A DNA stretch of 64,000 nucleotides from positions 1 to 64,000 of the forward strand of contig JACPJW010000002.1 in assembly GCA_016187335.1 (NCBI GenBank). The letters are read 5' to 3'. Shown one piece after another: positions 1-64,000 of the stretch. The DNA comes from Candidatus Aenigmatarchaeota archaeon (lineage in GTDB: Archaea > Aenigmatarchaeota > Aenigmatarchaeia > GW2011-AR5). The translations under genes and the position numbers were made by a program. The notes below the pieces were generated by a model. That model saw only the letters and a list, made by a program, of their open reading frames with translations, had not been told where the DNA came from and searched no databases. The number at the start of each line of letters is the position of its first letter. Position 1 is the stretch's first letter.

Positions 1-442
1 TTATCTTTTTCTCGTCGCTGACGGAATAGAAGCGGAACCGCCCCTTCCTTTTCTGCACGACCATCTTTTTTTCAAGAAGCATTTTCAGGTACCACGAAAG
101 GTTTGAAGGGCTTACGCCAAGCTCGTCGGAGATTTTCCTGGCGTTTGATTTTCTGTTTTCCATGAGGTGAATAAGTATTTTTCTTATCCTTTCCTGCCTC
201 AACAAGCTGAGCAGTTCCTTGTCTTCCCCGCTGTACGCAACGTTCGCGGGATAGTATCTCAGGAACCTTCCTGATTTTTCGGTTCTCACAAGCCCGTGCC
301 TGTGCAGGAAGTGGAGGTGGTAGTCGACGCTGCCCGTAGCCATGCCGGTTCTTCTCTGGATTTCCCGGAAATGAATGCCCGGCGACCCTGATATGCACTC
401 ATAGATTTTTCTCCTTGACTCCAGATCCAGCAGCTCTTGCAT
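1..442 (-). CDS. Tandem winged-helix transcription regulator (partial)
   Basis: The frame is open from an ATG at 442 to the left edge, so the C-terminus is outside the window. The visible 147 residues hold two helix-turn-helix units. The first is around residues 20-60, with IQRRTGMATGSVDYHLHFL. The second is around residues 95-140, with ISDELGVSPSNLSWYLKMLL. Two tandem winged helices are common in archaeal regulators that bind DNA as MarR/ArsR-like proteins. It starts 10 bases after the stop of a four-helix membrane protein, so the two are probably co-transcribed. The target is unknown. Confidence 0.8.
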   Translation of the reverse strand, partial: MQELLDLESRRKIYECISGSPGIHFREIQRRTGMATGSVDYHLHFLHRHGLVRTEKSGRFLRYYPANVAYSGEDKELLSLLRQERIRKILIHLMENRKSNARKISDELGVSPSNLSWYLKMLLEKKMVVQKRKGRFRFYSVSDEKKI

Positions 443-452
443 AGAAACAAAA

Positions 453-863
453 TCACCTTGCCTTGTACATCAGGAAGATGAATGACAGCAGTATCAGGAC
501 ATCAAAGGTGTGGACGGCGTGGAAGATGTATATGTTCTCTCCCGGGAAGAAGTTGTCCATCAGGAACAGGAACTGCCTCAGTGTGAAAAAGAAAAACGCC
601 AGGGAAAGCACGAAAAGCCTCATGTCCCTTTTCCTGCTGAAGGCGCTGACAGAAACCGCAAGAAGCGCCAGGGAAGCCAGAGCCGAAAGAAGTATGAGCG
701 CGTCCAGCGGCGCCAGCACACGGTCCTTGCCTTCCAGGGTGAATTTAAGCCCCTGGTAGCCGAAATTCTGCAGGATAACAAAGTAAAAGAGCGCCGCCAC
801 GATAACAGCGGCGTAGACAACAGCTATCGTTTTTATGGAAAATCCTGTTTCTTTCCTGTCCAT
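453..863 (-). CDS. Small membrane protein, four predicted TM helices
   Basis: A 136-residue protein dominated by hydrophobic stretches at about residues 13-30, 52-72, 84-100 and 115-133, with basic loops (FSRKRD). I recognise no catalytic motif. It lies between two tiny zinc-ribbon genes upstream and a tandem winged-helix regulator downstream, all on the minus strand with short gaps. A regulator next to a small membrane protein is a frequent archaeal arrangement and may mean membrane-linked sensing, but nothing in the sequence proves this. Confidence 0.7.
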   Translation of the reverse strand: MDRKETGFSIKTIAVVYAAVIVAALFYFVILQNFGYQGLKFTLEGKDRVLAPLDALILLSALASLALLAVSVSAFSRKRDMRLFVLSLAFFFFTLRQFLFLMDNFFPGENIYIFHAVHTFDVLILLSFIFLMYKAR

Positions 864-897
864 TGAACCACTTATAATAGTTATTATTTGGTTCGCA

Positions 898-1008
898 TTA
901 AAAGCTGTTTATAACCATCCTGTTTGTTTTGAAGCAGAACGGGCAGTAATCAATCCTCGAGTCGAACTTCTCGCCGCAGAACCCGCACATGCAATACTTC
1001 ATAATCAT
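898..1008 (-). CDS. Tiny zinc-ribbon protein (36 aa)
   Basis: The ATG at 1008 opens a 36-residue frame with two knuckles, CMCGFCG near the N-terminus and CPFC around residue 22, the pattern of a rubredoxin-like or zinc-ribbon fold. It starts 3 bases after the stop of a second small zinc-ribbon gene and ends 34 bases before the membrane protein at 863. A GTG one codon upstream is an alternative start. The paired CxxC motifs and tight packing are the only evidence that it is a real gene. Confidence 0.55.
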   Translation of the reverse strand: MIMKYCMCGFCGEKFDSRIDYCPFCFKTNRMVINSF

Positions 1009-1011
1009 CAC

Positions 1012-1146
1012 TTATTCAAATTCAGCCACCATGCGGCAGGACATGCATGCCAACTCCCTTTCATCAACGTAGATTTTTGATGAAGAGCACTTCGGGCATT
1101 CTGTCACAAGAACCATGTATTCTGCCGGAATTTTCATCTGCATCAT
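1012..1146 (-). CDS. Tiny zinc-ribbon protein (44 aa)
   Basis: The frame starts at ATG 1146 behind a GGAG ribosome-binding site and encodes 44 residues with CPKC near residue 17 and CMSC near residue 34, spaced as in a zinc ribbon. It is the first gene of a four-gene minus-strand unit: two zinc ribbons, a membrane protein, then a winged-helix regulator. A T/A-rich block (TTTTTTATTTTAC) about 25-35 bases upstream could be the TATA box. Function unknown; small zinc ribbons often act as protein- or RNA-binding adaptors. Confidence 0.55.
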   Translation of the reverse strand: MMQMKIPAEYMVLVTECPKCSSSKIYVDERELACMSCRMVAEFE

Positions 1147-1443
1147 CTCCACACCTCTTTTTCAGAAAATAGTAAAATAAAAAACAAAATAGAAAGTCAA
1201 AGTCAACTCATCGCCTATTTACTTTTCATGCTTTCTTTTCCTTGCCATCTGCTCACCCCGTTCAACCACTTCAGCCTGTTCAGGAAGGTGCTGCCTGCAG
1301 AACGCTGCTCCTACGTCGCCGTGGTGTTCAAGAAATGTTGTCTCCGTTCCATGGTTTCCTTTATAAATATCGCTTTTGGTTCAAGAATTGAAGATTAGTG
1401 CAAGGATTGAAATGAAGAAAATGGATTTAATGCCGTCAAACCA
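1147..1443. other. Intergenic region with TATA box, no clear gene
   Basis: There is no convincing long frame in this stretch. It holds the promoter of the leftward zinc-ribbon operon at its left end and, at 1360-1368, a TATA-like TTTATAAAT that faces the PIN gene. A 19-codon frame from TTG 1388 to 1447 overlaps the PIN start; it is listed separately as a finding. Confidence 0.5.
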
Positions 1444-1887
1444 ATGAAATGCATGGTAAAGCACCATATAGATACTTCAGTATTTCTTGAACCTCAGACT
1501 ACAGAAGATGGCAGATACTGCAGGAAATATATCCAGAAAGTCGGCAGAAATTATGAAGGTGTTGTAAGTTTCCCCGTTTTGAGCGAGATATTTGCTTCCG
1601 TTCTTAAACTTGATGATTACAAAGAGCTTCATGATACATTTGACACGTTCGTTCATACTTTCAGGATAAGAAAAATCGGCTTTTATTCTCCTAGAGATAT
1701 TGAAGACATCATGAAAAGGGTAAAGGAACTTGACAAAAGAATATACCCTATCGATAGAGAAATAGTTGCTTGTTCTTTGGAAGATAAAGCAGACGCTTTG
1801 GTAACAATGAATAAGAAGCTCGTTGGAAATAAAAGAATTGAAGAAACATTCAGAGTAAGGATAGTACACCCTAAAGCTTTATTCTAG
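1444..1887 (+). CDS. PIN-domain nuclease (VapC-like)
   Basis: A 147-residue protein with the acidic set of a PIN domain: D10 in HHIDTSVF, E48 in LSEIF, D104 in YPIDREIVAC and D117 in DKADALVTMN. PIN domains are Mg2+-dependent ribonucleases; the short single-domain forms are usually toxins of VapBC pairs. No full antitoxin is visible. A 19-codon frame just upstream ends in an ATGA overlap with this start, and a TATA box lies at 1360-1368. Starting at the internal Met4 (1453) is possible. It could also be an RNA-processing PIN protein rather than a toxin. Confidence 0.8.
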   Translation: MKCMVKHHIDTSVFLEPQTTEDGRYCRKYIQKVGRNYEGVVSFPVLSEIFASVLKLDDYKELHDTFDTFVHTFRIRKIGFYSPRDIEDIMKRVKELDKRIYPIDREIVACSLEDKADALVTMNKKLVGNKRIEETFRVRIVHPKALF

Positions 1888-1990
1888 ATTTTTTATGCAG
1901 TGATGCATGTATCTTCTTAAGTTTGTGAAAAACCTTCCTCTTCTCAAGCTTTCTGTAAAGCCTTTCCAGCTTCTTTTCTTCTTCGCTCAT
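1871..1990 (-). CDS. Small charged helical protein (39 aa)
   Basis: ATG 1990 follows a GGTG ribosome-binding site and opens a 39-codon frame rich in Lys, Glu and Leu (EEEKKLERLYRKLEKRK), likely one long amphipathic helix. Its 3' end overlaps the PIN gene tail antisense by 17 bases. No family recognised. Support is limited to the ribosome-binding site and the clean composition; it might be noise. Confidence 0.4.
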   Translation of the reverse strand: MSEEEKKLERLYRKLEKRKVFHKLKKIHASLHKKSRIKL

Positions 1991-2069
1991 TGTTAGCACC
2001 TATAAAACATATTTGCGGCATCATATTTATATATTCGCACGGTTGGGTAAGTGATAAAGAGGTGAAACT

Positions 2070-2177
2070 ATGGTTGCAAGGCAAAAAGATGAAATAGACG
2101 CGGACGAATTTAGGCGAAAAGTGAGAATCCTGATTGAAAGAGAAAAAGAATTCCTTGAACATGTTGGCAGACTATAA
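2070..2177 (+). CDS. Small charged helical protein (35 aa)
   Basis: ATG 2070 is preceded by GAGGTG six bases upstream and by a TATA-like TTTATATATT about 45 bases upstream, a proper archaeal promoter and ribosome-binding site arrangement. The 35 residues are highly charged (RRKVRILIEREKEFLEHV), suggesting a single helix. No family recognised. It is divergent from the 39-residue gene at 1990. Confidence 0.5.
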   Translation: MVARQKDEIDADEFRRKVRILIEREKEFLEHVGRL

Positions 2178-2335
2178 GACTTGTTGCATTCCATTACTCG
2201 TTTGTTCGGTTTCTGAATTCCCGGCGGTTCATGGTTCAAATCTAATCACGTTACTTATAGTTGCATTATTTTCAGTTCCATCAGCAGCTAATTTCAAAAA
2301 AATGAAAGAACACGATTCAAAGACTCAGAAATAAC

Positions 2336-2518
2336 TTACCCTCTTATTTTATAATAAGCTAAAATTAGCACAATTACGAATCCCACAACAAAAGCAACTA
2401 CAGGACCGTTGCTTCCTAAAAACGATTTAGAAAGTGGTTCCATCGAAAGCCATGCAAAAGCCAAAAAAGCTATAATTAGTACAGCCCATATTACTGCTTT
2501 GTAAATCTGTCCTTTCAT
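2336..2518 (-). CDS. Two-helix small membrane protein
   Basis: A 60-residue frame with hydrophobic segments at about residues 7-26 and 38-56, a short polar loop between them and a basic tail (YYKIRG). It is AT-rich like the large gene that follows. No family recognised. The clean membrane pattern makes a real small membrane protein more likely than chance. Confidence 0.5.
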   Translation of the reverse strand: MKGQIYKAVIWAVLIIAFLAFAWLSMEPLSKSFLGSNGPVVAFVVGFVIVLILAYYKIRG

Positions 2519-2667
2519 AACTTAATTTCTATATTTCTAATTACTTAAACTAATCGTTTAACGCAGCTTTGCATTTTAACTAAGGGTTGAATTTAAAATC
2601 GGAAATAGTAAATCCTAAGAATAGTAGATTAATAGATTAAATGTCTTCTCGAGATACCTAAGCTGAG

Positions 2668-5487
2668 CTACTTGATTCTTTTTATGTATTCTAATTCTTT
2701 GATTTCTTTGGAGAAATCTTTATCTTCATGAGATTTTAGCTTTTCTTGAGATAACAATTCAATCACTTCATCACAAGTTTCATTTATACTCAAAATAAGC
2801 CTTTCTTTATTTAGCTTAACATAATTTTGTTTCAGCGTTTTCAAAAATTCTATCATTTCACTTAAGATGTACTTTATGTAATCTTCTATATGTTTGGTTT
2901 GAGCTATTGGAAAGTTAGCCCTTTTAAGTACAATCAAATTTCTTACTATTTTGTAAATAGAATTATATTCTAGAGATAGCCCAAAAATTGCTCCATTTAG
3001 CAAAAGCTCATTTTTCACAATTCTGTTTGAAATTAGGACAGCTTTCGACAAATCTTCTATATCAGTTGATACGGAGTGTTTATCTACAAGGTTTTTTACT
3101 TCTTCGTTTATTACTAAAAGTATTTTTGCAACGCCACGATGGGATACGTACCAGCTTTGTTTTTTAACTAATATTTCTAGAATCTTAGAAACTGAAAATG
3201 TAGTTTTTTTAGTTTTTATTGCAGCTTGCTTTCCTATTTCTGCGATAGAATTTATTGACTCCACAGTTGAATCAGACAAATCTTCATCACAAGCTAAACC
3301 TATCAAAGCTAAATACCAAATAGAAGATTGCGTCGTATTATCAACAAAAATAGGACTTATGTTTTTAATTTCTAAAGTTTCTATACCTATCTTTTCAACA
3401 GTTTTTATTATATAATTTGTAATACGCTTATTTTTCTTTGAAATACTTATTTTAGATAAATATTCTAATTCTTCAAAAATTTCTGTAAGAAATTTATCTT
3501 CAGCTTGTGCTAAATCTTTTCTTTGTTGGGTATAAAATTGAGTTATTTCGAAAAGTGTGTTTAAACTTAGTTTTGTTAAACTTGAATTATTATTTTCAAC
3601 AGCTTTATTTAGTATATCAGAAATTTCCAGTAAAGCGTACATATCGTGTAGTCTTTCCGATACTTCTTTATGAAATATAAATTCTCTATAAATCTCTGGA
3701 GGGATTAATTTCTGAAGTAAATTATTTTTTTGTATTTTTGAAGCATCTTTAAATTTCTTAATAATTTTTAAATCGCCTTCTTTAATTATTTTAAGTGCTT
3801 TGTTGTAAGACATAAAGTTCGTTATTTCCATAAAAGCAAAGATAATTGAGATCACTAATTCTGAAGATAAAATGTAAATAAATGTTGAGAAGTCTAGGAT
3901 TCCTGTAATAACCGAGTAAAAAACTATTATATTCGTTACGATAAAGAAAATAAAAATTAGTATTAAATACTTCCTAACTTCTTTCATTACCCTAAAAGAA
4001 AATTTATCAGCGATTTCTTGCAAACTATTCATTGATAAAGTAGCAAAAAGAGCCAGTATTGTAATAACAAGTGTAAGGATTAGACCAACGTTGGAAATTT
4101 TCTGAGTTTCTTTAGTATCTACTTGAGACTGTATATCAATTAAAGAATCTCTAAGATTGTTATTGAAAATATCTTGTCGATTTTCTAAACGTGCTAAATT
4201 TGATCTTAGTTTATCCATTTCCAGTTTTAGATCATTGATATATGAATTAGAAATATCTTGGTAATAAATACCAAAATATATGTTTTCTACAGATTCCTTT
4301 AAGGTTATAGTTCTTTCATAAAAATTTTCAAATTCTACTAAACGTTCATTGTAATCTTCAATACTTGCATTAAAATCAGTTATCTTTTCTATCCTTTTTC
4401 TCTTATCTTCTAAATTATCAGCTGACCTGAAAATATTTATTACTTCAGTGTTCTTTTTATTTAATTCGTCTATTTTTTCTTCTATTACTTTGTTGAGCTT
4501 CTCAGTTTTCTGGGTAGCTAAGTAGACCTCATCAAGTGCTCTGAGATAAGCATAATGACCGTTGTAAGAATCGACAAAAATTACTTGTCCGCTTCCAAAA
4601 CCATCAAAAAATCTACTTTCAGATAAAACTATCTGAAACCCTAACCTTTTTGTTTGTTTTTTACCTTCGACAAATTCTATATTTGATTTATCGAGAAATA
4701 CGAAATTGTTTCCATCTTTAAAGGTGATTTGACTTTTTGAATCTTTGAATCTCCAAAACGCATGAGTTGGTTTTATGGAATTATATATCTTGCTTTTAGA
4801 ACAATCAGCATATATATCGCCTTTTGCATAACTGCAACCCATTTTGTCAAAATAAGTATTTGAATAATAAACATCTGTTAATTGAAAAAGTTGTGGTTCT
4901 CCATAATAGTTCATTTCGCAGAAACCATAAGGAGCAATTTCAGAATCTCTTAAAAAAGTTCTAAATGCAAGTTCAATTCGACTTATTATTGCTTGAAAAA
5001 TTTCCATTGATTTATGGTATTCATTACCAATATTTTCGTAACTTTCGGAAGTAAAAATATTGAATCCTTTTTTATCTAAAGTTAAAGACCACCAATAACC
5101 ATCTGTTTGAAAGATGTATACATTATTTTGCTCATCAACTATCTCAAGACTTAAACTATCATAAAAATAAAACCTATCTATGGGGTATTTCTTTATGTAA
5201 AATTTTCTTTTATCGCCGTATTCTTTAGTTAATCCTTCATCTAGTATATCGTAAAATAATTTTGCAGTACTTTCGTTAAAATATATAGGCTCTAAGAGAT
5301 CCTCATCTTTATAGAAAGTACTATTGTAACATTTGGATCTGTCAATTACAGTAAATGTAAGTCCATAACTTTCTTTAGAAACATTTTGATCATTGATTAA
5401 GATTTCTGCATGTGATATATGAGCAAAAATCAAAATAAAGAAAACACTAAAAAAGATATAAAATTCTAGTTTGCTTAAAATACCCAT
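2668..5487 (-). CDS. Large AT-rich membrane protein, function unknown
   Basis: A 939-residue protein. It begins with a signal peptide (residues 1-27, ending near SHAE), followed by about 300 residues of extracellular mixed sequence, then long coiled coils at about 320-460 (LNKVIEEKIDELNKKNTEV). A cluster of about three to four membrane helices follows at about 465-560, and a helical cytoplasmic part of about 370 residues rich in Ile, Lys and Glu completes it. A TATA-like ATTTAAAATC lies about 25 bases before the ATG. Its codons are far more AT-rich than the ribosomal genes beside it, which suggests recent acquisition. Architecture (sensor-like ectodomain, coiled coil, membrane, helical output) hints at signalling, but I recognise no catalytic domain. 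Confidence 0.85.
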   Translation of the reverse strand: MGILSKLEFYIFFSVFFILIFAHISHAEILINDQNVSKESYGLTFTVIDRSKCYNSTFYKDEDLLEPIYFNESTAKLFYDILDEGLTKEYGDKRKFYIKKYPIDRFYFYDSLSLEIVDEQNNVYIFQTDGYWWSLTLDKKGFNIFTSESYENIGNEYHKSMEIFQAIISRIELAFRTFLRDSEIAPYGFCEMNYYGEPQLFQLTDVYYSNTYFDKMGCSYAKGDIYADCSKSKIYNSIKPTHAFWRFKDSKSQITFKDGNNFVFLDKSNIEFVEGKKQTKRLGFQIVLSESRFFDGFGSGQVIFVDSYNGHYAYLRALDEVYLATQKTEKLNKVIEEKIDELNKKNTEVINIFRSADNLEDKRKRIEKITDFNASIEDYNERLVEFENFYERTITLKESVENIYFGIYYQDISNSYINDLKLEMDKLRSNLARLENRQDIFNNNLRDSLIDIQSQVDTKETQKISNVGLILTLVITILALFATLSMNSLQEIADKFSFRVMKEVRKYLILIFIFFIVTNIIVFYSVITGILDFSTFIYILSSELVISIIFAFMEITNFMSYNKALKIIKEGDLKIIKKFKDASKIQKNNLLQKLIPPEIYREFIFHKEVSERLHDMYALLEISDILNKAVENNNSSLTKLSLNTLFEITQFYTQQRKDLAQAEDKFLTEIFEELEYLSKISISKKNKRITNYIIKTVEKIGIETLEIKNISPIFVDNTTQSSIWYLALIGLACDEDLSDSTVESINSIAEIGKQAAIKTKKTTFSVSKILEILVKKQSWYVSHRGVAKILLVINEEVKNLVDKHSVSTDIEDLSKAVLISNRIVKNELLLNGAIFGLSLEYNSIYKIVRNLIVLKRANFPIAQTKHIEDYIKYILSEMIEFLKTLKQNYVKLNKERLILSINETCDEVIELLSQEKLKSHEDKDFSKEIKELEYIKRIK

Positions 5488-5622
5488 GTTTATACTAAAA
5501 CAAATAGATTTTAAATTCTGATTTTCAGCGAGGTTTCTATAAAAATTTTCAAAGTTTCTGAAATAACTGATTAAACTCCTTCTATTTCTTTCGAATAGGC
5601 TCCAGTGGGCGTATTATTTTTC

Positions 5623-7143
5623 TCACTTGAAAAACTTCCTCACGGCGGGGTTCATTTCCTCGACGTAGCGGACGCTGATCTGCTCGTAGAAGTTGTAGAC
5701 GATGCTGACGGTAAGGAGGATTCCCGTGCCCGTCCCGAGGGCGTTGGTGAAGTCGGCGACAGCGGCAATCAGGCCTATGATTAATCCGCTGAGTATCGCA
5801 AGTATCGGGATGTAGCGGTTGAGGACCTGCTCGACGATGCGCGGGTCCCTGCGGAAGCCCGGCACCTGCATGCCCAGCCCTTCTATCTGCTCCGCAACGT
5901 TCTTAGAATCCATGCCGCTCGTGGCGACCCAGAATACTGAGAAGATGACGGCGCCTACGACCATGATCAGCAAATATATCATGGAGCGCAGGAATTCGCC
6001 GCCTACAGGCAATCCAACGGTGAAGTGCGTGACGATTATGGCTGATACCAGCCCGGCGGCAGCGGATATTGCAAGGATTTTCATGCTGTTCTGCGACCTG
6101 AAGTGGAACGCCAGCATTGACAGGATGAACGTGACGGCAAGCAGCGTGAGGAAGAATATGTTTATTGAAAGGTCAGCGGAAGGCCGCAGGAACTGGACAA
6201 AGCCCGACGTGGGGTTTCCCTGCTGGTCGAAACAGCCCAGCGGCCCGCAGCGCCCGCCGAATTCGCCGGGCTGCGCCATGAGCGAGCCGACAAGCTGTAT
6301 GTTGGCGATAAGCGCTGCTATGAGTATCACCGGGATGTTGCTTGTGTATATCAGGTTGAGCGGCCATCTCCTTCCGAACCCGCGGATGGAGCCAAAGGCC
6401 AAGGGGATTTCCACTTTGACCGCCTGTATGTAAACGACAACCGCAAATACGATTATCGTCGCGATGATGGGCAGGATGGCAATCGTGGCCTGGAAAAGCT
6501 CGCCCTGCGAAAGGAAGACAAGAAACTGGGGTATCAGCCCCGTGGGAACAGTCTCGCCCGGCAGCGTCAGCGGATTGAACGCCCTGACGAAAATCTGTTT
6601 GGTGACCCCGGCTGCTATGAACAATGAAATGCCTGAGCCTATGCCCCATTTAGAAACCACTTCATCCATGAACATTACGATTATTGCGCCGAAAGCCAGC
6701 TGCAGTATGAGCAGAAGGAATATTGAAAAGTCCGGCGTGGCAGGCTTTATCGCGCCGAAAGCAACGTAGGCGTAAGCCTCGAAAAAGCAGAAGAATATTG
6801 CCAGAAGCTTCTGCGCCCCCTGGAACTTCTTCTTGCCCTCTGTTGTCTTCAGGTCCCACTGGATAATCTGCGCCCCCACGAGGAGCTGCAATATTATGGA
6901 TGCGGTGACTATGGGCCCGATGCCGAGGGTCATCAAAGTGCCTATTGACGCGCCCAGGATCAGCTCAAAGAACTGCAGCCTTGCGACTTCCTGCTTCTCG
7001 ACGCCGTAAAGCGTCACCTGCCCGAGAAAAAGGAAAATAAGGAGTATTATGACAGTCCACTTGAGCCTTGATTTGAAGCTCAAATGCGCCTTAGGCTCCT
7101 GCACGCCCGGCAGCTTTGAGGATATGCTTTCTATCAGCGACAT
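5623..7143 (-). CDS. secY: Preprotein translocase subunit SecY
   Basis: This is the channel subunit of the Sec translocon. The N-terminus IESISSKLPGVQEPKAHLSF and the following GTLMTLGIGPIVTASIILQL segment match archaeal SecY, and ten hydrophobic helices can be traced over 506 residues. The start is taken at 7143, because an upstream in-frame extension to 7236 (31 residues) has no SecY character and runs into a hairpin cluster. It is the last gene of the ribosomal operon, after L15, the usual archaeal position. A residue stretch of Gly/Cys-rich sequence (GGRCGPLGCFDQQG) in an external loop is unusual for the family. Confidence 0.97.
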   Translation of the reverse strand: MSLIESISSKLPGVQEPKAHLSFKSRLKWTVIILLIFLFLGQVTLYGVEKQEVARLQFFELILGASIGTLMTLGIGPIVTASIILQLLVGAQIIQWDLKTTEGKKKFQGAQKLLAIFFCFFEAYAYVAFGAIKPATPDFSIFLLLILQLAFGAIIVMFMDEVVSKWGIGSGISLFIAAGVTKQIFVRAFNPLTLPGETVPTGLIPQFLVFLSQGELFQATIAILPIIATIIVFAVVVYIQAVKVEIPLAFGSIRGFGRRWPLNLIYTSNIPVILIAALIANIQLVGSLMAQPGEFGGRCGPLGCFDQQGNPTSGFVQFLRPSADLSINIFFLTLLAVTFILSMLAFHFRSQNSMKILAISAAAGLVSAIIVTHFTVGLPVGGEFLRSMIYLLIMVVGAVIFSVFWVATSGMDSKNVAEQIEGLGMQVPGFRRDPRIVEQVLNRYIPILAILSGLIIGLIAAVADFTNALGTGTGILLTVSIVYNFYEQISVRYVEEMNPAVRKFFK

Positions 7144-7190
7144 TTTTCTGACCACTTTTCCAGTCATCAAGTTGGAGGCAGATGTTATAG

Positions 7191-7323
7191 TGAAACCAGA
7201 AAAGAATCTGGACATGATTTCTGGTTTCACATACATGGAGAACCGAAGGTTCTCCTGTACAGGTGAAGCGAAGCTTCACCATGTATAGTTCCCAAGGAAA
7301 CTAATACCTGAATGTTTCCTTGG
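7191..7323 (-). repeat. Cluster of four perfect hairpins before secY
   Basis: Four inverted repeats follow one another in the L15-SecY spacer. A 12-bp stem pairs 7191-7202 with 7218-7229. An 8-bp stem with a GAA loop spans 7237-7255 (GGAGAACC/GGTTCTCC). An 8-bp stem with a GAA loop spans 7262-7280 (GGTGAAGC/GCTTCACC). A 10-bp stem pairs 7292-7301 with 7314-7323 (CCAAGGAAAC). All stems are perfect, which is not expected by chance in 133 bases. They would fold in the secY leader. Confidence 0.75.
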
Positions 7324-7349
7324 AGACAGCAATTTTATTCCACACATTT

Positions 7350-7372
7350 CCCTTTTTCCGTGCACGCTTTGA
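7350..7372 (-). repeat. Partial copy of family 2 hairpin repeat
   Basis: On the minus strand this reads AAAGCGTGCACGGAAAAAGG, the right half of the family 2 hairpin seen in full in the two tRNA D-loop introns. It lies just after the L15 stop codon, before the secY hairpin cluster. Confidence 0.5.
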
Positions 7373-7383
7373 TTCTTTTCAAA

Positions 7384-7854
7384 TCATTCTTTGGCTTGAT
7401 TTTTCTTTCCGCTTTGCCCGCGCTTTTCGCTTTTCTTTTTAGCTTTCTCCTTGCTTACTTCCTCGCCTTCGACGGAACCGCCTGCCTGCCGTATTTTCTC
7501 GCCTGCTTTCTTTGTGTATTTTTCAACAATAACCTTCAGGGGTCTTGATACCGAGCCTTTGGAAAGAAGCTTTTGATATCCGAGCTCGTTCAGGTCTATT
7601 TCATTCTTCGCTGCGATTCTTTCCAAATCACCAAGGTTTATTGCGCTTATTTTCTTTTTGTTCGGCACGGCAAAGCCCTTGTAGCCGTACCGGTCCGGGT
7701 CCTTTGACGTGACGTAAGAAAACTTGTGCTTGTGGAATCCCGAGAAGCCGCGCCCGCCACGCGAGCCTCCGCCGCGGTTCTTCTTCTTCGCGCCGAACCC
7801 GTGCCAGCGCTTCCCCCGCATCTTCCGGACTTTCTTTTCAAAGCGGACTGTCAT
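7384..7854 (-). CDS. rpl15: Ribosomal protein L15 (uL15)
   Basis: A large-subunit protein of 156 residues. The N-terminal MRGKRWHGFGAKKKNRGGGS and GGRGFSG segments are the glycine/arginine-rich tail that threads into 23S rRNA. The core SVSRPLKVIVEKYTKKAGE is typical. A Lys/Glu/Ser-rich extension of about 25 residues ends the protein. I chose the start at 7854 (MTVRFEKK), by homology to other archaeal L15; ATG 7860 is two codons upstream. It precedes secY in the operon. Confidence 0.95.
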   Translation of the reverse strand: MTVRFEKKVRKMRGKRWHGFGAKKKNRGGGSRGGRGFSGFHKHKFSYVTSKDPDRYGYKGFAVPNKKKISAINLGDLERIAAKNEIDLNELGYQKLLSKGSVSRPLKVIVEKYTKKAGEKIRQAGGSVEGEEVSKEKAKKKSEKRGQSGKKNQAKE

Positions 7855-7907
7855 AATCATCAACGGAATTGTATTTTCTTCGTGAGCTCTGAGAAGCTCT
7901 GTCCTTT

Positions 7908-7984
7908 CCTTGAAGACCAAAGGTCTTCGAGGTCTCGGATACCTTTGGTATCCGAAGATGATGAAACTTTTTGGAAAAGTTTCA
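7908..7984 (-). repeat. Three-hairpin repeat element, copy A (77 bp)
   Basis: It consists of three consecutive hairpins: 7912-7928 (GAAGACC aaa GGTCTTC), 7935-7955 (TCGGATACC ttt GGTATCCGA) and 7962-7984 (family 1 core). It aligns without gaps over 77 bp with the element at 15859-15935. Several differences are paired changes that keep stems intact. The stop codon of the L30 gene is the first triplet of the third hairpin on the minus strand. Confidence 0.8.
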
Positions 7985-8302
7985 CATCATCCTCTCGATC
8001 AATTTTTCTATCTCTTTTCCGCGGTAGCCGAGGTCGCCCTTGGGCCACCTGTGCTTCACCGACCTGAAGCCCTTTGCCGGCGGCTTGAGATGTGGCTTTT
8101 CCTTGAGCCTTTTTGCCATCTCATCGCCTACTTCGCCCCACGCAACGAAGTTGTCTATTTTCTTGATCATGCCCTTTATCGACTCGGTTTCCGGCAGCAC
8201 CGCAGCGCTGTGCTTCCTTTTCAGTCCGAGCATTTTCATCGTGTCCTCTAAGTCGCTGCGGACGCCCACCGTCCCTCTTATGCGGACAACTGCGTATGTC
8301 AT
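7982..8302 (-). CDS. rpl30: Ribosomal protein L30 (uL30)
   Basis: A 106-residue large-subunit protein. The N-terminal TYAVVRIRGTVGVRSDLEDT and the following MLGLKRKHSAAVLPE match archaeal L30, which is longer than the bacterial 60-residue form. Start at 8302. A 15-base motif shared with the S5 leader (GGAAGCAAAAGTTCA on the plus strand, 8323-8337) lies just upstream. The stop codon TGA falls at the foot of a family 1 hairpin. Confidence 0.95.
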   Translation of the reverse strand: MTYAVVRIRGTVGVRSDLEDTMKMLGLKRKHSAAVLPETESIKGMIKKIDNFVAWGEVGDEMAKRLKEKPHLKPPAKGFRSVKHRWPKGDLGYRGKEIEKLIERMM

Positions 8303-8387
8303 ATTTTTCACTTTATCGTGGCGGAAGCAAAAGTTCATTTTCCTTTGTCATTAAACTGCAGGCATTTTCTCCCGTTTTCATATCATT

Positions 8388-9140
8388 TCATTCAGCTTCT
8401 GACGCTTCTTTAGTTCCAGCTTCGGCTGCTTCTTTCGTTCCGTTTTTGCCTGTTTCTGATTCATTTTCTTCTTCCTGCTCCTTTTCCCCGGCGGCATGAA
8501 CCTTCATTGCGTTCAGCTTCTTGAAGGCGCTGAGTATCGCAAGCACGTAATTTATGCGCGCCCTTGTGTTGCCGTAGGATTTGGACCATATGTCGCGTAT
8601 GCCCGCGAGCTGCAGTACTTTTTTTCCTTCGTCGGCAGCAGCAAGCCCGAGGCCGCGCGGGGCGGGTTTAAGAACAACTGTGACCGAGCCGGACTTGCCT
8701 CTGGCTTCCGCAGGTATTGAGTGGCTGGTGCCGCATGCGCATTCCCACGAGCCGCATCCCCTTTTTACCGGAATCACGTTCAGCTTCGCTTCGTGCGTCG
8801 CTTTCTCTATGGCGTCCCTGTGCTCAAGAGCCTGCGCTTTTCCGACGCCGATATATCCGTCGCCGTTGCCTATGACGACCATGGCGCTTATCCTGAATCT
8901 GCGGCCGGACCTGTGCATCCTTGCCGTCCTGCGCGTGGGCGTCCTCTTTATGCCGCCGCCTTTTCCGGGAGATCCCCCGATGAGTATGACTTCGCTCTGC
9001 ATGTTCGGAAGCAGCCTGTCAACTATCTCCGACTCCTTGATTTTCTTTCCGCTGGAGAATATCATGTCTATTGACGCGACGCTTCCTTCCATGACTCTTT
9101 TGCCCAGTTCCGTCTTTGGTTTCCAGTTTTCCATTGCCAT
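8388..9140 (-). CDS. rps5: Ribosomal protein S5 (uS5)
   Basis: A small-subunit decoding-centre protein. The double-stranded RNA-binding segment FRISAMVVIGNGDGYIGVGK and the PRGLGLAA motif are diagnostic. The 250-residue protein has an acidic, Glu/Ala-rich tail of about 40 residues not seen in short archaeal homologues. The start is taken at 9140 behind GGATGAT; ATGs at 9149 and 9134 are in frame. A TATA-like TTATAAAAA at 9174-9188 (minus) may give an internal promoter. Confidence 0.95.
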   Translation of the reverse strand: MAMENWKPKTELGKRVMEGSVASIDMIFSSGKKIKESEIVDRLLPNMQSEVILIGGSPGKGGGIKRTPTRRTARMHRSGRRFRISAMVVIGNGDGYIGVGKAQALEHRDAIEKATHEAKLNVIPVKRGCGSWECACGTSHSIPAEARGKSGSVTVVLKPAPRGLGLAAADEGKKVLQLAGIRDIWSKSYGNTRARINYVLAILSAFKKLNAMKVHAAGEKEQEEENESETGKNGTKEAAEAGTKEASEAE

Positions 9141-9233
9141 TTTTATCATCCATTACGGGAAGCAAAAGTTCAGATTTTTATAAGTTAAACCTAAGCTTCC
9201 ATTCTTTCCTTAGCAATTCTTTTTTATCACAGT

Positions 9234-9365
9234 CTACTTCTTCAATATTATTCTTATCCTTGACCTTATTGCATTCTTTATTTCCTTCCTCTTTTCGTTC
9301 CTTTTTCTGAGGAAAACCCTGACGCCGCTTTTCACGTATCCCAGGACTGCAAACCTGCGTGCCAT
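9234..9365 (-). CDS. 43-residue highly basic protein in the ribosomal operon
   Basis: The ATG at 9365 overlaps the TAA of L18 (TAATG), so translation is probably coupled. The product (MARRFAVLGYVKSGVRVFLR at its start) has nine Arg, seven Lys and only two Glu, a composition typical of rRNA-binding proteins. Archaeal operons normally run L18 directly into S5. I do not recognise a family. A novel small ribosomal protein, or an assembly factor, is the natural guess from position and charge only. Confidence 0.65.
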   Translation of the reverse strand: MARRFAVLGYVKSGVRVFLRKRNEKRKEIKNAIRSRIRIILKK

Positions 9366-9925
9366 TATAATTCCCCGATCCTTTTCTTTACTTCTTCAAA
9401 ATGCTGCGTGATGTTTTCCGGCTGCAGGCCGCTCTTCAGGCAGGCGGAAAACTGCTTCCTGTATTTCTCCTGATCGGTGGATTTCAGGTGCTGCGCGTAG
9501 TCGGCAATATGCTTGCCTTTAAGCCGCTCCCCGGGTATTTCCGCATCCACGGGGATGTCGATGCCAGCGTCCCTTACGCCAAGGGCTGCGGCAAAAAGCG
9601 ACTGGGATTTCTTTGACTGCAGTCCCAGGTCAGCAATCCCGCTGTCAAAGCCTTCCTTCGCCGCGGTTTTCCCGAAAAGCATTCCCGTGAGATAAGCTGC
9701 CGGCATGGACCCGGTGTGCCCTTTCCAACCGTGCTCTCTCAGGTGTTTTGAAGTGATTTCAACAAATGTCTGGTCGCCTTTTTCCGCGTACTTGACAAGC
9801 TGTATTGAAAAGCCGTTGCTGGACCTTCTGACGACTATCCTGTTCTTCCTCCCGAGCAGCATCAGAAGCCGCTTGCGGTAGTTCGTTTTCTGTTCCGCCC
9901 TTCTCCGGAATTTCATCTGGAACAT
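9365..9925 (-). CDS. rpl18: Ribosomal protein L18 (uL18)
   Basis: A 5S rRNA-binding large-subunit protein. FRRRAEQKTNYRKRLLMLLG is the archaeal L18 N-terminus, followed by VRRSSNGFSIQLVKY, HTGSMPAAYLTGMLFG and ALGVRDAGIDIPVD. Length 186 residues, normal for archaea. Start ATG 9925, with a second ATG at 9916. The leader carries a TTTTGACAG motif shared with several other genes here. Its stop overlaps the start of a small basic gene. Confidence 0.95.
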   Translation of the reverse strand: MFQMKFRRRAEQKTNYRKRLLMLLGRKNRIVVRRSSNGFSIQLVKYAEKGDQTFVEITSKHLREHGWKGHTGSMPAAYLTGMLFGKTAAKEGFDSGIADLGLQSKKSQSLFAAALGVRDAGIDIPVDAEIPGERLKGKHIADYAQHLKSTDQEKYRKQFSACLKSGLQPENITQHFEEVKKRIGEL

Positions 9926-10066
9926 TTTATAACCCCTCTGTCAAAATGGAATGGATTGTCAAGTTAAACGCTTGATCTCTCCACCTTCCTTTTCCCCGTT
10001 TTTGTTTTTACTTCCCACTTTATTTTTTTCAACCGATTCTTACTTTCCTTTCTGATAAATTTCCAC

Positions 10067-10525
10067 TCACTCCTTTCTTTCCTTTTCTTCCTTCAGCAGG
10101 TTGTTCCTTTCCATGTAATTCGTCAGGTGAGCCCTGCTGCGGAAAAACCCGCTCTTGCTTTTGAGATACAGCAGGCGGTACGTCCTTTTTTCAAGCCTCT
10201 GCGCTGCACGCATTTCCCTGAGCACGGACCTCAGCGTGCGTATCCGCTTTATCCAGAATTTTTTCTGGTTTGACACCGCCCCCTTTCTTGAGCCGTGCCC
10301 TTTCCTCCTTCCCTTTTTCTTCTGGAGGGCGATTTTCTTCTTCCTTGAAGCGCTGACGCCCTGTTCCTGCTCCTTCCTTATCACGCCTTCCTTGACAAGC
10401 CTCCGTATGTCAGCGGCAGTTATGGCTTCGTCTATGTCATTGACCCTTTCAGGGTCAAGCCAGACGCGCGATACGCCGCACTTCATCACGCGCGCCGCGA
10501 TTTTTTTCTGCGTCTCCAGCGACAT
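10067..10525 (-). CDS. rpl19e: Ribosomal protein L19e (eL19)
   Basis: An archaeal/eukaryotic-type large-subunit protein of 152 residues: LETQKKIAARVMKCGVSRVW, DPERVNDIDEAITAADIRRLV, then GRRKGHGSRKGA and the long basic helix ending in NYMERNNLL. Start at 10525 behind GGTGA; ATG 10531 is two codons upstream. It follows a small zinc-ribbon gene and a family 1 hairpin, which is an unusual interruption between L32e and L19e. Confidence 0.95.
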   Translation of the reverse strand: MSLETQKKIAARVMKCGVSRVWLDPERVNDIDEAITAADIRRLVKEGVIRKEQEQGVSASRKKKIALQKKKGRRKGHGSRKGAVSNQKKFWIKRIRTLRSVLREMRAAQRLEKRTYRLLYLKSKSGFFRSRAHLTNYMERNNLLKEEKERKE

Positions 10526-10570
10526 TATCATTCACCAGCATTCCATTGACGATTCAAATTTCATAACGTT

Positions 10571-10601
10571 CCTTTTGATGAAACTTTTTTGAAAAGTTTC
10601 A
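10571..10601 (-). repeat. Family 1 hairpin repeat
   Basis: On the minus strand TGAAACTTTTCAAAAAAGTT is followed by TCATCAAAAGG: a 9-bp stem with the ATCAAAAGG tail that defines the family. Its first triplet is the stop codon of the zinc-ribbon gene at 10599-10763. Confidence 0.75.
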
Positions 10602-10763
10602 GTTCCAGAACTTCGCCTCGTCGTCCTTGGGCTCGGCAAGCCTTGAGATTGCAAAATCATTGAAAGCTATTTCGCATCTTTTGCAGTGGTATGTCTCCTT
10701 TGAAAGCTTTTTTCCGCCGTCCCCGCAAATGGGGCATTTTCCAGGCCCGAATGCAATGAACAT
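10599..10763 (-). CDS. Zinc-ribbon protein in the ribosomal operon (54 aa)
   Basis: The frame starts five bases after the L32e stop and encodes 54 residues with CPICG at about residue 10 and CKRCE at about residue 27, a two-knuckle zinc ribbon, then an acidic tail (AEPKDDEAKFWN). Its TGA stop is the first triplet of a family 1 hairpin. No gene is expected between L32e and L19e in archaea. It may be a ribosome-associated zinc protein; family not recognised. Confidence 0.65.
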   Translation of the reverse strand: MFIAFGPGKCPICGDGGKKLSKETYHCKRCEIAFNDFAISRLAEPKDDEAKFWN

Positions 10764-10768
10764 GTTTG

Positions 10769-11269
10769 TCAGCTCTTTGTCAAGTCGGAATGCTTTCTTT
10801 CGTTCTGTTTATCCCTATTGGTCTCTTCTTTGCTCTCCGTTTTTGCTTCTTCCTCTTTCTTTTCCGCTTTTGCTTTTTCCTTATTTGTAAATTTTTTCTC
10901 TTTTTTCTTCAAAATTTCTTCATGCCTTCTCTTCGCGGCATCAGCGCTTTTCATGTTCAGCAGCCTTATGTTCCGCTGCTGCGCGATTACGGCTATCTCC
11001 GCGGCTTTCCTTTTTCCGAGGGATGACGAGATTATTACCGCCCCGTCCTTCACCGAATTCATGTCCCCAACGGATTTCACAACTGTCGCCTTTATAAATC
11101 CTCTTTCAAGCCCGCGGAATTTTCTTGGAGACCTGCGGCCGATGCTGGGCATTTTCCCCGCGCCTTTCTTTGATTTTCTCAGCTTGCTCTGCTTGCCTCT
11201 GGGTTTCTGCCATCTCGTCCCCAGCTTCTTGTAGCGGAAATAATCCTGCGGCTTGAAGTCTTTGCTCAT
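10769..11269 (-). CDS. rpl32e: Ribosomal protein L32e (eL32)
   Basis: A large-subunit protein with the family signature FKPQDYFRYKKLGTRWQKPRG, SIGRRSPRKFRGL and the C-terminal AAEIAVIAQQRNIRLLN. It is 166 residues including a lysine/glutamate-rich extension of about 50. The ATG at 11269 overlaps the L6 stop (ATGA), so the two are translationally coupled; a longer frame upstream to 11341 lies within L6 and is rejected. Confidence 0.95.
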   Translation of the reverse strand: MSKDFKPQDYFRYKKLGTRWQKPRGKQSKLRKSKKGAGKMPSIGRRSPRKFRGLERGFIKATVVKSVGDMNSVKDGAVIISSSLGKRKAAEIAVIAQQRNIRLLNMKSADAAKRRHEEILKKKEKKFTNKEKAKAEKKEEEAKTESKEETNRDKQNERKHSDLTKS

Positions 11270-11808
11270 TCGGAAACACCTCGCGATGCCAGGTACACGC
11301 CGTCCTGGAAAATCCTGCGGTCCCGTTTGCTTATTTTGCACGCGTGCTCAATATTGGCCGCTGTCTGGCCGAGCTCTTCTTTGTCGGTTCCGTTGATCAC
11401 GATCTCGTCCTTGTCCAGCTTCACTTCCGCTTTGCCTACGATTTTCGCCGTGCGCGCGCCCTTCTCGCCCAAAAAGTTGCGGATCTGGACTTCGCCGTCT
11501 TTCACCGTGATGTTGATGGGAAAGTGCGTGTAAAATATCTTCATCCTGTATGCGTAACCCGAAGAGACGCCGAGGAACATGTTCTTTAAGTGCGCCTCTA
11601 TGGTGCCGACCATGGCGCGGTGCTTCTTGGTGTCCTTGCTGCTTCTGACGGCAATCTCCCGGCCCTGTTTCTCTATCACGAGCGTTCGCACGAAGCGCGG
11701 GTCGCTGAAGCTCCTTTCAAGGGAGCCCTTGCTTCCTTTCACTACAACCTTCTTTCCTTCAACGCTCACGTCAACGTGCTCCGGAACTTCTATTTTCTTT
11801 TCAATCAT
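11266..11808 (-). CDS. rpl6: Ribosomal protein L6 (uL6)
   Basis: A large-subunit protein of 180 residues. The N-terminal IEVPEHVDVSVEGKKVVVKG and HLKNMFLGVSSGYAYRMKI match archaeal L6, as does ANIEHACKISKRDRRIFQDG near the end. Normal length. Last codons overlap the L32e start. Confidence 0.96.
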   Translation of the reverse strand: MIEKKIEVPEHVDVSVEGKKVVVKGSKGSLERSFSDPRFVRTLVIEKQGREIAVRSSKDTKKHRAMVGTIEAHLKNMFLGVSSGYAYRMKIFYTHFPINITVKDGEVQIRNFLGEKGARTAKIVGKAEVKLDKDEIVINGTDKEELGQTAANIEHACKISKRDRRIFQDGVYLASRGVSE

Positions 11809-11817
11809 GAAAATCCC

Positions 11818-12204
11818 TCAATAGATATAACCGACGATGCGGCCTCCAAGCCCTTTTTTCTGGGCTTCTTTCTGGCTCATCACTCCCCTGGGGGTTGAAA
11901 CGATGAGCATGCCGAAATCCTTTGCCGGCAAAAAGCGGGTTTCCCATTTTTCGTATTCGTTCTTCTTCACGGCAAACCTCGGGCGCACGGCGCGCGACTT
12001 GTTTATTTTTCCGGCGAGGCTCACGCTGAACGTGCCTGATTTTCCGTCGTCTATGAATTCAAAGCCGCCTATGTAGCCCGCTTTTTGCATGACCAGGAGC
12101 ACGTTCTTCACTGTGTCCGACGCAGGGACTACGCAGCTCTTCTTCCCGCTTTTCTCGGCGTTGTCCACCGAATACAGCACATCAACCAGAATGTCGTGTC
12201 TCAT
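11818..12204 (-). CDS. rps8: Ribosomal protein S8 (uS8)
   Basis: A 128-residue small-subunit protein that binds the central domain of 16S rRNA. HDILVDVLYSVDNAEKSGKK at the start and the C-terminal STPRGVMSQKEAQKKGLGG are diagnostic (the STxxGxM loop). Start ATG 12204 after TGATGAG. It normally follows S14 directly; here a 148-residue orphan lies between them. Confidence 0.96.
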   Translation of the reverse strand: MRHDILVDVLYSVDNAEKSGKKSCVVPASDTVKNVLLVMQKAGYIGGFEFIDDGKSGTFSVSLAGKINKSRAVRPRFAVKKNEYEKWETRFLPAKDFGMLIVSTPRGVMSQKEAQKKGLGGRIVGYIY

Positions 12205-12223
12205 TTCTCATCACTCATATAAT

Positions 12224-12670
12224 TTAATTGAAAAGCATCTCATCCATCTGCTTGCAATCATGCATGTCTAATATTTTAGAAACACCGACAAGTTCAAGGT
12301 TTGGAAGACTAATGTCATTCAATTCTCTTGCATCCGTTACCTCCATGAATTCCGCCAGCATTCTTTCTGAAATTTCCGGGCTAAAGGAATGTGCGGATAT
12401 CACTTGCTTCGGTTGTGGTTTCCTGACAAACTTACCTAGCATGTAAAGAGCAATTTTTTCTTCTGTGAAATAAGTAAAAGAAAGTATCGAAAAAGGTTTA
12501 CCGCCGCCATCTACTATCCTTGCTCGTGGTTCAATCTGAATTCTACTGATGTAGTTGCCTATTTTCGAAGGGTCTGATATGACAACAGATTTGCCTTTTA
12601 CGTAAATCATTTTTTCTTGTAGTAAGTCTTCTTTACTTACCTTTACCGGAAAGCTAAATTCGTATTCCAT
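12224..12670 (-). CDS. Orphan protein between S14 and S8 (148 aa)
   Basis: ATG 12670 lies six bases after the S14 stop. The 148 residues look like a soluble globular protein with mixed alpha/beta content (YEFSFPVKVSKEDLLQEKMI; KPFSILSFTYFTEEKIALYM). The codons are more AT-rich than the ribosomal genes around it. I recognise no family. The gene interrupts an order that is almost universal, so it looks inserted. I found no clear target-site duplication, only a weak TGAGAAA match on both sides. Confidence 0.75.
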   Translation of the reverse strand: MEYEFSFPVKVSKEDLLQEKMIYVKGKSVVISDPSKIGNYISRIQIEPRARIVDGGGKPFSILSFTYFTEEKIALYMLGKFVRKPQPKQVISAHSFSPEISERMLAEFMEVTDARELNDISLPNLELVGVSKILDMHDCKQMDEMLFN

Positions 12671-12676
12671 TGTTTC

Positions 12677-12835
12677 TCACCTGTATTTCCTGAAGCCTAT
12701 CTCCGCTGCGACCTCGCGGAAGCACCGGCGGCAGTACATAAGCCCGTATTTCCTTATCACTCCGCGGAACACGCCGCATCTGACGCACTTGTGCGCGCCC
12801 TTGCCGATTTTTCTTTTCACTTTCTTGTTCCTCAT
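12677..12835 (-). CDS. rps14: Ribosomal protein S14 (uS14, zinc type)
   Basis: A 52-residue small-subunit protein with the four zinc-binding cysteines CVRC and CRRC that mark the C+ archaeal form. The end [14 protein letters not shown] is typical. Start at 12835 ([11 protein letters not shown]); an upstream frame to 12988 lies in L5 and is rejected. Follows L5 with a 14-base gap. Confidence 0.95.
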
Positions 12836-12849
12836 AATTTCCGCCTTGA

Positions 12850-13350
12850 TTATTCCTCTATTGTTACGCCGAAATTCTCTTTCATGAATTCCACGGCTTC
12901 CTCTTTTTTTATAACGTGGTTCTTTCCTATCCTTGACGCGATCTTCCTTTTCTTCACGCGGTATCCGGGCCTTTCCAGGGTGACGCAAACGTCAAATCCC
13001 AGCACGCCTATTTTCGGGTCGTAGTCCATCTGTGGAACGTCTATGTACTCCTTGACCCCAAAGGACACGTTGCCTGTCTGGTCAAAACTGCCTTTCATGA
13101 GCCTGTTCTCCTTGGCCTCAAGCATCCGGCGCAGGAATTCCTCCCTGCCTTTCCGTATCGTGACCTTGCATCCGATGGGCCTGTTTTTCGCGACGCCGAA
13201 AGTGGAGCGCTTGTGCGTCTTTGTTATGACCGCCGTTGTCCCTGTTACCCTTTCAAGTATTGTTTTCGCCGTTTCCGTGCTTGTTTTTGTTCCGCACCCT
13301 ATGTTCAGCGTCACTTTCTCCAGCCTTATCCTTCTCATCTTGTTCTCCAT
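12850..13350 (-). CDS. rpl5: Ribosomal protein L5 (uL5)
   Basis: A 5S rRNA-binding protein of 166 residues: [13 protein letters not shown] at the start, [20 protein letters not shown] and [20 protein letters not shown] later. Start ATG 13350 preceded by GGTG, as for several operon genes; ATGs at 13365 and 13338 are in frame. A degenerate inverted repeat (GAAAC..GTTTC) fills the short spacer to S4e. Confidence 0.95.
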
Positions 13351-13404
13351 TTCCAACACCGTCATCGGTTTCGTTCACACAAGCTTTTTTGAAACACAAT
13401 TTTT

Positions 13405-14106
13405 TCATTGGAGTTTCAGGTTTGCTAATGATATCAGCGGCTTGTCTTTGCCCACGACAAAGACGTAATCCTTCGGCACGGGAACATCCTTGCCGTCCAC
13501 GCTCACAACCACGATGTTCGGATGCGAGCTTTTCGTTATTATTATCTTTTTTATCGTAACGAAAGCGCCCGTGTTTTTGCCGTGCGCAATGAGGGCAACG
13601 GAGTCTTTCTCGAATCTGACGACGCTCTTTATTTTGTTCTCCATATCCATGGCTATGACATCGCCTGTTTTGTAATCGTCCTTTTCCACGGCAATGTTGC
13701 TGCCGTCGTGGAGGTTGAGCTGTATTTTCCTGTTCTTGAGATGAACCTTGTTCTCCACCCTCAGCAGCCTGAAAGCTTCCTTCCTGTCTATGCTCACCAG
13801 ATGCAGGCCCTTTCTGCCGGCAAGTATCCTGTAAACGTCGTCGCCTATCTCGATTATGTCCATGAATCCCACAGGAAACCCGTGGTCTTTCCTTGCCCTG
13901 CCGTTCACCTTCACGACGCCCTTGTTGAGGATAGCTCTGGCTTCCTTCAGCGTTTCCGCGTGCTTCAAAACATCTCTAAGCACCATTCCGAGCGGCATCG
14001 AAGTCTTCAGCGAATGCGGCCCGGGCTTCGGCATTATCACGTATTTCTTCGTCTTCGTTTCTATCGGCCAGAAACTCGGCGCTGCGAGGCGTTTCAGTTT
14101 GCTCAT
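13405..14106 (-). CDS. rps4e: Ribosomal protein S4e (eS4)
   Basis: An archaeal/eukaryotic small-subunit protein of 233 residues. LKRLAAPSFWPIETKTKKYV opens the S4e N-terminus. It is followed by an S4-like RNA-binding segment (LKHAETLKEARAILNKGVVK) and a KOW-type C-terminus. The leader contains CTTCCGCTTTGGC close to GGTGGT, a motif recurring before other genes in this window. Confidence 0.96.
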   Translation of the reverse strand: MSKLKRLAAPSFWPIETKTKKYVIMPKPGPHSLKTSMPLGMVLRDVLKHAETLKEARAILNKGVVKVNGRARKDHGFPVGFMDIIEIGDDVYRILAGRKGLHLVSIDRKEAFRLLRVENKVHLKNRKIQLNLHDGSNIAVEKDDYKTGDVIAMDMENKIKSVVRFEKDSVALIAHGKNTGAFVTIKKIIITKSSHPNIVVVSVDGKDVPVPKDYVFVVGKDKPLISLANLKLQ

Positions 14107-14162
14107 GGTTTACCACCTTTTGCCAAAGCGGAAGGATGCGTTCCGTTCTTTTTTCTCTCCAT

Positions 14163-14627
14163 TTATTTTTTCTCCTCTTTCGTTTTCTGTTCTTTGCTTT
14201 GCTCTGGTTTCATTTCCTCCGTCGTTTTGGTCGTCAAGCCTTTCTGTTTCTTCCTTTCCAGTATTTTCTTCCTTTCGCTGTCATCCAGATTCAGCTTGGT
14301 TATCACGACATTGCTCGGGTCTATGGGAGCCTGAACTTCCTGCCCCGAGACCTTTTTTCTTTTTGCGTTTTCCATGTACACCTTCATCTCCTTCATGTCA
14401 ACGCGCGACACCTTGCCTTTTGATCCTTTGTGGGAACCTGTGATAACAACAACTTCATCGTCTTTCCTGACAGGCAGCGATCTTTTTCCGTATTCCTTGC
14501 GCAGCTCCCTGCTCAGGTGCGCCGCCAGCATCCTGTGCCTCAGGTGCAGGGGAGCGTTGTACCTGTACTTTCTCTGCTTCCTGGGCTGCGAACTGCTCAC
14601 CCACTGCTTTGAAAACATTTTTTTCAT
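14163..14627 (-). CDS. rpl24: Ribosomal protein L24 (uL24)
   Basis: A large-subunit assembly protein with the KOW motif VVVITGSHKGSKGKVSRVDM. The N-terminal SSQPRKQRKYRYNAPLHLRH is the archaeal/eukaryotic form. It has 154 residues, including a Lys/Glu/Thr-rich tail of about 35. Start at 14627 (MKKMFSKQW) after GGTG; the upstream frame is rejected. Confidence 0.95.
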   Translation of the reverse strand: MKKMFSKQWVSSSQPRKQRKYRYNAPLHLRHRMLAAHLSRELRKEYGKRSLPVRKDDEVVVITGSHKGSKGKVSRVDMKEMKVYMENAKRKKVSGQEVQAPIDPSNVVITKLNLDDSERKKILERKKQKGLTTKTTEEMKPEQSKEQKTKEEKK

Positions 14628-14643
14628 TTCAAACACCGTCAAA

Positions 14644-15045
14644 TCACAAAACTATGCTTGATATCTTGCCTATCGGGGAAAACCGCTCGACGGCTTCCTT
14701 GGCAACCACTGTGCGCACCTCTGTTCCCTGCGGCTCGAACGTCTTGGGATTCACGAGAATGGCTGCGTTGTCCATGAACTTTACGCGCGTTCCGTCGGCG
14801 CGCCTGTATTCCTTTTTCTGCCTCACTATGACGGCGTAAACGACAGTGCCGCGGACCTTCTCTTTTCCTTTCTTGACGCTGCATATGACGACGTCGCCTA
14901 TTCCGGCCTTCGGCAGCCTTCGCAGCCTCCCCTTGTATCCTTTTACCGATATCAGCTCCAGTTCCTTCGCTCCTGTGTTGTCTGCGCAGTTCAGCCGCGA
15001 CTTGAGCTGTATCGGCTTCGTCATTTTCGCTGTGAGTCCTTTCAT
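14644..15045 (-). CDS. rpl14: Ribosomal protein L14 (uL14)
   Basis: A 133-residue large-subunit protein: IQLKSRLNCADNTGAKELEL, then RRLPKAGIGDVVICSVKKG and the C-terminal SPIGKISSIVL. Normal length for archaea. It follows S17 across a 78-base spacer filled by two identical 30-bp hairpin repeats. Confidence 0.97.
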   Translation of the reverse strand: MKGLTAKMTKPIQLKSRLNCADNTGAKELELISVKGYKGRLRRLPKAGIGDVVICSVKKGKEKVRGTVVYAVIVRQKKEYRRADGTRVKFMDNAAILVNPKTFEPQGTEVRTVVAKEAVERFSPIGKISSIVL

Positions 15046-15064
15046 ATCAGCATCACACCATATA

Positions 15065-15124
15065 TTTTTGATAGAACTTTTTGTTAAAAAGTTCTTTTTG
15101 ATAGAACTTTTTGTTAAAAAGTTC
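15065..15124 (-). repeat. Perfect tandem pair of family 1 hairpins (2 x 30 bp)
   Basis: Units 15065-15094 and 15095-15124 are identical. Each contains GAACTTTTT-GTT-AAAAAGTTC, a 9-bp stem. The S17 stop codon TAG starts on the minus strand at the edge of this array. The perfect identity suggests recent duplication. Confidence 0.85.
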
Positions 15125-15471
15125 TATGCAGTAACTTTTTCCACGACGACGAACCGCTTCGCTTTTGAAAGCGGCCGGCACTCGGCTATGGTAACGGTGT
15201 CGCCCTCCTTTGCGGCGATGCACTGCGGGTTATGGGCCGCTATGCGCGTGTTTTTCCTCTGGTACCTTTCGTACTTGGGAACGTATGTGTAGTAATTCCA
15301 CTCGACGATAGCGGTATTCAGCGCCTTTGAAGAGACGACTTTTCCGCTGAAAACCCGGCCGCGCACCTTCAGGTGGCCGTGCCACGGGCATTTCTCGCTG
15401 CCGCATGCTTCCTTCGGCGCTTCGGCAGCTATGCCGATGTTTTTCACTGCAGTTTTCTTTTTTCGTGCCAT
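15124..15471 (-). CDS. rps17: Ribosomal protein S17 (uS17)
   Basis: A 115-residue small-subunit protein. CPWHGHLKVRGRVFSGKVVS and RNTRIAAHNP..AKEGDTVTIAECRPLS are the archaeal S17 signature. The stop TAG is the first triplet of a family 1 hairpin pair. It follows the Rpp29 gene as in many archaea. Confidence 0.96.
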   Translation of the reverse strand: MARKKKTAVKNIGIAAEAPKEACGSEKCPWHGHLKVRGRVFSGKVVSSKALNTAIVEWNYYTYVPKYERYQRKNTRIAAHNPQCIAAKEGDTVTIAECRPLSKAKRFVVVEKVTA

Positions 15472-15490
15472 TTTTCACACCGTAATATTT

Positions 15491-15531
15491 TTCTTTCCAT
15501 GCATGCTTTCTTTTCCAAAAAGAAAGGATGC
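15491..15531 (-). repeat. Family 2 hairpin repeat behind Rpp29
   Basis: The minus strand reads GCATCCTTTCTTTTTGG then AAAAGAAAGCATGCATGGAA. The stem GCAT-c-CTTTC pairs with GAAAG-c-ATGC, with one C.C mismatch. Compared with the tRNA intron copies the fourth pair changes from C:G to T:A, keeping the mismatch. It begins at the Rpp29 stop codon. Confidence 0.7.
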
Positions 15532-15812
15532 TACCATTTCCTGAATTTCTTTTTTATCCTGTCTTCGGGCCTCGCAACAAGATGGCTGCCCTCGACGTCA
15601 ACCTTCTGGTTTCCAACATCAATCCTGAAAACGCTCCCGGATTTCACGATCCGCTTTGTTTCATTTTCCTTCTTTAAGACAAGCGTCTTCATCGTTTCGT
15701 CAACAATCCTTCCTTTTATGCCCGTGTTTTGCGGGTTTCTTGCCCTGACAACTTCGCATTCAAGCCCGATCAGCTCGTGACGCAGGATGTTCTTCGCATT
15801 CCGCATGGGCAT
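15531..15812 (-). CDS. rnp1: RNase P protein component 1 (Rpp29/Pop4)
   Basis: A protein subunit of archaeal RNase P, which matures tRNA 5' ends. Of its 93 residues, NILRHELIGLECEVVRARNP, GIKGRIVDETMKTLVLKKE and the following SVFRIDVG form the Sm-like beta barrel of the family. The gene sits between aIF1 and S17, the usual archaeal place. Start at ATG 15812; ATG 15806 is also possible. The stop overlaps a family 2 hairpin. Confidence 0.93.
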   Translation of the reverse strand: MPMRNAKNILRHELIGLECEVVRARNPQNTGIKGRIVDETMKTLVLKKENETKRIVKSGSVFRIDVGNQKVDVEGSHLVARPEDRIKKKFRKW

Positions 15813-15858
15813 CAACTTCAATCTGCATCAACGCTTTAGTTTTCATTGACGGTCGTTT

Positions 15859-15935
15859 CCTTGAAGAGCAAAGCTCTTCGAGGTCCCGAAAAACTTCGTT
15901 TTTCGAGGATGATGAAACTTTTTTGAAAAGTTTCA
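15859..15935 (-). repeat. Three-hairpin repeat element, copy B (77 bp)
   Basis: Hairpins at 15863-15879 (GAAGAGC aaa GCTCTTC), 15887-15905 (CGAAAAAC..GTTTTTCG type) and 15913-15935 (family 1 core). It has the same length and spacing as the copy at 7908-7984. On the minus strand the aIF1 stop codon is the first triplet of the family 1 hairpin. Confidence 0.8.
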
Positions 15936-16235
15936 ACGCACTTCTATTATGTCGGCCGGAAACCCCTCTTTTATGAGTATCTCCTTCACGCGCTTCCTGT
16001 GGTCGCCCTGCAGCTCTATTTCATCGTTCTTGTATGTCCCGCCGCACGCTAGCTTCGACTTTAATTTTTTCAGCAGCCCCCTGATGTTGATCTTGCTTGA
16101 ATCTATTCCCTTTACCACCGTCATGTTCTTTCCAAAGCTCTTTTGCACCACGAAAACGCTTATTTTCTGCGCTTCTTTCGCTATCGTTTCGCATATGCAA
16201 AGCTCCTTTGGCAGGCCGCATTTCGGGCAAATCAC
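15933..16235 (-). CDS. Translation initiation factor aIF1 (SUI1)
   Basis: Promotes start-codon selection on the small subunit. In its 100 residues, [20 protein letters not shown] and [20 protein letters not shown] are the SUI1 fold. The N-terminal [13 protein letters not shown] is the zinc knuckle seen in many archaeal forms. The start is GTG 16235, overlapping the L29 stop (GTGA), so translation is coupled. The TGA stop lies at the foot of a family 1 hairpin. Confidence 0.95.
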
Positions 16236-16465
16236 GATTCTTTCGCACCTCTTGGTTTTTGTTTCTTTCCTTCTAGCTGAACTTTCTGCAGGGTCTGCAT
16301 CCTGGCTATGGTTCTTCGCAGGCCTTTTATTCTGCCGGGATTTTTCACGGTTCCTATCTCGCTCGCTGCTTTCTCCTTGGACAGCTCAAGCTTCAGCTCG
16401 CGTTGCTTTTCAGAAAGCTCTTTTTCGTTCATTTCCCGGATTTTTTTCATTTTAAGTATTGCCAT
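16232..16465 (-). CDS. rpl29: Ribosomal protein L29 (uL29)
   Basis: A 77-residue helical protein at the polypeptide exit: [20 protein letters not shown] and [18 protein letters not shown]. The start is at 16465, behind GGTGCTGAGC. The upstream extension to 16507 is rejected because it crosses a hairpin repeat. The stop overlaps the GTG of aIF1. Confidence 0.93.
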
Positions 16466-16479
16466 GCTCAGCACCACTC

Positions 16480-16508
16480 CAAACTTTTTAACAAAAAGTT
16501 TGATCAAA
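16480..16508 (+). repeat. Family 1 hairpin repeat, opposite orientation
   Basis: CCAAACTTTTTAACAAAAAG followed by TTTGATCAAAA on the plus strand: a 9-bp stem whose ATCAAAA tail points the other way from most copies. It lies between the S3 stop and the L29 start. Confidence 0.7.
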
Positions 16509-16516
16509 AATTTTTC

Positions 16517-17194
16517 TTATTGCCTCGCCGCCTCCGCAACCGGGCTTTCTGCTGCTGCAACTTCCGGTTTTTCTTTCGCTTTTTCCTCCGCAGCTTCCTT
16601 GCTCTCGATTATTTTCTTTGCCCTCTGCATTATGTCAGCGTGCCTTATCATTATCTTGACAGTCACGCCTATGTTGCCGAGCCTCGGGTTAGCGACGGCA
16701 AAGCCTTTTATGACGTCTTTCAGTGCCGGGTCGCCGGCTTTTTTCAGGTATCCTGCCGTGAAGCGCTCCTTTCTTGACCGCTGGCCTGACATCTTCCCGG
16801 AGAATACAATTTCGCAGCCGACAGCGCCCGCTTCCATTATCTTCTCCACGTAGAAATTCCCGAGGCGCTTGTAGTTGACGCCCGTTTCCAGCGCGTTCGC
16901 GATATTCTGCGCGACGATGTGGGGGTCGGCGTCGGGGTTGTCAATCTTCTGCACGTCTATCTGCGGGTTTTCAATGCTGAATTTCTGCCTCAGCTGCTCC
17001 GTCGTTTCCCTTATGCGCTCGCCGCCGGCGCCTATGACAAGACCTGGCGTCGTCGTGTATATGATTATTCTCGTGACTATCGGCGTGTGCTGGACCTCGA
17101 TCTTGCCGCACTTCGCCTGCTTGAACTGGCCCCTGATGAACTCTTCCAGCCCGACGTTCTCTTTTGCTTTCTGTATGAATATGCGCTCTTTCAT
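16517..17194 (-). CDS. rps3: Ribosomal protein S3 (uS3)
   Basis: A small-subunit mRNA-entry protein of 225 residues. It has the KH motif TTTPGLVIGAGGERIRETTE and the C-terminal domain NPRLGNIGVTVKIM, then an Ala/Glu/Lys-rich tail of about 35 residues. Start at 17194 after GAGTGATG; ATG 17203 is an alternative. It follows L22 as usual. Confidence 0.96.
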   Translation of the reverse strand: MKERIFIQKAKENVGLEEFIRGQFKQAKCGKIEVQHTPIVTRIIIYTTTPGLVIGAGGERIRETTEQLRQKFSIENPQIDVQKIDNPDADPHIVAQNIANALETGVNYKRLGNFYVEKIMEAGAVGCEIVFSGKMSGQRSRKERFTAGYLKKAGDPALKDVIKGFAVANPRLGNIGVTVKIMIRHADIMQRAKKIIESKEAAEEKAKEKPEVAAAESPVAEAARQ

Positions 17195-17203
17195 CAACAT
17201 CAC

Positions 17204-17863
17204 TCAATTCGTCCGCTTTTTTGCTTTCGCTTCGTCCGCCCTTCCTTCTATCTCCCTTTCCTTGTCCTTCATTTCCTTTATTTCCTCGTCAATGCCCTTT
17301 CTTTCGGCGGCGGCAAAATCCTTCTTTATTTTCTTCTCGGCTTCACTTTCCTCTGCCGATTTTTCTTCATGAGCAGCCGCAGCGGAGATTTCCTTCTCCT
17401 TTTCTTTCATTTTCTGGACTTCTTTTTTCACGGCTTCCGTAACGGCCTTCTTCATTTTTTCCTTTGTTTTTTCTTCATTCACCTTGCCCCTCTCTACCAG
17501 AAAAATTTCAAGGTGCGTGGCTTTCAGATGCGAGCCGAAGCCTGATTTCCGGCGGCGCCTTCTCATGGCCGTGCCCTGGTGAGCGGCTGCCTGAACAAAA
17601 AGCCTTTCGCTGTCCAGGCCGAGGTTCCCCGCGTTTTTTTCGCACGAATTCAGCAGCTCCAGGATGCCGTCAACAGTCTTGGAGTAATATTTTCCTTTCA
17701 GGCTTCTTCGCCCGCTTTTGATGTCGGTAAGGAGCCTTCTGGCCCTTGTAAGCGGCTTGTTCCTTATCGCAGCGCACAGCACGACAGCGGACTTCCTTGA
17801 TATCCTCATGTTCCTTCCATGCGCTTTCGCGTGCGGCTGCTTCGGCAAAAAAGTGTACGGCAT
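17204..17863 (-). CDS. rpl22: Ribosomal protein L22 (uL22) with long charged tail
   Basis: A large-subunit exit-tunnel protein. RISRKSAVVLCAAIRNKPLT and AMRRRRRKSGFGSHLKATHL mark the conserved 145 residues. The other 75 are a Lys/Glu/Ala coiled coil, so the 219-residue total is well above the usual archaeal length. The leader has CTTCCGCTTTGACAGGTGAT ahead of the ATG, a motif repeated before other genes. Confidence 0.95.
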   Translation of the reverse strand: MPYTFLPKQPHAKAHGRNMRISRKSAVVLCAAIRNKPLTRARRLLTDIKSGRRSLKGKYYSKTVDGILELLNSCEKNAGNLGLDSERLFVQAAAHQGTAMRRRRRKSGFGSHLKATHLEIFLVERGKVNEEKTKEKMKKAVTEAVKKEVQKMKEKEKEISAAAAHEEKSAEESEAEKKIKKDFAAAERKGIDEEIKEMKDKEREIEGRADEAKAKKRTN

Positions 17864-17956
17864 GTTCTACATCACCTGTCAAAGCGGAAGTGAAATGTCC
17901 GGCTGCCATAACCTGCACCAGAGTTCTTTTCCGATTCCGACATTCCATTCCACCTT

Positions 17957-18010
17957 TTTGATTAAACTTTTTTTTAAAAATTTTTTGATTAAACTTTTCT
18001 GAAAAGTTTA
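17957..18010 (-). repeat. Two adjacent family 1 hairpins, one decayed
   Basis: The right copy, 17990-18010, reads TAAACTTTTCAGAAAAGTTT on the minus strand and begins with the S19 stop codon TAA. A left copy at about 17957-17986 keeps TTGATTAAACTTTTTT but has lost most of its second arm. Confidence 0.7.
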
Positions 18011-18397
18011 TTTCAGCGGCACGAACTTGCTTGAGCGCGTCGCCCCGAGACCGGGCGCGCTGTGCTGCACGCGCTTTCTCGTCAGCGCGAATTCTCCCAG
18101 GTAATGGCCGACCATTTGCTCTGTAATGCTGACAGTAACGAACTCGTTGCCCTTGTGGACGCCGAGCTTCGCCCCCACCATTTCCGGAAGTATCACCATG
18201 TCGCGCGCGTGCGTCCTTATCAGCTTGTCCTTCCCGCGGAAGCGCCGGATTTTTTCCAGCAGCATCTTCTGCTTCCTGCTGAGCCCGCGCTTTAGTGAGC
18301 GCCTGTGGCGCGCCGGCAGCAGTTTGGCGAATTCTTCGAGCGGCATGTTCTCCAGCTGCTCCAGTTCCAGTCCGTGGTACGTGAATTTTTTGGCCAT
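18008..18397 (-). CDS. rps19: Ribosomal protein S19 (uS19)
   Basis: A small-subunit head protein of 129 residues: [20 protein letters not shown], then [20 protein letters not shown] and [20 protein letters not shown]. The start (18397) and ribosome-binding site lie in a 22-bp direct repeat whose other copy is 279 bp upstream and leads into a nine-codon S19-like stub. The gene therefore seems to have been hit by an insertion and rebuilt. The stop TAA is the foot of a family 1 hairpin. Confidence 0.95.
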
Positions 18398-18407
18398 GTT
18401 AAGCACC
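18386..18407 (-). repeat. 22-bp direct repeat, S19-proximal copy
   Basis: On the minus strand GGTGCTTAACATGGCCAAAA plus two more A. It holds the stop codon of the 83-residue orphan, the GGTG ribosome-binding site and the S19 start MAKK. It is identical to 18665-18686. Confidence 0.9.
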
Positions 18408-18650
18408 CAGATCTTTTTCATAAGTCTCCAAGTCTTTTTCAGCAGTTTCAAGCACGCCAGGTAATGAGTCTCCTCTTGTTAGGACGTAAACTCTACCTTC
18501 TTTGACATAAAACAATGCCGGTATCCCATCTCTGCTTGCGATAAATGATGACAATCCAGACTCGTCCTGATGGGCCCTTGCAAGCGCATAAAATTCCTCC
18601 GTTGAAAATCTTGTAAGGAATGCTCCAAATCTTCTTCTTAGTTCTATCAT
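18399..18650 (-). CDS. Orphan protein inserted at the S19 start (83 aa)
   Basis: A soluble 83-residue protein ([40 protein letters not shown]; then acidic helices). The segment resembles a thioredoxin-like pattern of strand-helix order, but no CxxC is present, so I assign no family. Its ATG overlaps the TGA of a nine-codon stub of S19 (MAKKKRKAR) in the upstream repeat copy. Its own last codons GGT GCT TAA are in the downstream copy. The gene is thus bounded exactly by 22-bp repeats. Confidence 0.75.
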
Positions 18651-18664
18651 CGTGCCTTCCTCTT

Positions 18665-18686
18665 TTTTTTGGCCATGTTAAGCACC
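18665..18686 (-). repeat. 22-bp direct repeat, distal copy with S19 stub
   Basis: Identical to 18386-18407. It contains the stop codon of the 97-residue orphan and an ATG at 18676 that opens MAKKKRKAR then TGA, which looks like the severed first codons of S19. Confidence 0.9.
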
Positions 18687-18971
18687 AATTTTTTGTTTAG
18701 ATTTACTGTTCCTGAAACACCCTATTGCATAATTTATTTCATCTTCGCTTGGAATACGCGGATTATAGCCCAGTTTGTCTGTAGCTTCTGCGTCCATAAC
18801 GACTTGGCCGTCTTCCAGTCGGAAGTTTACCCTCATAACCGCAATTTCTTCTCCTTTTTTGATTTCGTATGCAGTGCAAATGCCCAGTTCAGGTATATGT
18901 CCTACTATATCCAAAAATTCCTGTTCTGCCATACCAGTCTGATACCCTTTCAATGGATAAGACATTCCCAT
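18678..18971 (-). CDS. Orphan protein between L2 and S19 (97 aa)
   Basis: The ATG at 18971 overlaps the L2 stop (TGATG). ATG 18965 is in frame two codons later. The protein (GICTAYEIKKGEEIAVMRVN; DEINYAIGCFRNSKSKQK) looks soluble and globular. No family recognised. It is a second foreign-looking gene at the L2-S19 junction and shares its last codons (Gly-Ala-stop) with the 83-residue orphan because both end inside copies of the same repeat. Confidence 0.7.
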   Translation of the reverse strand: MGMSYPLKGYQTGMAEQEFLDIVGHIPELGICTAYEIKKGEEIAVMRVNFRLEDGQVVMDAEATDKLGYNPRIPSEDEINYAIGCFRNSKSKQKIGA

Positions 18972-19675
18972 CAAGCCTTCCTCTTCTTCTTGCCCATGCG
19001 CCTTGGGGAAATTGAGCCTACTTTCTTTCCCGGCGGCATGTGCCTTGAAACGCTCTTGACTTTTCCCGGCCTCGTCTGGCCGCCGAACGGATGGTTGACG
19101 GCATTCTTTGCCACTCCCCTTGTCCTCGGCCATAATCTGTTCAGCGTCCGCATTGCGTAAAACTTCGTTCCGGCTTTCATGAACGGCTTCTCAATCCGCC
19201 CGGACGAAGCGGCGCTTCCCATGGTTGCCCTGCAGTCTGCAGAAAGCGTCTTCTTTTCCTTTGACGGAAGCAGAATAATGGCTTTATTCTCTTCCCTGGA
19301 AATCATCATCGCGAATGTGCCTGAAGACCTGCATATTCTTCCGCCGTCTCCGGGGATCAGCTCAATATTGTAAACCTTGCTTCCTTCCGGTATTTTCTTG
19401 AGGGGCAGTATGTTCCCTTCCCTTGCCTCTTCAAAGCTGACGGGCTGCCCGACAAACATTCCCTCGTGCGCTATCTGCAGAAACTTCTGGCCGCTGAAAT
19501 CTATGACAGCCACGGGCGTCGTCTTTCCCGGCGCGTCAATGATATCTTTAACAACGCCGAACCGCGCTTCTTTCGGCAAATATTGGTAACTGACCTTGCC
19601 GATAAAGCGGTGGCCGGGCGACCTGTACCTCGGGCTGCCTTTGCCGCGCCTCTGCTGAATCAGATTTTTGCCCAT
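18971..19675 (-). CDS. rpl2: Ribosomal protein L2 (uL2)
   Basis: A peptidyl-transferase-centre protein of 234 residues. RRGKGSPRYRSPGHRFIGKV, ELIPGDGGRICRSSGTFAMM and GVAKNAVNHPFGG are conserved, including the catalytic-site histidine segment. Ends in a basic GKKKRKA. Start ATG 19675. Normal archaeal length. Confidence 0.97.
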   Translation of the reverse strand: MGKNLIQQRRGKGSPRYRSPGHRFIGKVSYQYLPKEARFGVVKDIIDAPGKTTPVAVIDFSGQKFLQIAHEGMFVGQPVSFEEAREGNILPLKKIPEGSKVYNIELIPGDGGRICRSSGTFAMMISREENKAIILLPSKEKKTLSADCRATMGSAASSGRIEKPFMKAGTKFYAMRTLNRLWPRTRGVAKNAVNHPFGGQTRPGKVKSVSRHMPPGKKVGSISPRRMGKKKRKA

Positions 19676-19677
19676 GA

Positions 19678-19896
19678 TTATTCACTTTCCTTTAATTCAA
19701 AATAAATTTCTCTCCCTCTGGACAGAACAACGTACTCATCAACCATCTGTGCGTGTGAGTTGTTACAGCCTCTATATTGGACCATCAGATCATTTCCATG
19801 CAGTTGAAGTATCAGTCCCGATACCATTCTCTGAATATCTCTGAACATTTCCGTTTCCTCTGCAGGAACTATCCAGCATCTTTCTACCAAGCTCAT
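19678..19896 (-). CDS. Orphan protein between L23 and L2 (72 aa)
   Basis: ATG 19896 lies ten bases after the L23 stop; the frame ends two bases before L2. The 72 residues (VERCWIVPAEETEMFRDIQR; DEYVVLSRGREIYFELKES) suggest a small alpha/beta or LSm-like fold, but I recognise no family. It interrupts the conserved L23-L2 order. An eight-base match on both sides is probably chance. Confidence 0.65.
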   Translation of the reverse strand: MSLVERCWIVPAEETEMFRDIQRMVSGLILQLHGNDLMVQYRGCNNSHAQMVDEYVVLSRGREIYFELKESE

Positions 19897-19905
19897 TTTC
19901 CCGCC

Positions 19906-20349
19906 TCAGATTATTCCCAGCCTTATCGCTATCTCGCCGGCTTCCCCTTCCTTCGCGAATTTCACGAAAGCCTTTTTTCTTCCTTCCTGGTCTATCGTCG
20001 TCGTCACGCCGTTCACCTTCGTATTGAAAACATCCTCGGCCGCTTTTTTTATCTCGTTTTTTGCCGAACCCCTGTCAACTATGAACACCAGCTTGTTCTG
20101 CGTTTCAATGAGCTGGACGGCCTTCTCGGTCATGAGGACGAACTTCAGTGTGTCAAGGGAATCCTTCGCTGAAACATCTTTCACGGCCGGAACTTCTTTC
20201 GAACCCTCTGCTTTTTCCGTTTTGTTTCCTGCCCCGCCTTTCAAGAACGGGACGTACTTTCTGATTCTGCTTTCTTTCTTGGCCATGCCTGCCTTTTCCG
20301 TTTTGCTCTCTGCGCCAGCCTTTGATTCTGCTTTTGTTTTTTCTGCCAC
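19906..20349 (-). CDS. rpl23: Ribosomal protein L23 (uL23) with N-terminal extension
   Basis: The conserved domain (DTLKFVLMTEKAVQLIETQN; TKVNGVTTTIDQEGRKKAFV) is at residues about 67-147. It is preceded by a Lys/Glu/Ala-rich extension of about 65 residues. The start is GTG 20349 with GGTGA nine bases upstream inside the L4 stop region, which supports the long form. A shorter start at residue 22 (MAKKES) is possible. Confidence 0.93.
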   Translation of the reverse strand: MAEKTKAESKAGAESKTEKAGMAKKESRIRKYVPFLKGGAGNKTEKAEGSKEVPAVKDVSAKDSLDTLKFVLMTEKAVQLIETQNKLVFIVDRGSAKNEIKKAAEDVFNTKVNGVTTTIDQEGRKKAFVKFAKEGEAGEIAIRLGII

Positions 20350-20355
20350 GATTGT

Positions 20356-21168
20356 TCACCGTTCTTTTCCTTTTGATAAAACTTTTTTTGAAAAGTTGTC
20401 GAGTGCCGATTTTGTCATCACGACAAGGCGCCCTGCGTTTGCGCCCGGAGCGAGGTGCTCGGCATTTAATTCGTCAGCACTGACGGCGTCGACGCCCGGT
20501 ATGTTTGCAGCGGCTTTGAGCAGCGCGCATTTTTTCGCGGCAATGAGCAGCGGGCCTTTCTTCCTTTTGTATTTCCTGCCCCGCATCTTCCCCCGTCCTG
20601 CCCTCACCTTTTTCTCGGCGCAGCGCTCCAGTTCTTTTTCCAGGCCGAGCGAAGCCAGGATTTTTCTCGCTTCCTTTGCCTTGCTTACGTTCTCGAAGTC
20701 ATCGACAATAACCAAAGGGACATCGCCGGCATATTCGTGTCCTCTTGCCGCGACAAGATCTTTCATCGCTGCTGCCGACAGCGCGGAATGCAGCGCAAGC
20801 AGCTTTTCTTTCTTATTCACATCCTGGGCCCAGTTCTTCTCCGCTTTTGGCGGGTGAGCCCTTCTTCCCTTGACCGCCTGCGGAGAGAAGCGCCCGCGGA
20901 ACGCCATGTACCCCGCGCCCTTTCCGTGTATGCGCGGCAATCTTGACATCTCCTTGTTCATCATCGCGAACCTGTATTTCCTGCGGCCGTGGTAGTGCGC
21001 GCTTGTTCTTTTTCCCGCCAGCGGGTCGGTGCCGTACCTTTGCCTTTTTTTCGACTGCAATGACAGCACGACGCGCTTTATGACGTCCGGGCGGTATGCA
21101 GTTGCGAATACCTGCGGCAACTCTATTTCACCGACAGCTTTTCCGGACAAATCGTATAGTTTAGGCAT
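20356..21168 (-). CDS. rpl4: Ribosomal protein L4 (uL4)
   Basis: A 270-residue large-subunit protein. RVVLSLQSKKRQRYGTDPLA, then the extended tunnel loop RIHGKGAGYMAFRGRFSPQA, and VPLVIVDDFENVSKAKEARK. Start ATG 21168 after GTGATAATC. Its last 15 residues (DNFSKKVLSKGKER) are encoded by a family 1 hairpin repeat, so a repeat has been accommodated in the coding sequence. The stop overlaps the L23 ribosome-binding site. Confidence 0.96.
   Translation of the reverse strand: MPKLYDLSGKAVGEIELPQVFATAYRPDVIKRVVLSLQSKKRQRYGTDPLAGKRTSAHYHGRRKYRFAMMNKEMSRLPRIHGKGAGYMAFRGRFSPQAVKGRRAHPPKAEKNWAQDVNKKEKLLALHSALSAAAMKDLVAARGHEYAGDVPLVIVDDFENVSKAKEARKILASLGLEKELERCAEKKVRAGRGKMRGRKYKRKKGPLLIAAKKCALLKAAANIPGVDAVSADELNAEHLAPGANAGRLVVMTKSALDNFSKKVLSKGKER
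20371..20400 (-). repeat. Family 1 repeat inside the L4 coding sequence
   Basis: The minus strand reads AACTTTTCAAAAAAAGTTTT followed by ATCAAAAGG, in frame as NFSKKVLSKGK. One stem pair has drifted. A similar peptide is encoded by the copy at 25238-25265. Confidence 0.7.
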
Positions 21169-21394
21169 GATTATCACTTCTCGGTCCAAAAGCGTACAAA
21201 CCTATCACGATGTCTTCATCATGAAGTGGCATGTATACTTTCAGGGAACGTCTGCCGCCTTCGCAAGTATCCTTCACTTCAAAAGGTTCCGGATGTTTCT
21301 GTTTCCACGCATTATCCATATAAGCTCTTATTTCCCGAATTACCGCGCCGGCATTCTGCTCATCCAAAGGTATCGTGATTGTTATTTGACCCAT
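21161..21394 (-). CDS. Orphan protein between L3 and L4 (77 aa)
   Basis: ATG 21394 starts 20 bases after the L3 stop, and the frame ends eight bases inside L4. The product (GQITITIPLDEQNAGAVIRE; RRSLKVYMPLHDEDIVIGLY) has an alternating strand-helix-strand pattern of a small soluble protein. No family recognised. Another break in an order that is normally fixed. Confidence 0.7.
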   Translation of the reverse strand: MGQITITIPLDEQNAGAVIREIRAYMDNAWKQKHPEPFEVKDTCEGGRRSLKVYMPLHDEDIVIGLYAFGPRSDNHA

Positions 21395-21413
21395 TTTCTC
21401 GCCCTCGTTATTC

Positions 21414-22376
21414 TTACTTCCCCTGCTTGCTTTCTGTTGATATGTATTTTATTTCTGCCGGGATGAACCGCTGCTCGCGCACTGCCTTGCGCAGCCTGAC
21501 AAGCCTTTTGCGCGATCCCGGGACAGAGCCCTCTATTAATATAAACGTCCCGGGGACAACGCCGTAGCCTAAAAGCCCTCCCGTTGCGTTTGCCTTGCCG
21601 GCGTCGCCGTCTATCATCAGAACCCTTTTGTTCAGCTCCGTTCTTGTGAAAAGCCCGTACTGGCCTGCGGCGGGCACTCTCCAGTCAACATGCCTCGGGA
21701 CTGTCGAGCCGATGCTTCCAACGTGGCGGTGCATCTGCTTGTCCTTTCTTGTCTGTATCCTTATGCCAAATCGCTTCACAGGCCCCATGTAGCCGTGGCC
21801 TTTTGTCACGGCTGAGACGTCCACGAATTCCCCGCTTTTCATGACATCGGCAGCGCTGAGCTCTTTGCCCAAAAGCGATTCGCAGTATTCCTTTTTCTTC
21901 GAAAAATCGCCGCCGACAGCTATCTCAAATATCTCCGGCTTTTTTTTCCGCATGCCGGATTTTCCCGGCTGCGTTGCAACAAGCAGGCGGACGTCATCGC
22001 CTTCTTTCAATTCATCTGAAGACGACTGCCTTGATTTCTTTTCTATATTCAGCTCTTTCGGTATCTTGTCGGTGATTTTCTGCGAAGCGGTTATCAGGCC
22101 GGAAGAAGATTTTTTATAAAGCCTGTAACCGAGAACAAAAAGAGAAGGAGCGTCGAGGATGGTTGCGGGAACGCTGATGGTCTTTCCGTATGTGGGTGAG
22201 CGGTTATTATTGTCAATGAGCTGGACGTGCGTCATTCCAGCCTTGTAGCCGGCGAAGCCCAGCGGCTTTACATCCTTCGCATGCGGCCAGTGGGAAATCC
22301 TTGTGTAGATTCTCCTGGCTCTTTTCCTGGGCCAGTACTGCAGCGACCCCCTTCTCGGCCTTCTTCTCGTCGGCAT
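21414..22376 (-). CDS. rpl3: Ribosomal protein L3 (uL3)
   Basis: The first gene of the operon, 320 residues. RRPRRGSLQYWPRKRARRIY, GFAGYKAGMTHVQLIDN and the central GPVKRFGIRIQTRKDKQMHR are archaeal/eukaryotic L3. The start ATG 22376 follows GTGAATC. A TATA box at 22523-22532 gives a leader of roughly 120 bases. Confidence 0.97.
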   Translation of the reverse strand: MPTRRRPRRGSLQYWPRKRARRIYTRISHWPHAKDVKPLGFAGYKAGMTHVQLIDNNNRSPTYGKTISVPATILDAPSLFVLGYRLYKKSSSGLITASQKITDKIPKELNIEKKSRQSSSDELKEGDDVRLLVATQPGKSGMRKKKPEIFEIAVGGDFSKKKEYCESLLGKELSAADVMKSGEFVDVSAVTKGHGYMGPVKRFGIRIQTRKDKQMHRHVGSIGSTVPRHVDWRVPAAGQYGLFTRTELNKRVLMIDGDAGKANATGGLLGYGVVPGTFILIEGSVPGSRKRLVRLRKAVREQRFIPAEIKYISTESKQGK

Positions 22377-22522
22377 GATTCACCACTTTTGCGCTTGATA
22401 GTCTCTCCGCTAATTTCCGAAATGCAAAGTTAACCCGCAAGGATTTCTGACCCCTGCAAGAACCGCTCGGAGAATTCTGATTCCCCGCGAATCGTAAGAG
22501 CAAGAATTAGTTAAAGAAAAAA

Positions 22523-22532
22523 GTATTTAAAG
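22523..22532 (-). promoter_or_regulatory. TATA box of the ribosomal operon
   Basis: The minus strand reads CTTTAAATAC, a good archaeal TATA box. Initiation would be about 25 bases downstream, near 22498, leaving a leader of about 120 bases before L3. The leader contains repeated TTGC-GGG segments (near 22437-22460) and could bind a ribosomal protein; that is inference. Confidence 0.6.
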
Positions 22533-22569
22533 TGGAGAAACTCGGAAGCCAATTCAGATTCGAATGTGC

Positions 22570-22678
22570 GGAAACGGCGGCAATGCAGGCGTCATGCCCC
22601 TCATTAGCATAAGGCTTGGCGTGGGCAGAACGCAATCGTATGAAACTGGAGCAAAGTGAAGCAGCTCGGGCAGTTTCC
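22570..22678 (-). other. Unassigned 109-bp segment closed by GGAAAC/GTTTCC
   Basis: The segment upstream of the operon promoter has no frame. Its ends can pair (GGAAAC with GTTTCC) and its interior is GC-rich. A small structured RNA is possible, but I cannot identify a class. Confidence 0.25.
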
Positions 22679-22704
22679 AATGAATATCATTTCACAGCCT
22701 CGTT

Positions 22705-23037
22705 TTAGTGCAGTATGCCATCAAAACTTCCGAACTGTGCGGTGTAAGCAATGAAATCTGGGATAAGTCTCTTGACATCGTCTTCTCGTCCTTCTGCTAC
22801 AAGCCAGTATCCATTTTTACCGTCTGGGCGCATGCCGGATTTCACGCAAAATAAAGACGGGTTTGCTTTGGTGTATCTGTTGGCAGCTATTTCCAGATCC
22901 ACACTATCTCCTTTCCATGAAAAAGGAACTCCGGTAGAAAAACCTTTTCTGTTTTGGGAAATCCGTCTGGGGTCATAAGTCAAACGTATTATTGGAGAAT
23001 AAGAAGTTCCCACATCTTCTTTGTCTATAAGAACCAT
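22705..23037 (-). CDS. Orphan protein (110 aa)
   Basis: A soluble 110-residue protein (IRLTYDPRRISQNRKGFSTG; RPDGKNGYWLVAEGREDDVK; FIAYTAQFGSFDGIL). It begins 17 bases after the stop of the PKD-repeat protein on the same strand. No family recognised; style and size match the orphans inside the ribosomal operon. Confidence 0.65.
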   Translation of the reverse strand: MVLIDKEDVGTSYSPIIRLTYDPRRISQNRKGFSTGVPFSWKGDSVDLEIAANRYTKANPSLFCVKSGMRPDGKNGYWLVAEGREDDVKRLIPDFIAYTAQFGSFDGILH

Positions 23038-23054
23038 TTGGATCCGTTCCTTTA

Positions 23055-25274
23055 TTACCCGTACATGACCTTCAGAAAGGCCTTGTCGCGCACGGCGGAA
23101 TTTTCCTGGGCAGTGAAGCGCAGCGTGTTGAATTCCTGGAGCATGTTCCTGCTTATCTCGCCCTCGACAGGGATGTCGTTGAGCGTGGCCTTTGCGCCCG
23201 CAGGTATTTCAGCCTGTCCGCCGCTTACCCCGCTTAGCGCAGGCAGCGCGAAGCTGAACTCGTTGCTCTGCTCAGTTCTTTCCTTGTATACAACCGTGAC
23301 GCGGACGTCGTAGAAGTTTGACTCCCAGAAGCGCAGTATTCCCGGCGGTTCAGCCCTGACTTTTATTTCTCCTTCAAAATCCTCGCCCACGGGGATGACG
23401 TATGTCCCCCTGTCGGCTTCGCTCCTGAAAACCTCGTCGCTGTCCAGTGAAATCACTAAATCGTTCTTGTTGTTGGTATCCCTTACCTCTAACATAATTT
23501 TTTCCACGCGGGATTTCGGGACATTTATTTTCAGCTCGCTGCCGAGAAATAAACCGGCGGAAACCCTTTTCCTTGCCGATATGTTTTTTTCCTCTATGAC
23601 ATTCTTGACGTCGACGTTGAACTCAAACGTTTTTTCCGCGCCGTCGCCGCCGTTGAGCAGTATAGAAACCGTGTCCGGGGAAAGGTCTATGAGGCCTTCC
23701 TGGTTCTTCGCGTTCAGCGTTGCTATGAATGTTTCCTTCTTGTCCGAGCGGTAAACGTGCTTCACTGTATGGAAAATCTCGCTCAGCGGAAGAGCCTGCG
23801 AAGCGCCGTCGCCGAAATCAAGGCTGCACTGGGTAAGGTGTTTTGACAGATCAGTGCAGTGAGCGGTGAACGTGACTTCCAGAGGCGACGCGCCGCTTTG
23901 CGGAGTTGCGGAAAGAACAGTGTGCGGAGCCCTGCCGACATCGGTTTCTGCGGTTACCTGGATAGTTGTGGGCGTCGGGTCTGTCAGGCCGTCGCTGTTC
24001 GTCGCCCTCAGCTTTGCCTTGAACTGCTGGTCGTCAAGCCTTGTGTTCACGTAAACATGCCTGACTTCCTGCACCTTCTTCGTGTTGAGCAGGGTTTCTT
24101 CATTTCCGTCGCCGAATTCCAGCACGCAAGAAGCAATATCAACAAGCGCGTCGTCGCATTTCGCGACAAAATTGACTTCCAGAGGCGACCTTCCTCTTTT
24201 CGGGAAGGCATCTAAATCTGTCTGAGGGCTTTTATCCAGGCCGGGCGTTACCGTTATCAGCCTTGTCGCGGGAGTGCTGTCCGAAGCCCCTTTGTCGTCT
24301 CTTGCCTTCAGGACAACGGCGCGGATTACGTTGAACTTCGCGGTATTCACATAAGTGTGCATTACGGACTGCGGCGAAGGAACGTTCTTCAATACAGCCG
24401 TTTCCCCGTCGCCGAATTCCAGCTCGCAGCTTGTGACGGAACCATCAGCATCGCTGCATTTCACGATGAAAGTTGTCTGCAGCGGCGATGTCCCCGAAAC
24501 CGGCAAAGCTGTCAGCTCTGTCTGCGGCTCAATATTGACCGAGGAAACGCCGATAGCAGCTATCGCCGGCGTCTGGTCCTGGGCGCCCATGTCGTCCACG
24601 GCGGACAGGGTTGCTATGTAATTTCCTTCTTTCAGGTAAGTATGCTGGACTGTCTGCGGTATCTGTATTTTAGAAAGTATTTGCGTCTTGCCGTCGCCGA
24701 AACTGAGGATACAGCTGGCGATCAGCCCGTCAGGGTCCTGGCACAGCGCTGTGAAAACAGCCGTGAGCGGCGCAATGCCGGATATAGGCGTTGAAGCCAG
24801 AGTAGTCTCGGGCAGCTTGTTCGGTGCCGGAGCAGGAGGCGTGCCTGTGAAGACTATCGTTCCTGTCGTGGTGAATGTTCCCCGCAGGATCCCTGTAAAT
24901 GTTCCGCTGCCCGTGAATGTACCGGAACCCGCGCATGTTCCCGTGCCCGTTATGACTACTGAACCGGGCGTTATCGTTGCCGTAAATGTTCCGCTGCCCG
25001 AAGTCGTGCATGTGCCGGTAATGCTGAACGTTCCCGTGCCGCTGAACACCACCGTGCCTGTGAATGTTCCCGTTGTTGTCACAGGCGGAAAATCAGCCGG
25101 GCTGAATGTCGTGACGCCGATCCTGACGGCAGCGGCTTCGGCAGCTGTGGCCAGAAGAACCAGAATAACGGAAGCCGCGATTATTATTTCAGCCATGTTC
25201 TTTGAAGAAAGAAGCCTTGACCTGGCTCTTGATTTTCCTTTTGATCGAACTTTTTGGAAATGTTCATTTGTCAT
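23055..25274 (-). CDS. Surface protein with Gly-Thr repeats and four PKD domains
   Basis: A 739-residue secreted or anchored protein. A basic N-terminus is followed by a hydrophobic segment (AEIIIAASVILVLLATAAEA), then about 90 residues of low-complexity GTFTGTGTF-type repeats. Four PKD-like domains of about 95 residues follow, each with SPLxVxFxAxCxD and FGDG motifs and VxHxY ends. A beta-rich C-terminal domain completes it. PKD domains are Ig-like modules of archaeal cell-surface proteins. A TATA box about 25 bases from the transcript start near 25295 supports ATG 25274. The first residues include a family 1 repeat (EHFQKVRSKGK). Confidence 0.85.
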   Translation of the reverse strand: MTNEHFQKVRSKGKSRARSRLLSSKNMAEIIIAASVILVLLATAAEAAAVRIGVTTFSPADFPPVTTTGTFTGTVVFSGTGTFSITGTCTTSGSGTFTATITPGSVVITGTGTCAGSGTFTGSGTFTGILRGTFTTTGTIVFTGTPPAPAPNKLPETTLASTPISGIAPLTAVFTALCQDPDGLIASCILSFGDGKTQILSKIQIPQTVQHTYLKEGNYIATLSAVDDMGAQDQTPAIAAIGVSSVNIEPQTELTALPVSGTSPLQTTFIVKCSDADGSVTSCELEFGDGETAVLKNVPSPQSVMHTYVNTAKFNVIRAVVLKARDDKGASDSTPATRLITVTPGLDKSPQTDLDAFPKRGRSPLEVNFVAKCDDALVDIASCVLEFGDGNEETLLNTKKVQEVRHVYVNTRLDDQQFKAKLRATNSDGLTDPTPTTIQVTAETDVGRAPHTVLSATPQSGASPLEVTFTAHCTDLSKHLTQCSLDFGDGASQALPLSEIFHTVKHVYRSDKKETFIATLNAKNQEGLIDLSPDTVSILLNGGDGAEKTFEFNVDVKNVIEEKNISARKRVSAGLFLGSELKINVPKSRVEKIMLEVRDTNNKNDLVISLDSDEVFRSEADRGTYVIPVGEDFEGEIKVRAEPPGILRFWESNFYDVRVTVVYKERTEQSNEFSFALPALSGVSGGQAEIPAGAKATLNDIPVEGEISRNMLQEFNTLRFTAQENSAVRDKAFLKVMYG
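25238..25265 (-). repeat. Family 1 repeat inside the PKD-protein N-terminus
   Basis: The minus strand reads GAACATTTCCAAAAAGTTCG then ATCAAAAGGAAA, encoding EHFQKVRSKGK. One base change interrupts the stem (AACATTT for AACTTTT). Confidence 0.65.
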
Positions 25275-25336
25275 TTTCAAGTAAATACACCCCGACAAGA
25301 TAATAGACAAGGCGAAAGGATAAAAAGTCAACGCCG

Positions 25337-25364
25337 TAATGCGCCCGCCATGCGGGCGTGATTA
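25337..25364 (-). repeat. GC-rich hairpin at the orphan stop codon
   Basis: TAAT..CGCCCGC-cat-GCGGGCG..ATTA, overlapping the TAA stop of the orphan at 25362-25808. It may act as a terminator or be another stop-codon hairpin element. Confidence 0.5.
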
Positions 25365-25808
25365 CGAGCCGCGAAGTTCGTCAAGGTATTTTCTAAGCTC
25401 TCCGGTAAGATGTTCTCTCCAGATTACCTTTACGGTTTCTGGAAGTTCCGGCTCAGTGTGTTCATTAGAAATCACGGCATAATTAAAACGGTCGCCGCAA
25501 TACGCTGTCTTCAGAATCCGGTCAAGAGAAAGAGGAGCTGACGGATCCCTGTACTGGTCACTCGGTTGATTTGTCCTCGGGAAACTTCTGTCGGAGATAT
25601 ATAGGCTAAATCTCCGCTGTTGGATTTCACCTAGAGCAGCTTCGTAACTGCCGGCTTCCTGGGAAGCATAGTTGCGGTTATTTAGAACAGCCCTGACAAT
25701 TCTTAACTCGTCACCTTGAAGCCCTACAAGGAGTGCCGACCTTCTTCCAGACGCCGGTGCGTGTATCGCCGGTTTTTGCTCACGCTCCAAGATCATCGAC
25801 ATTGTCAT
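25362..25808 (-). CDS. Orphan with receiver-like alpha/beta fold (148 aa)
   Basis: The segment SALLVGLQGDELRIVRAVLN is followed by EAALGEIQQRRFSLYISDRS, resembling the alternating strands and helices of a response-regulator receiver or Rossmann-like domain. The acidic pocket and phospho-acceptor Asp of a true receiver are not clear, so I assign no function. It stands alone, upstream of the PKD-protein gene. Internal starts at Met3 and Met5 exist. Confidence 0.6.
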   Translation of the reverse strand: MTMSMILEREQKPAIHAPASGRRSALLVGLQGDELRIVRAVLNNRNYASQEAGSYEAALGEIQQRRFSLYISDRSFPRTNQPSDQYRDPSAPLSLDRILKTAYCGDRFNYAVISNEHTEPELPETVKVIWREHLTGELRKYLDELRGS

Positions 25809-25901
25809 TGGAACGCATTAAACAGAAAACCTATTTAAAATTAGACTGGATTTTATTTCGTGATTGCAGCGTGATTAGTTCTTTTCCGCCAGCGCTTTTT
25901 C

Positions 25902-25932
25902 TTTTTGATCAAACTTTTTCCTAAAAAGTTTG
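25902..25932 (-). repeat. Family 1 hairpin behind tRNA-Ile
   Basis: The minus strand reads CAAACTTTTTAGGAAAAAGT then TTGATCAAAAAG, 12 bases after the tRNA-Ile 3' end. It may help terminate the tRNA transcript. Confidence 0.65.
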
Positions 25933-25971
25933 AAAGGGCTGGATGGGACGGACCCGATTTTCATGAACTTT

Positions 25972-26003
25972 CCCTTTTGATTGGACTTTTTGGAAAAGTT
26001 CAA
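25972..26003 (-). repeat. Family 1 repeat forming the tRNA-Ile T-loop intron
   Basis: The minus strand reads TTGAACTTTTCCAAAAAGTC then CAATCAAAAGGG, hairpin plus tail as in other copies. In the tRNA, TGAACTTT also pairs with AAAGTTCA at the intron's far end, which could form the bulge-helix-bulge. Confidence 0.75.
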
Positions 26004-26062
26004 TTTGAACGGGCGACCTTCCGATTATCAGTCGGATGCTCTAGTTGCCCCGCCCTTTCCTT

Positions 26063-26161
26063 GTTTTCTTTCCGTGCATTCTTTTTCTTTCCGTGCATTC
26101 TTTTTCTTTCCGTGCATTCTTTTTCTTTCCGTGCACGCTTTCTTTTCTAAAGAAAGGGTGC
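26063..26161 (-). repeat. Family 2 hairpin plus 19-bp tandem array in the D-loop intron
   Basis: The minus strand opens with GCACCCTTTCTTTAGAAAAG then AAAGCGTGCACGGAAAG (family 2 hairpin). Four 19-bp units follow at plus-strand 26063-26081, 26082-26100, 26101-26119 and 26120-26138, each ending in CCGTGCAttc or CCGTGCAcgc. The array repeats the 3' tail of the hairpin. Confidence 0.85.
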
Positions 26162-26204
26162 CCAGGCTAAGCTACCGTCCCGCAAGCTTATCTTTCATTC
26201 ACGG

Positions 26205-26219
26205 GATTTTTAAATAAAT
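26205..26219 (-). promoter_or_regulatory. TATA box of tRNA-Ile
   Basis: The minus strand reads ATTTATTTAAAAATC about 25-35 bases before the tRNA 5' end. Confidence 0.55.
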
Positions 26220-26289
26220 AGTATTTTCTCCTAGGGATGAGTAGAAGATGAAAACCTCAGAGAAGTTCGAAGGGCTTTAATTTTCCTTC

Positions 26290-27141
26290 TTACGAAAAGA
26301 ACTCGCTCTTCACTTTCTCGTAGATGTTCTCCTTGTCAAAGTAAACTATCTTCAGCGGCTCGCCCTTTTCCACGATGAAGGGCGTGTTCGGCTTTATGAA
26401 GTCGCCGCCGTGGCCGTCAATAATGAGCGAGCACTCCCCGTTCTTCACGACAACCTCCACTTTTTTGATTGCCGGGACTACAAAGGACTTTATATTGGAA
26501 TAGAAAGGGTAAAGCGGGATTATGCTTATGACGCCCAGATCGCTGTCGACTATGGGCCCTCCGGCAGAGGCGTTGTAAGCTGTGGATCCCGAAGGCGTCG
26601 AGAACATAAGGCCGTCGCCGATGAACGACATCGGGACGCCGTCTATGCGGAACTCGATATTAAGGATTTTCGAGGGCCTTTTCCTTGCGAAGACGATTTC
26701 ATTCAGCGCGTAAGGATATTCTTTGTGGAAAATCTTGTCTATGAGGCCTAGGCTGCCCTTGGCGCACTTCAGCCTTATCCTCTCGGCTATCTTGTAGTCC
26801 TTCTTGAAAATTCGCCTGATGTTTTTCATCAGTTCCTTGTACGTGATGGTGCACAGGAACCCGTGGCCTTCTATCTTCACGGGCAGAACGGGCACGGATT
26901 TTTCCAGCTGCTGTGCCGTCCACAGGAGCGTCCCGTCGCCGCCTACGGTTATAATCATGTCGCCGTCGAACTTCTTCACCGACGTGCCCTTCTTGCCCTC
27001 GCGCAGCGCCGTCGAGCGGTCAAAGTATATCTCGTCCGTGTACGCCTTCAGCTGGCCTTCAAGCTTTTTTGCCAGCTTTATGCCCAGCTTGTTCTGCTTG
27101 GCGATTATCAGGATCTTGGTTTTCTTCTTCGCTTTAGCCAT
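26290..27141 (-). CDS. nadK: NAD kinase
   Basis: Phosphorylates NAD+ to NADP+ in the cytoplasm. In its 283 residues, GGDGT at 67-71 is the ATP/Asp site and NE at 147-148 contacts NAD. GDGLMFSTPSGSTAYNASAG (175-194) is the NAD-binding loop and GHGG follows near the end. All expected motifs are present. The gene diverges from cmk with a short shared promoter region. Confidence 0.95.
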   Translation of the reverse strand: MAKAKKKTKILIIAKQNKLGIKLAKKLEGQLKAYTDEIYFDRSTALREGKKGTSVKKFDGDMIITVGGDGTLLWTAQQLEKSVPVLPVKIEGHGFLCTITYKELMKNIRRIFKKDYKIAERIRLKCAKGSLGLIDKIFHKEYPYALNEIVFARKRPSKILNIEFRIDGVPMSFIGDGLMFSTPSGSTAYNASAGGPIVDSDLGVISIIPLYPFYSNIKSFVVPAIKKVEVVVKNGECSLIIDGHGGDFIKPNTPFIVEKGEPLKIVYFDKENIYEKVKSEFFS

Positions 27142-27192
27142 AAATTATGAATGAAAACGAATGGATTTAAACCATATCCGGCAATTATTCTC

Positions 27193-27741
27193 ATGCCAGT
27201 AATCGTCATTTCAGGGCAGCCCGGATGCGGCTCGTCTACAACAGCGAAGCTGCTTGCAAAGAAACTGCGCCTGAAACACTTCTCAGTGGGCGACTACAAC
27301 AAAAGTCATGTTAGGAAAGGTAGAGAAACTGAAAAGAGCATAGTAATGTGGAAGACAAGAAAGGGCGCGAGCAAAAAGTTCCATATTGATAGTGACGCCT
27401 TGGCAAAGGAATACGCAAAGAAAGGCAATATCGTCATTGACGGAAAATTGCAGATAAAGCTTGCGAAAGGCTTCTATGATTTTTCCGTCTGGCTCAAGGC
27501 ACCGAAGAAAGTAAGGGCGGAAAGGTACGCAAGGCGGGACAAGATAACGCTGAAGGAAGCTGAAAAGAAACTGAGGGAAAAAGAGAAATTGGAGAGGAAA
27601 AACTGGCTGCGCATATACGGTTTTAACTACTTCAGCCAGCAGGAAGAAGCCGACCTGGTTCTTGACACAGCTGACAAAAAGCCTGAAAAGGTTGTGGAGA
27701 TTATCATCAGAAAGCTAAGGGCTCGTGGTCTAGTGGAATGA
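27193..27741 (+). CDS. cmk: Archaeal cytidylate kinase
   Basis: Converts (d)CMP to (d)CDP. The 182 residues begin with the P-loop ISGQPGCGSSTTAKLLAKKL and the archaeal-specific pattern continues with HFSVGDYNKS, NIVIDGKL, VWLKAPKKVRAERYARRD and RKNWLRIYGFNY. TTTAAACC lies about 20 bases before ATG 27193, so the transcript is probably leaderless; an upstream start at 27151 overlaps this TATA box. The last seven codons and stop lie inside a tRNA-Ala gene. Confidence 0.92.
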   Translation: MPVIVISGQPGCGSSTTAKLLAKKLRLKHFSVGDYNKSHVRKGRETEKSIVMWKTRKGASKKFHIDSDALAKEYAKKGNIVIDGKLQIKLAKGFYDFSVWLKAPKKVRAERYARRDKITLKEAEKKLREKEKLERKNWLRIYGFNYFSQQEEADLVLDTADKKPEKVVEIIIRKLRARGLVE

Positions 27742-27790
27742 CGCGGCGTTCGCAACGCCGAGGCCAGGGGTTCGAATCCCCTCGAGTCCA
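27719..27790 (+). tRNA. tRNA-Ala (CGC), overlaps cmk
   Basis: A 72-base cloverleaf. Acceptor GGGCTCG/CGAGTCC has the G3:U70 pair that identifies alanine tRNAs. Anticodon arm CGGCG-TTCGCAA-CGCCG gives anticodon CGC. T arm AGGGG-TTCGAAT-CCCCT; discriminator A. No intron. Its first 23 bases are the last codons of cmk. Confidence 0.95.
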
Positions 27791-27815
27791 TGGAATTTGA
27801 ATTTCTAAAAATAAG

Positions 27816-28463
27816 TTATACAATTTTCTCTTCCGCTTTCTTTGCCATTTCTTTTAGAAGTTCATAATCTAGAGTTCCTCCAGACATTACTAACATTTCA
27901 TAGACATTAAGTTTGCGGAATTCTATGTAATAATGAGTTCCTTTACAATCTTCTATTGGTAAAGATGAAATGTTACATACAATACGGTAAGCAAAACTTT
28001 CATCACCAATGCCTGGGTCTGATAGATCGTCTATTTGTATATAGCCATTATCTGATGAAGTTAAATTATATTTTCTTGTAAGCTCAGAAAACTTCTTCCA
28101 AGAACCGTAAAATGAATCGTCACTTTTGTTTAGTGTTTTTGTAATATTCTCAAGAGGATAAAATGATATAAGTTGTTGAATTGCTGTTGTGTCTATTAAA
28201 CTTCCTATCCTGTAATAAGTTACTCTATAACCTTTTTTCCAACCCAATCCTAAGGATTCATTGTTTAATTCAGATTTTACTCTTTCAGTTCTTTCTTTCA
28301 AAGTCCAATTTGTTGTTATTATCGGAAAATCTGATAATTGTAGTGCTAGTTCTGAAGACTCTTTGGTCGTAATTTTTTGTGCAGATTCTTGTCGTTGCTG
28401 ATTGGAAGTACATCCAGAAATAAAAATTATTGCTAAAATACAAAATATCAGTATTTTTTTCAT
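27816..28463 (-). CDS. Predicted lipoprotein, AT-rich
   Basis: The N-terminus KKILIFCILAIIFISGCTSN is a signal peptide with a lipobox cysteine at about residue 18, so the protein is exported and may be lipid-anchored. The remaining 195 residues are soluble, with three further cysteines or fewer; no family recognised. Codon use is markedly AT-rich, unlike cmk and NAD kinase next door, which suggests acquisition. A TATA box (TATTTAAATAC on the minus strand, 28487-28497) precedes it. Confidence 0.8.
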   Translation of the reverse strand: MKKILIFCILAIIFISGCTSNQQRQESAQKITTKESSELALQLSDFPIITTNWTLKERTERVKSELNNESLGLGWKKGYRVTYYRIGSLIDTTAIQQLISFYPLENITKTLNKSDDSFYGSWKKFSELTRKYNLTSSDNGYIQIDDLSDPGIGDESFAYRIVCNISSLPIEDCKGTHYYIEFRKLNVYEMLVMSGGTLDYELLKEMAKKAEEKIV

Positions 28464-28536
28464 TCTAATCTATAATTTTATGAATTTGTATTTAAATAAG
28501 GGATTAAGAATGAGAAACATAAATATTTGATTTGCT

Positions 28537-28681
28537 GGGCTGGTAGATCAACGGAAGATCGCTTGCATGGCAAGAGGAGAAACTGTAATATCCTGAAAAG
28601 GAAATGAGGGTAGAGGGAGAGAAACGTCAGTTTCTTCTCCCCTTGTGCAAGAGGCTTCGGGTTCAAATCCCGACCAGTCCA
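28537..28681 (+). tRNA. tRNA-Ala (GGC) with anticodon-loop intron
   Basis: Acceptor GGGCTGG (28537-28543) pairs with CCAGTCC (28674-28680), again with the alanine G3:U70; discriminator A 28681. D arm GATC/GATC. Anticodon stem CTTGC/GCAAG; anticodon GGC at 28569-28571. A 73-base intron occupies 28573-28645, the canonical 37/38 site. Its ends (GGAGAAACTG and CAGTTTCTTCTCC) pair to give the bulge-helix-bulge. T arm TCGGG-TTCAAAT-CCCGA. Confidence 0.92.
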
Positions 28682-28683
28682 CT

Positions 28684-29298
28684 ATGAAATCCTACGACAA
28701 ATTGCAAAAACATCTCGTTATAGAGACCGAAAATGTACATAAGAAAGGTGTAAGGCACACTGGACTTTCCGGATATGTCTGCGAAAAGTTACTAATGGAA
28801 GATCTAAGAAAGGAGTTCCGTAATGTCAAGTTTGACAGAGGAATAGTAACGTTTTCGGATAAGGAAGGTCATACTTTAAGAAAAGACATGTTGACCAATC
28901 AGATAGATATAATTGGTTATCGAAAACATAAATTCAAAAAATACGACATCGTCGTTGTTCCGAATGATAAGGTTTTGTTATGCATTGAAGTAAAGAAGTG
29001 GTCTTATTATTCAGAAAAGAAACTTCGTGAAATCAAAAATAAGCTCGATAAACTCAAGAAGCGAGTTCATAGACCCATATTCTATGTCGCTTTCAGATAT
29101 CATGGAAGCTATGGCAAAAGGATAGAAAACCTGAAAAGACTAAGAAAATTTCTAAGTCCGCACAAAGTCTACGCCTTCTCAAGCGCTACGCAAAGAAACA
29201 AATACCCTGAAGAAGATAAGAACTTTAAAACTTACTATCCTCCAAGAGAAATTGAAAGATTTTTTGCAGATATTAGAGAATTAGTGGCGAGACAATGA
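28684..29298 (+). CDS. Putative type II restriction endonuclease
   Basis: The 204-residue protein has a PD-(D/E)xK-like core: D75 in NQIDIIGYR and E102/K104 in LLCIEVKKW, with a hydrophobic strand between. It starts two bases after a tRNA-Ala gene and its stop overlaps the start of a DNA methyltransferase (ATGA). That pairing, more than sequence similarity, makes it the likely nuclease of a restriction-modification system. AT-rich. A frame extending upstream into the tRNA (28645) is rejected. Confidence 0.7.
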   Translation: MKSYDKLQKHLVIETENVHKKGVRHTGLSGYVCEKLLMEDLRKEFRNVKFDRGIVTFSDKEGHTLRKDMLTNQIDIIGYRKHKFKKYDIVVVPNDKVLLCIEVKKWSYYSEKKLREIKNKLDKLKKRVHRPIFYVAFRYHGSYGKRIENLKRLRKFLSPHKVYAFSSATQRNKYPEEDKNFKTYYPPREIERFFADIRELVARQ

Positions 29299-30485
29299 AA
29301 TCTATGTCCATTATCGAAGAATCCCAGAAATACGCTGCATTGCTTGAACACAAACCCGAACTCGGTCCAGCCGCAACCTTCGTCCCGAACAAGGCGGAGC
29401 CCGTATACAACTGGCTCTACTACAAGGAAGGGTTTTCAAAGGAGCTTGTCAACTGGCTGCTGGATTATTTCAGCGCACAGCAAACCAGTGAGAATGAAAC
29501 TCAAAATCAAACAACGCCGAAGGCGTTAGACAGTTCTGAGTTTCAGTTGGTCTTAGACCCGTTCTGCGGCGTCGGCACGACCCTGCTGGCGTGCAAGCAA
29601 AAAGGAATAAATTCTATAGGCTACGACGTCCAGCCCGCAGCGGTTTTCGCTTCCATGGTCAAGACGAAAAATTATGATTTGGATGAGTTGAAGGAACAGG
29701 CAAGATTGCTGTTAAAGAAAAAGTTCATCCGCCTTGACAAAAAATTCCCGCCTCTTTTTTACAGGGCATTTTCTAAGTATGCTTTAGAAGACATTGCTTT
29801 CTTTGACAGCGAGATAAGGGAAATGGGAAACAACAACGACTTTTTCCTGCTGGCGCTCATCAACGCCGCGATCAAGTGCAGCTACGTGTGGAAGGACGGC
29901 GCTGTCATAAAAATCAGAAAGGCGCCCAAGCCGCCGCTGCGCGTGATGCTGAGAAAAACAATCTACAGGATGATAAAAGACCTGGAGGCTTCGCCTCAAA
30001 CGGGCGCGCACTGCGTCGCCGAGATGAAGGATGCAAGGCAGCTTGATCTGGAGCCGGGAATTATCGACGCAGTGATAACCTCGCCGCCCTATCTGAACAA
30101 CATTGATTACACAAAGGTATACGAAATAGAGAATTATTTCCTTGGTTATCCAAAGCCGCCGCTGCGCTCTTTCATCGGCTTTTCTGACGTTGAGGAGTTC
30201 AGCGAGCTTCCTGCGTCTGCTAGGGCGTATTTTACCGACATGAAAAAAGTCCTTTACGAGCTTTACAGAGTAAGCAAATCCAGCGCGAAGCTTGCCGTGG
30301 TTGTCGGCAACGGCTACGTTGACGGCGTTATCGTGGATAGCGACCTGCTCCTCGCAAAAATGGCCGAAGGCATGGGCTTTAATGTCGAGAAGATTTTCGT
30401 CGTAAACGAGCGCTTTGCCCTGGAAGAGCGCACGAAAAAGAAAGGAGTGCTCAGGGAAAGCATCATTGTGATGGAAAAGATTTAG
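29295..30485 (+). CDS. DNA methyltransferase of a restriction-modification pair
   Basis: A 396-residue amino-methyltransferase. The SAM motif LDPFCGVGTTLLACKQKG is at 87-104 and the catalytic TSPPYLNNIDYTKV motif at 262-275. SPPY indicates methylation of an exocyclic amino group (N4-cytosine or N6-adenine). Motif I precedes motif IV. Start ATG 29295 overlaps the endonuclease stop; ATG 29304 is a few codons inside. Its stop lies in a 14-bp direct repeat that flanks a hairpin insert. Confidence 0.88.
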   Translation: MKSMSIIEESQKYAALLEHKPELGPAATFVPNKAEPVYNWLYYKEGFSKELVNWLLDYFSAQQTSENETQNQTTPKALDSSEFQLVLDPFCGVGTTLLACKQKGINSIGYDVQPAAVFASMVKTKNYDLDELKEQARLLLKKKFIRLDKKFPPLFYRAFSKYALEDIAFFDSEIREMGNNNDFFLLALINAAIKCSYVWKDGAVIKIRKAPKPPLRVMLRKTIYRMIKDLEASPQTGAHCVAEMKDARQLDLEPGIIDAVITSPPYLNNIDYTKVYEIENYFLGYPKPPLRSFIGFSDVEEFSELPASARAYFTDMKKVLYELYRVSKSSAKLAVVVGNGYVDGVIVDSDLLLAKMAEGMGFNVEKIFVVNERFALEERTKKKGVLRESIIVMEKI

Positions 30486-30600
30486 TAACATTCTTAAAAT
30501 AGAATGAGGGTACAAGCAGTTTGACAAAAAATATAAAGTAAAATGGTTTGTCAAGCTGCTTGAGGGAGAAAAGCTTTTCTCCTCTTATGGAAAAGATTTA
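30471..30600 (+). repeat. Three-hairpin insert flanked by 14-bp direct repeats
   Basis: ATGGAAAAGATTTA occurs at 30471-30484 and 30587-30600. Between them lie three hairpins: 30489-30506 (CATTCT/AGAATG), 30513-30562 (CAAGCAGTTTGACAAA with TTTGTCAAGCTGCTTG, one mismatch) and 30565-30582 (perfect palindrome GGAGAAAAGCTTTTCTCC). Both repeat copies keep a stop codon in the methyltransferase frame. The remaining 30601-30691 holds a TTTCCGCCTTGATAGAGTGA leader motif of the next gene. Confidence 0.7.
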
Positions 30601-30691
30601 AGGTTGAAATAGTTAGTAAGGTCGAAAGGGAGCAGAGCGGACTTCCAATAAATTGCTCTAGCCGTTCTTTCCGCCTTGATAGAGTGATTCA

Positions 30692-31483
30692 ATGGTTAAA
30701 AACCGATTAGTCTTCCTTGGCACCGCCGGCGGGCGCCACATGGTCTTCTCGCAGGAAAGGAAAAGCGGCGGATTGTTATTGGAACTGGACGGAAAAAGGA
30801 TTGCTGTCGATCCGGGACCGGGAGCCTTGGTTCATATGCAGCGGCTGAAACTGCATCCGGAAAAAACAGACGCCGTCATGCTTTCGCACATCCACATAGA
30901 CCATTCTTCTGACGTAAACATACTGCTGGACGGCATCGAGAAACCGGTGCTCGTTGCCGAGGAGCACTGCGTCCGCAAGAAGAGCGACTACTACGAACAT
31001 CCCCGCGTTTCGAAATATCACCAGGATAAATCAAAGGTGTTCGCTGTCAGTGCTGACCAGTCCGTTGATCTTGACGGGTTGAAGATAGAAACCGCAAAAA
31101 CGAACCACACGTGTCCGTGCGTCGGCTTTGTGATTTCCGGAACAAAGAAAATCGGCTATGCTTCCGACGGCATTTATTTCAAGGGCCAGGAAAAGTATTT
31201 TGAGGGGTGCGACCTGCTGATACTGAATGTTCATATACCAAAAGGCTTTGAGACAGCGGACAAGTACATGAGCGTTGACGACGCTATCCTGTTTTTGCGC
31301 GCGATGAAAAGGAAGCCGCAGCTCACGGTGGTTACGCATATATCGTCCCTGATGCTGCGCGCAAACCTGTGGCGCCAGATAAAGATTATCAGCGAGAGCA
31401 CAGGCTGCAATGTCATCTTCGCCGAGGACTTCATGGAACTGGACCTGGGCAATCTGAGCGCGGCGCCGAGGATTCTAAAGTGA
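30692..31483 (+). CDS. Metallo-beta-lactamase-fold hydrolase
   Basis: A 263-residue MBL-fold protein. HIHIDHSSD at 66-74 is the HxHxDH zinc motif; further ligands are likely at TNHTCPC, IGYASDG and VTHIS. The layout resembles RNase Z-like/UlaG-like phosphodiesterases, and the substrate is not predictable. Start ATG 30692 follows GAGTGATTC, with CCGCCTTGATAG upstream. Confidence 0.82.
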   Translation: MVKNRLVFLGTAGGRHMVFSQERKSGGLLLELDGKRIAVDPGPGALVHMQRLKLHPEKTDAVMLSHIHIDHSSDVNILLDGIEKPVLVAEEHCVRKKSDYYEHPRVSKYHQDKSKVFAVSADQSVDLDGLKIETAKTNHTCPCVGFVISGTKKIGYASDGIYFKGQEKYFEGCDLLILNVHIPKGFETADKYMSVDDAILFLRAMKRKPQLTVVTHISSLMLRANLWRQIKIISESTGCNVIFAEDFMELDLGNLSAAPRILK

Positions 31484-31570
31484 ATGGAACCGAAACCTCT
31501 GATTCTTCCTTAGAAATTAAAGCTTTCTTTTCCACCTTATTATTTTAATCGCTACGCACAAGTTGATACC

Positions 31571-33970
31571 ATGCTTAAAGAAAAGAACTGGAGCAAGGAG
31601 CTGGAACTGGACATTGTCAAGAAGTGGAAGGAAGACGGTGATTACGCCTTCGCTGACAATGGAAAGCAGTTGTACAGCATAGACACTCCGCCGCCTTACG
31701 TCAACACGCCTGTGCATATCGGTCATGCGACGACGTACACGCTGATGGACATGTTCGCGCGGTTCCGCAGGATGACCGGCTTCAACGTTCTGTTCCCTCT
31801 CGGCCTTGACAGGAACGGGCTGCCCATAGAACTGGCGGCGGAGAAGCGCTTTGGTGTGACGCTTACTGACGTCAGGCGTGAAGAATTTCTCAAGATGTGC
31901 AGGCAGGTCCTGGAGGAATCAAGCGAGGCAAGCATAGATTCCTTCCTGCGGCTTGGCATTTCATTCAACAGCTGGTCCGTAGGGCCGAAGGCCGGCGACG
32001 CCTACTACACGGATTCGCCGGAATACCGCGCCCTGACGCAGTCAACATTCATTGATTTGTGGCACAAGGGGCTCATCTACGAGGACAAGCGCCTGAACAA
32101 CTACTGCCCCGGATGCAAAACGACATTAGCTGACGACGAGGTTGACCACAAGGAAGTTCCTACATCGCTGAATCACATCGTGCTGAAAATCAAGGAAACA
32201 GGCAAAGAAATTGTTATTGCAACAACGCGCCCCGAGCTTTTGTGTACGGCTGCTATTGTCATTTTCAACCCTGAAGACAGCAGGCACCAGCACCTAAGCA
32301 ACAAAACGGCAGTCATACCTTTCTACAATATTGAGGTTCCTGTGAAATCCCATCCATTCGCCGACCCTGCTTTTGGAACAGGGCTTGTATTCATGTCGCG
32401 CTCCGCGGGAGACCAGGACGCAATACGCTTTCTGCGAGAAGAGGGCATTGAGCCGCTCTCTGCCATCAATACAGAAGGCAGGATGGACGGCGTGTCAGGA
32501 TTCCTAAAGGGCATGAAGTCTGACGAAGCGAGGAAGGAAATGATAAGACGCCTTAAGGAAGAAGGCTTGCTGGTGAAGCAGGAGCAGATAATGCACAATG
32601 TTCCCATTTGCGAGCGCAGCAAGCATGTTATTGAGTACATCACGATGCCTGAGTTTTACCTGAAGCAGACCGAGTACAAGGATGAAATCCGTAGGATTGC
32701 CTACGAGATAAATTTCTTCTCGCCCAAATCCCGCCAAATCTTGCTGGACTGGATTGACTCCGTAAGCATTGACTGGGCAATATCGCGGCGCAGGTATTAC
32801 GCGACGGAAATCCCGCTGTGGTATTGCAAAAAATGTAATGAGACAATTGTCCCGCCGAAAGGAAAATACTACCAGCCCTGGCGCGAGCCGCCGCCGGACA
32901 GCATGACGCCCGAAGGGCGTCGAGTTCCTTTCAAGTGTCCTTCGTGCGGCTCTGCTGAATTCCGTGGCGAGGAGCGGGTTCTGGACACATGGTTTGATTC
33001 CTCGATATCGCCTTTATACGTCCTGCACTATCCGGAAGAATTTTTCCACAAGCATCCCGTTTGCACGCTGAGGCCGCAGGGGAAGGAAATAATACGCAAC
33101 TGGCTTTACTATACATTGCTCAGGTGCTTCCACGCAACGGGCCGAAGCATCTTCAGGGACGTCTGGATTCATTATCACGTCGTTGACGAATCAGGAAAGA
33201 AGATGAGCAAGTCCGTGGGAAATATCATAGACCCCCACGAAATCCTTGAAAGATACAGCGCCGAGCCCTTCAGGTTCTGGGCAGCCATTGAAGGCAACAT
33301 AACGTCTGATGACTTCAGGTGCTCTTTCGAGCGCATAGAAGGCGCAGGCAAGACAATAACGAAATTATGGAACGTCGCGCGCTTTGTTTCGTTGTTTGAG
33401 CGCCCCGCTGAAAAGCCGGAACTCGCTGAAACGGACAGGTGGATAATGCAGGAAATGAACGAGCTTATAGGTTTTTCACGGAGCTCTTACGAAAACTATG
33501 ATTTCCACAATCCGGCAGCAAGAATAAAGCATTTCATCTGGGAAACTTTCGCTTCGCATTACATAGAGCTGGTAAAGAGCCGCGCGTACAACAGCGCCGG
33601 CGTCTTCACGAAAGAGCAGCAACAATCAGCATTGTACACGCTGCATTACTGCCTCGACACCCTGCTGAAGCTCCTCGCGCCTGTGATTCCGATGATAACG
33701 TACAGGATATACATGGACCTTCGCGGAAAAAATATACACAAGGAGAATTTCCCTGAAACTGATGAGGAATACAAAATTCCTTTCAGCACAGCGGAACTGG
33801 AGCAATTAAACAGCGCTATATGGAAAGCAAAAAAAGATGCTTCGCTGTCGCTGAAGGCGCCCGTGAAGCTGCTGGCATTAGACGAAAAATTCCGCGTCAT
33901 CGAGCATGACCTGAAAGCCGCGCACAGCGTGCAGAAGATAGAATACGGCAAGTTCGCTGTCGAGCTTTGA
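31571..33970 (+). CDS. valS: Valyl-tRNA synthetase
   Basis: A class I synthetase of 799 residues charging tRNA-Val. HIGH is intact at 49-52 (PYVNTPVHIGHATTYTLMDM), the CP1 editing domain spans about 200-340 (ATTRPELL), and KMSKS is at 544-548 (GKKMSKSVGN). Zinc knuckles include NYCPGCKT and FKCPSCGS. RNGLPIE after the HIGH helix is the archaeal ValRS form. The C-terminal anticodon-binding domain is helical. No long coiled coil is present, as usual in archaea. Confidence 0.93.
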   Translation: MLKEKNWSKELELDIVKKWKEDGDYAFADNGKQLYSIDTPPPYVNTPVHIGHATTYTLMDMFARFRRMTGFNVLFPLGLDRNGLPIELAAEKRFGVTLTDVRREEFLKMCRQVLEESSEASIDSFLRLGISFNSWSVGPKAGDAYYTDSPEYRALTQSTFIDLWHKGLIYEDKRLNNYCPGCKTTLADDEVDHKEVPTSLNHIVLKIKETGKEIVIATTRPELLCTAAIVIFNPEDSRHQHLSNKTAVIPFYNIEVPVKSHPFADPAFGTGLVFMSRSAGDQDAIRFLREEGIEPLSAINTEGRMDGVSGFLKGMKSDEARKEMIRRLKEEGLLVKQEQIMHNVPICERSKHVIEYITMPEFYLKQTEYKDEIRRIAYEINFFSPKSRQILLDWIDSVSIDWAISRRRYYATEIPLWYCKKCNETIVPPKGKYYQPWREPPPDSMTPEGRRVPFKCPSCGSAEFRGEERVLDTWFDSSISPLYVLHYPEEFFHKHPVCTLRPQGKEIIRNWLYYTLLRCFHATGRSIFRDVWIHYHVVDESGKKMSKSVGNIIDPHEILERYSAEPFRFWAAIEGNITSDDFRCSFERIEGAGKTITKLWNVARFVSLFERPAEKPELAETDRWIMQEMNELIGFSRSSYENYDFHNPAARIKHFIWETFASHYIELVKSRAYNSAGVFTKEQQQSALYTLHYCLDTLLKLLAPVIPMITYRIYMDLRGKNIHKENFPETDEEYKIPFSTAELEQLNSAIWKAKKDASLSLKAPVKLLALDEKFRVIEHDLKAAHSVQKIEYGKFAVEL

Positions 33971-34088
33971 CTTCTTTGAAGGTATTTATTATGACCTTTA
34001 TAATTAATCAAATAATCAGATTGGGAGGGAAAGTTAGAGTTCTGGTTTCTTGAAACGACCTTTCTCTTCAACCTTGATGGTGATTATC

Positions 34089-35300
34089 ATGTCAGCCGCA
34101 GAAGAAGAAAAGATGGCGAAGATGAAGCTGAAGCTGAAAAAGCTGGTGAGAGAGCTCGCGAGAATAAGGGGCAGGCACACCGAGCTTGTCAGCGTTTACG
34201 TTCCTGCCGGCTACAACATCAACGAGATCATGAGCCAGCTTCGCAGCGAGCAGTCCACGGCAGAAAACATCAAGTCCAAGCCCGTCCGGAAGAACGTGAC
34301 AACTGCTTTGGAAAAAATCATGCGCCACCTGCAGCTGTACAAATCCACGCCTGCGAGCGGCCTTGCGCTCTTCTGCGGCAACGTCTCGGACCAGGAAGGC
34401 AAGGAAAACATGGAGATGTGGGCGATAGAGCCGCCGGAGCCCGTGAAGGTGAAGATGTACTGGTGCGACCAGAAATTTGTTACCGAACCTTTGGAGGACA
34501 TGATTGCCGAGAAGGAAATTTATGGTATCATCAATTTAGACAGGAGCGAGGCTGACATAGCATTGCTTGTCGGGAAGAAAATTGAGCCCTTGGTGCATTT
34601 TGAATCCATCGTGCCCGGAAAAACGCGCGCTGGGGGGCAATCCTCAGCCAGGTTCAGCAGGGTCCGGGAGGGCCTGCTCAACGACTGGCTGAAGCAGGTC
34701 GCCGAAGCCGCAAACAAGATATTCATGGAGAAGAAAGAAGTCATCGGCGTTATCGTTTCGGGTCCGGGGCCCGTGAAGGACATGTTCCTGAAGGAGGATT
34801 ATCTTTTCGCTGACGTCAAGAACAGGGTCATCGGCACCGTGGACACTTCCTACACAGGCGAGTTCGGCGTCGATGAAACGATACAGCGGGGAGCGGAAAT
34901 ATTCAAGGAAGCTGCGGTGATGAAGGAAAAGAAAATCCTGGAGCGTTTTTTCACGGAACTCCAGAAGCCTTACGGTCTGGCGGTTTACGGCTTTGAGCAG
35001 GTGAGGGGTGCAATAGAAGCAGGCGCAGTTGACTACGTCATCCTGAGCGAATCTCTGGAAGCAAGGGTTTTTGATTTCACGGACGAAACCGGCGCGCAGA
35101 AAACGCTGGTTTATGTTATAGGCAAGGAAGTCCCGCCCGGCTTTTCCATGGGCAGTTCCAAGGATATAGTGGAATACTTCGAGGACAAGGCAATCAGCTA
35201 CGGCTCGCGCGTTGAACTGGTGTCCAGGGATACAAGGGAAGGCGAGCAGTTCCTGCAGCTGGGCGGAATAGGCGCTATTTTAAGGTACAGGGTGTCGTGA
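34089..35300 (+). CDS. prf1: Peptide chain release factor aRF1
   Basis: Recognises stop codons and triggers peptide release. The 403-residue protein has NIKS at 60-63, a YWCDQKF (YxCxxxF) motif, and GGQ at 182-184 in KTRAGGQSSARFSR, all required. The C-terminal domain is conserved. The start ATG 34089 follows GGTGATTATC; an upstream in-frame ATG at 34050 is rejected. Its stop overlaps the next gene. Confidence 0.96.
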   Translation: MSAAEEEKMAKMKLKLKKLVRELARIRGRHTELVSVYVPAGYNINEIMSQLRSEQSTAENIKSKPVRKNVTTALEKIMRHLQLYKSTPASGLALFCGNVSDQEGKENMEMWAIEPPEPVKVKMYWCDQKFVTEPLEDMIAEKEIYGIINLDRSEADIALLVGKKIEPLVHFESIVPGKTRAGGQSSARFSRVREGLLNDWLKQVAEAANKIFMEKKEVIGVIVSGPGPVKDMFLKEDYLFADVKNRVIGTVDTSYTGEFGVDETIQRGAEIFKEAAVMKEKKILERFFTELQKPYGLAVYGFEQVRGAIEAGAVDYVILSESLEARVFDFTDETGAQKTLVYVIGKEVPPGFSMGSSKDIVEYFEDKAISYGSRVELVSRDTREGEQFLQLGGIGAILRYRVS

Positions 35301-36007
35301 TGAAAGAAAAGGTTGACTGGTCTTATTTCCTGAAATACGCTGATATTGTGACGCCTTCCAGAAACGAACAGCTTGACACAATTGTTTCTCTTATACCTGC
35401 CAAAACCGGCGAGAAATTCACTGTTGTTGACCTGGGCTGCGGCGGCGGGCTTTTGTCAGAAAAAATACTGAAAAAATTCCCGAAATCCAAAGTCATTGCT
35501 GCGGACGTATCCGGCCTTATGCTGAAGAATGCAAGGAAAAACTTGGCTCCGTTCGGAAAAAGGGCGGAAACAAGGAAGCTCGATTTGCACGACAAAAATC
35601 TGCTTTATCACTTGCCCAAAGCAAGGTGCTTCGTTTCTTCTCTTGCTATACATCATCTTGATGCCGGAGAAAAGAAGCGGCTGTTTAAAGAGCTTTTCAA
35701 AAAACTGGACGGCAAAGGCGCAGTCCTGATAATAGATTTGGTTGAGCCGCCTTCTGGCTTGGTAAGGAAATATTTCGGCGAATCGTGGGATGAGATAGCA
35801 AAAAAACAGCTGAAAGAATCCGGAACGCGCATCTCTTTCAGGAAACTGAAATCCATCGAATGGAACCATTACTTTTATCCTGATGATTACGACAAGCCCT
35901 CGCGGCTCTTCGACCAACTGAGATGGCTTGAGGAAGCAGGCTTCAGGGAAGTTGACTGTTTCTGGATGAGGGCGGGGCATGCAGTGTTTGGCGGGTTTAA
36001 ACAGTAA
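35300..36007 (+). CDS. Class I SAM-dependent methyltransferase
   Basis: A 235-residue protein with SAM motif VVDLGCGGGLLSEKILKKFP and the acidic motif VIAADVSGLML, then SSLAIHHLD. Similar to small-molecule methyltransferases of the type 11/25 group; the substrate is unknown. ATG 35300 overlaps the aRF1 stop (TGATG), so translation is coupled; a GTG one codon upstream is possible. Confidence 0.85.
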   Translation: MKEKVDWSYFLKYADIVTPSRNEQLDTIVSLIPAKTGEKFTVVDLGCGGGLLSEKILKKFPKSKVIAADVSGLMLKNARKNLAPFGKRAETRKLDLHDKNLLYHLPKARCFVSSLAIHHLDAGEKKRLFKELFKKLDGKGAVLIIDLVEPPSGLVRKYFGESWDEIAKKQLKESGTRISFRKLKSIEWNHYFYPDDYDKPSRLFDQLRWLEEAGFREVDCFWMRAGHAVFGGFKQ

Positions 36008-36020
36008 GTTTCGTGATATC

Positions 36021-36101
36021 ATGCCAGAAGAAACGTTCCTGTCGCGTCACGCAAAGAAAAAAGGAAAGGGGCGCGAATGGGAGAAGGAGAAGTACAGGTA
36101 A
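36021..36101 (+). CDS. Possible 26-residue basic peptide
   Basis: ATG 36021 is preceded by GTGATATC, the same spacing as the ribosome-binding sites of confirmed genes here. It encodes PEETFLSRHAKKKGKGREWE and a few more residues. It follows the methyltransferase by 13 bases. Too short to be sure. Confidence 0.35.
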   Translation: MPEETFLSRHAKKKGKGREWEKEKYR

Positions 36102-36120
36102 TAAGAATTATTGATAAAAC

Positions 36121-36342
36121 CTAAGCCACTTCGAATTTCGCTTCTATAGGCACTCTGAAGCCCTTTTCGATTTCAGATCTTTTTTGGAAATTGAGTATTG
36201 TAAAGCCTATTATTTTGCCTCTCTTATCTTTCCTCACTACTATATCCTTGCCTATTTCCTCAGAAACCGCTTTTTTCGGCTTGCCTATAGAAATGTCCAA
36301 GACATCTCCATCTTCATCATAAAAAAACGTCATTTTTTCCAT
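36121..36342 (-). CDS. DUF2283-family protein
   Basis: The 73 residues contain FFYDEDGDVLDISIGKPKKA and RGKIIGFTILNFQKRS, the DUF2283 pattern. Such proteins have unknown function and frequently occur near toxin-antitoxin genes, as here (HicBA is 22 bases upstream on the same strand). Confidence 0.75.
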   Translation of the reverse strand: MEKMTFFYDEDGDVLDISIGKPKKAVSEEIGKDIVVRKDKRGKIIGFTILNFQKRSEIEKGFRVPIEAKFEVA

Positions 36343-36363
36343 ATTATTTCGCCTTTAACGAAT

Positions 36364-36585
36364 TTATTTTCGGTAGATTCTCATAAATTCTTCTCTTGAA
36401 ATCCCGCAATCGTCAAGGATAGACTTCAGCGTTCCAATGTCCAATTCTCTGTGAAGCGGAATAGTAACGAAAGCTTTGTCATTTGTTATTGTTATATGGT
36501 CGCCACGCTGCCTTATGGGGCGGAAACCAAAACGTTTGTAGAGGATTTTCAGCAGTTCTTTTCCAGAAATAATTGGAAGCTTCAT
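36364..36585 (-). CDS. hicA: HicA-type toxin
   Basis: A 73-residue double-stranded-RNA-binding-like fold with LLKILYKRFGFRPIRQRGDH and the conserved His in RGDHITI, then IPLHRELDIGTLKSILDDCG. HicA proteins are translation-dependent mRNA interferases. It begins four bases after the HicB gene. The usual GSHH motif is GDH here, so activity is uncertain. Confidence 0.85.
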   Translation of the reverse strand: MKLPIISGKELLKILYKRFGFRPIRQRGDHITITNDKAFVTIPLHRELDIGTLKSILDDCGISREEFMRIYRK

Positions 36586-36589
36586 AGAA

Positions 36590-36796
36590 TCAGGCTTGGA
36601 TTATTTTGCCCCTTTCAATGTGCACTTTTCCGTGCTCTATCATGTATTCAACCATGGATTCCAGGTGCAAGTCAATAGCTTCCTTTAAATTTTCCTTTGC
36701 CTCTTCCAAAGTCTTTCCTTGGGTTGTAACGCCTAACTCAGGGCATCTTGCTATGAAATATTTCCTTCCTTTCTTTATATTTACTGAAAGTTGCAT
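36590..36796 (-). CDS. hicB: HicB-type antitoxin
   Basis: A 68-residue partial RNase H fold: YFIARCPELGVTTQGKTLEE and AKENLKEAIDLHLESM are the HicB core. There is no DNA-binding domain at the end, the short archaeal form. HicB neutralises HicA by direct binding; gene order hicB-hicA is less common than hicA-hicB. Confidence 0.85.
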   Translation of the reverse strand: MQLSVNIKKGRKYFIARCPELGVTTQGKTLEEAKENLKEAIDLHLESMVEYMIEHGKVHIERGKIIQA

Positions 36797-36831
36797 ACTA
36801 ATTATTTCTCAAACGAATATTAAAACCTTTT

Positions 36832-37614
36832 TTATATCTCCAGCCCGAACACCTTCGCCGCGTTCGCTTCTGTCGCCTGCAAAATATGCTCCGGCTTCAT
36901 CTCCTTGATTTCCGCAATAATTTTCGCGCTCTCGATTATATTCCACGGATAATTCTTGCCCTCGCGCTCAAACGGATGCAGCCACGGCGAATCCGTTTCC
37001 AGAAGCAGTTTATCCAGCGGCGTTTTCGCCGCAAGCCGCTTGTGCTTGCTGCTGCGTCCGATTATTGTCGATATGGAAATGTAGTAGCCCTGCTCTACAG
37101 CATGTAGCAACTCCTCGTCGCTGCCGGAGAATGAATGCATGGCAACGCCGCGCGCGTTGTTGTCCGTGAGCAGCTTCAGGGCATCGCTGAACGCCGTTTT
37201 CTTTTCCTCGCTGTTGCGCGCATGTATCTGCAGAGGCTTTTTTAACTGGTTGGATAGTTCAATGAACTGCACGAAAGCTTCCTCGGCGCGCTTCCGCTTT
37301 TCCTGCTCCTTCACCCAGAAATAATCAATGCCCACTTCGCCGATGCTCACCAGATGCTTCTTGTTGTCCTTGATGAACTGGAGCACCTCATCCATTTCCT
37401 TTTCAGAAGCTGACGCAGCTCCTTCGGGATGTAGTCCTGCTGAGGAGAAAACGAATTTCGGGTATTTTTTGCTAAGGTCAAGGGATTGCACAGCTTCCTT
37501 GATGTCCGTTGCTATGTTTATGAGTGCTTTCAGCTTGTGCATTGACTCCTTGATGACTTCATCAGGATTGCCCATCAGGATAACATGGCAATGGATGTCG
37601 ATGCCGTGATTCAT
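36832..37614 (-). CDS. tatD: TatD-family deoxyribonuclease
   Basis: A 260-residue TIM-barrel metal hydrolase. DIHCHV holds the HxH metal ligands, GEVGIDYF the bridging Glu, PLQIHARN and MHSFSG two more His, and LETDSPWL the last Asp. All are present. The family acts as 3'-5' exonucleases. It starts just upstream of Pcm in the opposite transcription order (same strand). Confidence 0.92.
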   Translation of the reverse strand: MNHGIDIHCHVILMGNPDEVIKESMHKLKALINIATDIKEAVQSLDLSKKYPKFVFSSAGLHPEGAASASEKEMDEVLQFIKDNKKHLVSIGEVGIDYFWVKEQEKRKRAEEAFVQFIELSNQLKKPLQIHARNSEEKKTAFSDALKLLTDNNARGVAMHSFSGSDEELLHAVEQGYYISISTIIGRSSKHKRLAAKTPLDKLLLETDSPWLHPFEREGKNYPWNIIESAKIIAEIKEMKPEHILQATEANAAKVFGLEI

Positions 37615-37645
37615 GCAAGAACATTAATGCCTTCCGTTTTAATTC

Positions 37646-38278
37646 TTATTCATACCCGTGCTTGCCTTTGAGCGGCACGAAGGCGTAATAGCCAAGAAAA
37701 GTTTTCTTAATTTCTTTGTTCTTTTCAACCAAGAACATCTCGTCGCCGACGGGTATGACGAGCTTGCCGCCCTTTTTTAATTGGTCTATTAATGGTTCGG
37801 GTATGTTCGGTGCCGCCGCTGTAACAATGATGCGGTCGTAGGGTTTTTCTTTTTCGTAGCCTTGTGAGCCGTCGTGAAGAATGACGAAAACGTTTTTGTA
37901 GCCGCAGCGTTTCAGGTTCTCTTCGGCGAATTTGGCCAATCCAGGGATAAATTCCGTCGTGATGATTTTTCCTTTGTTGCCGGCAATCTCGGCGAGGATG
38001 GCTGCCTGGTATCCGCTGCCTGAGCCTACTTCCAGTATTTTCTGTCCCTTTTCGGGCTGCAGCGCCTCGGTCATTGCAGCAACAGTCAGCGGCTGCGATA
38101 TTGTCTGCCCCGCTGCTATCGGCAAAGGCTCGTTGGCGTAGGCATGGTCACGGAATTGCGGAAGAACGAACTCCTCGCGGGGAACTTTTCTGAAGGCGGC
38201 TATTATTTCTTCTGTCCTGAGAAAGCCCGTTTCGATTATTTCCCTGACCAGCTTCTCCCTTTTTTCTTTGAAAGACAT
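37646..38278 (-). CDS. pcm: Protein-L-isoaspartate O-methyltransferase
   Basis: Repairs isomerised aspartates. Of its 210 residues, PLPIAAGQTISQPLTVAAMT is the family signature. ILEVGSGSGYQAAILAEIAG is the SAM motif, and YDRIIVTAAAPNIPEPLIDQ the later one. Normal length. Confidence 0.95.
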   Translation of the reverse strand: MSFKEKREKLVREIIETGFLRTEEIIAAFRKVPREEFVLPQFRDHAYANEPLPIAAGQTISQPLTVAAMTEALQPEKGQKILEVGSGSGYQAAILAEIAGNKGKIITTEFIPGLAKFAEENLKRCGYKNVFVILHDGSQGYEKEKPYDRIIVTAAAPNIPEPLIDQLKKGGKLVIPVGDEMFLVEKNKEIKKTFLGYYAFVPLKGKHGYE

Positions 38279-38320
38279 TATTATATAGTGTCAGAAAGAG
38301 CATTTAGGTTTGCCAGATTG

Positions 38321-38986
38321 CTATTGTGAGATCCGCGCTCTTGACTTTTGCGCATATACAGGGATTTCGACGCACGCCTTCAGCCTTCTCCTGCCGAAAT
38401 CGAGCGCGTCTCTTTTGCTCTCGAAATAGACGTCCAGCCTCCTGCCCTTTATGGCGCCTCCTCGGTCCTCTGTATTCAGAACCGGCGGAACGCCTGCTCT
38501 CTGAAGCGCCTTTTTCGCGATAGGCGGTAATGCCGTGGATTCATGGCTAGAAGGATCGAAAGCTTCTATTCTTATCATTGACCCGAACGGGATTGAAGGG
38601 TCCGCCGCCGCCATCCCGAGTTTCACGGGCTTTCCTCTGTTGGCCGCCAATCCTTTGCAGTTCATCCCAAAGTCGCAGGCAGTGTAGGCCGTTACCTCGT
38701 ATTCCGAGCATATTCCAGCTGATGCCCTGTAAGGCATTTTCTGCGGCCTGAAGTACGGGACTTTGGTGCCTCTTCCGTTTTCTTTAAAGGATTCTACGCC
38801 GCCTTTGTATTGATGCCATTGAAAGAACGGTACAGGGACGTTCAGGTAATTTTCACCCGCAGCTGTGCTGGATTTTTCTGGAAGCGATGAATATTTCTTC
38901 TGCACGTCAACAATGGAAGGCTTCGCAACCAGAAGCGCAGCCGCCGCCAGCAAAGCCGCAAAAAATCTCCTGCTTCTGTACTGCAT
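38321..38986 (-). CDS. 3D-domain protein (MltA/YuiC-like)
   Basis: A 221-residue exported protein: N-terminal anchor (RRFFAALLAAAALLVAKPS), a linker of about 80 residues, then a C-terminal 3D domain. YEVTAYTACD, LGMAAADPSIPFGS and DRGGAIKGRRLDVYF hold the three conserved aspartates of the domain. In bacteria 3D domains occur in peptidoglycan-cleaving lytic transglycosylases. An archaeon makes no murein, so a bacterial origin and a role on other cells' walls are possible. The start is taken at the ATG before the hydrophobic segment. Confidence 0.8.
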   Translation of the reverse strand: MQYRSRRFFAALLAAAALLVAKPSIVDVQKKYSSLPEKSSTAAGENYLNVPVPFFQWHQYKGGVESFKENGRGTKVPYFRPQKMPYRASAGICSEYEVTAYTACDFGMNCKGLAANRGKPVKLGMAAADPSIPFGSMIRIEAFDPSSHESTALPPIAKKALQRAGVPPVLNTEDRGGAIKGRRLDVYFESKRDALDFGRRRLKACVEIPVYAQKSRARISQ

Positions 38987-39023
38987 AAAATCACGTTTAA
39001 CAGTCAAGAAATTAAGATGACTA

Positions 39024-39266
39024 TTAATCAGGAACATAGCGTCCCGCTAGAATATCCGGCATTCTTTTCCATATTTTTTCTTCTGCCTGCGCAGCATCAT
39101 TGAGCATCCTGATTGTGTCTTCGTTTCTCACGGGTCTGTAAAATGTAAAAATCCAGAATCCGTGACGCCGGTAGTATTCTCCATCCGGGTCTACGTAATA
39201 CCGCCCGAGCTCTCTCCTTCGGGGGGAAACCATCCGGAAGGAATATTGAGGATTTTTCAGGGACAT
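39024..39266 (-). CDS. Orphan protein (80 aa)
   Basis: A soluble 80-residue protein rich in Arg, Tyr and Phe (RYYVDPDGEYYRRHGFWIFT; TIRMLNDAAQAEEKIWKRMP). It lies 37 bases before the 3D-domain gene on the same strand. No family recognised. Confidence 0.6.
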   Translation of the reverse strand: MSLKNPQYSFRMVSPRRRELGRYYVDPDGEYYRRHGFWIFTFYRPVRNEDTIRMLNDAAQAEEKIWKRMPDILAGRYVPD

Positions 39267-39364
39267 TATGACAGTTGACGGGATAATGATATGAAATCAT
39301 AACTTCATACGTATGAATACAATATTGCAAAAGTATTAAAATATACTGTATGCTAATTATTACA

Positions 39365-39748
39365 ATGAAATCAAGGATTATCGGAAAGGAGTTTTGTGAC
39401 CTTACCAGATTTCTCCAGCTTAGCCCGGCGAAGATCAACATCTACAGGCTGCTTTTCATGAAGCCGATGACGATAACCAGCCTGGAAAGGAATACAAAGC
39501 TTTCCGAGCGCATGGTAAGGGGGCATATCAGGGACATGCTGCGCAAAGGCTTTGTCGAAAGGAATCCTGTCATAGAGAATAACCGTCTAGCCTACGTTTA
39601 CCGCGCTGTGTCGCCGCTCCGCGCGCTTGACATGATAGAGGACATTGCGAAGAACGCCGAGAAGCTGAGAAAGGAATACAGGCACCAGATTTTGAAAGGA
39701 ACAAATGAGAGCATAAATAAAAGCCGCTGGGCAATGAAGAAATTATAA
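39365..39748 (+). CDS. Winged-helix transcription regulator
   Basis: A 127-residue protein whose central part (FLQLSPAKINIYRLLFMKPM; SLERNTKLSERMVRGHIRDM; VYRAVSPLRALDMIEDIAKN) is a TrmB/MarR-like winged helix with a helical tail for dimerisation. A TTAAAATATA box about 30 bases upstream supports ATG 39365. Target unknown. Confidence 0.8.
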   Translation: MKSRIIGKEFCDLTRFLQLSPAKINIYRLLFMKPMTITSLERNTKLSERMVRGHIRDMLRKGFVERNPVIENNRLAYVYRAVSPLRALDMIEDIAKNAEKLRKEYRHQILKGTNESINKSRWAMKKL

Positions 39749-39769
39749 TCCAAAGACACCTGACTCATG

Positions 39770-40075
39770 CTATCTTTTAGCCTGGGCTGGGTTGAAATCA
39801 AATTTCACGCCTTGAATTCTGCCTAAAGTCCTCTGAACTTGGCCTATTTTTCTTTCCGGAAAGACTTTGTCATATGTTACGCCGACAGTCAAGCCTGAAT
39901 AGATTGTTCCTGAAAACTCAGCAGCCAAACTGCTGAGCAGAGTGTCAAGGTCACCCGTTCTTTGTTCCTGTTTTGGTTCTGGGATTCCGGCATAAATTAT
40001 CGTAACCCTGTTCACGCCGGCAAAATAGCCTTCCTGGAATTCAATCCCGAATGTCAGGCTTCTTATTGGTGCCAT
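39770..40075 (-). CDS. Orphan protein (101 aa)
   Basis: A soluble 101-residue protein with alternating strands (SLTFGIEFQEGYFAGVNRVT; SAAEFSG-like AAEFSGTIYSGLTVGVTYDK). No family recognised. Similar in size and style to the orphans inserted in the ribosomal operon. Confidence 0.6.
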   Translation of the reverse strand: MAPIRSLTFGIEFQEGYFAGVNRVTIIYAGIPEPKQEQRTGDLDTLLSSLAAEFSGTIYSGLTVGVTYDKVFPERKIGQVQRTLGRIQGVKFDFNPAQAKR

Positions 40076-40119
40076 AAGAGAACTTATTTCAAAGAAAAAG
40101 CTTTTATTCTTTGTCTTGA

Positions 40120-40353
40120 CTATCCCAGCTTCCTGTCTATGTCGGTCAGAATCTGCGAGACGTCCTCTACGTCGCCGCTTATGTTGGTGACAGCTTCTCC
40201 GACCTCGCTCTCGCTTTTTATCGTTGTTTTCGGCTGGGAAACGCAGCCTGACAGGAAGACCACGGAAATAAGCAGGAAAATTATCAAGACGGAAGCTATT
40301 GTTCTTTTTAGTTTATTGCTGGAAGTTCTGCTGGTTTTTTCTGACGCTGGCAT
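40120..40353 (-). CDS. Small predicted lipoprotein
   Basis: A 77-residue protein with a basic N-terminus, a hydrophobic segment (ASVLIIFLLISVVFLSGC) with lipobox Cys at about residue 37, and a short acidic tail of about 40 residues (EVGEAVTNISGDVEDVSQIL). No family recognised; probably a small membrane-anchored outer protein. Confidence 0.65.
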   Translation of the reverse strand: MPASEKTSRTSSNKLKRTIASVLIIFLLISVVFLSGCVSQPKTTIKSESEVGEAVTNISGDVEDVSQILTDIDRKLG

Positions 40354-40427
40354 TTTTTCACCACATTTTTCATCTTTATTTTACTCAAACTTAACTTTCC
40401 ATTCTATTTTTATTACTCCAAGCCGGC

Positions 40428-43400
40428 TTACGCCGGCTTTGCTTCCGCCCTTCTGCAGTCAGGGCAGAACGAGCATTCGCCGGGGTCGCATATGTTGTTG
40501 CTCAGGCAGCCGGAGCACTGCTCGCCTTGCGGCGGCTGGAATTGCTGTTGCGGTGCCGCCGTTGCTGTTCCGCCCGCTCCGCCTCCGCTTGTCCCGCCCC
40601 TGCAGTCAACCTGGCATGCAGTCGGATTGTTCCGCTCGAAGTCGTCGCAGATGCCGTCGCCGCAAAGGTTGTAGCCTTCCTGCGGCTGCTGTTGAATTGA
40701 TTGCACCTGCTGCACCGGCTGCTGGAATTGTCCTTGTGGCTGCTGGAACTGCTGCGGCTGATTGAATTCGCCGCCTTCAAATTCGCTGAACTCTTCTCTT
40801 CTTCCAAAGCCAGAGCCGCCTCCTTTGCCGCTTGCTAGCTGCTCAAGTCCCTGCTTTGCTTCTGCTGGCAGATACTGCCCTAAATATTGCAGGCATTCTT
40901 TCGCTTCTGAAGGTCCGCGGCCGCAGTAATCCTTGCATTCCTCGCCGCTGCATTTGCCCGGCACGCCTGGCGCATTTTGCCCGCCTGTTCCATACTTCTT
41001 CATCAGTTCAACCATAGGGCCCTCGCAGTAAGGGAATATATCCTTCTCAGGGTTGTTCACGCCGAGTGCGTAATTCTTTATCTTGCACGTCATGTCGTAA
41101 GGCGGCTTGACTCCGGGTATTGCTCCCGCAGGCGGACCCTCTCCTTCCGGCAGCACGGCGTACATAATGCAGGCGTCGCCTTCAAGCCCGCGCACTTCAA
41201 CCTTCGGCCCCTTGCTGCCTTCAGGATAGAATATGAGCTTCTTGCACAGCCGGAATCCCCTGTTGAAGCACTCTCCGTCAGAGCCGCACTCAGTGTCGCT
41301 GGTTGCCGCTACGGCCTCGAAGTTGTCGCCTACCTTGACAGCCTGCGACTCCTTTATGCTGTTGACGTCATCACTGGAGCTCAGCATGAGATACAAGGCA
41401 TCCTTCATCATGACGTCTTTTATATAGCGGATGTCGCCCTTGACTCCGATGAGGTCGTTCTCGCCCGGCGTTCCTTTCTGGACAATGTCCCGCAGCTTTG
41501 TTTTTATCTCGTCAACCTTGCCTTTTGCTGCCGAGAACATGTTTGAAACGCGCCTGTACCGGCCTTCGTCTGCTGATTTCGTCGATTCGTAATAATTCGC
41601 GATATCCTCTGTTTTCTTTGCCAGCCTGTCCAGTTCTATTCTCAGTTCCTCCATCTTGAATGCCATCGAAAGAAGGTCCGATGATTCGGGTATTTTCTCT
41701 ATGGACTCTACATCCGCTTCCCTTATGTCGCCCTTTACAACGCATTGCGAGAGCGACACGCATCCGCTGTTGTCCCTTCGCACAATCATTTCGCCGCCCT
41801 GCTGCCCGCATTTTTCGTAGGCTTCTTTCGGCAGGTCGCGCGAGCACTGCGACGTCTCGCCGCATTTCATCAGGGGGCATCCGCTTTCATCAAAATCTTT
41901 TATGACGGAAAGCCCCTTTTCAAGGCAGCTGCCTTCAATTCTCTGCCTCTGCTCCAGCGGTATTGGCTCGCATCCGCTTTTCGTCGGCTTTGAAGAGCAT
42001 TTGGAAATCCTGCAGCCGCCCTGGGTAGAAAACACAAGGCCGAGACCCAGCTGCTCGCAGCCTTTTCGCGTCGCCTCTACTTCCCTTTCAGTTTCGCTCC
42101 GGCACTTCTTTCCCTGCTCAAGCGGGTTCAGTTCCGGCAGAAGCTGCGGCGAAGATTCGCCGAAAGAGCAGTCAGGAAAGCTGCAGCCGTTGACATCGTT
42201 CCTTATTTGGAATCTTCCTCCTTTTGCTTCGCATGTCTGCTTTGCATCATGCGGTATTGAAAATTCAGGGCACGTGCGCCTTATGTCTTCGCACACGACC
42301 TTCACGAAGCCTGTTTCCTTCTCAACTTCCTGCCTGCATCCCTGCGGTATTCTGTCTTCTGAAACGCGGCACGGCTCGCAGAACCTGCCGCCCCTTGGGT
42401 CTGTCCTGCATGCCGCAAAAGATCCGTCAGGGCATTTTATCCTGTCCGGTTCCGCTCCGACGCAGTCCTGCCGGCAGTTTTGCGAGTTTTCTCCGCCGCT
42501 GCATACGCTGTCGCCGCAGCATGTTGCAGGACCCCTACATCCTCTCTCGTCGAACGAGCCGCTGACTGAATAGCCGCGCTCGCACACAGGCGCGGGATGG
42601 ACAGGACACTCCTGCCTTTGGCAGTCGCTCGGGCACGTTCCTGCATAAGACGGCTGTCCTAAGCAGCCTGGGTCGGCTCCCGGCCCGCATCCTCCCGTCA
42701 CATCCGCTTCTCCTTCTTCGCATATATTGTTTCCGCAGGCGGCTTTCCCTCTGCAGTCATCAGGGCACGTCACGGAACTTTCTGCTGCTTCGCATACGCC
42801 GTTGCCGCACGTGCTTGTCCTGCCCGGGCACCTGTCAACCTTGTTCCATCCGGGCGGCAGGCATGAATTAGAGAATTCCTTGCAGTTGCCTGCTGCATCC
42901 GTCGCGGGCGTTATGACGGTAACGCATGCTTCCGTCTTTCCCAAAGGCGTGCATAAATATCCGGTCACGCAGCCCTTGCTGTCGTATTCCGCTCTCGCGT
43001 AAGCGCCCGAAGAGCATTGTGGTTGCGCAGGCGGCGTTGGGCATGTTGTTGTCTGGTTTTGGGGAGGTTGCGGAGGAGGCGATGGCGGCGGCGCTGTTGT
43101 TTGGTTTTGTTGTGTCGTGGTTGTCTGCTGCTGCTCATGTCCCGTGCATGATGCATCGCAAGGTCTGCAGCCTGAACCGGCGTCGCAAGTCTGCTGGCAC
43201 TTTGCTTCAAATCCGTCGGGGCATACTTTTTTTGTTTCCCCGCAGGAAGTTGCCTGCTCATTATATTTACATTGCCCTGTGGAAGATTCGCATGTTCCCG
43301 GAGAATATGTGATATAGCTGTTGCCCCTGCACGAAGCGGCAGGCGGGCTGTTGCACGAAACGCCGGCGCACGGGTCCGGCGGCGGTGCCTGTTGCTGTCC

Positions 43401-43475
43401 CGACGTGTCATTTTGCGCGAAAACGACTGAGAGGAACAAAGAAGCAACTAACGCAATTACGAACGCCTTGCGCAT
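40428..43475 (-). CDS. Very large Cys-rich secreted protein (1015 aa)
   Basis: A signal peptide (RKAFVIALVASLFLSVVFAQ) is followed by many cysteine-rich modules: CGNGVCEAAESSVTCPDDC, CGDSVCSGGENSQNCRQDC, CGDGICDDFERN and several Kazal-like or follistatin-like stretches (CPDGSFAACRTDPRGGRFC). A helical region at about 600-700 carries charged repeats, then Pro/Gln-rich linkers. C-G-x-G-x-C-E modules are found in many archaeal surface proteins and may bind calcium or stabilise the envelope by disulfides. The function is unknown. Confidence 0.85.
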   Translation of the reverse strand: MRKAFVIALVASLFLSVVFAQNDTSGQQQAPPPDPCAGVSCNSPPAASCRGNSYITYSPGTCESSTGQCKYNEQATSCGETKKVCPDGFEAKCQQTCDAGSGCRPCDASCTGHEQQQTTTTQQNQTTAPPPSPPPQPPQNQTTTCPTPPAQPQCSSGAYARAEYDSKGCVTGYLCTPLGKTEACVTVITPATDAAGNCKEFSNSCLPPGWNKVDRCPGRTSTCGNGVCEAAESSVTCPDDCRGKAACGNNICEEGEADVTGGCGPGADPGCLGQPSYAGTCPSDCQRQECPVHPAPVCERGYSVSGSFDERGCRGPATCCGDSVCSGGENSQNCRQDCVGAEPDRIKCPDGSFAACRTDPRGGRFCEPCRVSEDRIPQGCRQEVEKETGFVKVVCEDIRRTCPEFSIPHDAKQTCEAKGGRFQIRNDVNGCSFPDCSFGESSPQLLPELNPLEQGKKCRSETEREVEATRKGCEQLGLGLVFSTQGGCRISKCSSKPTKSGCEPIPLEQRQRIEGSCLEKGLSVIKDFDESGCPLMKCGETSQCSRDLPKEAYEKCGQQGGEMIVRRDNSGCVSLSQCVVKGDIREADVESIEKIPESSDLLSMAFKMEELRIELDRLAKKTEDIANYYESTKSADEGRYRRVSNMFSAAKGKVDEIKTKLRDIVQKGTPGENDLIGVKGDIRYIKDVMMKDALYLMLSSSDDVNSIKESQAVKVGDNFEAVAATSDTECGSDGECFNRGFRLCKKLIFYPEGSKGPKVEVRGLEGDACIMYAVLPEGEGPPAGAIPGVKPPYDMTCKIKNYALGVNNPEKDIFPYCEGPMVELMKKYGTGGQNAPGVPGKCSGEECKDYCGRGPSEAKECLQYLGQYLPAEAKQGLEQLASGKGGGSGFGRREEFSEFEGGEFNQPQQFQQPQGQFQQPVQQVQSIQQQPQEGYNLCGDGICDDFERNNPTACQVDCRGGTSGGGAGGTATAAPQQQFQPPQGEQCSGCLSNNICDPGECSFCPDCRRAEAKPA

Positions 43476-43805
43476 TTTAAAACTTGGTTTTGGTTCATAT
43501 ATAAGCGTTTTATGTAGGGTAAAAAAGAATCAAGGCAAAAACGAAACAAAAAAATCCGGAACCGCTTCAATTTCCTGAAAACCGATTTTGACGAATAAGG
43601 AGCTTCTGAAAAACTCAAGGGGACGTTGCGCTTTCGCCTTCGACTCACCATCACTTAACAGGCATTAGACAAAATATTTTTATACTCGTTTTATATATTG
43701 CACGGTCGTCGGACGCAAAGTATTATCTACAAGGGCTTGAATTTTTAACAAATTAGATGGATGAACCGATTGAAACATTTTATATTTATCTAGGCTACTT
43801 TAATT
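43476..43805. other. Intergenic region, AT-rich, no gene seen
   Basis: A 330-base spacer with no convincing frame. It holds the promoter of the Cys-rich protein at its left side (GAACCAAAACC..TTTTAAAATG area) and a TTTTATATTTATC box near 43778-43790 about 20 bases before the rightward gene. Confidence 0.5.
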
Positions 43806-44648
43806 ATGGGAATTTTCGACAGATTCAAAAAGTCTATTATTTCAAAAGAAGATGTTATAGAAAATTTTATTTATTTAAAAGAAGATCCGACCCAACAAAT
43901 ACAATATGAAATTAAAAACGGAATTATACATTTTCGAAATCTAAATGTCACCAATGTTCTAGGAGTTGATTTGCGAATTAATAAGACTTGGTATAGACTT
44001 TGCAACTGGGAGGGATTTCATATTTATGTCATGGGATTGGTTGGGGGTTGGAATGCAATAGAAGGCATGATACAGCTTAGTGATTCTTTGAAAAAAGGAA
44101 ATATACCAGATATGATAAAAAATGCTGATGAAAAAACATTAAAAGAAATTAAAAACTATAAACCACCAGAAAATTTTGTTACTATTAAAGATAAAATTGA
44201 GAAAATGAGTAAATCGGAAATAAAAAAGATAAAGAAAGTCAAGGAAATTATAGGAAGCGAGAAATTAATTCTTTCGCATACAGTAGATCAACTAAGTTTT
44301 ATAATTAATCTTATCAAGAAGGACAAAAAAATACAAACAACTAAAAATAAGCCTGTTGCTGAAATAGAAAGTTTTATCTACAAAAAACCTGTATTTTCCA
44401 TGGATACAGATGAAATGGAACTAAAATTAGTTAGATTTTTCATATTACAAGATAAAATTACCCCAGAACACGCAAAACTAATTCTACCAGTCGTCAAAGA
44501 TTTTCTTGATGGAATAATGAATCAACCAGGAGTTCTAATACCAAAAGAAACAATTGAATTGGAAATAAAATACTTCAAAAACTATATCAAAATTTTAAAA
44601 AAATCAATAAAAGATAATTCAACAATAGAACCTCTGCTCTTGAAATGA
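43806..44648 (+). CDS. AT-rich protein of unknown function (280 aa)
   Basis: A soluble 280-residue protein. The N-terminal part (GIFDRFKKSIISKEDVIENF; NGIIHFRNLNVTNVLGVDL) looks alpha/beta. The remainder is Lys/Glu/Ile-rich and helical (KDKIEKMSKSEIKKIKKVKE). Base use is strongly AT-rich compared with the neighbours, so recent transfer is likely. TTTTATATTTATC sits about 20 bases upstream. No family recognised. Confidence 0.75.
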   Translation: MGIFDRFKKSIISKEDVIENFIYLKEDPTQQIQYEIKNGIIHFRNLNVTNVLGVDLRINKTWYRLCNWEGFHIYVMGLVGGWNAIEGMIQLSDSLKKGNIPDMIKNADEKTLKEIKNYKPPENFVTIKDKIEKMSKSEIKKIKKVKEIIGSEKLILSHTVDQLSFIINLIKKDKKIQTTKNKPVAEIESFIYKKPVFSMDTDEMELKLVRFFILQDKITPEHAKLILPVVKDFLDGIMNQPGVLIPKETIELEIKYFKNYIKILKKSIKDNSTIEPLLLK

Positions 44649-44819
44649 AATAGGGAACTTAGGTCCCCCATAACCCTCCTTGTGTGCGACTCGCTTCCAC
44701 TGCGGGTTCCTATGAAATTTGTGAAGAACCCACAGTATTCCCGCTAGGCGAATAACTACGGAATTTGCCCTCCGTCATACGCCTTAAAATCAATCTAAGT
44801 TAATGAAGGTCTCCAGAGG
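44649..44819. other. Spacer with two strong inverted repeats
   Basis: ACTGcGGGTTC at about 44699-44709 pairs with GAACCCacAGT at about 44726-44736. A nested GGCG..ACGGA/TCCGT..CGCC structure follows at about 44747-44785. The pieces suggest a structured RNA or a termination region between the convergent genes. No class identified. Confidence 0.4.
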
Positions 44820-46982
44820 CTAAGCTCTCGCCGGCAGCTCGACCCTGCTGATTTCTTCCATGCTGTCAAGATTGTTCGCCTTCACGAATTTGTCTGATAT
44901 CGTGTAAAGCGCATTGCCTATGTACAATGACCTTCTCACCTGATGGCGCGGGTAATAATACTCGCCGTCTTTTTCCTTTTCGTCGTGCGTTACCTTTCCT
45001 TTCAGCACAAAGCCTTTCTCAAGCGTCACGTCAAATACATAGGCGCCCTGCCACGAATATTCATAAGGCTTCTCTGCCAGAAGCGCGGGGATAACAAGCA
45101 GGTTCTTTGCCCTGCTGAACAGGAACGCCTTGTGGTCTCTCAGGGCTTCGGAATCCGTCCCCCTTTCGCCTATTTCGAATTTCGCCAGCTCTTTCGGGTT
45201 TGAAACATCGCTTACGTCGAACAGCGATATTTTCAGCCCCTTGAATACAGCCCTCTTCTCATCTTCTGTTGCCCTGCCCACTCCAATGATATGGTTCTCA
45301 TCGTAAGGGTGCAGGTAATCGGACACGCCGGGAATCTTAAGCTCGCCCAGCGCTCGCGGGTTCGCGGGATCCTTCAGGTCTATCACGAAAAGCGGGTCTG
45401 TCCTGACAAAAGTCACAAGATAAGCGCGGTCGCCCATGAAGCGCGCTGAAAATATCCTTTCGCCCGGCGCAAGGTCTTCTACCCTGCCTGCAATTTTCAT
45501 GTCGCTGTCAAGGACGTAAACATTGTTCAGGGTTGAAGACCGCGGCCTTTGCGGCGGTGGCTGCGAAGGAGGTGAAGACGCTGAAGTCTCAACTGTCACC
45601 ACCGGTACCGCGGGTTTTTCTATAGCTCCAGATGCCTGCGCAATTCTTGATCCGGCATTCACATCAGCTGCTGCAATTTCGACTGAGGCACCGCCAAAGC
45701 CAGGGTTTGTCGTCGTTGCTATCCTGAAATAGCCTTTGTATTCGTCCATCGAGAACTGGTTCAGCGGCTGTCCTGGGACTTCTCCGTTGGTTTTGTATTC
45801 TATCTTCCCGCCGCTTATCGCTATTTTATGTACTACACTCTTGTCCATTTCTTTTGCAATTTCCCCCTGTATTTCCGCATATTTTTCCTCCATTCTCTTC
45901 ATGATACGCGCGGCTTCCTCGGGGTTCAGTGACTCAAGCCACTCGCGCAGCGTTTTTTCGGTTTCGGATATTTTTTGGTAGTAAGGCTTTTCCGAATTTC
46001 TTATTTCCCTTATCCTGCCGGCAGTTTCATCAGGCACCCTAGGGATTATCACATCGTCGATAAGCCGCTCAATTGCATAGGAATCTTTCACGTGTTTCTG
46101 GTAAACCATGTATATGTTGCTATCAGAAACGTAGAGCGTGCCCGAGCGTCCTAAAAGGAAAACCTTGTTTTCCTCGTTTTTTGAATCGTCTCTAACGTTA
46201 AACGAAGCTATGTTCGTGAACTGGTACGACCTGTCGGGGAAGTCAAAATAGTGGATATCGGGAAAGTCTTTTCCGCCAGATGAGAACGGCAGCACTACTT
46301 CGTCGCCGTTATAGAATGCCGGCGCTGTTATTATGGCATAAACATAATCGCCTATCATGCGCGAGCTGAAGTAGGTCCCGTTGAAATTAAGGTTTCTTTT
46401 AAGGACGGGGCTCGATTTGTCCGAAACGTCATAAACATGCAGGAACGTGGCCGCGAAATAAGGCCTGGCAATAACAGGGGATTCTTTTCTTCCGAACACG
46501 ACAAGCTTATCTCCGTTTATGTAAATTTCCTGGACGTTGCTGTCTGTAAAGTTTACGTAAGAAAGGAGCTTCGCGCTTTCCGGCGGGTAAGCATCTATAA
46601 TCGCAATGCCGTTTTCAGCGGCTGCGTAAATGTATTTCCCGTCGCTTTTTACAATATCCGCTTCGTCAACGCCGGCAACCTGGATGTTTGTCGTGGAGTA
46701 ATCATCTGAGCGCTGCGTTGTTTCCGCTTTCATTTCTGATCCGGCTGCTGCCATAACAGCTTCCGTTGAAACAAACCCGTATTCTTCTGCATTGGCCTTG
46801 AGGAAATTTTTCAGCTCTTCCGGAGATGAGAACTTCTTTAATTCTGACTGCGAAGTGCCTTGTTTTGCTACTGCGAATAAAACAACCGCTGCTGCCAAAA
46901 AAGCAATCAAAGCAAGGTAAACCAGCGACTGTGACTCTCCTTTGTGCCTATGAACTCTTCTGTTGTAATTTTCTCCGGACAT
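44820..46982 (-). CDS. Membrane-anchored beta-propeller protein
   Basis: A 720-residue surface protein of the archaeal secreted beta-propeller group. An N-terminal membrane helix is at about residues 20-40 (LVYLALIAFLAAAVVLFAVA). The family's opening motif is at about 95-120 (STTNIQVAGVDEADIVKSDG), followed by repeated blades (YIYAAAENGIAIIDAYPPES; RVEDLAPGERIFSARFMGDR; LVTFVRTDPLFVIDLKDPAN). A helical insert of about 100 residues and a Pro/Ser linker interrupt it. The regulator immediately upstream is a frequent partner. Ligand unknown. Confidence 0.88.
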   Translation of the reverse strand: MSGENYNRRVHRHKGESQSLVYLALIAFLAAAVVLFAVAKQGTSQSELKKFSSPEELKNFLKANAEEYGFVSTEAVMAAAGSEMKAETTQRSDDYSTTNIQVAGVDEADIVKSDGKYIYAAAENGIAIIDAYPPESAKLLSYVNFTDSNVQEIYINGDKLVVFGRKESPVIARPYFAATFLHVYDVSDKSSPVLKRNLNFNGTYFSSRMIGDYVYAIITAPAFYNGDEVVLPFSSGGKDFPDIHYFDFPDRSYQFTNIASFNVRDDSKNEENKVFLLGRSGTLYVSDSNIYMVYQKHVKDSYAIERLIDDVIIPRVPDETAGRIREIRNSEKPYYQKISETEKTLREWLESLNPEEAARIMKRMEEKYAEIQGEIAKEMDKSVVHKIAISGGKIEYKTNGEVPGQPLNQFSMDEYKGYFRIATTTNPGFGGASVEIAAADVNAGSRIAQASGAIEKPAVPVVTVETSASSPPSQPPPQRPRSSTLNNVYVLDSDMKIAGRVEDLAPGERIFSARFMGDRAYLVTFVRTDPLFVIDLKDPANPRALGELKIPGVSDYLHPYDENHIIGVGRATEDEKRAVFKGLKISLFDVSDVSNPKELAKFEIGERGTDSEALRDHKAFLFSRAKNLLVIPALLAEKPYEYSWQGAYVFDVTLEKGFVLKGKVTHDEKEKDGEYYYPRHQVRRSLYIGNALYTISDKFVKANNLDSMEEISRVELPARA

Positions 46983-47008
46983 GAATACATTAATGAGCTC
47001 TATTTTAT

Positions 47009-47557
47009 TTATATTGTCTGATTTGTTAGGGTCTTTGCCCTAAGATTTCTGATTGCCACATACGTTATGCCGGTTATGCCGATAAAAGTGAGAACCAGAC
47101 CTAGGATGGCATCAGGATTCATTGGTTCAGGCGCAGGAGGCTCGGCAGGCGCGGATTGCTCCGCGGGCGAGACTTTTTGCGCAGCGGTGGCCGATTCCTG
47201 CGCACCGGTAACCGCGTCCATTGCCATGAAAACGTCCTGCGATGATGTGTAAAGATACGTTCCTGCAGCGGCTATGAGGAAGAACATGGAAAACATCACA
47301 GCCCAGGAATAATTCGGCTTCAGCAAGCTTTCGCCCTTTTGTGTCAGCTTGTAGTAAACCCATTTATTCCCTTCCTGCCTGTAAACTAAACCGGATTTTT
47401 CCAAGACTCCCAGATGCTCTGCTACCGTCGTGACGTGCTTGTCAAGTATCTTCGAAAGCTCAGAAGCCGTGTAAGGCCTTCTGGCTATGTGCTTTATGAT
47501 TTCCTGCCTTGTCGATGTATTCAGAGCTTTCAGCGTTACAGAGTCCATTATTTCCAT
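47009..47557 (-). CDS. Membrane-bound ArsR-like regulator
   Basis: A 182-residue protein. The N-terminal winged helix TSTRQEIIKHIARRPYTASE and LSKILDKHVTTVAEHLGVLE is of the ArsR type. Two membrane segments follow (MFSMFFLIAAAGTYLYTSS and ILGLVLTFIGITGITYVAI) separated by a Pro/Ala/Glu-rich loop. It lies 26 bases before the beta-propeller gene and probably controls it. ATG 47548 is an alternative start. Confidence 0.85.
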   Translation of the reverse strand: MEIMDSVTLKALNTSTRQEIIKHIARRPYTASELSKILDKHVTTVAEHLGVLEKSGLVYRQEGNKWVYYKLTQKGESLLKPNYSWAVMFSMFFLIAAAGTYLYTSSQDVFMAMDAVTGAQESATAAQKVSPAEQSAPAEPPAPEPMNPDAILGLVLTFIGITGITYVAIRNLRAKTLTNQTI

Positions 47558-47642
47558 AATAGAAATCTTCAGGTGATAGTTATTAAATGTTACGTTTTGT
47601 TAGGGTGGTAAAAAATTTATCCTTTGCGCAACAGTTATATTC

Positions 47643-48341
47643 ATGCCCCAATTCTCTTTGGTGGTTCTGGAAAGCAGAAAGGAAGCAGCAGACACCATGG
47701 CGATAAAGTTTGAAAAGCCGCAGATAGATTACAAGCCCGGCCAGTACATGCTTTACGAGCTGCCTGTGCAGGACCCGGAAGGCCCGACGCGTTCCTTCTC
47801 GCTTGCCTCGTCGCCCACCGAAAGCTTCCTGATGCTTACAACAAAACTTACAGGAAGCGTATTCAAGAGCAAGCTGGCGCAGATGAAAAAAGGCGACACC
47901 ATAAATGCAAGCGGACCTTCAGGACGCTTTGTTCTGCAGGACTCGCCAAAACATCTTTTCATCGCCGGCGGCATCGGGATAACGCCGTTCCGCTCCATGA
48001 TAAAGTACGCTGTTGACACAGAACTGCAAGAAAAGATAACGCTGCTTTATTCAAACAAAGTTCCGGAGGAGATAGCTTTTTTCGATGAGCTTGATAAATG
48101 GCAGAATCAGAACAGATTCTTGCGCGTTGTCCACACGATAACTAAGCCCGAGGAAAGCGAGGAGCAATGGAACGGACGAGTTGGCAGGATTGATGCCGCA
48201 CTGATAAAAGAGCATCTGGACGCTGAAACTATTGTTTACGTATGCGGACCGCCGGGGATGGTTGACGCCATGGTTGCCGTGCTCAAGGACATAGGCGTGC
48301 CTGAGAAAAGAATCAAGGCCGAAAGATTTGAGGGGTACTGA
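47643..48341 (+). CDS. FNR-type flavin oxidoreductase
   Basis: A 232-residue ferredoxin-reductase-like module. TRSFSLASSP binds FAD, GGIGITPFRSM binds NAD(P), and YVCGPPGMVDAM is the C-terminal signature. There is no iron-sulfur domain of its own, so a partner protein must carry the electrons. An AAATTTATCC box about 25 bases ahead of ATG 47643 suggests a leaderless transcript. Confidence 0.9.
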   Translation: MPQFSLVVLESRKEAADTMAIKFEKPQIDYKPGQYMLYELPVQDPEGPTRSFSLASSPTESFLMLTTKLTGSVFKSKLAQMKKGDTINASGPSGRFVLQDSPKHLFIAGGIGITPFRSMIKYAVDTELQEKITLLYSNKVPEEIAFFDELDKWQNQNRFLRVVHTITKPEESEEQWNGRVGRIDAALIKEHLDAETIVYVCGPPGMVDAMVAVLKDIGVPEKRIKAERFEGY

Positions 48342-48390
48342 TATAATTTTAAAAGGCTTCATGCTTCGGATATTGTAAAGTGATTATAAC

Positions 48391-48582
48391 TTGCACTGGT
48401 TAAAACCTGGTTATGAACTTAGGGAGGGAGATTGGGCAATTACTAGAGATGGTCATGTACTGGTTGTTGAAAGATTCGTCATTACCCCGAAAAGAGGAAC
48501 GGTAGAATGCACCATTTACCCGAAAAACGAACTTCCTTACTGGCCTGATGAAATCGCTGTTTATATAAGGGTACGCGGCTGA
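48391..48582 (+). CDS. Orphan protein (63 aa), TTG start
   Basis: The frame begins at TTG 48391, eight bases after GTGATT; no ATG lies upstream in frame. The 63 residues (YELREGDWAITRDGHVLVVE; GTVECTIYPKNELPYWPDEI) look like a small beta-barrel. Directly downstream of the FNR gene. No family recognised. Confidence 0.6.
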   Translation: MHWLKPGYELREGDWAITRDGHVLVVERFVITPKRGTVECTIYPKNELPYWPDEIAVYIRVRG

Positions 48583-48625
48583 CGAATCATTTAATAATCA
48601 ATCATTCATAATAGAATTGATAATC

Positions 48626-48844
48626 ATGTTCGGCTTCTTGGAAAAGATAAAGCGCTTGTTCAGGAAAAAGGAAGAGCCTCAGCAGCCGCAGCAACCTGTC
48701 GAGATAAAAGAAGTGAAAGAACCTCAAAAGGAGCAACAAAAACAGAGGAAAGACCCCGACCGCCCGGAAAAGAACTGCCCCCACTGCGGCGCGCCGAATG
48801 ACACCTTCGTGCATGTCTGCTGGCTCTGCAAGAAGGATATATGA
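48626..48844 (+). CDS. Zinc-ribbon protein with charged linker (72 aa)
   Basis: ATG 48626 opens a 72-residue frame: an amphipathic start (FGFLEKIKRLFRKKEEP), a Gln/Lys/Glu-rich linker, then a zinc ribbon CPHCGAPNDTFVHVCWLCKK. The motif resembles the double-zinc-ribbon adaptors of archaeal membrane proteins. Function unknown. Confidence 0.7.
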   Translation: MFGFLEKIKRLFRKKEEPQQPQQPVEIKEVKEPQKEQQKQRKDPDRPEKNCPHCGAPNDTFVHVCWLCKKDI

Positions 48845-48850
48845 CACAAA

Positions 48851-48943
48851 TTATTTCTGCGCGGCTTTTTCCTCAACCAAGACGGCGTTTAATACCACGT
48901 TCTGCTCGGAACTGGCAGCATCTTTCTGACAAGCATTTATCAT
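48851..48943 (-). pseudogene. Possible remnant of an S8e-like gene end
   Basis: A 30-codon frame ends in NVVLNAVLVEEKAAQK, close to the end of the intact S8e gene (GVVNAVIVEEKDSQKG). The DNA is also similar there. No S8e-like sequence is visible further upstream. It may be a decayed duplicate, or a chance small frame. Confidence 0.3.
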
Positions 48944-49076
48944 TTAACGCTTTTATTTGTAGGCGTTGATGGGTCGTTGATATGCCGTTGATATTGTATT
49001 TATTGAGAGCGGTAGAAAATATTCTGAATCTAACACACTGCGATATTTTTATAAACATTACGCTACAGCTCTTATC

Positions 49077-50132
49077 ATGGTTCTCGAGGTTATAAAAGCT
49101 GTTCCTTACGGAGATTGGATTCTTGCAGCGGCGATAGTGGCTGTTTTTGTTGTCGCATCAAAGCTATTTGTGATATTTCTTGAGCGTGTAGTGCTCCGCA
49201 TCACTTCAAAGACAAAAACGGCATTGGACGACGCGATATTGAAAGCCGTGAAGAAGCCCCTGTACATCGGGATAATTCTTGCCGGCGTTTTTCTTGCCAT
49301 CGATTCGCTAAATTATGTCGATATTTATCTGGACGCCATAAAGGCGGGGTTCACCGTCATATGGGTACTTCTCGGCGCGTACACAGCAAGCAGGGTGCTA
49401 AAAGCTTTCTTCTCTTGGTACGCTACGGAAATAGCGCAAAAAACCAAAACGAAATTAGACGAAACAATGATGCCCATAATAAGGAAGATATTGAACGTGT
49501 TCATCTACGCCATTGCCTTGATGATAATACTCAAAGGTTTCGGCGTAGAGATCACGCCATTAGTCGCAGGTCTCGGCATAGGCGGCTTGGCCATTGCGCT
49601 CGCCCTGCAGGATTCTTTGGCGAACCTGTTTTCAGGCGCGTTCATGGTCTCGGACAAGATAATAAAAGCCGGGGATTTCATAGAGCTCGAGGGCGGGATT
49701 AAGGGCTTTGTCGAAGAAATAGGCTGGAGAACCACAAAGGTAAGGACGCTCCCCAACAACCTTGTCATAATACCAAACTCAAAAATTGCAAACAGTACTA
49801 TAACAGACTACAGTGCTCCGATAGAGGAGATGTCTGTTGTAGTTCCAGTGGGGGTCGCCTACGATTCCGATTTAGGAAAGGTGGAAAAGATGACTATAGA
49901 GGTTGCAAAAGACACATTAAAAAATGTTGCGGGCGGCAAGAAGGATTTCGAGCCTTTCATACGCTACAATGCATTCGGCGATTCCAACATAAACTTTTCT
50001 GTTATACTGAGGGTGGAGAAGTTTGTCGACCAGTACCTTGTGGTGCACGAATTCATAAAGGCCCTGAAGAAGAGATACGACGAGGAGGAAATAGAGATAT
50101 CGTTCCCTGTGAGGAAGATTGTGCAAAAGTAG
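49077..50132 (+). CDS. mscS: MscS-family mechanosensitive channel
   Basis: A 351-residue channel that releases solutes on osmotic down-shock. Several N-terminal membrane helices are followed by the pore helix (VAGLGIGGLAIALALQDSLA) and the beta domain (IKAGDFIELEGGIKGFVEEI; TLPNNLVIIPNSKIANSTI). A TTTTTATAAAC box is about 25 bases upstream, giving a leaderless transcript. Confidence 0.93.
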   Translation: MVLEVIKAVPYGDWILAAAIVAVFVVASKLFVIFLERVVLRITSKTKTALDDAILKAVKKPLYIGIILAGVFLAIDSLNYVDIYLDAIKAGFTVIWVLLGAYTASRVLKAFFSWYATEIAQKTKTKLDETMMPIIRKILNVFIYAIALMIILKGFGVEITPLVAGLGIGGLAIALALQDSLANLFSGAFMVSDKIIKAGDFIELEGGIKGFVEEIGWRTTKVRTLPNNLVIIPNSKIANSTITDYSAPIEEMSVVVPVGVAYDSDLGKVEKMTIEVAKDTLKNVAGGKKDFEPFIRYNAFGDSNINFSVILRVEKFVDQYLVVHEFIKALKKRYDEEEIEISFPVRKIVQK

Positions 50133-50217
50133 AGTTTGTTTAAGTTATTTCTCTTTTTAGTATTACGCAAAGCGTCCGCTTCAATCTCAGTCCGCAAAAC
50201 CTCGGCTTGACTTCTTT

Positions 50218-51873
50218 CTACACACTTGTGTTTTTCCTGAGCTCGAACCACATGAAGCGGTGGCCGGTCAGCGTAAAGGAGTAAGGCTCTTTCTTAATAG
50301 CTGGAAAATTGGTGTTGCCGAACATCTCAACCGGAATCATGCCGGCGTATTGGCCAAGATTTAGCTCAAAATACTGAGCGTGCCTTGACAGGTTAAAGAT
50401 GCATAAAATTCTTTCATCATCGTATTCTCTTATGAACGCCAGTATTTTTGTGTTGGAAGGCTTCAGGATTTCTATATAGCCCCTACCAAATGCTTTTTTT
50501 TGCTTGCGGATTCCGATGACATTTTTCATCCAGTTCAGAAGCGAGTAAGGAAGCCTTTTTTCGGCGTACACATTTATTGCTTCATAATGATAATTTGGGT
50601 TTGTGATAACAGGCAAATAAAGCTGTTCTGAGTCGGCGGAAGAGAACCCTGCATTCTTGTCAGGTGACCACTGCATGGGAGTTCTGACGCCATTGCGGTC
50701 TCCCAGAAAGATGTTGTCACCCATGCCAAGCTCGTCGCCGTAATAAATTAATGGACTTCCAGGCAGGGAAAACAACAAGCCATAAAGCAGCTCAATTCTA
50801 AGGCGGTCGTTGTCAGCCAGCGGCGCAAGCCTTCTTCTGATGCCGAGGTTGAACCGCATCTTTGGGTGCTTTGCGTATTCGCGCCACATTACGTCCCTTT
50901 CCTCGTCGTTAGTCATCTCTAATGTGAGTTCATCGTGGTTTCTTAGAAATATGGCCCACTGGCAGGCTTCCGGTATGCTCTTTGTCTGGTTAATGATATC
51001 CGCTACGGGCTGATAGTGCTCTTTTGCAAGAGCAATAAATATCCTTGGCATGAGCGGAAAGTTAAACAGCATATGAAATTCGTCGCCGTTGCCGAAATAA
51101 GAAATGGCTTCCGTGGGCCATTGGTTTACCTCTGCAAGAAGTATTCTACCAGGATATTCCTCATCAAGCATTTTCCGGCCTTCTCTGAAGAATAAGTGCG
51201 TTTCAGGCAGGTTTTCGCTGCTTGTGCCGTCCCTGTCAAAAATGTAAGGCACTGCATCACACCTGAACCCGTCAATTCCCGTATCAAGCCAGAAGCGCAT
51301 CACATTTTTCATCTCTTCCCTTACTTCCGGATTATCGTAGTTCAGGTCAGGCTGGTAACCATAGAATCTGTGCCAGTAATACGCCTTGGCTTCGTCGTCC
51401 CACGCCCAGTTGGACTTTTCCGTATCGCTAAAAATAATCCTTGCCGAAATGTTCTTTTTGTTGGTGTCAGACCAGATGAACCAGCTCTTTTTCTGCGACT
51501 CTGGATGGCTGCGCGCTTCTTTGAACCACGAATGCTCACTCGATACGTGATTGAAGACAAGGTCTACAATTACTTTGATCCCTCTCTTGTGAGCCTCGTG
51601 GACAAACACTCTGAAGTCTTCTATTGTGCCAAGATCGGGATGGATGCTGTAGAAGTCGGAAACGTCATAGCCGTCATCCTTGAGCGGGGATGGGTAGAAC
51701 GGGAGTAGCCATATGCAATCTACATCCAGCCACTGGAGATAGTCCAGCTTCGTAGTAAGCCCTTTGAAATCCCCTACGCCATCACCATTGCTGTCACAAA
51801 ATGTTCTTACATGCAGCTCGTAGAATACAACATCCTTGTACCAAAAGTTGTCGCTTTTGTTGCCGGCTTCCAT
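50218..51873 (-). CDS. treS: Trehalose synthase (maltose glucosyltransferase)
   Basis: A GH13 enzyme of 551 residues that interconverts maltose and trehalose. LLPFYPSPLKDDGYDVSDFY is the TreS signature. The catalytic triad sits in DGFRCDAVPYIF (nucleophile), LLAEVNQWP (acid/base) and RNHDELTLE. Stand-alone form, without the maltokinase fused in some bacteria. Suggests use or storage of alpha-glucosides. No sugar transporter is visible in the window. Confidence 0.9.
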   Translation of the reverse strand: MEAGNKSDNFWYKDVVFYELHVRTFCDSNGDGVGDFKGLTTKLDYLQWLDVDCIWLLPFYPSPLKDDGYDVSDFYSIHPDLGTIEDFRVFVHEAHKRGIKVIVDLVFNHVSSEHSWFKEARSHPESQKKSWFIWSDTNKKNISARIIFSDTEKSNWAWDDEAKAYYWHRFYGYQPDLNYDNPEVREEMKNVMRFWLDTGIDGFRCDAVPYIFDRDGTSSENLPETHLFFREGRKMLDEEYPGRILLAEVNQWPTEAISYFGNGDEFHMLFNFPLMPRIFIALAKEHYQPVADIINQTKSIPEACQWAIFLRNHDELTLEMTNDEERDVMWREYAKHPKMRFNLGIRRRLAPLADNDRLRIELLYGLLFSLPGSPLIYYGDELGMGDNIFLGDRNGVRTPMQWSPDKNAGFSSADSEQLYLPVITNPNYHYEAINVYAEKRLPYSLLNWMKNVIGIRKQKKAFGRGYIEILKPSNTKILAFIREYDDERILCIFNLSRHAQYFELNLGQYAGMIPVEMFGNTNFPAIKKEPYSFTLTGHRFMWFELRKNTSV

Positions 51874-51971
51874 GAATTACATACATCAGCTTGTTGCTTA
51901 AGAAGTTAATGCTACTGTATGAGGATAGAATTATTTATGACCTTCCACATGCGCCTACACTTCTTCTGTTT

Positions 51972-52367
51972 TTAACCCTTTTGACTATCCTTTTCCTCTA
52001 CTATCACCGCGTTGACGACGCCGTGCTGCCCGGGCCTTGAAGTTACCCTGGCTTTGCCAAGCTCCGTCTGCACGACTGCTCCCTTTGTTATGATATTGCG
52101 CCTCACGAACTGGGAATCCGCCTTGTTTTCAACAACGCTCGTTATCTTCACTTTTTGCGCCTTGCCTTTAACAACGATATTAGCAACATTGGAACTCAGC
52201 GCCATGATTTTCTCGTTGCCTCCCATGGAGCGGATTTTCCTTTTCTTGTATTCTCCTACGTGGGCAGGGACGAAATCGCGGCCGCGCTGGTACCGCTTTT
52301 TCTTTGCGTGCCTTTTCAGCAGGCCGCCTGTTTTCTTCCTGTTGCTTCTTAATTGCCATTGCGTCAT
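51972..52367 (-). CDS. rps8e: Ribosomal protein S8e (eS8)
   Basis: A 131-residue archaeal/eukaryotic small-subunit protein: WQLRSNRKKTGGLLKRHAKK, RGRDFVPAHVGEYKKRKIRS and the C-terminal ARVTSRPGQHGVVNAVIVEE. A leader of at least 80 bases contains a possible six-codon peptide and a hairpin. Confidence 0.95.
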   Translation of the reverse strand: MTQWQLRSNRKKTGGLLKRHAKKKRYQRGRDFVPAHVGEYKKRKIRSMGGNEKIMALSSNVANIVVKGKAQKVKITSVVENKADSQFVRRNIITKGAVVQTELGKARVTSRPGQHGVVNAVIVEEKDSQKG

Positions 52368-52397
52368 TTTGAAAACCTCTGTTTTTCGAAAGAAGTG

Positions 52398-52418
52398 TCA
52401 TTCTAATGAACACTTCAT
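52398..52418 (-). other. Possible six-codon leader peptide of S8e
   Basis: ATG 52418 (MKCSLE, then TGA) stands behind GGAGTGATTAATC, a stronger ribosome-binding site than that of S8e. The hairpin GAAGTGT..ACACTTC spans its codons. It could regulate S8e translation. Confidence 0.3.
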
Positions 52419-52581
52419 GATTAATCACTCCTGTCAAAACGGAGCGGAAAGTTGTTTCAGAAAAGATCCGGGCTTTTCTTTCCGTTTTTGATATAGAGTC
52501 GTCTCCATGTCTTTCTTTCGCAAACTTATTTAAACATACTTACATCTATAAACGTATCTTTTATGGAGGTTTTAGGATTTT

Positions 52582-52809
52582 ATGGAAAGACCGATAGACG
52601 TTCTTAACAACGCGAAAGGCAAGAGGGTTCTGATAAAGCTGAAGAAAGGAACGGAAATCTCAGGCATCCTGCATGCAATGGACCTGCATCTCAACATGTG
52701 GCTTGAGGACGCCGAGCAGGTAAGCGAGGAAAAGAAAGTGAAGCTGGGGACCCTTCTGGTGCGCGGAGACAACATAATTTATGTTTCTCCGGCCGAGAAA
52801 GCGGATTAA
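52582..52809 (+). CDS. LSm/Sm-like RNA-binding protein
   Basis: A 75-residue Sm fold: RPIDVLNNAKGKRVLIKLKK and ISGILHAMDLHLNMWLEDAE (Sm1), VRGDNIIYVSP (Sm2). Archaeal LSm proteins form RNA-binding heptamers. It stands upstream of L37e, the usual archaeal neighbour. A TTATTTAAAC box lies at about 52524-52534. Confidence 0.95.
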   Translation: MERPIDVLNNAKGKRVLIKLKKGTEISGILHAMDLHLNMWLEDAEQVSEEKKVKLGTLLVRGDNIIYVSPAEKAD

Positions 52810-52918
52810 GAAAAACGAAAAGACAAAGCCGTTTGATTGAAAGACGAAACCTGAGTCTTTGTTTCCGCTTTAGTGAAAGGGAAATGCACGCTCACATGCA
52901 GTTTTCAGAGTGATAAAA

Positions 52919-53164
52919 ATGAAAGGCACGCGCAGCTTCGGCAAGCACAACAAGATTGTTCACATACGATGCCGAAGGTGCGGCCGCCATTCCTTCCACG
53001 AGCGCCTCGGCAAGTGCAGCGCGTGCGGATACCCGCGGGCAAAGATAAGAAAGGAAGCATGGCGCTGGAAGCCTGTGAACCGCGCAGCCCGCCGCTTCAT
53101 TAAGCCGAAGCACCAGAAGCCGAAGACGAAATACATTGGCAGGCAGACAGCGAAGATAAGATAA
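52919..53164 (+). CDS. rpl37e: Ribosomal protein L37e (eL37)
   Basis: An 81-residue zinc-binding large-subunit protein: GTRSFGKHNKIVHIRCRRCG, RHSFHERLGKCSACGYP and the basic tail RRFIKPKHQKPKTKY. Four cysteines form the zinc site. Start ATG 52919 after GTGATAAAA; ATG 52910 is in frame. Follows LSm. Confidence 0.94.
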   Translation: MKGTRSFGKHNKIVHIRCRRCGRHSFHERLGKCSACGYPRAKIRKEAWRWKPVNRAARRFIKPKHQKPKTKYIGRQTAKIR

Positions 53165-53166
53165 AT

Positions 53167-53361
53167 ATGCCAAAACTGTCCAGGATCGACAAGCTTGTTC
53201 TGAAGGCAGGAAAGCAGAGGAAGAAAGCGGGAAGATTCTGTCCCGTCTGCAAGGGCACTGACGTTGTGCTTGACGCAAGGATGGAAATGATCTGGTATCG
53301 GTGCCGTAAATGCTCACACAGCGCCGCGTCGTTCCCGGAGAAAGCCGTTAATTTTGGTTAA
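53167..53361 (+). CDS. Zinc-ribbon protein behind L37e (64 aa)
   Basis: The ATG is two bases after the L37e stop. CPVC and CRKC (FCPVCKGTDVV; YRCRKCSHSA) form a zinc ribbon like that of TFS/TFIIS-type or small archaeal zinc proteins. The stop TAA is the first triplet of a family 1 hairpin. Function unknown. Confidence 0.75.
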   Translation: MPKLSRIDKLVLKAGKQRKKAGRFCPVCKGTDVVLDARMEMIWYRCRKCSHSAASFPEKAVNFG

Positions 53362-53379
53362 ACTTTTTGGAAAAGTTTA
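53359..53379 (+). repeat. Family 1 hairpin at a stop codon
   Basis: TAAACTTTTTGGAAAAGTTT plus A: a 9-bp stem whose first triplet ends the zinc-ribbon gene. A TATA-like TTTATAAG follows for the next gene. Confidence 0.75.
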
Positions 53380-53409
53380 ATTTATAAGCCGGCGCGACAA
53401 GGGATAATC

Positions 53410-53595
53410 ATGAACCCGTCAACCCTGGAGAAATTAAGCGCCCTGTCGTTCCTGCTTATCGGCATTTCTTTGCTTTTGTTCGCCATGACGCTGGTAGGCG
53501 TAAACACGCAGTTTTTGGGGATTGCAATGGTCGTTTCGGGCATAGTTGCTGTCATAACAGGCGCGTTTTTGTGGCTTGACAGCAGGAAGCAGTAG
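53410..53595 (+). CDS. Two-helix small membrane protein
   Basis: A 61-residue frame with membrane segments at about 9-29 and 35-55, and polar ends (LEKLSALS; LDSRKQ). ATG 53410 follows GGGATAATC and a TATA-like TTTATAAG. No family recognised. Confidence 0.6.
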   Translation: MNPSTLEKLSALSFLLIGISLLLFAMTLVGVNTQFLGIAMVVSGIVAVITGAFLWLDSRKQ

Positions 53596-53601
53596 ACCCT
53601 T

Positions 53602-53630
53602 TGCAACTTTTCAGAAAAGTTGCATCAAAA
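53602..53630 (+). repeat. Family 1 hairpin with tail
   Basis: TGCAACTTTTCAGAAAAGTT then GCATCAAAA on the plus strand: an 8-bp stem with the ATCAAAA tail, between the membrane protein and tRNA-Lys. Confidence 0.75.
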
Positions 53631-53735
53631 TGGAGAAAGCGTCTGCGGAAAGAAAATACATTAAAAATCATGTACGGAAACTTCGTTTTCTGGGCAAAGA
53701 ACATTTAAAAGATATTACACTGATTATTTCTGCAC

Positions 53736-53935
53736 GGGCCTGTAGCTCAGATGACCCTTTGCACCCTTTTTAGAAAAAAGCGTGCACGGAAAAGGGAGGG
53801 TCAGAGAAACCTGGTAGAGTAGCGGCCTCTTAATATGGCGAAAGCCTTTAAGGGAAAGGAGTTAACCTAAGAGGAAAACCGTAGGTTGTCTCTCTGGTAA
53901 GCCGCCTGTCGCGGGTTCGAATCCCGTCGGGCCCA
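53736..53935 (+). tRNA. tRNA-Lys (CTT) with D-loop and anticodon-loop introns
   Basis: The acceptor GGGCCTG (53736-53742) pairs with CGGGCCC (53928-53934); discriminator A. D arm GCTC/GAGT, anticodon stem GCGGC/GCCGC with anticodon CTT at 53829-53831, T arm GCGGG-TTCGAAT-CCCGT. Insert one, about 53751-53809 (59 bases), splits the D-loop between G15 and C16. Insert two, 53833-53899 (67 bases), is at the canonical 37/38 site. Removing both gives a 74-base tRNA with D-loop AGCCTGGTA, identical to tRNA-Ile. TATA-like CATTTAAAAGA at about 53702-53712. Confidence 0.9.
53755..53795 (+). repeat. Family 2 hairpin in the tRNA-Lys D-loop intron
   Basis: GCACCCTTTTTAGAAAAAAG then CGTGCACGGAAAAG, the same element and strand sense as in the tRNA-Ile D-loop intron, with a shortened stem. 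Confidence 0.85.
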
Positions 53936-53952
53936 TCCCTTTTTATCCCGCC

Positions 53953-54462
53953 ATGACAATGTTTTACATGGGGCTTGTCCGGCTAAGCGATTACCAAGAG
54001 TGGATTTCTCCGCTTCATGAAGCTGAAACCCTTCTTTATTTTGCTTTGCATAAAACCGAAATAGAGCAGACTGCAAACGCCATACTGGCTGAATACCAGA
54101 CGAACGGCTTCCACGCCGAAGCTATTCCATGCAGGCGCGTCGGTGTGAAAGGCGACGCGCAATCCTATGAATTCGCCATTTCTGTCAACGGTTTAAAGCC
54201 TGACGGTTCCGAGATTGCGAAGATTGCGGCAGGTATATGCAGGACAAAGAGAATGTCCATAAGGGAAAGGTGGGCCGCAATGAGAATGCCCTACTCTACG
54301 GTTGCTGATGAAATAGCAAGCAGGCTCACGAGCGAGGTAAGGAACGTGAACACAATTCTCTGGGAAGTGAAGCCGAACAGCAGAAAGAGTTTGCGCCAAA
54401 GGATATATAGCGCTGCCGCACAGTTTTATCATGCAGTCCGCTATACAGCATTTCCTCTTTGA
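53953..54462 (+). CDS. Orphan protein next to tRNA-Lys (169 aa)
   Basis: A soluble protein of 169 residues (LRSDYQEW-like start LVRLSDYQEWISPLHEAETL; ILAEYQTNGFHAEAIPCRRV; FAISVNGLKPDGSEIAKIAA). Its ATG is 18 bases after tRNA-Lys, and its tail overlaps the next gene by 32 bases, crossing that gene's TATA box (GATATATAG near 54400). The overlap suggests it arrived later. No family recognised. Confidence 0.65.
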   Translation: MTMFYMGLVRLSDYQEWISPLHEAETLLYFALHKTEIEQTANAILAEYQTNGFHAEAIPCRRVGVKGDAQSYEFAISVNGLKPDGSEIAKIAAGICRTKRMSIRERWAAMRMPYSTVADEIASRLTSEVRNVNTILWEVKPNSRKSLRQRIYSAAAQFYHAVRYTAFPL

Positions 54463-55303
54463 CCTGAAGAAGGAAATAAAAAAATCAGCTGTGCGCAAGG
54501 ACATTGTTTCCGTCATCCTCATCGGCAGTGCAGCGCGCGGCGACTGGGTGCGCGGCAAGAGCGACGTGGATTTTTTGGTTGTTGCAAAGTCAGGCAAAGA
54601 AAAAAGAAAGGTCTCGTCTTTTTTCCGGAAGGCTTTGGACAAGCTCAACAAAAAGCATGACCTTCGTCTGGAGGATTCATGCACGGACGAGAAGAAATTC
54701 CACAATGCAATATTGAATGCTGTTTTGAAATTGGAATCAGGTTTTCTCTTCGGCGTTCCGTTTTACGTGATATCGCAGGAAGATTTTGATTTGGTGAAGA
54801 AAAAAATCAGCGACAGGAAGATATGGTTCATGATGACCTTTGTCGCTTCATTGTCATCGTTCCTGAAAAACATCAAAGAGACGGGAAAGGTTGTTTACGG
54901 CGCTGATTTGGTCAGGGAAATAAAAGAATCGCGCCTTTCGTTTTTTGACCATGTCAAGATATTCCTTGTTCCTTATTACATACTTGCCTTGGGCTTTCTT
55001 TCCCTTCACGACGGCAAGACAGCAATGAACCACGCTATAAAGGCGTGCCTGCTGGAAGCCGACGATGAATTGCTGTTATTGGAAAGGCACCTGGGCAGCT
55101 ACGATAAGGATGAGCATGCTTACGAAAGAATTTTCTCGCGCCTGCCGTACAACATTGAGCATCTGAAGAAATGCGTGGAGTACAGGAAGAATTTTGCAGG
55201 CATTAACCCGAAATTTTTCGGGACTTTATCATTCCTTTTCCATTCCTTTTTCTTCATTTTAACAAGCCATTTATTTTACCTGCTTAACCTTGTGAAGCGA
55301 TGA
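54431..55303 (+). CDS. Nucleotidyltransferase-domain protein
   Basis: A 290-residue protein with the polymerase-beta-like motif ILIGSAARGDWVRGKSDVDF (GSxxRGD..SDxD), followed by a helical C-terminal half that may be a HEPN-like or substrate-binding domain. A GATATATAG box about 30 bases upstream supports ATG 54431. Specific substrate unknown. The hydrophobic last segment (FFFILTSHLFYLLNLV) may touch the membrane. Confidence 0.85.
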   Translation: MQSAIQHFLFDLKKEIKKSAVRKDIVSVILIGSAARGDWVRGKSDVDFLVVAKSGKEKRKVSSFFRKALDKLNKKHDLRLEDSCTDEKKFHNAILNAVLKLESGFLFGVPFYVISQEDFDLVKKKISDRKIWFMMTFVASLSSFLKNIKETGKVVYGADLVREIKESRLSFFDHVKIFLVPYYILALGFLSLHDGKTAMNHAIKACLLEADDELLLLERHLGSYDKDEHAYERIFSRLPYNIEHLKKCVEYRKNFAGINPKFFGTLSFLFHSFFFILTSHLFYLLNLVKR

Positions 55304-55356
55304 GAAAAGTTTATTATCTGCAATAGACAAATTAAATTGCGGTGATAGTGTTTAAA

Positions 55357-55623
55357 ATGAAAATCCCCGTGTCTGCCGAAGGAACCGAATTTGACGTTAA
55401 AGTCAGGCAAACTCATGGGCTGAGCGAGAGGGAATCCCGGGAATTGCTAAGGAATGCTTACGTAAGGGATATAGTTGAAGGATACTCACTCCGGGATCTT
55501 GTTTCCATATGCGATTACATCGACCGGTTCATGGAACATCCTAATCACATGTACCTTAGAACCAAAATTTTTGGCAGGATAAATGAAATAAGGCTCGAAC
55601 TAGGCCTTGTTTCCCTGCATTAG
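55357..55623 (+). CDS. Orphan protein (88 aa)
   Basis: ATG 55357 lies behind GGTGATAG. The 88 residues (KIPVSAEGTEFDVKVRQTHG; RESRELLRNAYVRDIVEGYS; MEHPNHMYLRTKIFGRINEI) are charged and mostly helical. The stop overlaps the stop of the convergent Cys-rich gene. No family recognised. Confidence 0.65.
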   Translation: MKIPVSAEGTEFDVKVRQTHGLSERESRELLRNAYVRDIVEGYSLRDLVSICDYIDRFMEHPNHMYLRTKIFGRINEIRLELGLVSLH

Positions 55624-56024
55624 CACACGTCGCACTGCGCGTCAGGGCAGTCCGCTTTGACGCGCGCGCAGCATGATTCCTTGTTCGCGCGGCTGAATTC
55701 GTTGCCGCGGCACGCGTTGCAAAGGCCGGAACACAGGATGTCCTTCGTCTCGACGCAGCATTGCTGGTAAAGGCACGAATAGTCGCCGGCAGTGTCGCCG
55801 AAAAGCACCCTGCACGAGTCCATGAACCCTGTGAAATCGCTCCGCTGCCGCACGGACCAGTCGCACTTTTCTTTCTTGTAATCATCGCACGTGGAATAGA
55901 ATATCCTGTTCGCTTCCGTCCTGCTCAGCTGTTCGCCGGACTGCTGGGAAAAGAAAATGTAGAAGGTGGTGAGCAGGAACGCGACGAGCGCAACGGATAT
56001 TATAACCTTGAACGGAAGCTCCAT
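55620..56024 (-). CDS. Membrane-anchored Cys-rich protein (134 aa)
   Basis: An N-terminal helix (FKVIISVALVAFLLTTFYIF) anchors an external domain with about 14 cysteines (CDDYKKEKCDW; CLYQQCCVETKDILCSGLCN; CCARVKADCPDAQCDVC). Probably disulfide-bonded. It is the last gene of a surface-protein unit. Confidence 0.75.
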   Translation of the reverse strand: MELPFKVIISVALVAFLLTTFYIFFSQQSGEQLSRTEANRIFYSTCDDYKKEKCDWSVRQRSDFTGFMDSCRVLFGDTAGDYSCLYQQCCVETKDILCSGLCNACRGNEFSRANKESCCARVKADCPDAQCDVC

Positions 56025-56088
56025 ATGTTATCTATGCAAGGAAGCGGGATAAATAATTATCAAGGCTGAAGCAGCAGTTCTGTTTTTT

Positions 56089-56388
56089 CTAAGCTCCAAG
56101 AAAATATAGTTCCACTAAATGAACTTCATAATGTGCGCTCAGAGGTGTGCCATCATCTAAGTGATGGTCATCCGTAATACGATGGGTACATCCAAGATCG
56201 CAATAAGCGTTAGGGGTTGGATTCGTTCCTCGAACAGCCTTATCAAAATCTCCAGAATACCAAGGGAGCCAGCCGGTCTGCATCTTGCATTCTATTGTTC
56301 TTAATGGCGGTGACCTTCTGAACCTAATTCCATCCGAATCTATCAGAAAATTTCCATCATCTGACAACGTCAGTTGTTTTATCCTCAT
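56089..56388 (-). CDS. Orphan protein (99 aa)
   Basis: ATG 56388 follows GGAGACTATA. The protein (KQLTLSDDGNFLIDSDGIRF; WLPWYSGDFDKAVRGTNPTP; DDGTPLSAHYEVHLVELYFL) is soluble and beta-rich. It sits 14 bases after the 1152-residue surface protein. No family recognised. Confidence 0.7.
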   Translation of the reverse strand: MRIKQLTLSDDGNFLIDSDGIRFRRSPPLRTIECKMQTGWLPWYSGDFDKAVRGTNPTPNAYCDLGCTHRITDDHHLDDGTPLSAHYEVHLVELYFLGA

Positions 56389-56402
56389 TATAGTCTCCTC
56401 CT

Positions 56403-59400
56403 TTACCCAAAGCGATAATTCCACCAGACCTTGAGCGCTGATATGCGTTCTTTCAGGTTTTCGCGGAAATGGTACGCAAGGCCCGCTGCAAGGATGAGGA
56501 ACGCTATCAGGATTACGTTGAAAATCATCGAGCTGTCCGTGTTTTCCGTGACCTGCTGATCGTCGTCCAGCGTCCTCAGCTGCGCGGGCTGGTCGACCCT
56601 GAACGCCCTTCCGGATGAAATGGAAATGCCGTCGCGCACATCCTTGGCAACAACGTAGTATGACTGCTCGCCCGACCTTTCCGCATTGTAAACGCACGTC
56701 CCTGATATGCCTTCGAATGTCAGCGAGCACAATACGCTGCTGCACGTCTCGTCGCCGCATACAGCAGCGGATGCAATAGCATCGCCCTCGGGGTCGATTA
56801 TGTCGGCATAGAATGCTATCTGCTCCCCGATTTTCGCGAGCGGCGGGTCGTGCGCGATGTTCGCCATGTAAGGCGGCGCGTTTGTCAGGGCGCTTATAAT
56901 CGTCACGTACTCAGCAGTCCTTTTTCCGTCGCCCGCGCTTTGTATTTCCACGGTGTTCTTCTGCTCGTCCCCTTCCGCTTTCGTTCCTGGAACAACCCTC
57001 ACCCTTATTTCTTTCTGGGCGCCTGGCTCGAGCCCGGTCTGGTAGCTTTCCTGGCCGTCAATGAATATCTTCGTTCCGTTCGGGTTGAAGGCATAGCTGT
57101 CCGTCTCGGGGCCCTCGTTCCTGAGGATGCTTATGTAGTCAACAGACGCGCCCCCTTTTGAGGTGCCCAGGCTCTTCAGGGGGTCGAAAACAAAGCTGTG
57201 CTTTCCCGAGCAGTCCTTTACCCAGTCGCAGGCATCTCCGCATTTCATCACGCATCCTTCCTCGTCCGAAGGCCTTTCATCGCCCTCGTCGCACGTTGCG
57301 CCGCATTTGTCGGCGACGCATTTGTAGGCAAAATCGCTTTGTACGCACGAGCATGCGCTGCAGATGCCTGTTTCGCTCCTCTCGCCGTATTTCTTCGTCG
57401 CATCGTCGCATATGAACGGTGTCTGGCTGCATGCGTTTTCATTTGCCTCGCACTCTTCTCTTTCACCCTTCACACCGTCGCCGCATCCCTCTATCCTTGC
57501 CGTGGCTGTTTTGCTCTTGGGCTCGGCAGGAACGCAGTCGGCTGTAGGAAAAACATAGCCGCTGACGGATACCTGGCCCGCGGCTGAAGGGCATTCGAAT
57601 GCTGTTGTTTCGGCAGACTGCCTTATTTTCCTGCACTCGGCTGTTCCTAGCCTGCAGCCGACGCATTGCGCCGTCCGGCTTGTCCTGACACTGCATACGA
57701 TTCCCGAAGCTCCTTTCGCGGCCGCCACGTCCTGGACGAATATTTCCCTGCTGAATGCGTCAAAGCTGAGCAGCGCTGATTCATCATGGACCTCGCTGCT
57801 GCAGTCAGATTTCAGCGAGCCGATAACCCTGCACCTGAACTTCCAGTCGCCGCTTGCGTTTATGTCGTGGCTCAGTGAAGACGAGCTCAGGGTTCCCTGC
57901 GGTATGGAAGTGCACGAGCTTCGCTCGCGCTCTGGTCGGCCGCTGGGGCTGACAAAATCGCACTCAACGTATCCGTAATAGTTCACATTGCCGATGTTCT
58001 TCACGTCAACCCGCGCCGTGGCTTTCTTTCCGACCTCAACGTTTCCCGGCGGCTCAATCTTGTCTATGTGCAAAATCCCTAATGTTGTTTTGCAGTAGGT
58101 GCTGAAGGTATTCTCTATGAACAGCTGCGTCTGCAGCGCCCTCGCCCTTGCCAGCGTCGTGTTCTGCTTGCCCGGGAATTCTATGACGCCGTTAAGGAAG
58201 CTGGCAAAATCCGTTATGTTGTCCGCTATCAGCTCAAGCCCCTGGCTGCACGGCTGGTACTTTGCCTTTTCCGTCGTATTTGACGTTCTTCTGATTATTT
58301 CTTCCAGGGCCGAATGGGACTTTTCGTATTCCGTCCTCGCCTTCAGGAAGTCGTCCCTTATATCCAGTATTTCATTCAGGTTCACGAACGGGCATGCGTA
58401 ACTGTAATTGGCTGAAACAAGCGTCTTGCCGACGCTCTTTGCCGCCATGTAATAAACGCCTTTCGTGTCCACGCAGCGCGCGTCGCATTCAGTGCCCAGC
58501 GATGAGCCGCATACGCATGGTTTCCCGGCGCCGCAGTTATTGCTGACGAAAGCCGCCTCGCACTCCGCGGCTGTTGAACCGCGCCTGCAGACAATGAACC
58601 GGGTTGTCAATGAGTCAATATTAGCCTTGAAATTAACCCCCCAGTCCAGCTCGCTTTCACATCTGCCGCTGCATTTTATGTCCGTCAGCGGGCAGTCCAC
58701 GGCGCAGCTTCCTGATGCTCCTTCTTCGCCCACCTGGCATATGCCGTCGCCGCATAATGTTATTGTATAAGAAATGAATGACGATGTCGTCGTGTTTGAC
58801 AGCGTTGTCATCCTGACTTCTATCTGGTGTGCGCCCTCATCAGGCGTTGAGTTTGGCTGTATTTCCAGGGAAACCTGCTTGCTCTCGGAAGGTCGTGTCA
58901 CGACAGACCTGCTCGACAGCTTCGGCACCCAGCCGGAAGGCGCTTTCACATCCAGGATATAAGCCGAGGAAGGAAAAGTGCTCGGGTTGTTATCCGTTAC
59001 CGTTATCGTGAAAAATCCCCGCTGGTCAGGCGTTCCCTTGAACGACTGCGGCGTTACCGAAAGCGTCGGCGCATTGGAAGGCGTTATAATATAGATTACT
59101 GAGGCGACGCTGGCGATTTTCAGCTTGGTGTTCACGGCGGCGACCTTTATTTCATACCTGCCCGCGGCGGTTCCCTGCGGCGGCGCCACGGCAAGAGGTA
59201 TTGACTGCGAAGCCCCTGCCTTGAGCTGCACCTGGCTCACTGTCTCCGCGCTCCATCCTGTCGGCGCGGAAACGGCGAACTGCAGCAGGATGTCAACGGG
59301 CAGGGGATTTTTTACAAAAACCTCGAAGGCGGCGGGCTGCGCGTTTGGGAACTGCGCCTCGGGCGGGTTTACCTCAACCTGTATTGAAGACACGTCGAAC

Positions 59401-59861
59401 GTGACCAGGCTCAGTATGTTTTTCTGTCTGCCTGAAGCAGCGGCGCCGCACTGGCTCAGCGCATTGCAGCCGACGCACCGCGCGCCTAATGCCGCATCCT
59501 GGCAGGTGTTGCTGCACGAAGAAGACGAGCCGTCCCTGCAGATAGCGGATGTAACGCCGCACGAGCTGCAGGAAACTATGCTGGTTTCTGTGTTCCCGCT
59601 GAAATCAACGCACGTCTGCGTCTCGCATATCTCGCCACCCCTGCACGAAGTTCCTGAAAAGCAGAACTTTGCCGTCTGCTCCTGTGCAGCAGACGGGGAG
59701 GCAAATAATGAAAAGAAAACTGCAGCAATTATGATAACAATTAATCCAGTAAAGCGGAAGGATTTAGAAAAGCCGGAGGCATGAGTTCGTTTATTTATTT
59801 CAAAATCAAGCTTTCCCTTCCGTTCTGGCAAACTTTCAAAAATTTCTGGCTTCTTTTCCAC
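56403..59861 (-). CDS. Very large Cys-rich surface protein with NEW3-like domains
   Basis: A 1152-residue protein starting at GTG 59861 behind GAGGTAATCAAG; there is no ATG in frame close by. A membrane segment (FTGLIVIIIAAVFFSLFASP) precedes Cys-rich modules. Then come two Ig-like NEW3/CARDB-type repeats (VEVFVKNPLPVDILLQFAVS; FFTITVTDNNPSTFPSSAYI), more CGDGICQVGEE/CSNTC modules, and a C-terminal membrane helix (MIFNVILIAFLILAAGLAYH). A surface role is inferred. Confidence 0.82.
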   Translation of the reverse strand: MEKKPEIFESLPERKGKLDFEINKRTHASGFSKSFRFTGLIVIIIAAVFFSLFASPSAAQEQTAKFCFSGTSCRGGEICETQTCVDFSGNTETSIVSCSSCGVTSAICRDGSSSSCSNTCQDAALGARCVGCNALSQCGAAASGRQKNILSLVTFDVSSIQVEVNPPEAQFPNAQPAAFEVFVKNPLPVDILLQFAVSAPTGWSAETVSQVQLKAGASQSIPLAVAPPQGTAAGRYEIKVAAVNTKLKIASVASVIYIITPSNAPTLSVTPQSFKGTPDQRGFFTITVTDNNPSTFPSSAYILDVKAPSGWVPKLSSRSVVTRPSESKQVSLEIQPNSTPDEGAHQIEVRMTTLSNTTTSSFISYTITLCGDGICQVGEEGASGSCAVDCPLTDIKCSGRCESELDWGVNFKANIDSLTTRFIVCRRGSTAAECEAAFVSNNCGAGKPCVCGSSLGTECDARCVDTKGVYYMAAKSVGKTLVSANYSYACPFVNLNEILDIRDDFLKARTEYEKSHSALEEIIRRTSNTTEKAKYQPCSQGLELIADNITDFASFLNGVIEFPGKQNTTLARARALQTQLFIENTFSTYCKTTLGILHIDKIEPPGNVEVGKKATARVDVKNIGNVNYYGYVECDFVSPSGRPERERSSCTSIPQGTLSSSSLSHDINASGDWKFRCRVIGSLKSDCSSEVHDESALLSFDAFSREIFVQDVAAAKGASGIVCSVRTSRTAQCVGCRLGTAECRKIRQSAETTAFECPSAAGQVSVSGYVFPTADCVPAEPKSKTATARIEGCGDGVKGEREECEANENACSQTPFICDDATKKYGERSETGICSACSCVQSDFAYKCVADKCGATCDEGDERPSDEEGCVMKCGDACDWVKDCSGKHSFVFDPLKSLGTSKGGASVDYISILRNEGPETDSYAFNPNGTKIFIDGQESYQTGLEPGAQKEIRVRVVPGTKAEGDEQKNTVEIQSAGDGKRTAEYVTIISALTNAPPYMANIAHDPPLAKIGEQIAFYADIIDPEGDAIASAAVCGDETCSSVLCSLTFEGISGTCVYNAERSGEQSYYVVAKDVRDGISISSGRAFRVDQPAQLRTLDDDQQVTENTDSSMIFNVILIAFLILAAGLAYHFRENLKERISALKVWWNYRFG

Positions 59862-59866
59862 CTTGA

Positions 59867-61507
59867 TTACCTCGTTGACGTCACGTTGACTATGTCAGTC
59901 GCGACCTTGGGGTCCTCCGTTGAGACGACAATGCTGTAAGACCCGGCAGGGCTCGGCGCGGGGAAGCTGAATGAATAGAAGCCTGTCGCATCCGTTGCCG
60001 TCGTGTCGCTGCGCACGATTTTGTTTGAAGCATCCCTGACCTCTATTGTCACATCCTTGCTTTCAAAGCCGCCGCAGTTCGTTAGCCTGCATCTGTAGTG
60101 GCTGACATTCTGCTCGACAGCGTATCCGCGGCACAAAGGCGTCGCTGCTATCGCCGTGGTCCCTTCGTTCCTGCCGCATATGCTGTTGCACCCGTCGGGA
60201 ACGTAAACCTGCTGGCTGCGCTGCATGAGTTGTATCGCAACCTGCCCTATGTTCTTGCCGAACACGGATTCTAGTTTTGCCAGAACAGATGTTGTTGTAG
60301 CTGCAGCTTTACCTGCCTGTGTTGTTCCTTCCAATCCTTTCTTTACAGATTGGAAAGCGCCGAAAACAGAAACAGCCAGCAGGACAAGGCCGATAATCTG
60401 GAACCAGTTCCAGCTGCACGATGCGCCCTGCTGCATGATTACCTTGTCGCCTGTGTTGCAGGAATTGTAGACAACGCATGTCCTGAGAAAGCCCTGCTCA
60501 ACGCGGCAGTTTTTCTGGTACTGGAACCTGCATGTGTAGGAAACCCCGTTGCAGGCATCCGAGAACTTCGCGACTTCGCCGCTCACTGTCACGGACGCCC
60601 CGACAGGAACAGCTGCAGCGGATATTGTCGCGTTGATGCTCACCTTTGTCGGCAGGGAGCAGTCAACATCGTTGGCGGCAAATGTTTTCGGGTTTTTTAT
60701 CTGCTCGGGATCGTCAACAAGACCCGCTGTTCCTGGTATTGATGTCGTCCCGACGCTGTAAGTCCTTGATTGCGTTATTGTGTTTATAGCTGCCAGGGTT
60801 CCCTGGGGGTTTACGCCCACGCAATAGCATCGCTGCGCCTTGCCGTCAGGGGACAGCGGGCATTTCACGGTTGTCAGCGCCGTGGCAACAACCGTCCCGC
60901 CGGCGGTGCTTGGCGGCGTCTCGGCGCACCCTCCGCCCGTTGCGACGGTATTGCTGCCGATGTTCCTGCCGTTGCACTGCCTGGCGCATTCGTCAGAAGA
61001 AATTTCCTCGACGGTGTAGGATGTGCTGCTGATTTTCTTTACATCCCACCGGCTCTTGTCGTATTTTGCAGCCAGGCTCGCAAGCTCGCTTGCACACGCG
61101 CTTTCCGAAATGAAATGGTCGTCAGAAAATGTCGCAGGAACGTCGGCTTCTGAGATTATTCTTCGCGTCCCGGAACCGCAGTTGTATTGCTTGCAGTAAA
61201 TTTCCGCTTTCTGCCTGTCAGCGAACGCGTCGTTTATGCACAAATAATAGTTCGCGCAACTGCTGTCCTCGTAAATGCCGCCGCCGCAGGTAAAACCTTC
61301 GGCTGGTTCCTCACCTGCCGGAATGCATTGGTATTTGTTCCTGTCTTTCGGGTCAGAGCAATACTTGTGCCTCTCGGTGCTTGCCCATGCCAGCCCTGCT
61401 GATTCAGAAGAAAATCCGTTCACTGACAAAGAAAAAATATGGCTGTACGGCACGGCAATCGTGGCTATGAGCCATATGACAGCCAAGGCTATTATTTTTC
61501 TGTTCAT
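59867..61507 (-). CDS. Cys-rich surface protein with internal membrane helix (546 aa)
   Basis: An N-terminal signal or anchor (KIIALAVIWLIATIAVPYSH), a Cys-rich region of about 330 residues, a second hydrophobic segment at about 365-385 (FQIIGLVLLAVSVFGAF), then a beta-sandwich C-terminus (YRCRLTNCGGFESKDVTIEV). It ends five bases before the next surface gene, so the two form an operon. Function unknown. Confidence 0.78.
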   Translation of the reverse strand: MNRKIIALAVIWLIATIAVPYSHIFSLSVNGFSSESAGLAWASTERHKYCSDPKDRNKYQCIPAGEEPAEGFTCGGGIYEDSSCANYYLCINDAFADRQKAEIYCKQYNCGSGTRRIISEADVPATFSDDHFISESACASELASLAAKYDKSRWDVKKISSTSYTVEEISSDECARQCNGRNIGSNTVATGGGCAETPPSTAGGTVVATALTTVKCPLSPDGKAQRCYCVGVNPQGTLAAINTITQSRTYSVGTTSIPGTAGLVDDPEQIKNPKTFAANDVDCSLPTKVSINATISAAAVPVGASVTVSGEVAKFSDACNGVSYTCRFQYQKNCRVEQGFLRTCVVYNSCNTGDKVIMQQGASCSWNWFQIIGLVLLAVSVFGAFQSVKKGLEGTTQAGKAAATTTSVLAKLESVFGKNIGQVAIQLMQRSQQVYVPDGCNSICGRNEGTTAIAATPLCRGYAVEQNVSHYRCRLTNCGGFESKDVTIEVRDASNKIVRSDTTATDATGFYSFSFPAPSPAGSYSIVVSTEDPKVATDIVNVTSTR

Positions 61508-61609
61508 CCGTATCTAAGAGAAATATATTTTCCGCTCAATATAAAGGTTAACATCAATCAAGAAGTAAAGCAGGGATAAATTGGCAAAAACGAAACGCCA
61601 TAAAAGCAA

Positions 61610-61705
61610 TCATTCCCATTTTTTAACGCGTCCGTCCTTAATGTCCTCGAGCCCCTTGAATATCTTAATAAGAAGCTCGCTGTCAACTTCATATATTTTT
61701 GACAT
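61610..61705 (-). CDS. Small antitoxin-like protein after metG (31 aa)
   Basis: The ATG overlaps the MetRS stop (TAATG). The product SKIYEVDSELLIKIFKGLED then IKDGRVKKWE resembles the C-terminal half of RelB/Phd-type antitoxins. No toxin is nearby. Coupling and composition support a real gene. Confidence 0.5.
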   Translation of the reverse strand: MSKIYEVDSELLIKIFKGLEDIKDGRVKKWE

Positions 61706-63591
61706 TATCTCACCTTCAGCCCGTCTTTTACTTTCTTCTCAGGCGTGAGCAGCGTCCCGTCGTCGCATGCCAGAAGCATTCCTTCACTGGTTTCGCCGCG
61801 CAGCTTCGCGGGCTCTAAGTTGGCTAAAATAACTACCTGCTTTCCCATTAACTGCTTTTTATCATAAATCCCTTTCAGGCCCGCGACCAATTGCCGCACC
61901 TCGCCGCCGATGTCCACTTTCAGCAGCAGCAGTTTGTCAGCATTAGGATGGTCCTTGACGTCCACAACCGTACCTGTCCTTATGTCAAGCCGCTGGAAAT
62001 CCTCGAGTTTCACGTATTTCCCTCCTGTCAAGGCGGAACCTCTTTCCGGTTTCTCTGCCTGAACTGGAACTTCCTTTTCTTTCTTCCTTAATTCTTCTTC
62101 GTCAATTTTTTTAAAGAGCATGACAGCGGAAATTTTTGTTCCCGTCTTCAGCGCAAAGGAATCAGCGTCTTTCCATCTGCCTGGCGTTGTTCCCAGTGCA
62201 CGCAATGCTTTCGCCGATGCATCGGGTATGTAAGGAGAAAGCAGCAGCGTTATTGTCCGCAGCGCATTGAGCGACGTGTAAATGCACGAAGCCGCGTCCT
62301 TCCTGTCAGCCGCCCAGGGCTTCTTTTTCTGGAAATACTTGTTCGTTTCCGAGGCAAGATTCAGAATATCTTTCAAAGCCAAGTCTATGCGATAATTTTC
62401 CATGTGTTCTTCGGCGCTCTTCTTGGTTTTCTTCATTAGCGAAGCAATATACCTTTCGTCATTGCCCATTTTTCCTTTGGGTATCTTTCCATCAAAGTTC
62501 TGCACAGCGAAATGCGTCGCGCGGTAAAACAGGTTGCCGTAGTTAGCAATTAACTCGTTGTTGACGCGGTCAACCAAAGCCTCCTCGGAGAAGTCGCCGT
62601 CCTCGCCGAAAGGAATCTCCCTTGCAAGGAAGAACCGCAGGTAATCCGAGGAATATTTCTTTTTGATGTGCACTGGATCAATGACAGTGCCGCGGCTCTT
62701 TGACATCTTCTCGCCGCCGACGTTCACGAAGCCGTGGACAAGCACGGTCTTGGGCAGGGAAATGCCGGCAGAAAGCAGGATGGAACCCCATATCACCGTG
62801 TGGTGCCAGACGATGTCCTTGCCTATGACATGAACAGCGGGCCAGTATTTCCTGTATGCTCTAGCAGGATAGCCTATGCTTGACAAATAATTCACGAGCG
62901 CGTCCATCCATACGTACATAACATGTTTGCTGTTGTCCGGCAATGGTATGCCCCATTTGAACGTCTTGCGCGAAATGCTCAGGTCGTGCAGCGGCTCTTC
63001 TAACCGGGAAAGGATTTCGTTCCTCCTGCTTTCCGGGATGATGAACGATTTGTTCTTTTTTATGTGAGCGATAAGAGCCTTTTGATACCTGCCCATCCTG
63101 AAGAAATAGCTTTCTTCTTCTACAATTTCCAGGGGCTTTTTATGCGTAGGGCATATGCCATCAGGCGCTTCGCTGTCCGTGTAGAACGTCTCGCACTCAA
63201 CGCAGTATTTCCCCGTGTATGTTCCTTTGTAGATATCCCCGCGCTTTTTCACGGCATTGTAAACAGCCAGCACCGCTTTCTCGTGCCGCTGCTCCGTTGT
63301 CCGGATGAAGTCGTCGTATGATATGTCCAGCGCCTTGCACAGCCCGCGGAAATGCTCCTGCATCTCGTCAACAAACTGCCCCGGGCTTTTCCCTGCCTCT
63401 TCCGCTTTCCTCTGCATCTTGATGCCGTGCTCGTCCGTGCCCGTGGAGAAATGAACATCGTAGCCCTGCAGACGCTTGAAGCGCGCGATGACGTCCGTAG
63501 ATATCTTCTCGTAAGCGTGACCCAGATGCGGCTTGCTTGAGGGATAATCAATTGCCGTGGAAATGAAGAATGTTTCTTTGAATTCAGACAC
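61705..63591 (-). CDS. metG: Methionyl-tRNA synthetase, bacterial type
   Basis: Class I synthetase of about 628 residues. HLGH is at 22-25 (SSKPHLGHAYEKISTD), the zinc region includes CVECETFYTD..CPTH, and KMSKS lies in GGEKMSKSRGTVIDP. A C-terminal OB-fold tRNA-binding domain (FQRLDIRTGTVVDVKDHPNA) is fused. The N-terminal FFISTAIDYPSSKP pattern is that of bacterial B. subtilis-type MetRS, not the usual archaeal form. Start at GTG 63591 is preferred because a TTTATTAAATT box covers the upstream ATG 63633. Confidence 0.92.
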   Translation of the reverse strand: MSEFKETFFISTAIDYPSSKPHLGHAYEKISTDVIARFKRLQGYDVHFSTGTDEHGIKMQRKAEEAGKSPGQFVDEMQEHFRGLCKALDISYDDFIRTTEQRHEKAVLAVYNAVKKRGDIYKGTYTGKYCVECETFYTDSEAPDGICPTHKKPLEIVEEESYFFRMGRYQKALIAHIKKNKSFIIPESRRNEILSRLEEPLHDLSISRKTFKWGIPLPDNSKHVMYVWMDALVNYLSSIGYPARAYRKYWPAVHVIGKDIVWHHTVIWGSILLSAGISLPKTVLVHGFVNVGGEKMSKSRGTVIDPVHIKKKYSSDYLRFFLAREIPFGEDGDFSEEALVDRVNNELIANYGNLFYRATHFAVQNFDGKIPKGKMGNDERYIASLMKKTKKSAEEHMENYRIDLALKDILNLASETNKYFQKKKPWAADRKDAASCIYTSLNALRTITLLLSPYIPDASAKALRALGTTPGRWKDADSFALKTGTKISAVMLFKKIDEEELRKKEKEVPVQAEKPERGSALTGGKYVKLEDFQRLDIRTGTVVDVKDHPNADKLLLLKVDIGGEVRQLVAGLKGIYDKKQLMGKQVVILANLEPAKLRGETSEGMLLACDDGTLLTPEKKVKDGLKVR

Positions 63592-63689
63592 CTCTCTAAT
63601 ATCATCCGAAGGTAAATTTAATAAATGTTGCATTATACTGCTTTGATTTTTAGGACGATGAAAAGAAATGCATGGTCAACCTAACACAA

Positions 63690-63953
63690 CTACGAGCCCT
63701 TCATTATCTTTTCTTCTATCTCCTTTTTGAACTTCCAGTTGAGGTACCACTGATAATCGTGATGGGTAGGGAATTTGACTAGAAAGCCTTTCTTTCTTAG
63801 ATCGTCTGCGATTTCCAGCACGCGCTTCCTTAGATGAGGCGGAAACCCTTTCGGAAGATTCCTTTCAGAAGTATGCCTCGTGCCCCAACAGCCCATGGTA
63901 TAAAGCTTTTTCAGCAGGATCCGTTCAATCTCTTTATCGTCTTTAATTTCCAT
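63690..63953 (-). CDS. Small winged-helix-like protein (87 aa)
   Basis: Residues about 30-75 (LPKGFPPHLRKRVLEIADDL; KKGFLVKFPTHHDYQWYLNW) suggest a helix-helix-wing unit. Charged N-terminal helix. It stands near the MetRS promoter. I recognise it only as a generic small archaeal protein. Confidence 0.65.
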   Translation of the reverse strand: MEIKDDKEIERILLKKLYTMGCWGTRHTSERNLPKGFPPHLRKRVLEIADDLRKKGFLVKFPTHHDYQWYLNWKFKKEIEEKIMKGS

Positions 63954-64000
63954 GAAATCACTATTGTATATTTTTTATACATTTAATGCTTAATTATTTA

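Follow-up and report, generated by a model that had tools for sequence, protein, structure and literature searches.

Several kinds of short mobile palindrome have been described. Rickettsia palindromic elements (RPEs) are found in-frame in unrelated protein genes (PMC10969869). The mitochondrial hairpin elements of Allomyces and sponges consist of one to three hairpins, also in tandem, and lie in intergenic DNA, rRNA genes and protein genes without shifting the frame; they are patchily distributed in close relatives (PMC2800124). In the REP/BIME/REPIN systems with RAYT (Y1), two inverted hairpins are the moving unit, which is present in high copy and is mostly extragenic (PMC3116915). In the archaeon Caldiarchaeum, gain of tRNA introns has been proposed to be linked to mobile elements (PMC3293823). 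As for Aenigmatarchaeota or DPANN, no report of such elements was found in the open-access subset of the literature that was searched. Here we deal with a feature that occurs twice in a stretch of 64,000 nt, called the window hereafter, of an aenigmatarchaeal genome of 1.01 Mb (two contigs, 91% complete); in agreement with this placement, almost all of the nearest L14 loci come from Aenigmatarchaeota. It is probably a composite of mobile palindromic DNA, in which a double-hairpin unit (H12) lies together with a shorter hairpin unit (H3), sometimes with a mini-hairpin (H0) upstream (Table 1). It is to be noted that all genomes compared are MAGs, 56-93% complete and some of them fragmentary, that parts of the window's own genome are masked, and that genes were called by a simple hexamer caller. 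The analysis drew on stretches surrounding matches, on unbiased stretches and on others chosen for comparison.

An earlier note had taken the feature for one 77-bp element with three hairpins, repeated with compensatory changes. The two copies do align without gaps, with 85% identity over 84 nt (7901-7984 vs 15852-15935), and most of their differences are paired changes. Between copy 1 and copy 2, hairpin 1 changes from C:G to G:C as had been read, and hairpin 2 shows the three double changes already listed (G:C to A:T, T:A to A:T, C:G to A:T); one more double change, TCT/AGA to TCC/GGA, is found in this hairpin as well. On the gene strand the copies fold with −41.0 and −32.7 kcal/mol, and none of 200 shuffles folds as well. 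Thus the three-hairpin fold stands, but the single unit has to be given up, because hairpins 1 and 2 together, and hairpin 3, are each also found apart from the other, and the way in which one is nested in the other varies. Read on the gene strand, the third hairpin begins with the TGA stop codon of RpL30 or aIF1, also as described, and this overlap is a property of H3 alone. The consensus of H3, which is a shorter hairpin than H12 and often solitary, is TTTTGATnnAACTTTTnnnAAAAGTTnn, and elsewhere in the genome an H3 uninterrupted by H12 reads CCTTTTGAT. H0, whose general form is GnnCTCTGAGAAGnnC, can stand upstream of H12. When the window was searched against Rfam at the gathering score, one tRNA was the only match, and no family matched the element.

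Orthologous junctions were compared with those of a congeneric genome, G001. The L30-L15 junction carries the same composite there, H0 included, with several paired differences. The aIF1-P29 junction of G001 is devoid of both H12 and H3 and has a different hairpin, and its P29-S17 junction has an H3 with H12 nested inside it, whereas the window carries a different hairpin at that junction. Even within one genus, then, such junctions gain and lose elements. Another sequence used below, L051, appears to belong to the same genome as G001, judging from aIF1 (88-89% identical) and from the junctions, which are the same.

Table 1. Features of the H0, H12 and H3 families located in the window.
Feature	Position	Strand	Remarks
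H0 mini-hairpin GAGCTCTGAGAAGCTC	7884..7899	+	conserved core CTCTGAGAAG, ends covary; G001 has GACCTCTGAGAAGGTC at the orthologous site and thus differs by a paired change
H12 copy 1	7908..7958	+	H1 7908-7932, H2 7933-7958; covariance model R1, 72.3 bits; in the L30-L15 intergenic gap, inserted into the H3 prefix at its T-run
H3 copy 1	7959..7984	+	hairpin 7962-7984; end supplies the RpL30 TGA (minus strand, 7982-7984)
Solitary H3	10574..10600	+	at gene stop codon; nn pairs 2/2
Two H3 in tandem (TTTTTGATAGAACTTTTTGTTAAAAAGTTCT)	15067..15125	+	end at S17 stop codon
H12 copy 2	15859..15909	+	flanked by the genes for aIF1 and RNase P p29 (Rnp1); covariance model R1, 71.8 bits; missing from the orthologous site in G001
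H3 copy 2	15910..15935	+	end supplies the aIF1 TGA (15933-15935)
H3	16480..16508	-	oriented against its gene, contrary to the usual bias
Degenerate H3	17964-17984		neighbour of the copy at 17984..18010
H3	17984..18010	+	overlaps stop codon
Degenerate H3	20372..20399	+	one of two end pairs broken
H3	25904..25932	+	directly downstream of tRNA 3' end; from pattern search and sequence reading
H3	25976..26002	+	in what looks like an intron in the T-loop of a tRNA gene on the minus strand; read from sequence, no tRNA model match
H3	53353..53379	+	overlaps gene end
H3	53603..53629	-	7 nt past stop codon

Other hairpins and repeats are found nearby. Between SecY and L15 (7237-7280) lies a different double-hairpin family, TACATGG-hairpin-CCTGTACAGG-hairpin-CCATGTA, with TA between and around the units, and relatives of it have copies in the genomes G004 and G013. 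At 26064-26139 a 19-bp tandem repeat, TTTTCTTTCCGTGCATTCT, is present in about four copies and is followed by a hairpin in which an internal mismatch is conserved. A further hairpin family, xxGC-G-CTTTTC..GAAAAG-G-GCxx, likewise conserves a mismatch inside the stem, and its copies are often followed by an A-rich TATA-like stretch; the sites of this family are 15501-15531 and 26133-26161 in the window, L151 10284 and L154 11131, as well as sites in the genome G008.

H12 is about 52 nt long, and its two hairpins form an inverted pair. At the stem bases there is a conserved wobble or a one-nucleotide bulge, which is on the 5' side in H1 and on the 3' side in H2. A covariance model made from 13 folded seed copies located H12 at about 47 distinct places in its own genome of ~1 Mb. 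Matches were obtained in 35 of the 59 relatives searched, with very uneven counts within one family, which range from a single row to about 90 when both strands are included; these row counts need roughly halving, because the inverted hairpin pair looks alike on either strand and both strands of one copy often score. About eight copies are clustered within 8 kb of the window's own genome (C2:76000-84000, L216). The seeds contain 39 double-change cells against 10±2.9 after shuffling. Among 150 matches, 708 double-change cells were counted against 238±21, with 94% of the cells paired, counts that are inflated by strand duplicates and by a model built from folded seeds. The scan and the count of covarying pairs that the earlier note had proposed thus gave paired double changes far above the shuffled controls, and unpaired substitutions as frequent as paired ones, which it had named as the refuting outcome, did not appear. 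Its conclusion that selection or copying through a structured intermediate is at work is thus supported in part: paired change holds at large scale, but the object is another one, namely two mobile elements, H12 beside H3.

What kind of process changes both arms? In the inner stems of H12, whole pairs are swapped between G:C and A:T, and G.U makes up about 1%. This scarcity of G.U together with the whole-pair changes suggests that the arms are changed jointly at the DNA level, and the conserved bulges and wobbles at the stem bases suggest that a folded single strand is recognized. Selection and copying are only partly separable in this way, the inner stems favouring DNA-level copying and the stem bases favouring shape recognition. 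In general, hairpins with stems of 9 or more are abundant in codirectional intergenic DNA, at 3.19/kb against 0.20 expected from a Markov control. When orthologous hairpins were compared between G008 and G013, 17 were usable, mostly chance stems in genes, and one showed a paired change.

G008 and G013 belong to one genus and are about 93% identical in the ribosomal cluster, and filled and empty sites can be compared between them. A 400-kb portion of G008 contains 36 single or clustered H12 sites, 11 of which were resolvable against G013; nine are net insertions in G008, and the other two are shared or of near-equal length. One coding sequence of G008 holds a 54-nt double hairpin in-frame, and the empty site in G013 reads AATTCAAC^ATACCAAG. 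A gene for a surface-type protein in G008 contains a 108-nt pair of double hairpins, again in-frame, which adds 36 residues and is a clean insertion with respect to G013. The same element sequence is also seen in-frame in other, unrelated genes in either orientation. In total, 11 of the 45 G008 copies lie within called coding sequences and all of them are free of stop codons. An average H12 has 4.2 of its 6 frames open, and therefore some coding tolerance is intrinsic to the element. Occurrence in-frame in unrelated ORFs, here checked against empty orthologues, is what RPEs show as well, but RPEs are about 150 bp long and bacterial, whereas H12 is an archaeal double hairpin of ~52 nt with freely covarying arms, and sequence homology to an RPE family would not be expected. 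Also like the mitochondrial elements, H12 keeps its hairpins by compensatory changes and differs in its insertions between close relatives; unlike them it resides in an archaeon, where BHB introns offer an extra niche, and the likeness is one of working, not of organelle origin.

Insertion of H12 is not restricted to protein genes. In the genome of the window, the D-loop of a tRNA gene is filled by H12 (GGACA[..]GAATG), where the empty counterpart in G001 (GGACA^GAATG) reads GGACAGAATG. By-eye reading places 15 of the 47 own-genome copies in or directly beside H3, and nesting within H3 recurs at three points, the T-run of the prefix, the left arm and the right arm; when H12 is taken out, H3 is restored. 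In G004, H12 is inserted at GGGATA^CGAC within another hairpin element, whose counterpart in L051 is uninterrupted. Target duplications are 0-2 bp and vary between clean sites, and no fixed target tetranucleotide was found in the flanks beyond a preference for T-runs, the left flanks being variable. H12 is found in both orientations relative to genes.

These sites bear on two further explanations. The first is that nothing moves at all, and that polymerase template switching creates and repairs hairpins mechanically in place. Nearly perfect Watson-Crick arms and paired change are what such a process would leave, but it is hard to reconcile with insertions of 54 and 108 nt that place a known family sequence precisely at new sites, with one element sequence in several unrelated genes, and with conserved bulges and wobbles, which repair would erase; we regard it as very unlikely. 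The second is that H12 and H3 are non-autonomous MITEs of a classical DDE transposase, which moved them in trans and has since been lost. The elements are small, palindromic and scattered, one site has a possible AT/AT duplication, and the related double-hairpin family between SecY and L15 carries TA between and around its units. On the other hand, the duplication at clean sites is inconstant, without the TA duplication of IS630-type MITEs, and the arms do not resemble conserved inverted terminal repeats, since their sequence shifts and their pairing stays. In addition, DDE_3 (PF13358) is absent from the window's own genome, G004, G008 and G013, and is missing in 9 of the 11 genomes tested (present in 2). 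A DDE origin seems unlikely to us.

The behavior of H3 is different in part. In a 336-kb sample of its own genome, 26 kb of which was masked, a pattern that ignored the end dinucleotides found 40 copies (~310 kb readable). The end dinucleotides (nn), which lie outside the search pattern and take many values, are fully paired in 35 of the 40. An alignment of 27 copies has 100% of its cells paired, with 19 double changes and one single-sided change. Within 30 nt, 14 copies are found at gene 3' ends and 2 at 5' ends, and one also lies directly after a 16S 3' end. Among 79 hairpin-to-stop distances, 19 are within 5 nt of the stop codon, with the peak at 0, and hairpin-bearing gaps are rarer among divergent gaps (13% vs 30%). 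H3 may sit at stop codons either for a function or by target preference. Beside one H3 (L154 8999-9025) stands a second copy, 16 nt long, of the beginning of the neighbouring tRNA gene (GCCGAAGTGGCTCAGT), and a similar partial tRNA duplicate adjoins H12 in the genome G025 (L137).

Such positions would be expected if the hairpins were regulatory or 3'-end RNA elements of the host, such as terminators or 3' stabilizers, with the paired changes coming from mRNA-level selection and ordinary RNA coevolution. The fixed orientation of H3 at stop codons, its excess at gene 3' ends, the distances peaking at 0 and the shortage in divergent gaps all speak for such elements. But both H12 and H3 are present within tRNA and 23S genes, and H12 also within coding sequences, all of them places where a terminator would do harm, and H12, with its scarce G.U in inner stems and its two gene orientations, is polymorphic by precise insertion. 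Furthermore, among the single mismatches of intergenic stems on the host sense strand six are A.C and one is G.U, which argues against selection on host mRNA structure, though the cases are few and three come from related H1 copies. Nothing points strongly to a role of H12 for the host, and we judge a host RNA element improbable as the general explanation. The reading of H3 in particular as a terminator was weakened by its copies inside rRNA and tRNA genes, and a C/D-box reading from TGATGA and CTGA motifs was dropped since the motif order is wrong.

H3 is also connected with introns. One copy lies in a 23S rRNA gene and folds as a predicted BHB intron, and in tRNA genes H3 or other hairpins occupy the T-loop, the D-loop or an anticodon intron, positions read by eye from the flanks with splicing predicted; ARAGORN missed those tRNAs that contain introns. 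In all cases read, H3 in the predicted BHB introns (23S, tRNA) is in sense orientation. A 16S rRNA match (L013 1079-2001) has about 190 and 109 extra bases at two places, which are probably introns. The 5S rRNA gene of G008 (L282 9255-9445) has a 74-nt insertion with a predicted BHB fold and that of G013 has none, so that the insertion is possibly a recent 5S rRNA intron. With archaeal BHB introns the elements may share their place, H3 and other hairpins lying inside predicted tRNA and rRNA introns, but no BHB was seen at the ends of H12 or of intergenic H3.

It might be imagined that the elements are relics of BHB introns which splicing endonuclease and ligase reinserted into RNA and which then returned to DNA. 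The predicted introns with H3, in sense orientation whenever read, and the predicted 5S intron polymorphic between G008 and G013 are consistent with such a cycle. Against it, no RVT_1 reverse transcriptase was detected in the window's own genome, H12 ends lack BHB, and H12 persists in coding sequences and in both orientations. We give this RNA route only a small chance.

What is established here is the presence of copies throughout the genome, paired substitutions, precise filled and empty sites in congeneric genomes, and nesting. The enzyme aside, we consider it likely that H12 and H3 are archaeal mobile palindromic elements; the orientation and stop-codon bias of H3, which simple movement does not explain, counts against this, and so do the lack of a fixed target and the searches for Y1, DDE_3, TnpB and RVT_1, which detected no partner in the own genome. 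H12 would spread in Aenigmatarchaeota by insertion into T-runs, often those of H3, into hairpin loops, intergenic DNA and a tRNA gene, and in-frame into coding sequences. We infer that the element may travel as a folded single DNA strand recognized by its shape, in which case the arms would change only in pairs. As the mover, an HUH/Y1-type enzyme acting in trans, or one that acted in the past, is ranked most likely, at a confidence that stays well below even. The next-ranked route, to which we give somewhat less weight, would be copying of the element by polymerase template switching at hairpins.

Comparison with Y1 systems shows both sides. As in REPINs, two inverted hairpins of H12 insert as one 54-nt unit, but no RAYT/Y1 gene was detected in the own genome, the arm sequence of H12 is not conserved, and about a quarter of the G008 copies are intragenic, not extragenic as in REPINs. 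In place of the GTAG/CGTC tag, the flanks, as read by eye, are CCTTG, CTGC and CTTC. The two-hairpin MITEs of IS200/IS605 resemble H12 in their two hairpins and in no or minimal duplication, and a Y1-bearing example is present in the relative G013, whereas H12 is unlike the G013 IS200 ends and has no fixed 5' target. Searches for Y1 (PF01797) found none in the own genome and detected it in 4 of the 13 genomes tested, G008 and G013 among them; TnpB (PF01385) was found in none of the 6 genomes tested, the own genome included. In G013 (L256, L286) there is a true IS200-type Y1 gene, the ends of which recur as a short two-hairpin MITE, and this MITE is polymorphic between G008 and G013. Thus, for a family other than H12, a Y1 route does seem to be in use among these archaea.

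It is conceivable, though we hold it rather doubtful, that these hairpins represent a class of archaeal elements which needs neither a resident transposase nor a resident reverse transcriptase of any known type in order to spread, only shape recognition or host replication, and which feeds new protein segments and new rRNA and tRNA introns in Aenigmatarchaeota. The mobile palindromes of this group are young, abundant and polymorphic in close relatives, within streamlined genomes of ~1 Mb, and therefore the very moment of insertion can be read. As the same hairpins lie within predicted introns of tRNA, 23S and 5S rRNA, the origin of archaeal introns becomes testable. If it is true that no transposase of any kind takes part, these elements would represent mobile DNA reduced to a minimum.

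What the first reader, a model, noticed from the sequence alone, without database searches (positions are those of the whole stretch)
25944..26181. tRNA-Ile split by introns in the D-loop and the T-loop
The 238-base gene folds to a normal 74-base tRNA only if about 118 bases in the D-loop and about 46 bases in the T-loop are removed. No intron is at the usual anticodon site. Non-canonical introns are known in some archaea with broad-specificity splicing endonucleases (e.g. ARMAN, Thermoproteales), but a D-loop plus T-loop pair made of dispersed repeats is striking.
Basis: partly seen in the sequence, partly recalled or inferred. Interest (0 to 1): 0.85.

Follow-up and report, generated by a model that had tools for sequence, protein, structure and literature searches.

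The report
tRNA-Ile gene interrupted by two introns
The only isoleucine-tRNA(GAT) gene found in this tiny archaeon (Candidatus Aenigmatarchaeota) carries two cut-out segments in unusual places. They are one case of small hairpin repeats that sit as removable introns in most of its tRNA genes and in its ribosomal RNA, which makes the lineage a good place to study how such introns spread.

Summary
On the minus strand, window 26181-25944 encodes tRNA-Ile(GAT) as 20 + 41 + 14 nt of exon separated by a 117-nt D-loop intron (19/20) and a 46-nt T-loop intron (59/60). Both junctions form bulge-helix-bulge (BHB) splice sites with 3-nt bulges; none of 200,000 shuffles of either intron matched the pairing. 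A same-genus genome has tRNA-Ile with neither intron, continuous at exactly the two predicted junctions. No second tRNA-Ile(GAT) was found in the 91%-complete assembly.

The gene is not an isolated oddity. Eight T-loop introns in this genome share the architecture (97.9% of cells paired, exon-intron covariation). Two hairpin repeat families supply introns: 44 and 94 exact motif copies, none for the reversed controls. The same repeats lie between protein genes and as BHB introns in 16S rRNA. One EndA and one RtcB gene are present; EndA has Ala in place of the catalytic Lys, and 70 of 70 readable relatives also lack Lys there.

Noncanonical and transposed BHB introns are known from Thermoproteales. 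New here are the phylum, the tie to dispersed non-genic repeats, and the Lys-less EndA. Splicing itself is inferred, not observed.

The parts
26162..26181 (-). tRNA-Ile(GAT) exon 1 (5' acceptor strand, 5' D-arm to G19)
   Evidence: 100% match of mature query positions 1-20; exact junction; continuous with exon 2 in sister genome G001
26045..26161 (-). Intron 1, 117 nt, D-loop position 19/20: family-A hairpin repeat expanded by a 19-nt tandem repeat
   Evidence: BHB central helix GCCT (26167-26164) with GGGC (26050-26047), bulges GGG and AAC; 19-nt repeats
26064..26139 (-). Four 19-nt tandem units (AGAATGCACGGAAAGAAAA; plus strand TTTTCTTTCCGTGCATTCT) inside intron 1
   Evidence: the repeat finder family D1, spacing 19
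26004..26044 (-). Exon 2: 3' D-arm, anticodon arm with GAT, variable loop, 5' T-arm to A59
   Evidence: 100% match of mature query; exact junctions
25958..26003 (-). Intron 2, 46 nt, T-loop position 59/60: family-B hairpin repeat
   Evidence: strict hBHBh': TTCA (26009-26006) with TGAA (25963-25960), 3-nt bulges AAT and AAT, 11-bp inner helix, T-stem as outer helix; same site and architecture in seven other tRNA genes
25944..25957 (-). Exon 3: T60, 3' T-stem, 3' acceptor strand, discriminator A73
   Evidence: 100% match of mature query
25880..25936 (-). Copy of the same hairpin repeats just downstream of the tRNA gene (CAGCCCTTT-CAAACTTTTTAGGAAAAAGTTTG-ATCAAAAAGAAAAAGCGCTGGCGGAAA), outside the mature RNA
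26205..26218 (-). TATA-box-like stretch TTTATTTAAAAATC about 24-37 nt upstream of the tRNA
   Evidence: read from the sequence; not tested as a promoter

Best explanation
A functional single-copy tRNA-Ile(GAT) gene of a Candidatus Aenigmatarchaeota archaeon is interrupted by two BHB introns, at 19/20 in the D-loop and 59/60 in the T-loop. In the precursor each intron folds back on itself; its last bases (GGGC or TGAA) pair with the exon just before the 5' splice site (GCCT or TTCA), which gives two 3-nt bulges around a 4-bp helix. EndA would cut after the second base of each bulge and RtcB would join the exons. Both introns are insertions of short dispersed hairpin repeats, absent from the same gene of a same-genus genome; the repeats also sit between genes and as BHB introns in other tRNA genes and in 16S rRNA. 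Shown: sequence anatomy, empty sites, exon-intron covariation, presence of EndA and RtcB genes. Inferred: transcription, cutting and ligation, the direction (gain here rather than loss in the sister), and that the repeats move as elements.
For: Exact BHB at both junctions, 0 of 200,000 shuffles each. Empty sites in same-genus genome G001 at exactly the predicted junctions, with a different intron in the anticodon stem instead. Eight T-loop introns at the same site: 97.9% of BHB cells paired against 71.9% shuffled, covariation 0.756 against 0.218 (0/500), and collapse in all slid controls; the intron 3' end changes with the exon (TTCG/CGAA, TTCA/TGAA, TCCG/CGGA). Repeats: AAAGCGNNNNCGGAAA 44 copies and AAAGTTNNATCAAAA 94 copies, reversed-pattern controls 0. 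16S rRNA spans 3,276 nt against a 1,478-nt model, with insertions made of the same repeats whose BHB splicing restores the consensus (GGATTAGAT^ACCCCGG, CCAGCC^GCCGCGG, GTGGCG^AAGGCG). One EndA, one RtcB. No intact second tRNA-Ile(GAT) found.
Against: No RNA data. The only EndA found lacks the catalytic Lys (Mja K156 / AFU K287 -> Ala), so either another residue or an undetected subunit must do its job. The D-loop inner helix has one mismatch (A.C) next to the bulge. The assembly is about 91% complete, so another tRNA-Ile(GAT) or another EndA subunit could lie in the missing part. No transposase was sought or tied to the repeats, so mobility rests on copy number and empty sites only.
Confidence: 0.93

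Rival explanations
1. Pseudogene: the tRNA-Ile was broken by two repeat insertions and an intact copy elsewhere does the work.
For: The inserts are repeat copies and the assembly is 91% complete.
Against: All exon stems are intact; the exons are continuous and nearly identical in the same-genus genome; both inserts are cleanly removable at BHB sites; no other GAT gene was found; the same would have to hold for most tRNA genes and the 16S gene of this genome.
Confidence: 0.03
2. The inserts are self-splicing (group I or II) introns or their remnants.
For: Group I introns do occur in archaeal rRNA (PMC6125680).
Against: 46 and 117 nt are too short; no Rfam match over the gathering score other than one intact tRNA in the window; junctions are BHB.
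Confidence: 0.01
3. The hairpin repeats are retained parts of the RNA (e.g. processing or termination signals shared with intergenic copies), and the tRNA is made by some other route such as trans-splicing or permutation.
For: Similar repeats sit after stop codons and tRNA 3' ends.
Against: All three exons are in order within 238 nt; a tRNA with a 117-nt D-loop and a 46-nt T-loop insertion could not form the usual elbow (established tRNA structure); covariation specifically links intron ends to exons.
Confidence: 0.02

Closest known systems
Multiple-intron tRNA genes of Thermoproteales and their large-scale intron transposition (Sugahara 2008, Fujishima 2010, as cited in PMC4090602 and PMC8450103)
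   Same: BHB introns at noncanonical positions including 59/60, up to three per tRNA, near-identical introns in different tRNAs
   Different: Different phylum (DPANN). Here the intron sequences also occur outside RNA genes as dispersed hairpin repeats, and in 16S rRNA of the same genome. I do not know whether the Thermoproteales introns have non-genic relatives.
16S rRNA BHB introns of Thermoproteales (PMC4496867, 13 loci across the gene)
   Same: Introns at several 16S positions, including near E. coli 781
   Different: In this genome the short 16S introns share their sequence family with the tRNA introns.
Caldiarchaeum tRNA-Thr intron gain (PMC3293823)
   Same: Gain of an extra tRNA intron seen by comparison with a near-identical locus that lacks it
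   Different: There the gain was linked to an integrase element at the tRNA; here two small hairpin repeats sit inside the loops.
ARMAN-2 and crenarchaeal/nanoarchaeal EndA with broad specificity (PMC6379350, PMC12397907, PDB 4fz2, 3iey)
   Same: Catalytic Tyr and His; a Tyr-His loop longer than in M. jannaschii, as in NEQ205 and ARMAN-2
   Different: Single-domain protein, no second subunit found, catalytic Lys replaced by Ala; the loop is not at the place described for CSL or ASL

Membership tests
archaeal BHB tRNA intron | Excision restores a complete cloverleaf tRNA | tested here: met
   75-nt cloverleaf, anticodon GAT; exons continuous in G001
archaeal BHB tRNA intron | Splice sites in two 3-nt bulges around a 4-bp helix | tested here: met
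   T-loop: 4 central, 11 inner, 5 outer bp; D-loop: 4 central (one G-U), 7 of 8 inner, 3 of 5 outer
archaeal BHB tRNA intron | Splicing endonuclease (PF01974) and RtcB ligase in the genome | tested here: met
   one EndA, one RtcB
archaeal BHB tRNA intron | Intron removed in vivo | not testable with these tools
   no RNA data
classical archaeal EndA catalytic subunit | Tyr, His, Lys triad | tested here: not met
   Tyr and His kept, Lys -> Ala in G000; Ala, Thr or Ser in 70 of 70 readable named relatives
EndA with CSL or ASL specificity loop | Lineage-specific loop with an RNA-contacting Lys | tested here: inconclusive
   Only the Tyr-His loop was compared; it is 15-21 residues with GPK in 95 of 100 sequences; the CSL/ASL position was not examined structurally
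transposed intron family (Thermoproteales type) | Similar introns in different tRNAs, varying between close relatives | tested here: met
   Eight T-loop introns of two repeat families; both Ile introns absent in the same-genus genome
group I / group II intron | Catalytic core | tested here: not met
   no Rfam match; 46 and 117 nt

The most novel reading that the evidence does not exclude
Short non-coding hairpin repeats of this lineage are mobile elements that become BHB introns when they land in tRNA or rRNA genes, because element arms plus a few bases complementary to the target make a ready BHB. They would be removed by a Lys-less EndA. This would be a direct link between a dispersed MITE/REP-like repeat and the origin of archaeal stable-RNA introns.
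Probability: 0.45. Interest if true: 0.85.

Novelty: new variant of a known kind. Interest (0 to 1): 0.62.

Why it matters
Where archaeal tRNA introns come from is an open question; the transposition described in Thermoproteales has no known mechanism (PMC4090602). Here the same small repeats are found between genes, in tRNA introns and in 16S rRNA introns, and a same-genus genome gives the empty sites, so gain can be dated and its mechanism tested. It also has practical consequences: a standard tRNA model finds only 13-14 tRNAs in this genome, which makes such genomes look tRNA-poor, and the conserved 16S regions around E. coli 519 and 787, used for primers, are split by introns. The Lys-less EndA across the phylum asks for a revised view of EndA catalysis or for an unknown subunit.

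Tried and rejected
Plus-strand reading of the gene (ARAGORN with introns gave a spurious tRNA-Pyl over 1.8 kb): rejected, the gene is on the minus strand. Automatic threading of all tRNA loci: clear for about ten genes, not trusted for the low-scoring ones (L052, L057, L006, L010, L054, L062 anticodon part), so I give no genome-wide intron count. Its first choice for the Ile D-loop junction (115 nt, 3 central bp) was replaced by the 117-nt junction, which has 4 central bp and equals the empty site in G001. Idea that introns differ from intergenic repeats by an extra third arm: only weakly supported (A: 5 of 20 against 0 of 12; B: 8 of 14 against 14 of 42), partly confounded by tandem copies, with RNA-gene limits drawn by hand. 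Idea that the EndA loop is the CSL or ASL: dropped, the position differs (PMC12397907). First DNA alignment of T-loop introns had one row a base short and was replaced. Papers on tRNA introns in Aenigmatarchaeota: none found in the held open-access library, which lacks most subscription journals.

Full report
OBSERVATION. The tRNA is on the minus strand, 26181 to 25944. Removing 26161-26045 (117 nt) and 26003-25958 (46 nt) leaves GGGACGGTAGCTTAGCCTGGCTAGAGCATCCGACTGATAATCGGAAGGTCGCCCGTTCAAATCGGGTCCGTCCCA, a 75-nt cloverleaf with anticodon GAT. The first intron interrupts the D-loop between G19 and C20, the second the T-loop between A59 and T60. There is no intron at 37/38.

SPLICE SITES. T-loop: T-stem, then TTCA pairing with TGAA at the intron's 3' end, bulges AAT and AAT, and an 11-bp helix inside the intron, a textbook hBHBh'. 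D-loop: GCCT with GGGC (one G-U pair), bulges GGG and AAC, inner helix of 7 of 8 pairs with one A.C mismatch. None of 200,000 shuffles of either intron had as much central and inner pairing. The whole precursor folds with z = -4.4 and with both intron helices present.

EMPTY SITES. BLAST of the mature sequence against 20 related genomes found in G001, the only other genome of the genus searched, a tRNA-Ile that reads through both sites without a base inserted...AGCCTGGCTAGAGC... and ...GTTCAAATCGGGT.... It has instead a different short intron in the 5' anticodon stem. Other relatives have intact tRNA-Ile (G002, G018) or introns at other D-loop sites (G015, G017, G026, G019, G033). So introns at this gene come and go at the level of species and genera.

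NO SECOND COPY. An anticodon-arm pattern with one mismatch allowed, RF00005 at E up to 10, and the mature-sequence BLAST each give one tRNA-Ile(GAT) locus in the held assembly, about 91% complete. A separate tRNA-Ile with anticodon TAT is itself split by an anticodon-loop and a T-loop intron (L051).

HOST. The closest EndA sequences in named genomes are nearly all labelled Candidatus Aenigmatarchaeota, best match 90% identity, and include archaeon GW2011_AR5.

THE GENOME-WIDE PATTERN. RF00005 sees only 13-14 tRNAs in this genome against 33-43 in intron-poor relatives. Among about 30 loci looked at, only two (Ala CGC at 27719-27790 and Pro TGG) were clearly free of introns. Clear threadings with BHB sites include His(GTG) D-loop, Arg(TCG) D-loop plus anticodon loop, Arg(TCT) anticodon stem plus T-stem, Val(CAC) D-loop, Ile(TAT) anticodon plus T-loop. 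Eight T-loop introns at the same site were aligned by their splice-site halves: 97.9% of cells pair (shuffles 71.9 +/- 3.2), covariation score 0.756 (shuffles 0.218), none of 500 shuffles as high, and every slid control falls to 29-59%. The alignment was built around the proposed structure, so the slid controls are favoured by construction; the exon-intron covariation at positions 55 and 57 is not.

THE REPEATS. Family A ends in AAAGC-GNNNN-CGGAAA: 44 exact copies in this genome and none of the reversed pattern; it is also enriched in several other genera of the class. Family B ends in AAAGTTNN-ATCAAAA: 94 copies, reversed pattern none, 27 copies in the half genome G001, few elsewhere. Both are hairpins whose basal bases vary but stay complementary: in family A, 30 of 43 copies have the 4 variable bases mirrored upstream of the CCTTT arm (shuffles mean 5.2, maximum 12); in family B, 35 of 39 (shuffles mean 5.3, maximum 13). 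About half of the family-A copies examined lie in tRNA or rRNA genes, the rest elsewhere, several right after stop codons or tRNA 3' ends.

16S rRNA. The 16S gene spans 3,276 nt against a model of 1,478. Several insertions are these repeats, and BHB splicing restores the conserved sequence: GCAA^TGGG, GTTGCCAGCC^GCCGCGGTAA, GTGGCG^AAGGCG, GGATTAGAT^ACCCCGG (junctions read by eye). A longer insertion near E. coli 910 encodes a LAGLIDADG-like protein (GFFDAEGG; read from the sequence), and a second long one follows. The 23S gene spans 4,283 nt against 2,987 and contains family-A and -B copies.

MACHINERY. One PF01974 protein, 202 aa, and one RtcB. EndA aligns without a gap over its C-terminus to M. 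jannaschii EndA and to A. fulgidus EndA: Tyr132, His148 and Arg172 are kept, but the position of Mja K156 / AFU K287 is Ala179 (K287 as the catalytic Lys of AFU from PMC12397907, K156 from my own knowledge). In 70 of 70 readable named relatives it is Ala, Thr or Ser. The Tyr-His loop is longer than in M. jannaschii and carries GPK in 95 of 100, similar in length to N. equitans NEQ205 and ARMAN-2. Some genomes of the class have in addition a 400-aa two-domain EndA; none of the family-level relatives of this genome does. How cutting works without the Lys is unknown; a loop Lys or a divergent subunit are the two options.

COMPARISON. Noncanonical positions (59/60 among them), up to three introns per tRNA and near-identical introns in different tRNAs are known from Thermoproteales and other Crenarchaeota (PMC4090602, PMC8450103), and introns at 13 loci of 16S genes too (PMC4496867). 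I therefore file the tRNA as a member of a known kind and the system as a new variant: another phylum, intron sequences shared with dispersed non-genic repeats, and a Lys-less EndA.

LIMITS. No transcription or splicing data. Mobility of the repeats is inferred from copy number and empty sites. RNA-gene limits were drawn by hand. The library of papers searched is open-access only.

Noticed in passing
L001:1474-2082 (-), and 70 named relatives: EndA of Aenigmatarchaeota lacks the catalytic Lys (Ala, Thr or Ser at the Mja K156 position) while Tyr and His are kept; no second subunit found in this family of genomes.
   Followed up: partly
L236:5179-8454 (-), 16S rRNA: 16S rRNA gene of 3.3 kb with at least seven insertions, several being BHB introns of the same hairpin repeat families, at least one longer one coding for a LAGLIDADG-like protein; conserved regions near E. 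coli 519 and 787 are interrupted.
   Followed up: partly
L251, 23S rRNA (G000:C2:208273-212555): 23S gene is about 1.3 kb longer than the model and contains copies of the same repeats.
   Followed up: no
window 53736-53935 (+): tRNA gene missed by the standard scan, probably Lys(CTT), with a family-A D-loop intron and a second intron in the anticodon loop.
   Followed up: partly
window 28537-28682 (+): tRNA-Ala(GGC) with a 73-nt intron near 37/38.
   Followed up: partly
L051 (G000:C2:431000-432100): tRNA-Ile with anticodon TAT, split by an anticodon-loop and a T-loop intron; similar TAT genes in relatives G007 and G009, so this lineage may read AUA with UAU.
   Followed up: no
window 10573, 15066-15110, 17956-17997, 20371, 25239: Family-B hairpin repeats in the ribosomal-protein gene region, between genes and twice inside reading frames.
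   Followed up: partly
genomes G022, G027, G032, G045, G056: Two EndA-type genes in one genome: a 400-aa two-domain protein and a 200-aa single-domain one (Lys-less where read).
   Followed up: no

Follow-up and report, generated by a model that had tools for sequence, protein, structure and literature searches.

The tRNA-Lys(CUU) gene of a Candidatus Aenigmatarchaeota archaeon (a DPANN lineage), whose genome (G000) measures 1.01 Mb in two contigs and is 90.8% complete, is split by two introns, and we consider it probable that this is a working gene whose transcript would be spliced twice, in a genome where short dispersed hairpins settle in tRNA and rRNA introns. The gene occupies positions 53736-53935 (+) of the 64,000-nt stretch of DNA that was analysed here, referred to as the window (Table 1). 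By ribosomal protein S8e, the closest named relative is a Candidatus Aenigmatarchaeota genome, at 75% identity. As the hairpins are scattered genome-wide and are always found in sense orientation inside tRNA genes, the locus bears on how archaeal tRNA introns spread.

Table 1. Features of the 64,000-nt window that are discussed in the text
Feature	Positions	Strand	Remarks
Exon 1 of tRNA-Lys	53736..53750	+	acceptor 5' strand, tRNA positions 1-15; pairs with 53928-53934
Intron 1 of tRNA-Lys	53751..53809	+	59 nt, D-loop site 15/16, relaxed BHB
Family B hairpin within intron 1	53761..53792	+	GCAC-CCTTT...AAAGC-GTGC-ACGGAAA; core AAAGCNNNNRCGGAAA
Exon 2 of tRNA-Lys	53810..53832	+	remaining D-loop to position 37; anticodon CTT
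Intron 2 of tRNA-Lys	53833..53899	+	67 nt, anticodon-loop site 37/38; bulge-helix-loop without canonical 3' bulge
Family-D-like sequence within intron 2	53851..53894	+	AAGGGAAAGGAG...GAGGAAAACCGTAGGTTGTCTCT
Exon 3 of tRNA-Lys	53900..53935	+	tRNA positions 38-73, discriminator A
A hairpin nested in loop of B hairpin	53592..53651	+	intercistronic, directly after TAG stop of 61-aa ORF; not at orthologous site of G001
A nested in B	25883..25930	-	immediately downstream of tRNA-Ile
tRNA-Ile(GAT) gene	25944..26181	-	D-loop intron 19/20 (B and tandem B tails); T-loop intron 59/60
tRNA-Ala(GGC)	28537..28681	+	anticodon-loop intron with D-like sequence

Two introns of about 59 and 67 bases, the first between positions 15 and 16, had been the core of the original prediction, and both are borne out by the exon map and by the folding of the joined exons: the three exons (15, 23 and 36 nt) give a 74-nt product that ARAGORN reports as tRNA-Lys(ctt) with all four stems closed, and the unspliced gene gives no match with either ARAGORN or Rfam. 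The EndA cut was placed after the second of the three bulge nucleotides, in agreement with the complex in PMC12397907. For intron 1 the BHB register leads to exactly the junction of AG with CCTGG; exon bases C11-T12-C13 pair with GAG of the intron (central CTC/GAG), with AG^A and AA^C as bulges, which amounts to three of the four central pairs of the 4-bp BHB form, and the intron helix comprises nine pairs (TGACCC.../...GGGTCA). In shuffled versions of the intron, at least three central and at least six helix pairs at the same register were obtained in 5 of 20,000 cases. The mature D-loop, in contrast, differs from that of tRNA-Ile, with which it had been equated: AGCCTGG is common to both, followed by TA in tRNA-Lys but by CTA in tRNA-Ile.

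For intron 2 a CTCT (exon)/AGAG (intron) helix and a 5' bulge (TA^A) exist, and a loop of ~26 nt with a hairpin replaces the 3' bulge, giving a bulge-helix-loop whose boundary can be slid by a few bases with the spliced product unchanged. No register fits a strict canonical BHB at this intron, which is why ARAGORN with BHB-based splicing mis-assigned the Lys anticodon; this was one of several anticodons that were wrong in this mode, and it was trusted for genes with a clean BHB only. A nested 24-nt intron in intron 2 was considered and dropped, as it has no BHB of its own, and a group I intron was discarded after an Rfam gathering search of the window returned one tRNA only and no catalytic core. 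An interrupted tRNA of a relative (G029; L049/L167) has a layout like that of Lys intron 2.

The earlier claim that splicing is obligate stands only insofar as no second tRNA-Lys(CTT) was found in the 90.8%-complete assembly and nearly all other located tRNA genes are interrupted; the permissive splicing proposed along with it is plausible because relaxed and non-canonical sites abound. Were the gene a dying pseudogene, another tRNA would have to read the lysine AAG codons, and it is in line with this that tRNA-Lys(TTT) was not identified among the 37 located genes and that the lysine tRNA set is incompletely known. However, the stems of the spliced tRNA are all intact, a syntenic, interrupted ortholog with intact exons is present in a genome of the same genus (G001), and the failure to find a further tRNA-Lys(CTT) argues in the same direction, so that we regard decay as highly improbable. 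An assembly artefact or chimera might be suspected in a draft genome of two contigs and 90.8% completeness, but the same phenomenon is seen in many independent relatives and the exons remain in register, which makes this explanation scarcely credible.

A working tRNA-Lys transcript would be spliced by the archaeal protein pathway, with EndA cleaving at the bulges and a ligase joining the exons. The only EndA gene found (G000:C2:410505-411113, minus strand; L044:706-1314) encodes 202 aa, with PF01974 and an N-terminal PF02778. Of its catalytic residues Tyr and His are present and Lys is replaced by Ala, both here and in 12 of 12 aligned relatives (motif NIRA[RK]ML; the position corresponds to M. 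jannaschii Lys156, numbering counted from the alignment); the Tyr-His-Lys triad is thus incomplete in this protein. According to PMC6379350, the known EndA types retain all three residues. In the enzyme and its relatives, Tyr and His are separated by a conserved KKGPKS insertion that resembles N. equitans NEQ205; the EndA types for which broad specificity is reported are different, loop-bearing ones. The search may have overlooked a second, divergent subunit; a single-sequence structure prediction of EndA was poor (mean pLDDT 41.5) and left unused. Since the catalytic lysine is missing, we classed introns by structure and not by cutting enzyme, and, with an EndA conserved in this form, the identity of the cutting enzyme comes into question.

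Both tRNA-Lys introns contain sequences that recur elsewhere. Two hairpin families could be described by a consensus, in both cases our own reading: NN-AACTTT-loop-AAAGTT-N'N'-ATCAAAA for family A and N4-CCTTT-loop-AAAGC-N4'-RCGGAAA for family B. Exact cores occur 94 times (A) and 46 times (B, AAAGCNNNNRCGGAAA) in the genome, with 0 hits for reversed-pattern controls. The variable stem bases covary, being complementary in 63 of 69 copies of A (shuffles: mean 10.3, maximum 23) and in 29 of 36 copies of B (shuffles: mean 4.4, maximum 13). A third family, D, matches part of Lys intron 2; similar sequences are found in intergenic positions (L078, L103, L104 and L107), within a D-loop intron (L008) and in the G029 tRNA mentioned above. 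Inside tRNA genes we counted 32 exact A or B cores, distributed over 20 genes and all in sense orientation (antisense 0/32). These genes hold 18 of the 46 B cores in 6,174 nt, i.e. ~0.6% of the genome, an enrichment that would be smaller against non-coding DNA alone. Because element clusters led to some of the tRNA genes, the share of element-bearing tRNAs is biased, whereas the number of B copies inside tRNA genes is not.

Between co-directional genes, 37 copies are sense against 6 antisense, and the copies often follow a stop codon directly; four of the six antisense ones proved to be actually sense in tRNA genes (L081, L085), leaving two. Family A copies at window positions 10573, 15066 and 17956 begin at stop codons, and their stem takes in bases of the TGA, TAG or TAA, to which the 3' arm is therefore complementary. 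The genes of the window are themselves unevenly oriented (14 of 56 called genes on the + strand), contig C2 is likewise strongly biased, and the elements are strand-biased accordingly.

The hairpins might be functional RNA elements of the host, e.g. protein-binding or RNA-processing sites, that are kept sense in all transcripts, in which case their presence in tRNA introns would reflect selection and not mobility. The strong stem covariation and the conserved tails fit this explanation, as do the orientation of the co-directional copies, their frequent position right after stops and the copies beside the 16S rRNA 3' end (two of family A directly after it; L088, minus strand near 4000). Nevertheless, we find it rather unlikely, for within a single genus elements at intercistronic sites of one genome are missing or different at the orthologous sites of the other, whichever genome is taken as reference, copy numbers are lineage-specific (94 copies of A in G000, 27 in the half-complete G001 of the same genus and 0-11 outside the genus), and copies occur in tandem and nested.

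Alternatively, REP- or MITE-like palindromes that are mobile at the DNA level could insert anywhere, with the survivors being those that lie sense within introns or between genes. Families A and B are indeed dispersed multicopy hairpins with presence/absence polymorphism, and the existence of repeat families, the nesting of A in B and the turnover would all be expected of such elements. Bacterial REPINs provide a precedent (PMC3116915): they share with our families the short dispersed intergenic hairpins and the lineage-specific expansion, but differ in that the G000 elements are archaeal, sense-biased and located within introns. The complete lack of antisense copies in tRNA genes would demand strong selection, and the variable stem bases covary instead of decaying, which leaves this origin possible but doubtful. 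Pfam matches among the neighbouring genes were limited to ribosomal L37e and one nucleotidyltransferase domain, with no mobile-element gene.

The interruption of tRNA-Lys is typical of its genome: 33 of the 37 tRNA genes located via T-arm patterns, Rfam hits and element clusters (an incomplete list with several provisional anticodons) measure more than 96 nt. Their inserts lie in the D-loop, the anticodon loop and the T-loop, and most tRNA genes of this genome escape standard tRNA finders. Thr(TGT), His(GTG) and Val(CAC) have an intron in the D-loop, Arg(TCG) carries inserts of 44 and 33 nt, Arg(TCT) has introns in the anticodon stem and the T-arm, and Ser(TGA) contains three introns. One systematic scan gave eight T-loop introns at 59/60, to which one more in Ser(TGA) can be added. 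The T-loop intron of tRNA-Ile is of the A type with a perfect BHB, TTCA(AA^T)/TGAA(AA^T), and a near-identical intron is found at the same site in tRNA-Pro; separately, three tRNAs have a B-type T-loop intron in common. T-loop introns thus occur as near-identical copies at the same site of different tRNA genes, as transposed introns do; this result concerns the T-loop introns rather than the two Lys introns. In the D-loop intron of tRNA-Ile, window positions 26069-26141 hold the B tail (AAAGAATGCACGGAAAG) as a 19-bp unit repeated in tandem.

Archaeal BHB tRNA introns are known from Thermoproteales, Nanoarchaeota and ARMAN, with up to three per tRNA and at sites including 53/54 and 59/60 (PMC4090602). 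The introns described here resemble them in their BHB or relaxed sites, their non-canonical positions and their occurrence several to a gene, and differ in the Aenigmatarchaeota host and in bodies made of dispersed repeat families that are also present outside tRNA genes. With transposed tRNA introns, whose transposition mechanism is unknown according to the same review (PMC4090602), they share the near-identical copies in different tRNA genes; here, however, the shared sequences recur at intercistronic sites and in an intron of 23S rRNA, in sense orientation and with covarying stems. In the Asgard Atabeyarchaeia and Freyarchaeia, 92-95% of tRNA genes bear introns, many of them non-canonical and multiple, and the available part of that report does not mention any dispersed-element content of the introns (PMC11291895).

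The 23S rRNA gene (L087, G000:C2:208800-211600, minus strand) contains a 46-nt insert that is a perfect hBHBh' intron built of element A, with helices of 10 bp (intron), 4 bp (centre) and 6 bp (exon). Crenarchaeal rRNA carries BHB introns as well, in Thermoproteales 16S (PMC4496867); the 23S insert is like these in its intron structure, but leaves no room for a homing endonuclease gene and has element A as its body. Another insert of the same gene bears B and has no clear BHB. Non-canonical and multiple introns, and the copying of introns between tRNA genes, are already known. Our search of the open-access literature found no description of an intron body from genome-wide, sense, covarying hairpin families common to an rRNA intron and intercistronic sites, and intron bodies drawn from genome-wide sense hairpins are apparently new.

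From these patterns we infer that the elements move and enter pre-existing introns rather than founding them. Short dispersed hairpins (A, B and probably D) would settle in the tRNA and rRNA introns of this lineage; in Lys intron 1, the B copy occupies the loop closed by the intron stem, with the splice sites remaining outside it. Introns would lengthen by the entry of elements, be copied among tRNA genes at equivalent sites and shift position between close relatives. In many A-type introns the 5' arm of the element doubles as the intron stem, and there the element may therefore be the intron itself and not a guest. A more speculative route, which we hold to be quite unlikely, is that the hairpins spread as RNA, with excised intron hairpins being joined into tRNA, rRNA or intercistronic mRNA, copied to DNA and fixed. 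The exclusive sense orientation would then follow by itself from the insertion of RNA into RNA, and if this were true, a minimal mobile RNA would have BHB introns as one of its stages.

Comparison with relatives shows a fast turnover of elements and intron sites. The syntenic tRNA-Lys of G001 has a D-loop intron at 19/20 that holds an A copy, and therefore differs from that of G000 in both site and element. Elsewhere the D-loop intron of tRNA-Lys is A-type at 19/20 (G010), located at 15/16 (G008) or absent (G028). Family B expanded separately in several families, with 29 copies in G017, 31 in G021 and 38 in G045. The T-loop intron of tRNA-Asp is element-free and 28-30 nt long in G006, G011 and G016, and measures 67 nt with a B copy in G018. 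With countable, dispersed and fast-turning families, and with relatives whose introns at the same site lack an element, the gain and growth of introns become traceable event by event. A fourth dispersed hairpin, ATGGTCTGGACAGAATT...AATTCTGGGCAG, was noticed at L078, L081 and the G001 locus L150, and replaces an A copy at one orthologous site.
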